Positions 1 to 14,845 of a DNA stretch of 14,845 nucleotides are shown piece after piece. Source of the stretch: Candidatus Eiseniibacteriota bacterium (GTDB taxonomy: Bacteria > JAFGKV01); NCBI GenBank assembly GCA_025453925.1, contig JALOPK010000042.1, positions 1 to 14,845 on the forward strand, given 5' to 3'. The notes under the pieces were generated by a model. It saw nothing but the letters and a program-made list of their open reading frames with translations, did not search any database and had not been told where the DNA came from. Position numbers and translations under genes: made by a program. Every line of letters begins with the position of its first letter. The stretch's first letter is position 1.

Positions 1-384
1 CCCCGCGTGGCCTATCTGGGGCGGTGGGCACTGGCGGTCTACATCGGCTACTTCGTGGGCGTGGAGCTGATGCAGCGGCTGCACGGCGACGTACTGCCGC
101 AAGTGCGGGACACCATGCTGCCCGTGAACAGCTTCTCATTTGCGTCATTGCAGAACCTGCTCATCATCCTGGGAGTGCTCTCCGTACTGGTCTACTTCTA
201 TTTCTCCCGGCCCCACACTGGTGTTCTGCGGCCCGTCAGCCGCATCGGCATATGGTTTATCATGATCTGCTTCGGCGCGAGCTTCGGGTATACCGTCATG
301 GCGCGTGTGTCGCTGCTGGTTGGCCGCCTCACTTTCCTCGTCGACACCTGGATTCGACCAACGATCGCCGCTGTCCTCGGGTGA
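1..384 (+). CDS. C-terminal part of a polytopic membrane protein (5' end outside window)
   Basis: The frame is open from the first base to the TGA at 382-384, so the gene probably begins upstream; the GTG at 7 is only the first possible start inside the window. Counting from that GTG, there are three clear hydrophobic segments at about residues 7-22, 48-66 and 80-98. The third ends in a Gly-rich 'FGASFGYTVMARVSLLVGR' stretch, and a fourth amphipathic stretch may follow. No catalytic motif is visible and I do not recognise a named family. It is presumably an inner-membrane protein of unknown function. The next gene starts about 25 bp downstream, so the two may be co-transcribed. Coding is well supported by composition and by the membrane pattern; function is unknown. 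Confidence 0.7.
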   Translation, partial: PRVAYLGRWALAVYIGYFVGVELMQRLHGDVLPQVRDTMLPVNSFSFASLQNLLIILGVLSVLVYFYFSRPHTGVLRPVSRIGIWFIMICFGASFGYTVMARVSLLVGRLTFLVDTWIRPTIAAVLG

Positions 385-409
385 GAGCGGAGAGGCACAG
401 CCAGCTTCC

Positions 410-1378
410 GTGCTCCTCATAACGGGCGCTACGGGATTCACGGGCGGCCATCTGGCGGCCCGTCTGCTGGCCGAGGGCGAACGCGTTCGGGTACTCGTTC
501 GCCATCCGGACAGACTGGCTCCGGGTATGCTGAACGCCGAGGTCTGTGTCGGGGATATCCGTGATCCCGATGCCTGCGCGAGGGCCGTCACAGGCAGCGA
601 TGTCGTGTACCATCTTGCCGCATCATACCGGGAAACCGGGTTCTCCGCGGAGGATCACTTCGCGGTCAATCTCGACGGGACCAAGCGTCTCTGCGATGCC
701 GCAGGCGAGGCAGGGGTCCGACGGTTCGTCTTCTGCAGCACGGTGGGTGTGCACGGGGAAGTCGCGGGACCTCCCGCCGACGAAGAGAGCCCCTTCGCCC
801 CGACCGACCCGTACCAGGAGAGCAAGTGCGAGGCGGAGCGCTACGTCCACGGTCATGGATCCCCGATGGAGCGCGTCGTCTTCCGACCCTCGGGCATCTA
901 CGGGCCGGGCGACACGAGGCTTCTCAAGTTCTTCCGGCTCATCGCCCGGGGCCGTTTCTTCATGATCGGCGACGGCACACCTCGGTACCATCTCACCTAC
1001 ATTGACGATCTCGTCCAGGGTATCCTTCTCTGCGGGAGGCATGATCGTGCGGCGGGCGAGATCCTCATTCTCGCAGGACCCGAAGCCCCCACCCTCAACG
1101 AATGGGCAGACATCGTTGCGCAGACTCTCGGAGTCCGCCGCCCCCGCTGGCATGTCCCCGTATGGCCATTCACGGCGGCAGCCGTCGTAGCCGAGACCGT
1201 GTGCGCCCCGCTGAACATCAGGCCGCCGCTGTTTCGCCGGCGAATGGACTTCTTCACCAAGAACCGGGAGTTCACTACCGCGAAGGCGAAGCGCGTGCTG
1301 GGCTTCACTCCATTGATCGGCGTACGCGAAGGCATGGCGCGGACCGCGCGATGGTATCAGAACCAGAGGCTGCTGTAG
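410..1378 (+). CDS. NAD(P)-dependent epimerase/dehydratase (extended SDR family)
   Basis: Extended short-chain dehydrogenase of about 322 residues, probably acting on a nucleotide-sugar or related hydroxyl/keto substrate in the cytoplasm. From the GTG at 410, the Rossmann signature TGATGFTGG lies at residues 5-13 (GxxGxxG). GDIRD at 48-52 matches the adenine-contact region, and the HLAA strand is at 68-71. The catalytic set is Ser110/Thr111 with Tyr135-x3-Lys139 (YQESK). A later PSGIYGPGD segment is typical of the epimerase/dehydratase branch. The frame is open back to 305, but only the GTG at 410 gives the standard N-terminus directly on the first beta strand; a purine-rich GGAGAGG lies 14 nt upstream. 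It resembles the dihydroflavonol-reductase/HpnA-like branch. The exact substrate cannot be read from the sequence. Confidence 0.85.
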   Translation: MLLITGATGFTGGHLAARLLAEGERVRVLVRHPDRLAPGMLNAEVCVGDIRDPDACARAVTGSDVVYHLAASYRETGFSAEDHFAVNLDGTKRLCDAAGEAGVRRFVFCSTVGVHGEVAGPPADEESPFAPTDPYQESKCEAERYVHGHGSPMERVVFRPSGIYGPGDTRLLKFFRLIARGRFFMIGDGTPRYHLTYIDDLVQGILLCGRHDRAAGEILILAGPEAPTLNEWADIVAQTLGVRRPRWHVPVWPFTAAAVVAETVCAPLNIRPPLFRRRMDFFTKNREFTTAKAKRVLGFTPLIGVREGMARTARWYQNQRLL

Positions 1379-1390
1379 CCGCGTCCTGAC

Positions 1391-1418
1391 TTGTGGCAGC
1401 GTGCCCGATGGCTATATT
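1391..1418 (+). promoter_or_regulatory. Possible sigma70-type promoter upstream of the repeat protein gene
   Basis: TTGTGG (1391-1396), a 16-nt spacer, then TATATT (1413-1418), in the 88-bp gap before the exported repeat protein. The -10 is good and the -35 matches only TTG. Placement about 50 bp upstream of the ATG at 1467 is sensible. A strong GGAGG (1456-1460) precedes that ATG by 6 nt. Confidence 0.4.
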
Positions 1419-1466
1419 GCATCATGCTCAGGGATGCCGTCTCACGACTAACACTGGAGGCGAGAG

Positions 1467-3275
1467 ATGCGCTGCACTGCGGCGATCACAGTAACTGCCG
1501 GCGTCGTTCTCAGCCTGGGCGCGGCGTATGCCGGTGTCACCGGCGGCGTGGTGAGCTCTCAGGAGGGATTCGTCTGGAATGAGCACCACCTCTGGCGAAT
1601 CGGCCAGTCACTGGTGGAGGTGCTTTCACCCGCGGGGCACCCCCTGGCGGGCATCCAGGGCGCCTGCAAGGTGCGTGCGGGGACCCTCGCATGGAGTGAT
1701 TCCTCCCTCTATTTGCTTACCTCTCCGGCCACGGAGTACCGCTTGCCCGGGGGCCTCCCGGTCGTGGGGCTTAGGGGCGTCGTAGTGCCCCTGGAGGACC
1801 CGGTCGGGTGGACTGATGATGCGGTGTGGTCACTGGCGTCCCAATGCCGTGAGTATCTCGATGCCGCGGGAGGTCACATTGAGGGCTTGGTCGGTGCGGC
1901 TCGCAGCGGTGAACGGCTCATCGGCTGGAACAAGGGGCATGTCTACCAGATGGGGACCACCTCGCTGGAGCTGCTCGATCTCGCGCTTGAACCCATCGCG
2001 GATCTCGGCGGTATGGTGGCGACCTCAACCACTGCGTTCGGATGGAACCCTACGCACGTGTACTACCTGACCCCGGTCTCGCAGGAAGCCCTTGTCCCCG
2101 GCGGCGGAGCGCTCGGCGGGGTACGCGGAATGGTGTCCGCGGGTGAGTATGCTGTCGCCTGGACCGACAGTGGGGTATGGAAGGTGGGCCTGCCCTCCGT
2201 CAGCTACCAGACTGCGGAGGGGGGCGCCCTGGAGGGCGTGCACATGGTGTCCCGGGTACCGGGCTCGCTGGTAGCGTGTTCTGCCTCGCGCACCTGGCGT
2301 CTGACCACTCCAGCGGCAGACTACCGACACGGGGACGGGACTCCGTTGGGTGGCGTGCGGGGGCTGGCCTCCAACGATCTTTCCACTGTTGCATGGACCG
2401 CCGATGCTGCATACCAGCTTGCAGGCACCACCGCCCTCGAGTACCTGACTGCGGGCGGCGAACCAGTGGAGGGAATCCACGGAGTGGTCTGGACGAACAC
2501 CGCGTGGATCGCCTGGGGATCGGGACGAGCGTGGGTCCTCCGTAACCCCACGGTTCCCTACCGCACTGCCGCAGGCGACACCCTCTCCGGGGTGCTGGGC
2601 GTCGTGCTCGGTTCCGATCTCGTTGGAGTCTCGCGTCCTATCGCGTTCTGCCGCGACGGCCTGTTCACCCTCTCCACCGACGGAAGCGCGCTTCCCTACC
2701 TGCTCCCCGACGGTCAGTCCGTAGAGCTGGTTCCCGACGATCAGGTGGAGGAGGCTGTCGCCGTGCTCACCAGCCTCAGCCCTCTGGATGCCGACACCTC
2801 GGGATTCACCGCGGGTGTGGGACGGGCGAGCAGCCGCTCGGGGGTTGACGCCGTTGCCGTTGGATCGACATGGGCGGGCGGGTCAGGGCCGGCATCTCAC
2901 TGGTTGGTGGCGGGGTCGTCGTCGTTCGGCCTGGGTCTGCGATTCGGGGAATCGCGCAGCATCCATCTGGAGAGCACCGCATCGCTGATCTGGGTCGCCT
3001 TCGGCGGGCTTTCGGCACGAGCCGCCCCGGTCGCGTATGATCTTTCGGTTCAGCCGAATCCCTGGCGCACGGGGTTCAGAGTCTCGCTGAAGGGCGCGGA
3101 CACTGGCGCGGAAGTGGGGCTTTACGACCTCGCGGGGCGTTCGGTGGGCCATTGGCGCATCGGCGGTGACGGTGCGTGGCTGTACCCATGCCCGATTCCG
3201 CCGGGAGCCTACCTGCTAAGGGTGCGGGGCTTCGAGGGAGGTTCTGCCGCGCGCTCCCTGGTGCACCTGCGGTGA
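1467..3275 (+). CDS. Exported repeat protein: ten ~39-residue repeats plus C-terminal sorting-like domain
   Basis: 602 residues. The N-terminus (MRCTAAITVTAGVVLSLGAAYA) is a signal peptide with probable cleavage after AYA. Residues 24-421 divide without gaps into tandem units: seven of exactly 39, one of 40, one of 39, and a degenerate last unit of about 46. Each unit starts with V/L/I-x-G. Trp is at unit position 14 (8 of 9 clean copies), Trp/Tyr at position 20 (9 of 9), and Gly at positions 34 and 39. The size and pattern suggest a beta-propeller-like or beta-solenoid fold, but I do not recognise the family. After a Gly/Ser-rich region, residues from about 526 (LSVQPNPWRTG) to the end form a compact beta domain (VGLYDLAGRSV, PPGAYLLRV) of the type IX-secretion sorting/FlgD-Ig-like kind. 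It is likely a cell-surface or secreted protein. The start is supported by GGAGG six nt upstream. Confidence 0.85.
   Translation: MRCTAAITVTAGVVLSLGAAYAGVTGGVVSSQEGFVWNEHHLWRIGQSLVEVLSPAGHPLAGIQGACKVRAGTLAWSDSSLYLLTSPATEYRLPGGLPVVGLRGVVVPLEDPVGWTDDAVWSLASQCREYLDAAGGHIEGLVGAARSGERLIGWNKGHVYQMGTTSLELLDLALEPIADLGGMVATSTTAFGWNPTHVYYLTPVSQEALVPGGGALGGVRGMVSAGEYAVAWTDSGVWKVGLPSVSYQTAEGGALEGVHMVSRVPGSLVACSASRTWRLTTPAADYRHGDGTPLGGVRGLASNDLSTVAWTADAAYQLAGTTALEYLTAGGEPVEGIHGVVWTNTAWIAWGSGRAWVLRNPTVPYRTAAGDTLSGVLGVVLGSDLVGVSRPIAFCRDGLFTLSTDGSALPYLLPDGQSVELVPDDQVEEAVAVLTSLSPLDADTSGFTAGVGRASSRSGVDAVAVGSTWAGGSGPASHWLVAGSSSFGLGLRFGESRSIHLESTASLIWVAFGGLSARAAPVAYDLSVQPNPWRTGFRVSLKGADTGAEVGLYDLAGRSVGHWRIGGDGAWLYPCPIPPGAYLLRVRGFEGGSAARSLVHLR
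1536..2729 (+). repeat. Protein-level tandem repeat, 39 codons (117 bp) per unit, ~10 units
   Basis: Unit boundaries start at codons 24, 63, 102, 141, 180, 219, 258, 297, 337 and 376 of the exported protein. The period is conserved almost perfectly in length while the DNA has diverged. This suggests old internal duplication held by structural constraint, not recent slippage. The conserved skeleton is hydrophobic-x-G ... A/G-W (13-14) ... W/Y (20) ... G (34) ... G (39). Unit 7 has Cys in place of the Trp. The last unit has an insertion and has lost the Trp. Confidence 0.85.
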
Positions 3276-3327
3276 TCCTGCGACGTGGGTGCGTCCGGTA
3301 GACGCTTCCCCTGCGAAGGCGGGCTCG

Positions 3328-4020
3328 ATGATCACTGTTGACGAAGTGCGGACGCGCCTGGGTGTGGTGCGAGAACAGATCGCCCGCGCTGCGGAACGGG
3401 TGCGCCGGGATCCTCGTGACGTTACCGTGGTCGCGGTCACGAAGGGCTGGCCTGCAGAGGCGGTGCGGACGGCCATAGAAGCGGGAATCACCGACATCGG
3501 GGAGAACCGCGTGCAGGAAGCAGCGGGCAAGGCCTCCGTGCTGGTCCCGGGCACCAGGTTCCATTTGGTGGGCCATCTCCAGAGCAATAAGGCGGCAAAG
3601 GCCGCGGCGATGTTCGATGTGATCCATTCGGTGGCCTCGGCCGAACTGGCTGCTGCCATCGATGCCGCGGCTCGGGGATCAGGGCGGTGCATCGAGGTGC
3701 TCGTTCAGGTCAACGTGGCCCGCGACCCCGCGAAGTCCGGGTTGTTCGAGCCTGCAGTCGGCGAGGTGCTCGCGCGCCTGGAACCTCTTCGGAGCATCAG
3801 GGTTGTTGGCCTTATGACAATTGGTCCTCTTGCGCAGAGTCCCGATGATTCCCGGCCGGTGTTCCGGACCCTTCGGGAGCTACGGGATCGTCTGGCTCCG
3901 GGGTTTCCGGGGCTTCGCCACCTGTCCATGGGAATGTCATCCGACTATGCGGTGTCCGTGGAGGAGGGCGCAACCATGGTGCGTATCGGTACGGCCCTTT
4001 TCGGACCGCGGACGAGTTAG
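3328..4020 (+). CDS. yggS: YggS/PROSC-family pyridoxal 5'-phosphate-binding protein
   Basis: 230 residues, the normal family length. The family binds PLP in a TIM barrel, has no known catalytic turnover and buffers intracellular PLP. Visible landmarks are VVAVTKG with the PLP lysine at residue 39, GENRVQEA, HLVGHLQSNKA, VLVQVNVARDPAKSGL, GLMTIGPL and the phosphate-binding end LSMGMSSDYAVSVEEGATMVRIGTALFG. The frame extends upstream to a GTG at 3289. The ATG at 3328 fits the family N-terminus and has GAAGG at 3315-3319, 8 nt away. divIVA begins 15 bp after the stop, so the two are probably co-transcribed; yggS (ylmE) next to divIVA is a widely conserved arrangement. A solid assignment. Confidence 0.95.
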   Translation: MITVDEVRTRLGVVREQIARAAERVRRDPRDVTVVAVTKGWPAEAVRTAIEAGITDIGENRVQEAAGKASVLVPGTRFHLVGHLQSNKAAKAAAMFDVIHSVASAELAAAIDAAARGSGRCIEVLVQVNVARDPAKSGLFEPAVGEVLARLEPLRSIRVVGLMTIGPLAQSPDDSRPVFRTLRELRDRLAPGFPGLRHLSMGMSSDYAVSVEEGATMVRIGTALFGPRTS

Positions 4021-4035
4021 AACGGGGAGAAAACG

Positions 4036-4503
4036 GTGGAAGAAACCCTTTCCGAGTTGGCGCTCCACAGTTTCAAGAAGAGCCTTCGGGGCTACAATGT
4101 GGACGAGGTCGACAGCTACCTCGAACTCATCGATCACCGGGTCCACAACCTGCAGAAGGAACTGGATGAGTTGCGAAGGGAGAACGAGGGACTCAAGTCG
4201 GAACTCCGCAAGTACCAGCGGGTTGAGAGCGCCCTGCAGGAGACCCTCGTCGAGACCAAGCGGAACGCCGAGATGATCCGCAAGACCGCCGAGAAAGAGG
4301 CGGACCTGGTACTGGAGAAGGCGGAGCAGGAAGCGACGAAGCGGGTCATGGTCGTGCAGATGGCCGTGTCCAAGCTCACGAGGGAAGTCGAGGATCTCGA
4401 ACGGCGACGGATGGACTATGTCGATAAACTCCGCAGCCTCGCCGAGCGCCAGCTCAGCCTGCTTCGGTTCTACGAAGAGGCGGACGGCCCAGGATCCACG
4501 TAG
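4036..4503 (+). CDS. divIVA: DivIVA-domain coiled-coil protein
   Basis: 155 residues. Begins with GTG at 4036, preceded by GGGGAG (4024-4029) at 6-nt spacing. The N-terminal membrane-curvature-sensing domain is unmistakable: FKKSLRGYNVDEVDSYLE at about residues 12-29. It is followed by a long charged coiled coil (ELDELRRENEGLKSEL... through about residue 145) with no transmembrane segment. DivIVA proteins assemble at negatively curved membrane (poles, septa) and recruit partners for division or polar growth. Here the context yggS-divIVA-lspA supports a cell-division/envelope role. In a diderm FCB-like lineage the exact function is uncertain. No SepF or YggT gene lies between it and yggS, unlike in Gram-positive clusters. 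Confidence 0.93.
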   Translation: MEETLSELALHSFKKSLRGYNVDEVDSYLELIDHRVHNLQKELDELRRENEGLKSELRKYQRVESALQETLVETKRNAEMIRKTAEKEADLVLEKAEQEATKRVMVVQMAVSKLTREVEDLERRRMDYVDKLRSLAERQLSLLRFYEEADGPGST

Positions 4504-4803
4504 GTGATCCGCTCCACCTGGTTCTCGCTCGGGCGCGACTGATCGCGGAACTCGACCCTGAATGCCGAACGGGTTCTGTTTTGCCCGGGTGTTGTGATGG
4601 TTTGCTGGAGCAGGAGACCTTGCCCGTGATGGAGCCGGGGATGGGTGGACGCGGCGGCGCATGCTCTCAGCGCTTGTGGCCCGGGCGCTCGCTTCGGGCT
4701 CCGCACCACACCCTTTCGCGTAGGCTCGCCCAAGGTCATCCCTTCGCATGATCATGCCCGATCAGCCGACTCTGGACCGCATCGTATCGATCGAGGCGCG
4801 GTG
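4504..4803. other. 300-bp gap with no convincing gene between divIVA and lspA
   Basis: No reading frame here has convincing coding character or a recognisable product, apart from the upstream extension of the lspA frame, which lacks any LspA homology. No tRNA-like fold was seen. Small elements present are a 5-bp hairpin GGATC/GATCC spanning the divIVA stop (4492-4510), a cobalamin-riboswitch-like B12-box word CAGGAGACC-T-TGCC at 4611-4624, and a T-box-like word GGGTGGACGCGG at 4643-4654. Neither is complete enough to call. This is the place where ileS sits in many genomes with this gene order. Confidence 0.5.
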
Positions 4804-5298
4804 ATGCGGATGATCTGGTTGCCGGGCACCGCGACCGCCGCCGCCGTGCTGGCATGCGACCAGGCCACCAAGGCTGCCGTCAGCGCCCATCTTTCGCTGT
4901 ATGAGAGCATACCGGTCATCGGCCAGGTGGTGCGCATCACTCACGTGAGGAATTCGGGGATCGCCTTCGGGCTCTCCCTCGGGGTGCTCAACGGCACGTT
5001 CCTCACGATTCTGACCGCAGTCGGCGTTGCCGCCATCGGTGTCTATCTGGTCCGCCAGAGTTTTCTGTGCGTGGGCAGATCGATGATGGTCGGGTTGATT
5101 CTGGGCGGCGCCATGGGCAACCTGTTGGATAGGTTTCGCTTGGGTGAAGTGGTGGACTTTCTGGACGTCGGCCTTCCCAATCTTCGCTGGCCGGTGTTCA
5201 ACGTCGCCGACAGCGTCGTCGTCATCGGCGTCGTGCTTCTGATGCTGGCCGACCGGCGCGACTCGCGCCCGTCGCGTCCGCCAGATACGGAAACCTGA
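4804..5298 (+). CDS. lspA: Signal peptidase II (prolipoprotein signal peptidase)
   Basis: 164 residues. Inner-membrane aspartyl protease that cleaves the signal peptide of diacylglyceryl-modified prolipoproteins just before the lipobox Cys. Visible motifs are ACDQATKAAV near the N-terminus, HVRNSGIAFGLSL (NxGxAF, residues about 50-55), GGAMGNLLDR (101-110), VVDFLD with catalytic Asp118, and WPVFNVADS with catalytic Asp136. The 18-residue spacing between the two Asp matches the family dyad. Four membrane helices are evident. The frame is open upstream to 4645, but the ATG at 4804 (GAGG at 4793-4796, 7 nt) gives the standard N-terminus; a GTG at 4801 is the alternative. A substrate is encoded in this window, the TPR lipoprotein at 9606. 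The pseudouridine synthase follows after 134 bp. Confidence 0.95.
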   Translation: MRMIWLPGTATAAAVLACDQATKAAVSAHLSLYESIPVIGQVVRITHVRNSGIAFGLSLGVLNGTFLTILTAVGVAAIGVYLVRQSFLCVGRSMMVGLILGGAMGNLLDRFRLGEVVDFLDVGLPNLRWPVFNVADSVVVIGVVLLMLADRRDSRPSRPPDTET

Positions 5299-5379
5299 CG
5301 TGCCGCCGCCGGTCCGCGGGCAGTCGGCCTCCCGGCCCGGGCGAGGATCCCCCAGACGATCGCCTGCCAGTAATCCCGT

Positions 5380-5423
5380 CGCCGCGATCCCCCGGCGGCG
5401 CTCCTTCGGGGATTTCGTCCCCG
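5380..5423 (+). promoter_or_regulatory. Two adjacent hairpins just upstream of the pseudouridine synthase start
   Basis: CGCCGC (5380-5385) pairs with GCGGCG (5395-5400) around a 9-nt loop. CGGGGA (5407-5412) pairs with TCCCCG (5418-5423) around TTTCG. The GGGGAT at 5408-5413 could instead pair with ATCCCC at 5387-5392, so two mutually exclusive folds exist. The second hairpin ends 10 nt before the start at 5433, where a ribosome-binding site would lie, and no clear Shine-Dalgarno is visible. There is no T-tract, so a terminator is less likely. Confidence 0.35.
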
Positions 5424-5432
5424 CCTCTGTTG

Positions 5433-6404
5433 ATGCCGCCTGAGTTCTGGGTCTCCGAATCGGAGGCGGGGTACCGTCTCGATCTGGTGCTCCACGGGCG
5501 GAATACCGAGCACAGCAGACAAGCGGCTCAACGGTGGATACGGCACGGCCTTGTGTCCGTCGACGGCAGGGAGGGGAAGCCGGGGATGAGGCTGGCGTTG
5601 GGACAGAAGGTCTGCTACGAAGTGCTGGAGCCCGCTCCGGCCACCGTGCCTCCTGAGGCCCTCCCGCTGGATGTGGTGTTTGAGGATGCGCACATCGTGG
5701 TGGTCAACAAACGGGCGGGCATGGTGGTCCATCCGGCCGGACCGCTTCGAACTGGCACCTTGGTGAACGCGTTGCTTGACCGTTACGGCGATCTGCCTGC
5801 CCCCGGGGGGCCTGATCGCCCGGGTATCGTGCACCGCCTCGACAAGGGCACCAGCGGCCTCATGGTCGTCGCCCGTACCGAGCCTGCCTATGTCGGCCTG
5901 GTTGCCCAGATCGCCGCCCGCGACATGTCACGCACGTACCGGGCAGTCGTCTGGGGCATCATCCCGGAGGATCAGGGCGTCGTTGACCACCCGGTGGGCA
6001 GGAGCAGTCGCGACCGTACACGAATGGCAGCCGTCTCACGGGGCAAACCGGCGCGCACTTCCTTCTCTGTGAGCTGCCGCTGGGATGTGGCGATGGAGCT
6101 TGCAGTCTGCCTGGATACCGGTCGAACCCACCAGATCCGAGTGCACATGGCATGGCTTGGGCACCCCGTGGTCGGCGATGCGGAGTATGGCGGACGGCGT
6201 TCCGCCATATGTGCCCTCACGCCGGCCCGCCGACCGGCCGCGAGCGCGCTCCTGGAAGTCATGGCGAGGCCTGCCCTGCACTCCTGGCGGTTGCGGTTCG
6301 CCCATCCGGTCGGTGGGCGCCCCATGGCCTTCGAGGCCACCCCCCCCAAGGATTTCGAAGCGCTCAGGTTGGCGCTGAACGAGCAGTTCCCTCCCAGGAA
6401 CTGA
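5433..6404 (+). CDS. RluA/RluD-family 23S rRNA pseudouridine synthase
   Basis: 323 residues, close to E. coli RluD (326). It isomerises specific uridines in structured RNA to pseudouridine. Domains in order are an N-terminal S4-like RNA-binding domain (about residues 10-70, with RLDLVLHGRNTEHSRQAAQ and LVSVDGR), then the catalytic domain. The latter has DAHIVVVNKRAGMVVHP, motif II GIVHRLDKGTSGL with catalytic Asp137, GRTHQIRVHMAWLGHPVVGDAEYG, and a final ALHSWRLRFAHPVGG. RluD (positions 1911/1915/1917) is the most likely subfamily from S4 presence, length and location after lspA, the classic lspA-rluD neighbourhood. Site specificity cannot be proven from sequence, so no symbol is given. The ATG at 5433 is chosen; a TTG lies just before it. 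The gene faces the GHMP kinase gene convergently with only 15 bp between them. Confidence 0.92.
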   Translation: MPPEFWVSESEAGYRLDLVLHGRNTEHSRQAAQRWIRHGLVSVDGREGKPGMRLALGQKVCYEVLEPAPATVPPEALPLDVVFEDAHIVVVNKRAGMVVHPAGPLRTGTLVNALLDRYGDLPAPGGPDRPGIVHRLDKGTSGLMVVARTEPAYVGLVAQIAARDMSRTYRAVVWGIIPEDQGVVDHPVGRSSRDRTRMAAVSRGKPARTSFSVSCRWDVAMELAVCLDTGRTHQIRVHMAWLGHPVVGDAEYGGRRSAICALTPARRPAASALLEVMARPALHSWRLRFAHPVGGRPMAFEATPPKDFEALRLALNEQFPPRN

Positions 6405-6417
6405 AGACTTCCTTCAG
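6401..6417. terminator. Small hairpin at the convergent gene junction
   Basis: CTGAAG (6401-6406) and CTTCAG (6412-6417) form a 6-bp stem with a 5-nt loop, covering the + gene's stop codon and most of the 15-bp space before the - gene's stop. There is no T-tract on either side, so bidirectional termination is only a possibility. Confidence 0.3.
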
Positions 6418-6419
6418 GA

Positions 6420-7607
6420 CTACACGCAGATGCTGACTGCGCCGCCCACCGGCGTCAGGGTGTACACTACGGGGGCTCGCTTCGCCGGGGTCTTGTATCC
6501 CCGCCGCAGACGCTTAACCAAAGCCGGCGCATGCTTCCGCTGGATCAGGTGCACCGTGCAGCCTCCGAATCCCGGCCCCGATACGTGCGCACCCATCACC
6601 CCCGACAGACCCTTGCCCAGCTGGATGATCTCATCGAGTTCAGGAGACGATGCCTCGAAGGAGCACTTCGCCGATCGATACGATGCTGAAGTGAGGCCAC
6701 CCAACTGCTCCACATCGCCCCACCGCAGCGCGATAACGGCACGGCGGGCCCGGTCGTTCTCCGTGACCACGTGCCGCGACCGGGCGAGGACGGGCGGCGG
6801 GAGTTCCTGTGCCGCGGCGACCAGCATCTCCGCGCTGACCTGACGGAATCCGGCCAAACTGGGATAGCGGTTTCTGAAGAAGCGCAAACCTTCCTCGAGT
6901 TCGCGGATGCGGGAGTTCAGCGGCGCCATGGCCAATCCGCGATGAACACCAGAATCGCAGACGACGAAGATCGTGTCCTTCGGCAACTCGAAGTGTTCCA
7001 TCTCAAGGGTATTCGAGTCGAGGACGAGGATTCGACCCGGACGAGCGAACAATGACGTGATCTGATCCACCAGGCCTGTACGGATCCCGAGAAACTGGCT
7101 CTCGACTCGGTGGGCAACCAACGCGAGATCTTTGTCCTCCAGTTGCAGGCCCCACAGTGACCTGAGGACAAGCCCGACCGCAATCTCCAGCGCCGCGGAA
7201 CTCCCCAGACCGATGCCGGGAGGAAGGTCGCCGGTAATGGTGAGGGATACGCCGCGCTCCTTGATTCGCCCCGCGGCCAAGGCGGACCACACACCGAGCA
7301 CGTAGTCGCCCCAGAACCCGTGCCCCGTGGGAACCGGAGGCCTCGGCGCGAAGCGCAGGGTCTGGCGCGCCCATTCCGAGTGGACGACCAACCGGCGATC
7401 GTCCCTGGGAGAGGCGGCGGCCCACGCGTGGCGTCCGATGGCGCACGCGAGCGCGACGCCGTCATCGGTGTATTGGCCCGATCCTAAAAGAGCCAGTCGT
7501 CCCGGTGCCCTGGCGATGCACGATGGCGGCGTACCGTGATTCTCCTGGTGGATGCGGGCGATACGCAGACGCTCAGCGAAACGTCGTGGTTGGGAACGTG
7601 GGGGCAT
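6420..7607 (-). CDS. Galactokinase-like GHMP kinase with altered sugar-binding signature
   Basis: 395 residues, GalK length, with all GalK-family landmarks in order. RAPGRLALLG (33-42) is the first signature. The ATP-binding loop PPGIGLGSSAAL is at 129-140. GLVDQ places the catalytic base at Asp181 (compare MDQ in GalK). NSRIRELEEG and SRHVVTEND fit the GalK middle, and SGPGFGGCTVHL is motif 3 near 343-354. The striking difference is the segment after APGR: canonical galactokinases read GEHTDYNGG, while this protein reads GSGQYTDDG, so the Glu, His and Asp that hold galactose are not at their places. It probably phosphorylates the anomeric position of a different sugar, or has a changed role. 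The ATG at 7607 is preceded on its strand by AGGTAGAG. It is the only - strand gene here and is divergent from the 7785 operon. Confidence 0.85.
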   Translation of the reverse strand: MPPRSQPRRFAERLRIARIHQENHGTPPSCIARAPGRLALLGSGQYTDDGVALACAIGRHAWAAASPRDDRRLVVHSEWARQTLRFAPRPPVPTGHGFWGDYVLGVWSALAAGRIKERGVSLTITGDLPPGIGLGSSAALEIAVGLVLRSLWGLQLEDKDLALVAHRVESQFLGIRTGLVDQITSLFARPGRILVLDSNTLEMEHFELPKDTIFVVCDSGVHRGLAMAPLNSRIRELEEGLRFFRNRYPSLAGFRQVSAEMLVAAAQELPPPVLARSRHVVTENDRARRAVIALRWGDVEQLGGLTSASYRSAKCSFEASSPELDEIIQLGKGLSGVMGAHVSGPGFGGCTVHLIQRKHAPALVKRLRRGYKTPAKRAPVVYTLTPVGGAVSICV

Positions 7608-7678
7608 GTCTCTACCTGCAATAGTATCGAGGACACAAGCGGTGCACGATGCAGACGAAGTGAACGGTCCGTCCGGCC

Positions 7679-7712
7679 GCTGTCAAGGAGGCCGGGTGGG
7701 ACGATTGACAGC
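7679..7712. promoter_or_regulatory. 8-bp perfect inverted repeat, possible operator
   Basis: GCTGTCAA (7679-7686) and TTGACAGC (7705-7712) are exact reverse complements separated by 18 bp. The right arm contains the -35 hexamer of the + strand promoter. The left arm reads TTGACA on the - strand, towards the GHMP kinase gene. It could be a dimer-binding operator for the divergent pair, or simply two outward-facing -35 elements; no good -10 is seen 16-18 nt beyond the left arm. Confidence 0.4.
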
Positions 7713-7733
7713 CGCGCAGGGATGTGGTAAGAT
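7705..7733 (+). promoter_or_regulatory. Sigma70-type promoter for the DUF507/RidA gene cluster
   Basis: TTGACA (7705-7710), exactly 17 nt, then TAAGAT (7728-7733). The -35 is perfect and the -10 matches 5 of 6, making this the best promoter in the window. It lies about 50 bp before the GTG at 7785, in the 177-bp divergent intergenic region. It likely drives 7785 through at least ridA. Confidence 0.75.
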
Positions 7734-7784
7734 CACAAGCCACGGAACGAGAAGAGTTCAGGCTCGCTCGAGGCGGAGGAACCA

Positions 7785-8003
7785 GTGGAGCACGACGCTT
7801 TCAAGGGCGTGATCATCGTCAAGGACGGTGTGCAGAAGAAGGTCAGCTTCGAGGAGCTTTGTCTGAGCAATACCATGAGTTTAGAGGCATTGGTTGCATT
7901 GCTGGTGAAGAAGAAGATCATCAAGCCTGACGACCTCTTGGAGGCAATCAGGTCGATCAAGAACGAGCGCTATAGAACCGGTGAACCTCCACAGAAGCAG
8001 TGA
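7785..8003 (+). CDS. Small conserved-looking helical protein, function unknown
   Basis: 72 residues, starting at GTG 7785 with a strong GGAGG (7775-7779) 5 nt upstream and a consensus promoter in front, so it is very likely a real gene. It begins with a short beta-like segment (GVIIVKDGVQKKVSFEELCL). A Leu-rich amphipathic helical hairpin follows, with SLEALVALLVKKKIIKPDDL continuing to LEAIRSIKNERY, and the tail is basic and Pro-rich. The 'ALVxLLVKKxIIxxDDLLEAI' pattern looks like a helix-turn-helix protein-protein interaction element, not a DNA-binding one, but I cannot name a family. There is no signal peptide or membrane segment, so it is cytoplasmic. It heads the cluster with the two DUF507 genes, starting 71 bp before the first. 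Confidence 0.75.
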   Translation: MEHDAFKGVIIVKDGVQKKVSFEELCLSNTMSLEALVALLVKKKIIKPDDLLEAIRSIKNERYRTGEPPQKQ

Positions 8004-8074
8004 GAGACACGCAATCGGCACGGTACGGAGTAGAATAGCTGCCGGCATGGCGCGACGTGATTGGAGGGTGTGTG

Positions 8075-8356
8075 ATGAGGCTTTCGAGATACCGTGTGGA
8101 ACGATTGGCATACTTAGTCGCGGCGAAACTGGTGAACGAGAAGCCCGTCGAACTCCGCGTGTCTCCTGACGAGGTCGAAAGCCTGATCGCCAAGGCGATC
8201 AATCTGAATCTCGAGGAGGAAGCGGCGATCGACGCCGAGGTTCGAGACCTTCTGCTCAAACACTCCGCGGTGATGATCCGCGAGGGTGTCGACCAGCGGA
8301 CCGCCTTCGTCAAAGTGAAGGCGGAACTGGCAAAGCGGAGAGGATTCGTTCTGTGA
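8075..8356 (+). CDS. DUF507 family protein (copy 1)
   Basis: 93 residues, cytoplasmic, mostly helical. It begins MRLSRYRVERLAYLVAAKL and ends AELAKRRGFVL, both features of the DUF507 family (short proteins of unknown function often found as neighbouring pairs). The ATG at 8075 is chosen over the upstream in-frame start at 8057 because GGAGG (8063-8067) lies 7 nt before it and because it aligns end-to-end with copy 2. A GTG at 8072 is a weaker alternative. It sits between the small 72-residue protein and the second copy, 28 bp before the latter. No enzymatic motif is visible. Confidence 0.88.
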   Translation: MRLSRYRVERLAYLVAAKLVNEKPVELRVSPDEVESLIAKAINLNLEEEAAIDAEVRDLLLKHSAVMIREGVDQRTAFVKVKAELAKRRGFVL

Positions 8357-8384
8357 TGTTCAACGACAAGGCCGGGAGTGAACG

Positions 8385-8666
8385 ATGAGGCTCAGCGAGG
8401 AGCGGGTGCATGTGCTCGCCGCAGGGATCGTGCAGCAACTGCTGCAGGCGGAGGCGGTGGTGGCTCCGGAGAACGAGAATCTCCTCAAGCAGCGCGTGGC
8501 CTCGTGGATCATCGAGGATCTGAAGACAGAAGACGAAATCGATCGAGAGGCTCGCAGGATTCTGCGTTCCGTCAGCCGGCCCCTGGAAGAGGGGAGCGAA
8601 GAGTGGGAGATCAAGCTGCGACAAACGCGCGAGGAGCTGGCCGAGCGGCGGGGTTACGTCTTGTGA
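8385..8666 (+). CDS. DUF507 family protein (copy 2)
   Basis: 93 residues, exactly the length of copy 1. The two align without a single gap; by eye about 28 of 93 positions are identical, concentrated in the first 12 residues (MRLS..RV..LA), the middle EID.E.R..L and the C-terminal EELAERRGYVL. This is a diverged tandem duplication, probably of two subunits that work together, though the function of the family is unknown. GGGAG (8374-8378) is 6 nt before the ATG. The protein is highly charged and helical with no export signal. ridA follows 37 bp later. Confidence 0.9.
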   Translation: MRLSEERVHVLAAGIVQQLLQAEAVVAPENENLLKQRVASWIIEDLKTEDEIDREARRILRSVSRPLEEGSEEWEIKLRQTREELAERRGYVL

Positions 8667-8703
8667 TCCCGCGCGTGCGCGCGACGCATCTGGAGCGGCA
8701 GCC

Positions 8704-9084
8704 ATGAATCGTCTTGTCCACAGCGACAAGGCCCCCCAGGCGCTCGGGCCCTACAGCCAGGCCCTCGTGGCGGGAGAGTTCGTGTTCACATCAGGGCAGG
8801 TGGGCATCGATCCCGGGACCGGCTGTTTGGCGGAGGGGGGAGTTTCCGCCGAGACGCGGCAGGCGCTGCTCAACCTCACCCACGTGCTCGAGGCCGCCGG
8901 CGCAACTTTGGATCGCGTCGTCAAGGCCACCGTGTTTCTCATCGACATGGGTGAATTCAAGGAATTCAATGCGGCGTACGCCCAGTTTCTCGGCGACCAT
9001 AGGCCGGCCCGCTCGACCGTGCAGGTCGCCGCTCTCCCCGCCGGCGCCCGGGTGGAGATCGAATTCGTTGCGACTCGGTACTGA
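8704..9084 (+). CDS. ridA: RidA family enamine/imine deaminase
   Basis: 126 residues, the standard family length. RidA trimers hydrolyse reactive enamine/imine intermediates such as 2-aminoacrylate made by PLP enzymes, releasing ammonia and a 2-keto acid. Motifs are APQALGPYSQAL at the N-terminus, FTSGQVGIDP, ATVFLIDMGEFKEFNAAYAQF, and the signature HRPARSTVQVAALPAGARVEIE, which contains the substrate-carboxylate-binding Arg of the active RidA branch (Arg in PARSTV). A GGAG (8692-8695) lies 8 nt before the ATG. The last 17 nt overlap the start of the next gene, suggesting translational coupling. Its connection to the DUF507 genes is only by location. Confidence 0.95.
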   Translation: MNRLVHSDKAPQALGPYSQALVAGEFVFTSGQVGIDPGTGCLAEGGVSAETRQALLNLTHVLEAAGATLDRVVKATVFLIDMGEFKEFNAAYAQFLGDHRPARSTVQVAALPAGARVEIEFVATRY

Positions 9085-9499
9085 GCAGTGCATCGTCTGG
9101 CCGCTCCTTCTCCTGCTCGGCGTCGCGCCTGGCCGGACAGAGCTCGAGCGTACTGATCCCTCGAAGGAGGCACGTTCCGCCCTGTTTCGATCCGCCATCT
9201 GCCCCGGGCTGGGGCAACTGAAGGCAGGATCCACCCTCAAGGGCGTCCTGTTCATAGCTGCTTCAGGAGCGTTGATCTACGGGCATATGCGTTCGTCGGC
9301 CTGGCCTTCCGGGCAGCGCCGGGAATTGACCCGTTGGTCAGTGCTCTTCTGGTTGTACAACGTCGGAGACGCCTACGTCGACGGGTATCTGCGTTCTTTC
9401 GATGCCGAGATGGACGAAGTGGATTCCATCGGCAACGGCCTGCTGCATGAGAGTTCGACCGGCCCTCGAGTGGGCCTGGGCATGTCGCTCCGGTGGTAG
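9068..9499 (+). CDS. DUF5683-like small membrane protein with signal peptide
   Basis: About 143 residues. No ATG or GTG is available; a TTG at 9068, inside the end of ridA, gives a fitting N-terminus: MRLGTEQCIVWPLLLLLG, a signal-peptide-like hydrophobic stretch. GGAG at 9054-9057 is 10 nt upstream. The core RSAICPGLGQLKAGSTLKGV leads into a membrane helix (LFIAASGALIYGHM). A second helix (RWSVLFWLYNVGDAYVDGYL) follows. This 'PGxGQ.....KG....N..DAY.D' layout is that of the DUF5683/TM2-like envelope proteins common in Bacteroidetes and relatives. The end, VGLGMSLRW, looks like a beta strand. It is probably an envelope protein of unknown role. Coding is strong; the start is less sure. Confidence 0.75.
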   Translation: MRLGTEQCIVWPLLLLLGVAPGRTELERTDPSKEARSALFRSAICPGLGQLKAGSTLKGVLFIAASGALIYGHMRSSAWPSGQRRELTRWSVLFWLYNVGDAYVDGYLRSFDAEMDEVDSIGNGLLHESSTGPRVGLGMSLRW

Positions 9500-9516
9500 A
9501 TGCATCGTGTTTTGGC

Positions 9517-9544
9517 TTGACAGCCTGGGGGGAACCCTCAAACT
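9517..9544 (+). promoter_or_regulatory. Weak promoter candidate before the TPR lipoprotein
   Basis: A perfect TTGACA (9517-9522), followed by the same GC as in the 7705 promoter, but the best -10 at 16 nt is CAAACT (9539-9544), only 3 of 6. It lies in the 106-bp gap before the ATG at 9606, which has its own strong GGAGG (9595-9599). Confidence 0.3.
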
Positions 9545-9605
9545 GACCCGTCATTGCAGGTGTCCTGAGTACCTATTCGATCCCCAAACCTTGTGGAGGC
9601 CTCTG

Positions 9606-10631
9606 ATGAAGACGTGGCGTGTTCTTGTGCTCCTGCTCGCAGTGAGCGCGGTAGTCGCCTGCCAGTCCCGGTACATGACCAGCGGCAAGGTGTACATGCA
9701 GCAGGCCAACTGGGAGAAGGCCAGAGAGCAGTTCGAGCTCGAGGTCCAGACCACTCCCCAGAACGGGGAGGCGCATGCGTTCCTTGCGCAGAGCTACATC
9801 GAGCTGGGGCAGTACCAGAAGGCGGGTGAGAGCTTCGAGGTGGCGAAGAACACGGTCAAAGCCCCGAAGAAGCTGGAACAGATACAGGGATCGCAGCGCC
9901 TGTCCGCGGGAGAGCATGTGAAACGAGGCAATTCCCTGTTTGGCGGCGAGAAGTTCATGGAGGCTGCCGAAGAGTATGACATCGCCACCCAGATCGAGCC
10001 GAACTACCGGGACGCCTACAAGAATCGCGGGGTGGCGCTTCTCAGGGCGGGCGCCATGGACGAGGGCAAGAAGGCGTGGGCTGCCGTCTTGCGGCTCTCG
10101 CAACGGGACGATGAGTCCTGGGTACAAGCCCACGACGTGTTCGCGAAACTGGCCATGCAGGACAGCAGCTACGCCGAGGCGCTGGCCCACACGGACTCCG
10201 TTCTCACGGTCAAGCCCGCCGACATCGAGCTCCTCAGCTTCAAGGCCGGGCTCCTGGACGCGATGGAGCGTCCCGAAGAGGCGCTCGGAGTCTACAAACA
10301 GATCCTCGCCATTGATCCCGGCAACGTGGACGCTCTGTTCAACGTCGGGGTCATCAACTCCAAGCTCGGCAGGATCGAAGAAGCCGAAGAGGCCTTCCTG
10401 ATGGTGGTGGAGAAGGTTCCCGGCGACAAGGAAGCACAGTACAACATGGGCGTCATGGCCATGAACCTGAAGCGCTGGGAGATGGCGCGAGATGCGTTCC
10501 AGAAGGTCACCGATCTTGATCCCGAGCATGGGCAAGCATGGCAGAACCTCGGGATATGCCTGCTGAATCTCGGCGACACCGTGGGTGGCCGGACGGCTTT
10601 CGACAGGGCGTCAGCACTGGGCATCAAGTGA
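9606..10631 (+). CDS. TPR-repeat lipoprotein
   Basis: 341 residues. The N-terminus MKTWRVLVLLLAVSAVVAC is a lipoprotein signal with the lipobox VVAC and the modified Cys at residue 19; it should be processed by the LspA encoded at 4804. The mature part is almost entirely tetratricopeptide repeats, about eight. Examples are NWEKAREQFELEVQTTPQNG, KFMEAAEEYDIATQIEPNY, RPEEALGVYKQILAIDPGN, RIEEAEEAFLMVVEKVPGD and RWEMARDAFQKVTDLDPEH, each with the alternating small/aromatic TPR pattern and closing Pro. Such proteins are periplasmic or outer-membrane scaffolds, but no partner can be named. The ATG at 9606 has GGAGG 6 nt upstream; the longer open frame from 9402 runs antiparallel to no known domain and overlaps the DUF5683-like gene. 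Confidence 0.9.
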   Translation: MKTWRVLVLLLAVSAVVACQSRYMTSGKVYMQQANWEKAREQFELEVQTTPQNGEAHAFLAQSYIELGQYQKAGESFEVAKNTVKAPKKLEQIQGSQRLSAGEHVKRGNSLFGGEKFMEAAEEYDIATQIEPNYRDAYKNRGVALLRAGAMDEGKKAWAAVLRLSQRDDESWVQAHDVFAKLAMQDSSYAEALAHTDSVLTVKPADIELLSFKAGLLDAMERPEEALGVYKQILAIDPGNVDALFNVGVINSKLGRIEEAEEAFLMVVEKVPGDKEAQYNMGVMAMNLKRWEMARDAFQKVTDLDPEHGQAWQNLGICLLNLGDTVGGRTAFDRASALGIK

Positions 10632-10700
10632 TCACTGCTTCCCCTGGGCACGGCGCAGCACGGGGGGCGTGACTACCGGGCGCATGACATTGACCAGAAC

Positions 10701-10737
10701 GGCCGCGGCGCGTGCCCTCCCGGGGCGGGCCGCGGCC
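10701..10737 (+). terminator. Strong GC hairpin downstream of the TPR lipoprotein
   Basis: GGCCGCGGC (10701-10709) pairs perfectly with GCCGCGGCC (10729-10737); the loop can extend pairing through GCCC/GGGC. It lies in the 141-bp gap between the TPR gene and the larC-like gene and is followed by TCATATTCGCTT, not a run of T. It is a plausible transcription-stop or RNA-stability structure, and the only strong hairpin separating these two groups. Confidence 0.5.
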
Positions 10738-10772
10738 TCATATTCGCTTCGGGTTGGGACCGGCTGACACCG

Positions 10773-11648
10773 ATGACCGTGGACATGCCTCAGGCGGGGA
10801 AGAACCCGATCCATCTTGCCATCGATCCGGCCATGGGAATGGCGGGGGACATGTTCGCGGCCGCGCTGGTCGGGTTGGGCGTGCCGGCGGACCGCGCGGA
10901 GGCACTCATGGAGTCGGCGGCCGAGCCCCTTGGCGGAGCAGAGGTGCATGTCCGCCAGGTCCAACTCCTGGAAGGGACGATTGCCTATCGCGTCTCCTCC
11001 ACGCTGCGAACTCAGCGGGAGCCGCTACGTCTCGACGAAGCGTTTGGCTTTCTCCAACAGTCCCTCCACTTCGCCCGGGTCGGCGGGCAGTATCACGATT
11101 TCGCCTCCCGTGCACTCCATGCCCTTGGCCACGCGGAGCATCATGCCCATGGCCTCGACCATCACCATGACGCGGGGGAGGGCCTTGGCGTCATGCTCCA
11201 TGAGGCGCAGGACATCGTGATGGACCTGGCCATGGCGGCATGGGGCCTGCAGTGGCTCGGCGTTGCCATGAACTCGGTGACCTGCATGACGCCGGTGCAG
11301 GTGGGTGACGGGGTGATTCGGTTCTCTCACGGCGCATTCGAGGTCCCGGCCCCGGCAACGGCGGAGATCCTGGCCCACCACGCCATACCGTGGGCGCGCG
11401 GGCCACAACGATTCGAGCAACTCACTCCGACGGGTGCGGCGATCCTGGCCGCCCTGCGGCCGCGATTCATTTCCCGGCACTCACCCCGGGTGGCGCCGCG
11501 TATTGGCGTCGGCCTGGGATCGCGGGTGACGATGCCGCCCAACGCCCTCATTCTGACCATCTCGGAGGAGCCGATGTCCGCCGCAGCAGGGGCGGTGACG
11601 CTGGCCGGTCAAACCCCTCCCCCCGGGAGCAACGGAGCGCCGCCGTGA
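10773..11648 (+). CDS. LarC-like (DUF111) protein lacking the C-terminal LarC2 domain
   Basis: 291 residues, against roughly 400 for full-length LarC, the nickel-insertion protein that finishes the nickel-pincer cofactor. LarC1 landmarks are DPAMGMAGDMFAAALVGLG (about residues 18-36), a His-rich segment (HALGHAEHHAHGLDHHHD), the HEAQDIVMDLAMA segment in the place of HEVGAVDSIVDI, FSHGAFEVPAPATAEIL, QLTPTGAAILAALRP and GVGLGSRVTMPPNAL. The protein ends right there with a Pro/Ala-rich tail. In known LarC a CTP-binding LarC2 domain follows, sometimes reached by a programmed frameshift. No LarC2-like peptide appears in the other frames before the next gene, whose GTG overlaps this stop. The metal-binding half is retained and the CTP half missing. 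The start at 10773 has no strong SD; the ATG at 10785 is an alternative. Confidence 0.8.
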   Translation: MTVDMPQAGKNPIHLAIDPAMGMAGDMFAAALVGLGVPADRAEALMESAAEPLGGAEVHVRQVQLLEGTIAYRVSSTLRTQREPLRLDEAFGFLQQSLHFARVGGQYHDFASRALHALGHAEHHAHGLDHHHDAGEGLGVMLHEAQDIVMDLAMAAWGLQWLGVAMNSVTCMTPVQVGDGVIRFSHGAFEVPAPATAEILAHHAIPWARGPQRFEQLTPTGAAILAALRPRFISRHSPRVAPRIGVGLGSRVTMPPNALILTISEEPMSAAAGAVTLAGQTPPPGSNGAPP

Positions 11649-12739
11649 AGGAGGCTCTGCTCTACGAGCGGGGAGCCGCCAGCGAGGTCCGGTGTCTTCT
11701 GTGCGCACACCGATGCCTCATCCCTCCGGGGCGGCCCGGGATCTGTCAGGTCCGCTCCAACGTGGGGGGGACGCTCTACACGACGGTCTACGGTCGGCTG
11801 GTCGCCGCGCACGTCGATCCCATCGAGAAGAAACCCCTGTATCACTTCCTCCCGGGTACGCACGCGTACTCCATCGCCACCGCCGGATGCAACTTCAGGT
11901 GCAGGTGGTGTCAGAACTGGTCCATTTCTCAGATGACGGCGGAGCGTGGGGGAGTCGAAGTGGAGGAGGCGTCTGCCGAGGAGGTCGTCCGCGCCGCCCG
12001 GGCCTCGGGATGCGCGAGCATCGCCTACACCTATACGGAGCCCACGGTCTTTCTGGAGTTTGCCCTGGACACCGCCCGTACCGCCCGTGAAGCCGGGCTG
12101 ATGAACTCCTTCGTCACCAACGGCTTCATGACCGCAGCCGCGCTCGACCTCATCACACCGCATCTGGATGCCGCCAACGTGGACCTCAAGGCGTTCAACG
12201 AGGACACGTATCGGACCTGCTGCGGGGGAAGACTTGCCCCGGTCCTCGACAGCCTCCGACGGATGAAGGGATCCGGCATCTGGGTGGAAGTCACCACCCT
12301 GCTCGTGCAGGGCATCAATGACTCCTCCTCCGAGCTGGCGCGTATCGCCGACTTTCTCGTCGAAGAACTGGGGCCCGAGACTCCATGGCACATCAGCCGC
12401 TCGCACCCCGCCTATGAGATGGGCTCGCTCACCCCCACGCCGTTACCCCGACTGGAGGAGGCGTTGCGCATAGGCCGACATGCCGGGCTTCATCATGTGT
12501 ACGTGGGAAATGCCTCCATGGAGACGCCCACCGTGTGCGCGACCTGTGGTACAGTGCTCATTCGCCGGGAGCGGTTCGAGGTCATCGCGCGCGTCCTGAC
12601 CGCCGCCGGCTCATGCCCGCGCTGCGGCGCACCGTTGGCAGGCAAGGGTCTCGAGTGGGGCGGCGACGGGCCGACGCCTGCACCATATGCTGATCACGCT
12701 GAAGGAGGAGGATGTGTCGCGGATTCTGCCACGTCTTGA
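11645..12739 (+). CDS. amrS: AmrS-type radical SAM enzyme (AmmeMemoRadiSam family)
   Basis: 364 residues. N-terminal Cys cluster CLLCAHRC...GICQVR (Cys17, 20, 24, 34), then a conserved YGRLVAAHVDPIEKKPLYHF lead-in typical of AmrS. The 4Fe-4S/SAM motif CNFRCRWCQN follows (Cys82, 86, 89; CxxxCxxC), then TYTEPTVFLEFALD, SFVTNGFM, NVDLKAFNEDTY and PWHISRSHPAYEM. The C-terminal two CxxC pairs are CATCG and CPRCG. The family resembles pyruvate formate-lyase activases; its substrate is not established to my knowledge. The GTG at 11645 overlaps the larC-like stop (GTGA), so translation is coupled. The last 30 residues (GLEWGGDG... to ADSATS) go beyond the usual CPxCGxPL ending and overlap the next gene by 26 nt. 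No amrA (AMMECR1) or amrB (MEMO) gene is in the window. Confidence 0.9.
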   Translation: MKEALLYERGAASEVRCLLCAHRCLIPPGRPGICQVRSNVGGTLYTTVYGRLVAAHVDPIEKKPLYHFLPGTHAYSIATAGCNFRCRWCQNWSISQMTAERGGVEVEEASAEEVVRAARASGCASIAYTYTEPTVFLEFALDTARTAREAGLMNSFVTNGFMTAAALDLITPHLDAANVDLKAFNEDTYRTCCGGRLAPVLDSLRRMKGSGIWVEVTTLLVQGINDSSSELARIADFLVEELGPETPWHISRSHPAYEMGSLTPTPLPRLEEALRIGRHAGLHHVYVGNASMETPTVCATCGTVLIRRERFEVIARVLTAAGSCPRCGAPLAGKGLEWGGDGPTPAPYADHAEGGGCVADSATS

Positions 12740-13550
12740 GCGCTATCATAGACCGACGCGAGTCGATGAGGCGATCGCGTTGCTGCGTGCAGGGGGCCGA
12801 ACCACCATGCTCCTGGGCGGCGGCGTGTCGCTCGGCATGTTGCCGCGACCGAACGTGCGGGAAGTCGTCGGGATGGAGCGACTCGGCGTCGATCAGGTGC
12901 GGCGGGAGGACTCTGTGCTGTGCATCGGTGCTTCGGTGACCCTCGGCCGCCTGGATTCGGAACTGATCATGGGCTCCGCCGCGGAACGCTTGCTGAGGGA
13001 TACCGTGCGCCGCACTGCCACCACTCCCCTCCGGAACCTGATGACCGTCGGCGGCGTCATCGCCGGGGTCGGGCCGTGGTCGGACCTTCCGGTTTCCCTC
13101 CTGGCGCTCGGCGCTGATCTTGTCCTGAACGGGGCCGCCGTGCTGCCCATCGAGACCTTCCTGGCCAAGGGCCCCCGGGTTCTCGATGGCGCGTTGATCA
13201 CCCAGGTGCGGGTTTCGTGGGAAGGCGTCACGGGTGGCGCATTCCTCAAGGTCGGACGGAACGAGACGGATTTGGCACTGGCATCCGCTTCGGTGGTGGT
13301 GTTCCGGGAGGGAATGCACCCCCGAATCCGGGCGGCGATCGGGGGCCTCGTGCCTCGTCCGGTGCGGATACCCGCCATGGAGGATACGCTCGCTGGGCCG
13401 CCCCTCGATGGCGGGGCGATGACCCGACTGATTGGTTCGGTGGTATCACCGCGAATGGACCCGCGAGCCGACGGGGACTATCGTCTTGCCCTGGCCGGTA
13501 CGTGCGTCGTGGACTGCTACGAAGCTGCCCGCAGGGAGGCGTGCCGATGA
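12714..13550 (+). CDS. FAD-binding subunit of a xanthine dehydrogenase/CO dehydrogenase-family hydroxylase
   Basis: About 278 residues, the normal CoxM/XdhB size. It passes electrons from the 2Fe-2S subunit to FAD in Mo hydroxylases. Landmarks are YHRPTRVDEAIALLRAGGRTT at the N-terminus, the FAD loop TMLLGGGVSLGM (usually AGGTDL/AGGQSL), TPLRNLMTVGGVIAGVGPWSDLP (the RNxxTxGGN...P.SD motif), LLALGADLVLNG, GGAFLKVGRNETDLALASASV and ahead of the end RIRAAIGGLVPRPVR. The frame starts with ATG at 12687, but AAGGAGG at 12702-12708 sits 5 nt before an in-frame GTG at 12714, which also fits the family N-terminus; I prefer 12714. It overlaps amrS by 26 nt and the 2Fe-2S gene by 4 (ATGA). The first GG-loop is less canonical than usual. 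Confidence 0.88.
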   Translation: MSRILPRLERYHRPTRVDEAIALLRAGGRTTMLLGGGVSLGMLPRPNVREVVGMERLGVDQVRREDSVLCIGASVTLGRLDSELIMGSAAERLLRDTVRRTATTPLRNLMTVGGVIAGVGPWSDLPVSLLALGADLVLNGAAVLPIETFLAKGPRVLDGALITQVRVSWEGVTGGAFLKVGRNETDLALASASVVVFREGMHPRIRAAIGGLVPRPVRIPAMEDTLAGPPLDGGAMTRLIGSVVSPRMDPRADGDYRLALAGTCVVDCYEAARREACR

Positions 13551-14020
13551 ACGTGACTACGCGACTGAATGGGAAGCCTTTCTCCTTCGATGCCGCGCCG
13601 GGAGAACGGCTGGTCGATGTACTGAGAGATCACGGTTTCATGGGCACCAAGTTCGGCTGCGGCACCGGGGAGTGCGGGGCCTGCGTCGTGCTGCTGGACG
13701 GTGAGCCGGTGAACTCGTGCCTCGTGCTGGCGCCCCGCGTTGAGGGGCGCTCGATTCTCACCATCGAAGGGCTGGGCACGCCGGCGGCGCCGCATCCGCT
13801 CCAGGAAGAGTTCGCTGATGCGGGAGCGGTGCAGTGCGGGTTCTGCACGCCGGGGATGGTGCTGTCGGCCCATGCGCTCCTGCTGCGCAATCCCAGTCCC
13901 AACCGGCAGGAGGTGGCCGCCGCACTTGACGGGAACCTGTGCCGATGCACCGGCTACGTGAAGATCGTCGATGCCGTGATGGCCGCCGCCGCGCGGCGTC
14001 GGGAAGAAGCGCGACCATGA
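13547..14020 (+). CDS. 2Fe-2S subunit of a xanthine dehydrogenase/CO dehydrogenase-family hydroxylase
   Basis: 157 residues, typical CoxS/XdhC-type small subunit with two [2Fe-2S] clusters. The plant-ferredoxin-like cluster ligands are Cys38, 43, 46 and 58 (GCGTGECGACVVLLDGEPVN, then SC). The alpha-helical domain ligands are Cys97, 100, 132 and 134 (QCGFCTPGMVLSA and GNLCRCTGY). All eight are present, so electron transfer from the molybdenum site should be intact. The ATG at 13547 overlaps the FAD subunit's TGA, and GGGAGG (13534-13539) lies 7 nt upstream. Its own stop overlaps the next ATG in the same ATGA fashion. The FAD - 2Fe-2S - Mo order is that of coxMSL-type operons. Confidence 0.96.
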   Translation: MNVTTRLNGKPFSFDAAPGERLVDVLRDHGFMGTKFGCGTGECGACVVLLDGEPVNSCLVLAPRVEGRSILTIEGLGTPAAPHPLQEEFADAGAVQCGFCTPGMVLSAHALLLRNPSPNRQEVAAALDGNLCRCTGYVKIVDAVMAAAARRREEARP

Positions 14021-14845
14021 ACTTGCCCACCAAGGTGGTCGGCCATCGAGTCCGCAAGCTTGACGCGCTGGGTCTCGCCCTGGGCCGGCATGCATTCACC
14101 GACGATATCGCGATCAGGGACATGCTCTACGCCCGATTGCTCCTCTCTCCCTATCCGCATGCGCGAATCACCTCGATTGACGTCTCGGACGCGGAATCCC
14201 TCCCCGGGGTGGCCTGCGTGCTCAGCGCGGCGAATTCGCCTCGCGTGTTCCACACCACCGCGGGCCAGGGTTTCCCTGAGCCTTCACCGTACGATTCGGT
14301 GATGTTCGACTGGAAGGTGCGTCACGTGGGGGACCGGGTCGCGGCGGTCGCGGCCGACACCGAGGAGATCGCCGAAGCGGCGTTGACCCGGGTGAGGGCG
14401 ACGTATGAGATGCTCGAACCCGTGTTCGACCCGTGCCGCGCGCTGGAGCCGAATGCTCCGGTGCTGCATGACGAACCCGAGGCACGGGCGGTGATACCAG
14501 TCGTGTATCGGCCCATGGAGAATCTGGCTGGCGCCGCCGAGTTCTCGGTGGGACCGGTGGAAGAGATCTGGGAACTCGGCGTCCACCGGCTTACCGGCGT
14601 CTTTGACGTACACCGGGCATCTCACTGTGCCATCGAGCCGCACCAGGTGATCGCCTATCTCGATCCGGACGGCCGACTGGTGCTTCGCAGTTCCACGCAG
14701 GTTCCGTTCCATGCACGCCGGATCGTGGCTTCGGTGCTGGGGCTGCCCGTGGGCCGGGTCCGGGTGGTCAAACCCCGGTTGGGTGGCGGTTTCGGAGGCA
14801 AGCAAGAGGTGTTTCTCGAGCAGATTGCCGGGCTCCTCTGCCTCC
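14017..14845 (+). CDS. Molybdopterin-binding large subunit of Mo hydroxylase (3' end outside window)
   Basis: Open from the ATG at 14017 to the window end, 276 codons of an expected 750-800. The N-terminal a/b-hammerhead domain is clear: VVGHRVRKLDALGLALGRHAFTDD, MLYARLLLSPYPHARITSID and LPGVACVLSA, followed by VRHVGDRVAAVAADTEEIAEAA. The Mo-domain begins with HCAIEPHQVIAYLDPDGRLV, STQVPFHARRIVASVLGLP and the cofactor-binding motif GGGFGGKQEVFLEQ near residue 262. The substrate cannot be assigned, because the segments that separate CO dehydrogenase (AYxCSFR) from other hydroxylases lie downstream. It is translationally coupled to the 2Fe-2S gene. It is likely a cytoplasmic or membrane-associated heterotrimer with the two upstream subunits. 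Confidence 0.93.
   Translation, partial: MNLPTKVVGHRVRKLDALGLALGRHAFTDDIAIRDMLYARLLLSPYPHARITSIDVSDAESLPGVACVLSAANSPRVFHTTAGQGFPEPSPYDSVMFDWKVRHVGDRVAAVAADTEEIAEAALTRVRATYEMLEPVFDPCRALEPNAPVLHDEPEARAVIPVVYRPMENLAGAAEFSVGPVEEIWELGVHRLTGVFDVHRASHCAIEPHQVIAYLDPDGRLVLRSSTQVPFHARRIVASVLGLPVGRVRVVKPRLGGGFGGKQEVFLEQIAGLLCL

Follow-up and report, generated by a model that had tools for sequence, protein, structure and literature searches.

A predicted exported protein with ten tandem 39-residue units of an uncatalogued, propeller-like repeat

A single gene in the DNA examined here encodes a 602-residue protein built mainly of ten tandem repeat units, most of them 39 residues long. The tenfold repeat is real, and the evidence presented below supports a propeller-like repeat that is not represented in family catalogues. 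On balance, we favour a reading of the whole protein as an exported β-propeller that serves as a surface-held binding scaffold, with rather better than even confidence. The window, i.e. the whole stretch of 14,845 nucleotides that was analysed, corresponds to contig C361 in a genome of 3.9 Mb that is 82% complete, and the gene is an ATG-started ORF at positions 1467–3275 on the + strand.

Results

A tandem array conserved unit by unit

In a BLOSUM62 self-comparison of the protein, the score peaks at a lag of 39 residues (0.42 per residue), followed by lag 78 (0.18). Both values lie far above the maximum reached in 500 shuffles over lags 10–89 (−0.45). Using a unit HMM, nine full units were located at residues 25–376 of the window protein, as expected by construction since the HMM was built from them; the same HMM, built without any ortholog sequence, also finds nine units in the ortholog described below. 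No linker interrupts the array, which runs on the + strand as follows: unit 1 (residues 25–63; 1539–1655), unit 2 (64–102; 1656–1772), unit 3 (103–141; 1773–1889), unit 4 (142–180; 1890–2006), unit 5 (181–219; 2007–2123), unit 6 (220–258; 2124–2240), unit 7 (259–297; 2241–2357), unit 8 (298–337; 2358–2477) and unit 9 (338–376; 2478–2594). Unit 10 (377–422; 2595–2732) scores 41.8 bits against a 20-unit profile, a value that is partly circular because the profile includes unit 10 itself. It contains insertions of 5 and 2 residues in an arrangement that is identical in the ortholog.

The consensus of the 20 units from the two species is roughly R-G-V-V-x-x-S-x-x-x-V-A-W-T-D-D-x-V-W-x-L-x-x-P-A-x-E-Y-L-x-P-x-G-x-P-L-x-G-V. 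A previous sequence-only reading of this DNA had described ten units in tandem with a fixed skeleton, and its description holds. The period is far above that of shuffled sequences and the units are conserved one by one in the ortholog; the unit length is 39 residues, apart from unit 8 (40) and unit 10 (46). Trp occupies unit position 14 in eight of the nine clean copies, the exception being a Cys in unit 7, while position 20 is Trp or Tyr in all nine. Gly is found at positions 34 and 39 in eight of nine copies each, and both glycines are missing from unit 4, the least conserved unit.

The sole ortholog found is encoded at L007 1003–2844 (−) in a genome from the same genus (G001, which includes the Candidatus Fermentibacteria contig JAFGKV010000063.1), and is 52% identical to the window protein over the repeat part. 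Units at the same position in the two orthologs are 52% identical on average, versus 26% for units at other positions, and 9 of the 10 units find their best match at the corresponding position; the exception, unit 4, is tied and has the lowest identity of all units (12/39). Thus, the array had its ten units before the two species diverged, with no later re-expansion, and its co-linearity in the two proteins indicates that the blade number was kept as the sequences drifted apart. A dN of 0.40 and a saturated dS of about 2 (dN/dS about 0.2) indicate purifying selection. The unit-specific residues conserved between the two orthologs do not pick out a single clear site. Downstream of the array, the middle region (residues 423–523; 2733–3035, +) has no family match and low model confidence, and is 51% identical between the orthologs.

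The window gene and its ortholog share their flanks, namely an SDR/epimerase-type gene and a YggS-family gene. Three genomes represent the phylum in this comparison, and the repeat gene is absent from the third (G002, from a sister family). There, an epimerase-type gene is followed by a short gap and then by a 5′-truncated yggS (L019 3879–4205 (−) and 4279–5247 (−)); another, more distant YggS relative is located at a different locus. This layout suggests a deletion that removed the repeat gene together with the 5′ part of yggS, so the repeat gene looks dispensable in that lineage. A gain in the other genus, together with a separate truncation of yggS, could also have produced it.

Other genes were identified in the window. 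A radical SAM enzyme of the AmmeMemoRadiSam system (11390–12739, +; 340 bits) adjoins an ORF matching the LarC1 nickel-pincer cofactor model (10773–11648, +; 98 bits). In addition, two adjacent and similar small ORFs (8057–8356 and 8385–8666, +), ending in KRRGFVL and ERRGYVL, are apparently a tandem duplication.

Predicted fold and number of blades

Two AlphaFold models were obtained, each from a two-row alignment: model 1 of the whole window protein (mean pLDDT 55, pTM 0.53) and model 2 of the ortholog's repeat domain (mean pLDDT 66, pTM 0.63). Their confidence is limited, and the fold numbers given below count for the fold class only. Units 2–3 are poor in both models. The better blades of model 2 have four strands per unit, an arrangement not seen in every unit; examples are the predicted four-stranded antiparallel meanders at residues 121–125/128–132/137–141/144–147 and 276–281/286–290/294–297/301–303.

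All PDB matches listed by Foldseek and VIA for both models are what we take, from their titles and general knowledge, to be propeller proteins, with Foldseek E-values down to 7e-9. For model 2, the Foldseek matches are led by the BT4663 sensor and PorZ, and those listed also include BT4673, BLIP-II (E about 1e-6) and the designed protein Ika8. PorZ is matched at 5e-7 and 5e-8 across the two models. Since repetitive, strand-rich blades appear in both predictions and only propellers are among the matches listed, the earlier suggestion of a propeller-like fold stands, and we consider a propeller very likely on the basis of these models. Structure prediction had also been suggested as a means to count the blades and to see whether the ring closes; at pTM values of 0.53 and 0.63, the models deliver the repetitive β fold.

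With VIA, model 2 gives Z-scores up to 13.6 (5.6 Å, 240 residues aligned). Four eIF3b rows align over the greatest length (282–285 residues, spanning model residues 1..401) and with the lowest rmsd (4.5–4.8 Å; Z 11.6–12.6), the remaining rows covering 232–279 residues at 5.6–8.2 Å. The eIF3b propeller is nine-bladed (PMC4151992), so this best long superposition suggests that more than eight blades make up the ring, without giving their number. The ten-bladed sortilin is not among the matches listed by either program.

From these models, whether the ten units form one ring of ten blades is close to an even call, leaning slightly towards no. The most specific form of the proposal, a single closed and fairly symmetric ten-bladed bacterial β-propeller with near-regular 39-residue units of an uncatalogued, non-Asp-box repeat family, is possible yet rather doubtful. 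The principal alternative keeps the propeller fold and divides the units otherwise, either into two five-bladed rings or into an eight- or nine-bladed ring with units left outside it. Only about units 3.5–10 are confident in model 1, and these were matched to eight-bladed propellers, though at 8–9 Å. Two engineered proteins point the same way: a five-bladed WRAP fragment gave no ten-bladed ring, apparently because of strain, and Tako9 formed eight folded blades plus one unfolded. Overall, designs aimed beyond eight blades have yielded a ring of nine, a ten that collapsed, and an eight with one blade left unfolded (PMC6805158). Against a smaller ring or several rings, however, are the superposition of residues 1..401 of model 2, which is best on a nine-bladed ring, the absence of linkers between units and the equal unit count in both species. 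We regard such a division as a serious contender that falls somewhat short of probable.

The repeat in family catalogues and sequence collections

The sequence-only reading had proposed a new repeat family, to be checked by profile search, and no real protein gave a significant match to a catalogued repeat family in our searches. The window protein has no significant match in Pfam, including the WD40, kelch and YWTD families, none in PHROGs, and only a weak match of its tail in NCBIfam; the ortholog likewise has no Pfam match, including these three families, and its repeat domain no NCBIfam match. The PF07494 (Reg_prop) model matches neither protein, and when used to search the genome it matched other loci and not the repeat gene. 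For RCC1, RCC1_2 and BLIP-II, no match to PF13540 or related profiles was found in the window protein or in the window's genome. A phmmer search of the PDB gave nothing credible, and Rfam has no match within the window. One candidate, PF23366 (Beta-prop_HVO_0234), was matched solely by a synthetic five-unit consensus (29.3 bits, cut-off 27). It was set aside, as the same consensus also matched unrelated families, e.g. ORF6N at 5e-5, and the real proteins have no match.

Wider searches were similar in outcome. A unit profile run against 290 genomes and an array profile run against 386 genomes both gave strong matches in the two orthologs only, with borderline matches beyond them (E 0.004–0.01). 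Genome contigs yielded no new relative with the single protein as query and only the G001 ortholog with a two-row alignment, while plasmids and phages (tblastn) and viral contigs yielded no new relative. What is new lies at the sequence level: a variant repeat, so far known from two genomes, in a fold that is very common.

Profile–profile comparison qualifies the novelty. HHalign, run on tripled unit profiles, scored 27.3 over 97 columns, in a sensible register, against the Reg_prop units of the same three genomes. This exceeds the maxima of two sets of 150 column-permuted controls (21.9 and 26.3) and the scores for RCC1 (9.8), YWTD (8.1) and kelch (8.2); YWTD and kelch are at control level and were discarded, on comparison sets that were small (as for WD40) and partly made of designed or consensus sequences. 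Together with the lead of BT4663 and PorZ among the Foldseek matches of model 2, this raises the alternative that the protein is a divergent member of the Reg_prop, or sensor-propeller, superfamily, which would be compatible with an exported propeller. Several results argue against it, in addition to the missing PF07494 match. With another set of Reg_prop units, drawn from PDB sequences, the score is only 7.9; WD40 gives 20.5 in one of the two directions, and in three families a repeat profile aligned to its own reversal reaches 22–35. Furthermore, when Reg_prop proteins are scored with the unit HMM, reversed or shuffled versions of them do at least as well. We therefore read the signal as a weak hint, a lead and not membership, and consider this alternative unlikely. 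The claim of a new family accordingly stands at the sequence-profile level, and the weak Reg_prop signal leaves room for a divergent branch of a known superfamily.

A fold other than a propeller, such as a β-solenoid or another open repeat array, is very unlikely: model confidence is middling and structure predictors may favour propellers for β repeats of about 40 residues, but the fold matches listed for both models are all propeller proteins. A degenerate RCC1/BLIP-II-type propeller, already disfavoured, is more improbable still, since the shared 39-residue period, noted by eye in the 117-nt spacing of the RCC1_2 arrays of G001, and the Foldseek match to BLIP-II are set against an HHalign score of about 10, which is at control level, and against units that lack H-S-x-x-L and W-G, the motifs seen in the G001 arrays.

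The most extensive of these arrays lies in a 702-aa frame on the − strand (L070, G001:C15) with about 13 RCC1_2/BLIP-II-type repeats. L072 and L073 hold shorter arrays of the same kind, and L071 one of a 50-residue kind.

Secretion signals

A putative signal peptide was read from the translation at residues 1–22 (1467–1532, +), with Arg2, a hydrophobic core and AYA/G at residue 22/23, in agreement with what had been proposed. The other end of the protein (residues 524–602; 3036–3272, +) resembles a type IX secretion system (T9SS) sorting tail. The Por_Secre_tail model TIGR04183 of NCBIfam matches residues 530–588 with an E-value of 0.0035 and 17.3 bits, below its 23-bit cut-off. The earlier claim of a C-terminal sorting-like domain is thus backed by a weak match, below the level required for family assignment. 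The tail is located at the very C terminus and has kin elsewhere in the genome: Por_Secre_tail is found at E ≤ 0.001 in 56 places in the window's genome (G000), which makes a tail-using sorting system plausible, and in 72 and 70 places in G001 and G002, respectively. Proteins with T9SS-like tails form a large set in this candidate phylum.

In the genome search, the PorU model gave matches up to 218 bits and none over its 420-bit cut-off, and all three genomes contain many such sub-cut-off matches. We found no literature that joins Fermentibacteria with type IX secretion. Judged from the sequence, secretion by the Sec system combined with a T9SS-like tail is likely.

Discussion

In the reading that we favour, the signal peptide would direct export by the Sec system, and the ten 39-residue units would be blades packed round a central channel and probably joined in a single large ring, for which ten blades is the simplest reading. 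The C-terminal tail would then bring the protein to the outer membrane or the surface of the cell and may anchor it there, where the propeller would offer a rigid scaffold for binding a ligand, either a glycan or a protein. Binding of this kind is proposed by analogy, because similarly placed bacterial propellers bind such ligands, and we think it fairly probable; the propeller faces of BT4663, for example, bind disaccharides (PMC5121618).

Several known systems share features with the window protein. The periplasmic Reg_prop (PF07494) sensors BT4663, BT4673 and BT3049 also consist of exported tandem blades. Sensors of the BT4663 type, however, have two seven-bladed rings and a Y_Y_Y domain (PMC5121618), and their units span 43–50 residues in the compared stretches and carry a G-x-L-W-x-G-T motif, whereas the window protein has ten 39-residue units, no kinase and no PF07494 match. 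Reg_prop propeller sensors are also encoded at L094 (G000:C374), L097 (G001:C230) and L099 (G001:C238); on visual inspection, L097 has a hybrid histidine kinase at its end, where L094 and L099 have GGDEF-like domains.

PorZ, a surface component of the T9SS, likewise carries a C-terminal domain of the T9SS type after its propeller part (PMC5121618). It differs in having two seven-bladed propellers and shows no sequence match to the window protein, for which the present sequence and model data do not indicate a part in secretion like that of PorZ. The Vps10 domain of sortilin, called the only known ten-bladed propeller in 2013 (PMC3797127), would share the number of blades if the window ring closes; it is, however, a eukaryotic receptor with Asp-box blades, and no Asp-box motif is visible in our unit consensus. 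BLIP-II and the RCC1_2 arrays, such as L070 of G001, share the 39-residue period and the propeller fold, and differ in motif.

Taken together, neither the fold nor the export tail is of a new kind; the protein stands out by its number of blades and by its uncatalogued repeat. So far, it tells us little about the organism's biology. The limit on the number of blades in a propeller is an open design question, for which a regular bacterial ten-unit array would make a convenient test case, and family catalogues would gain a new entry with the repeat.
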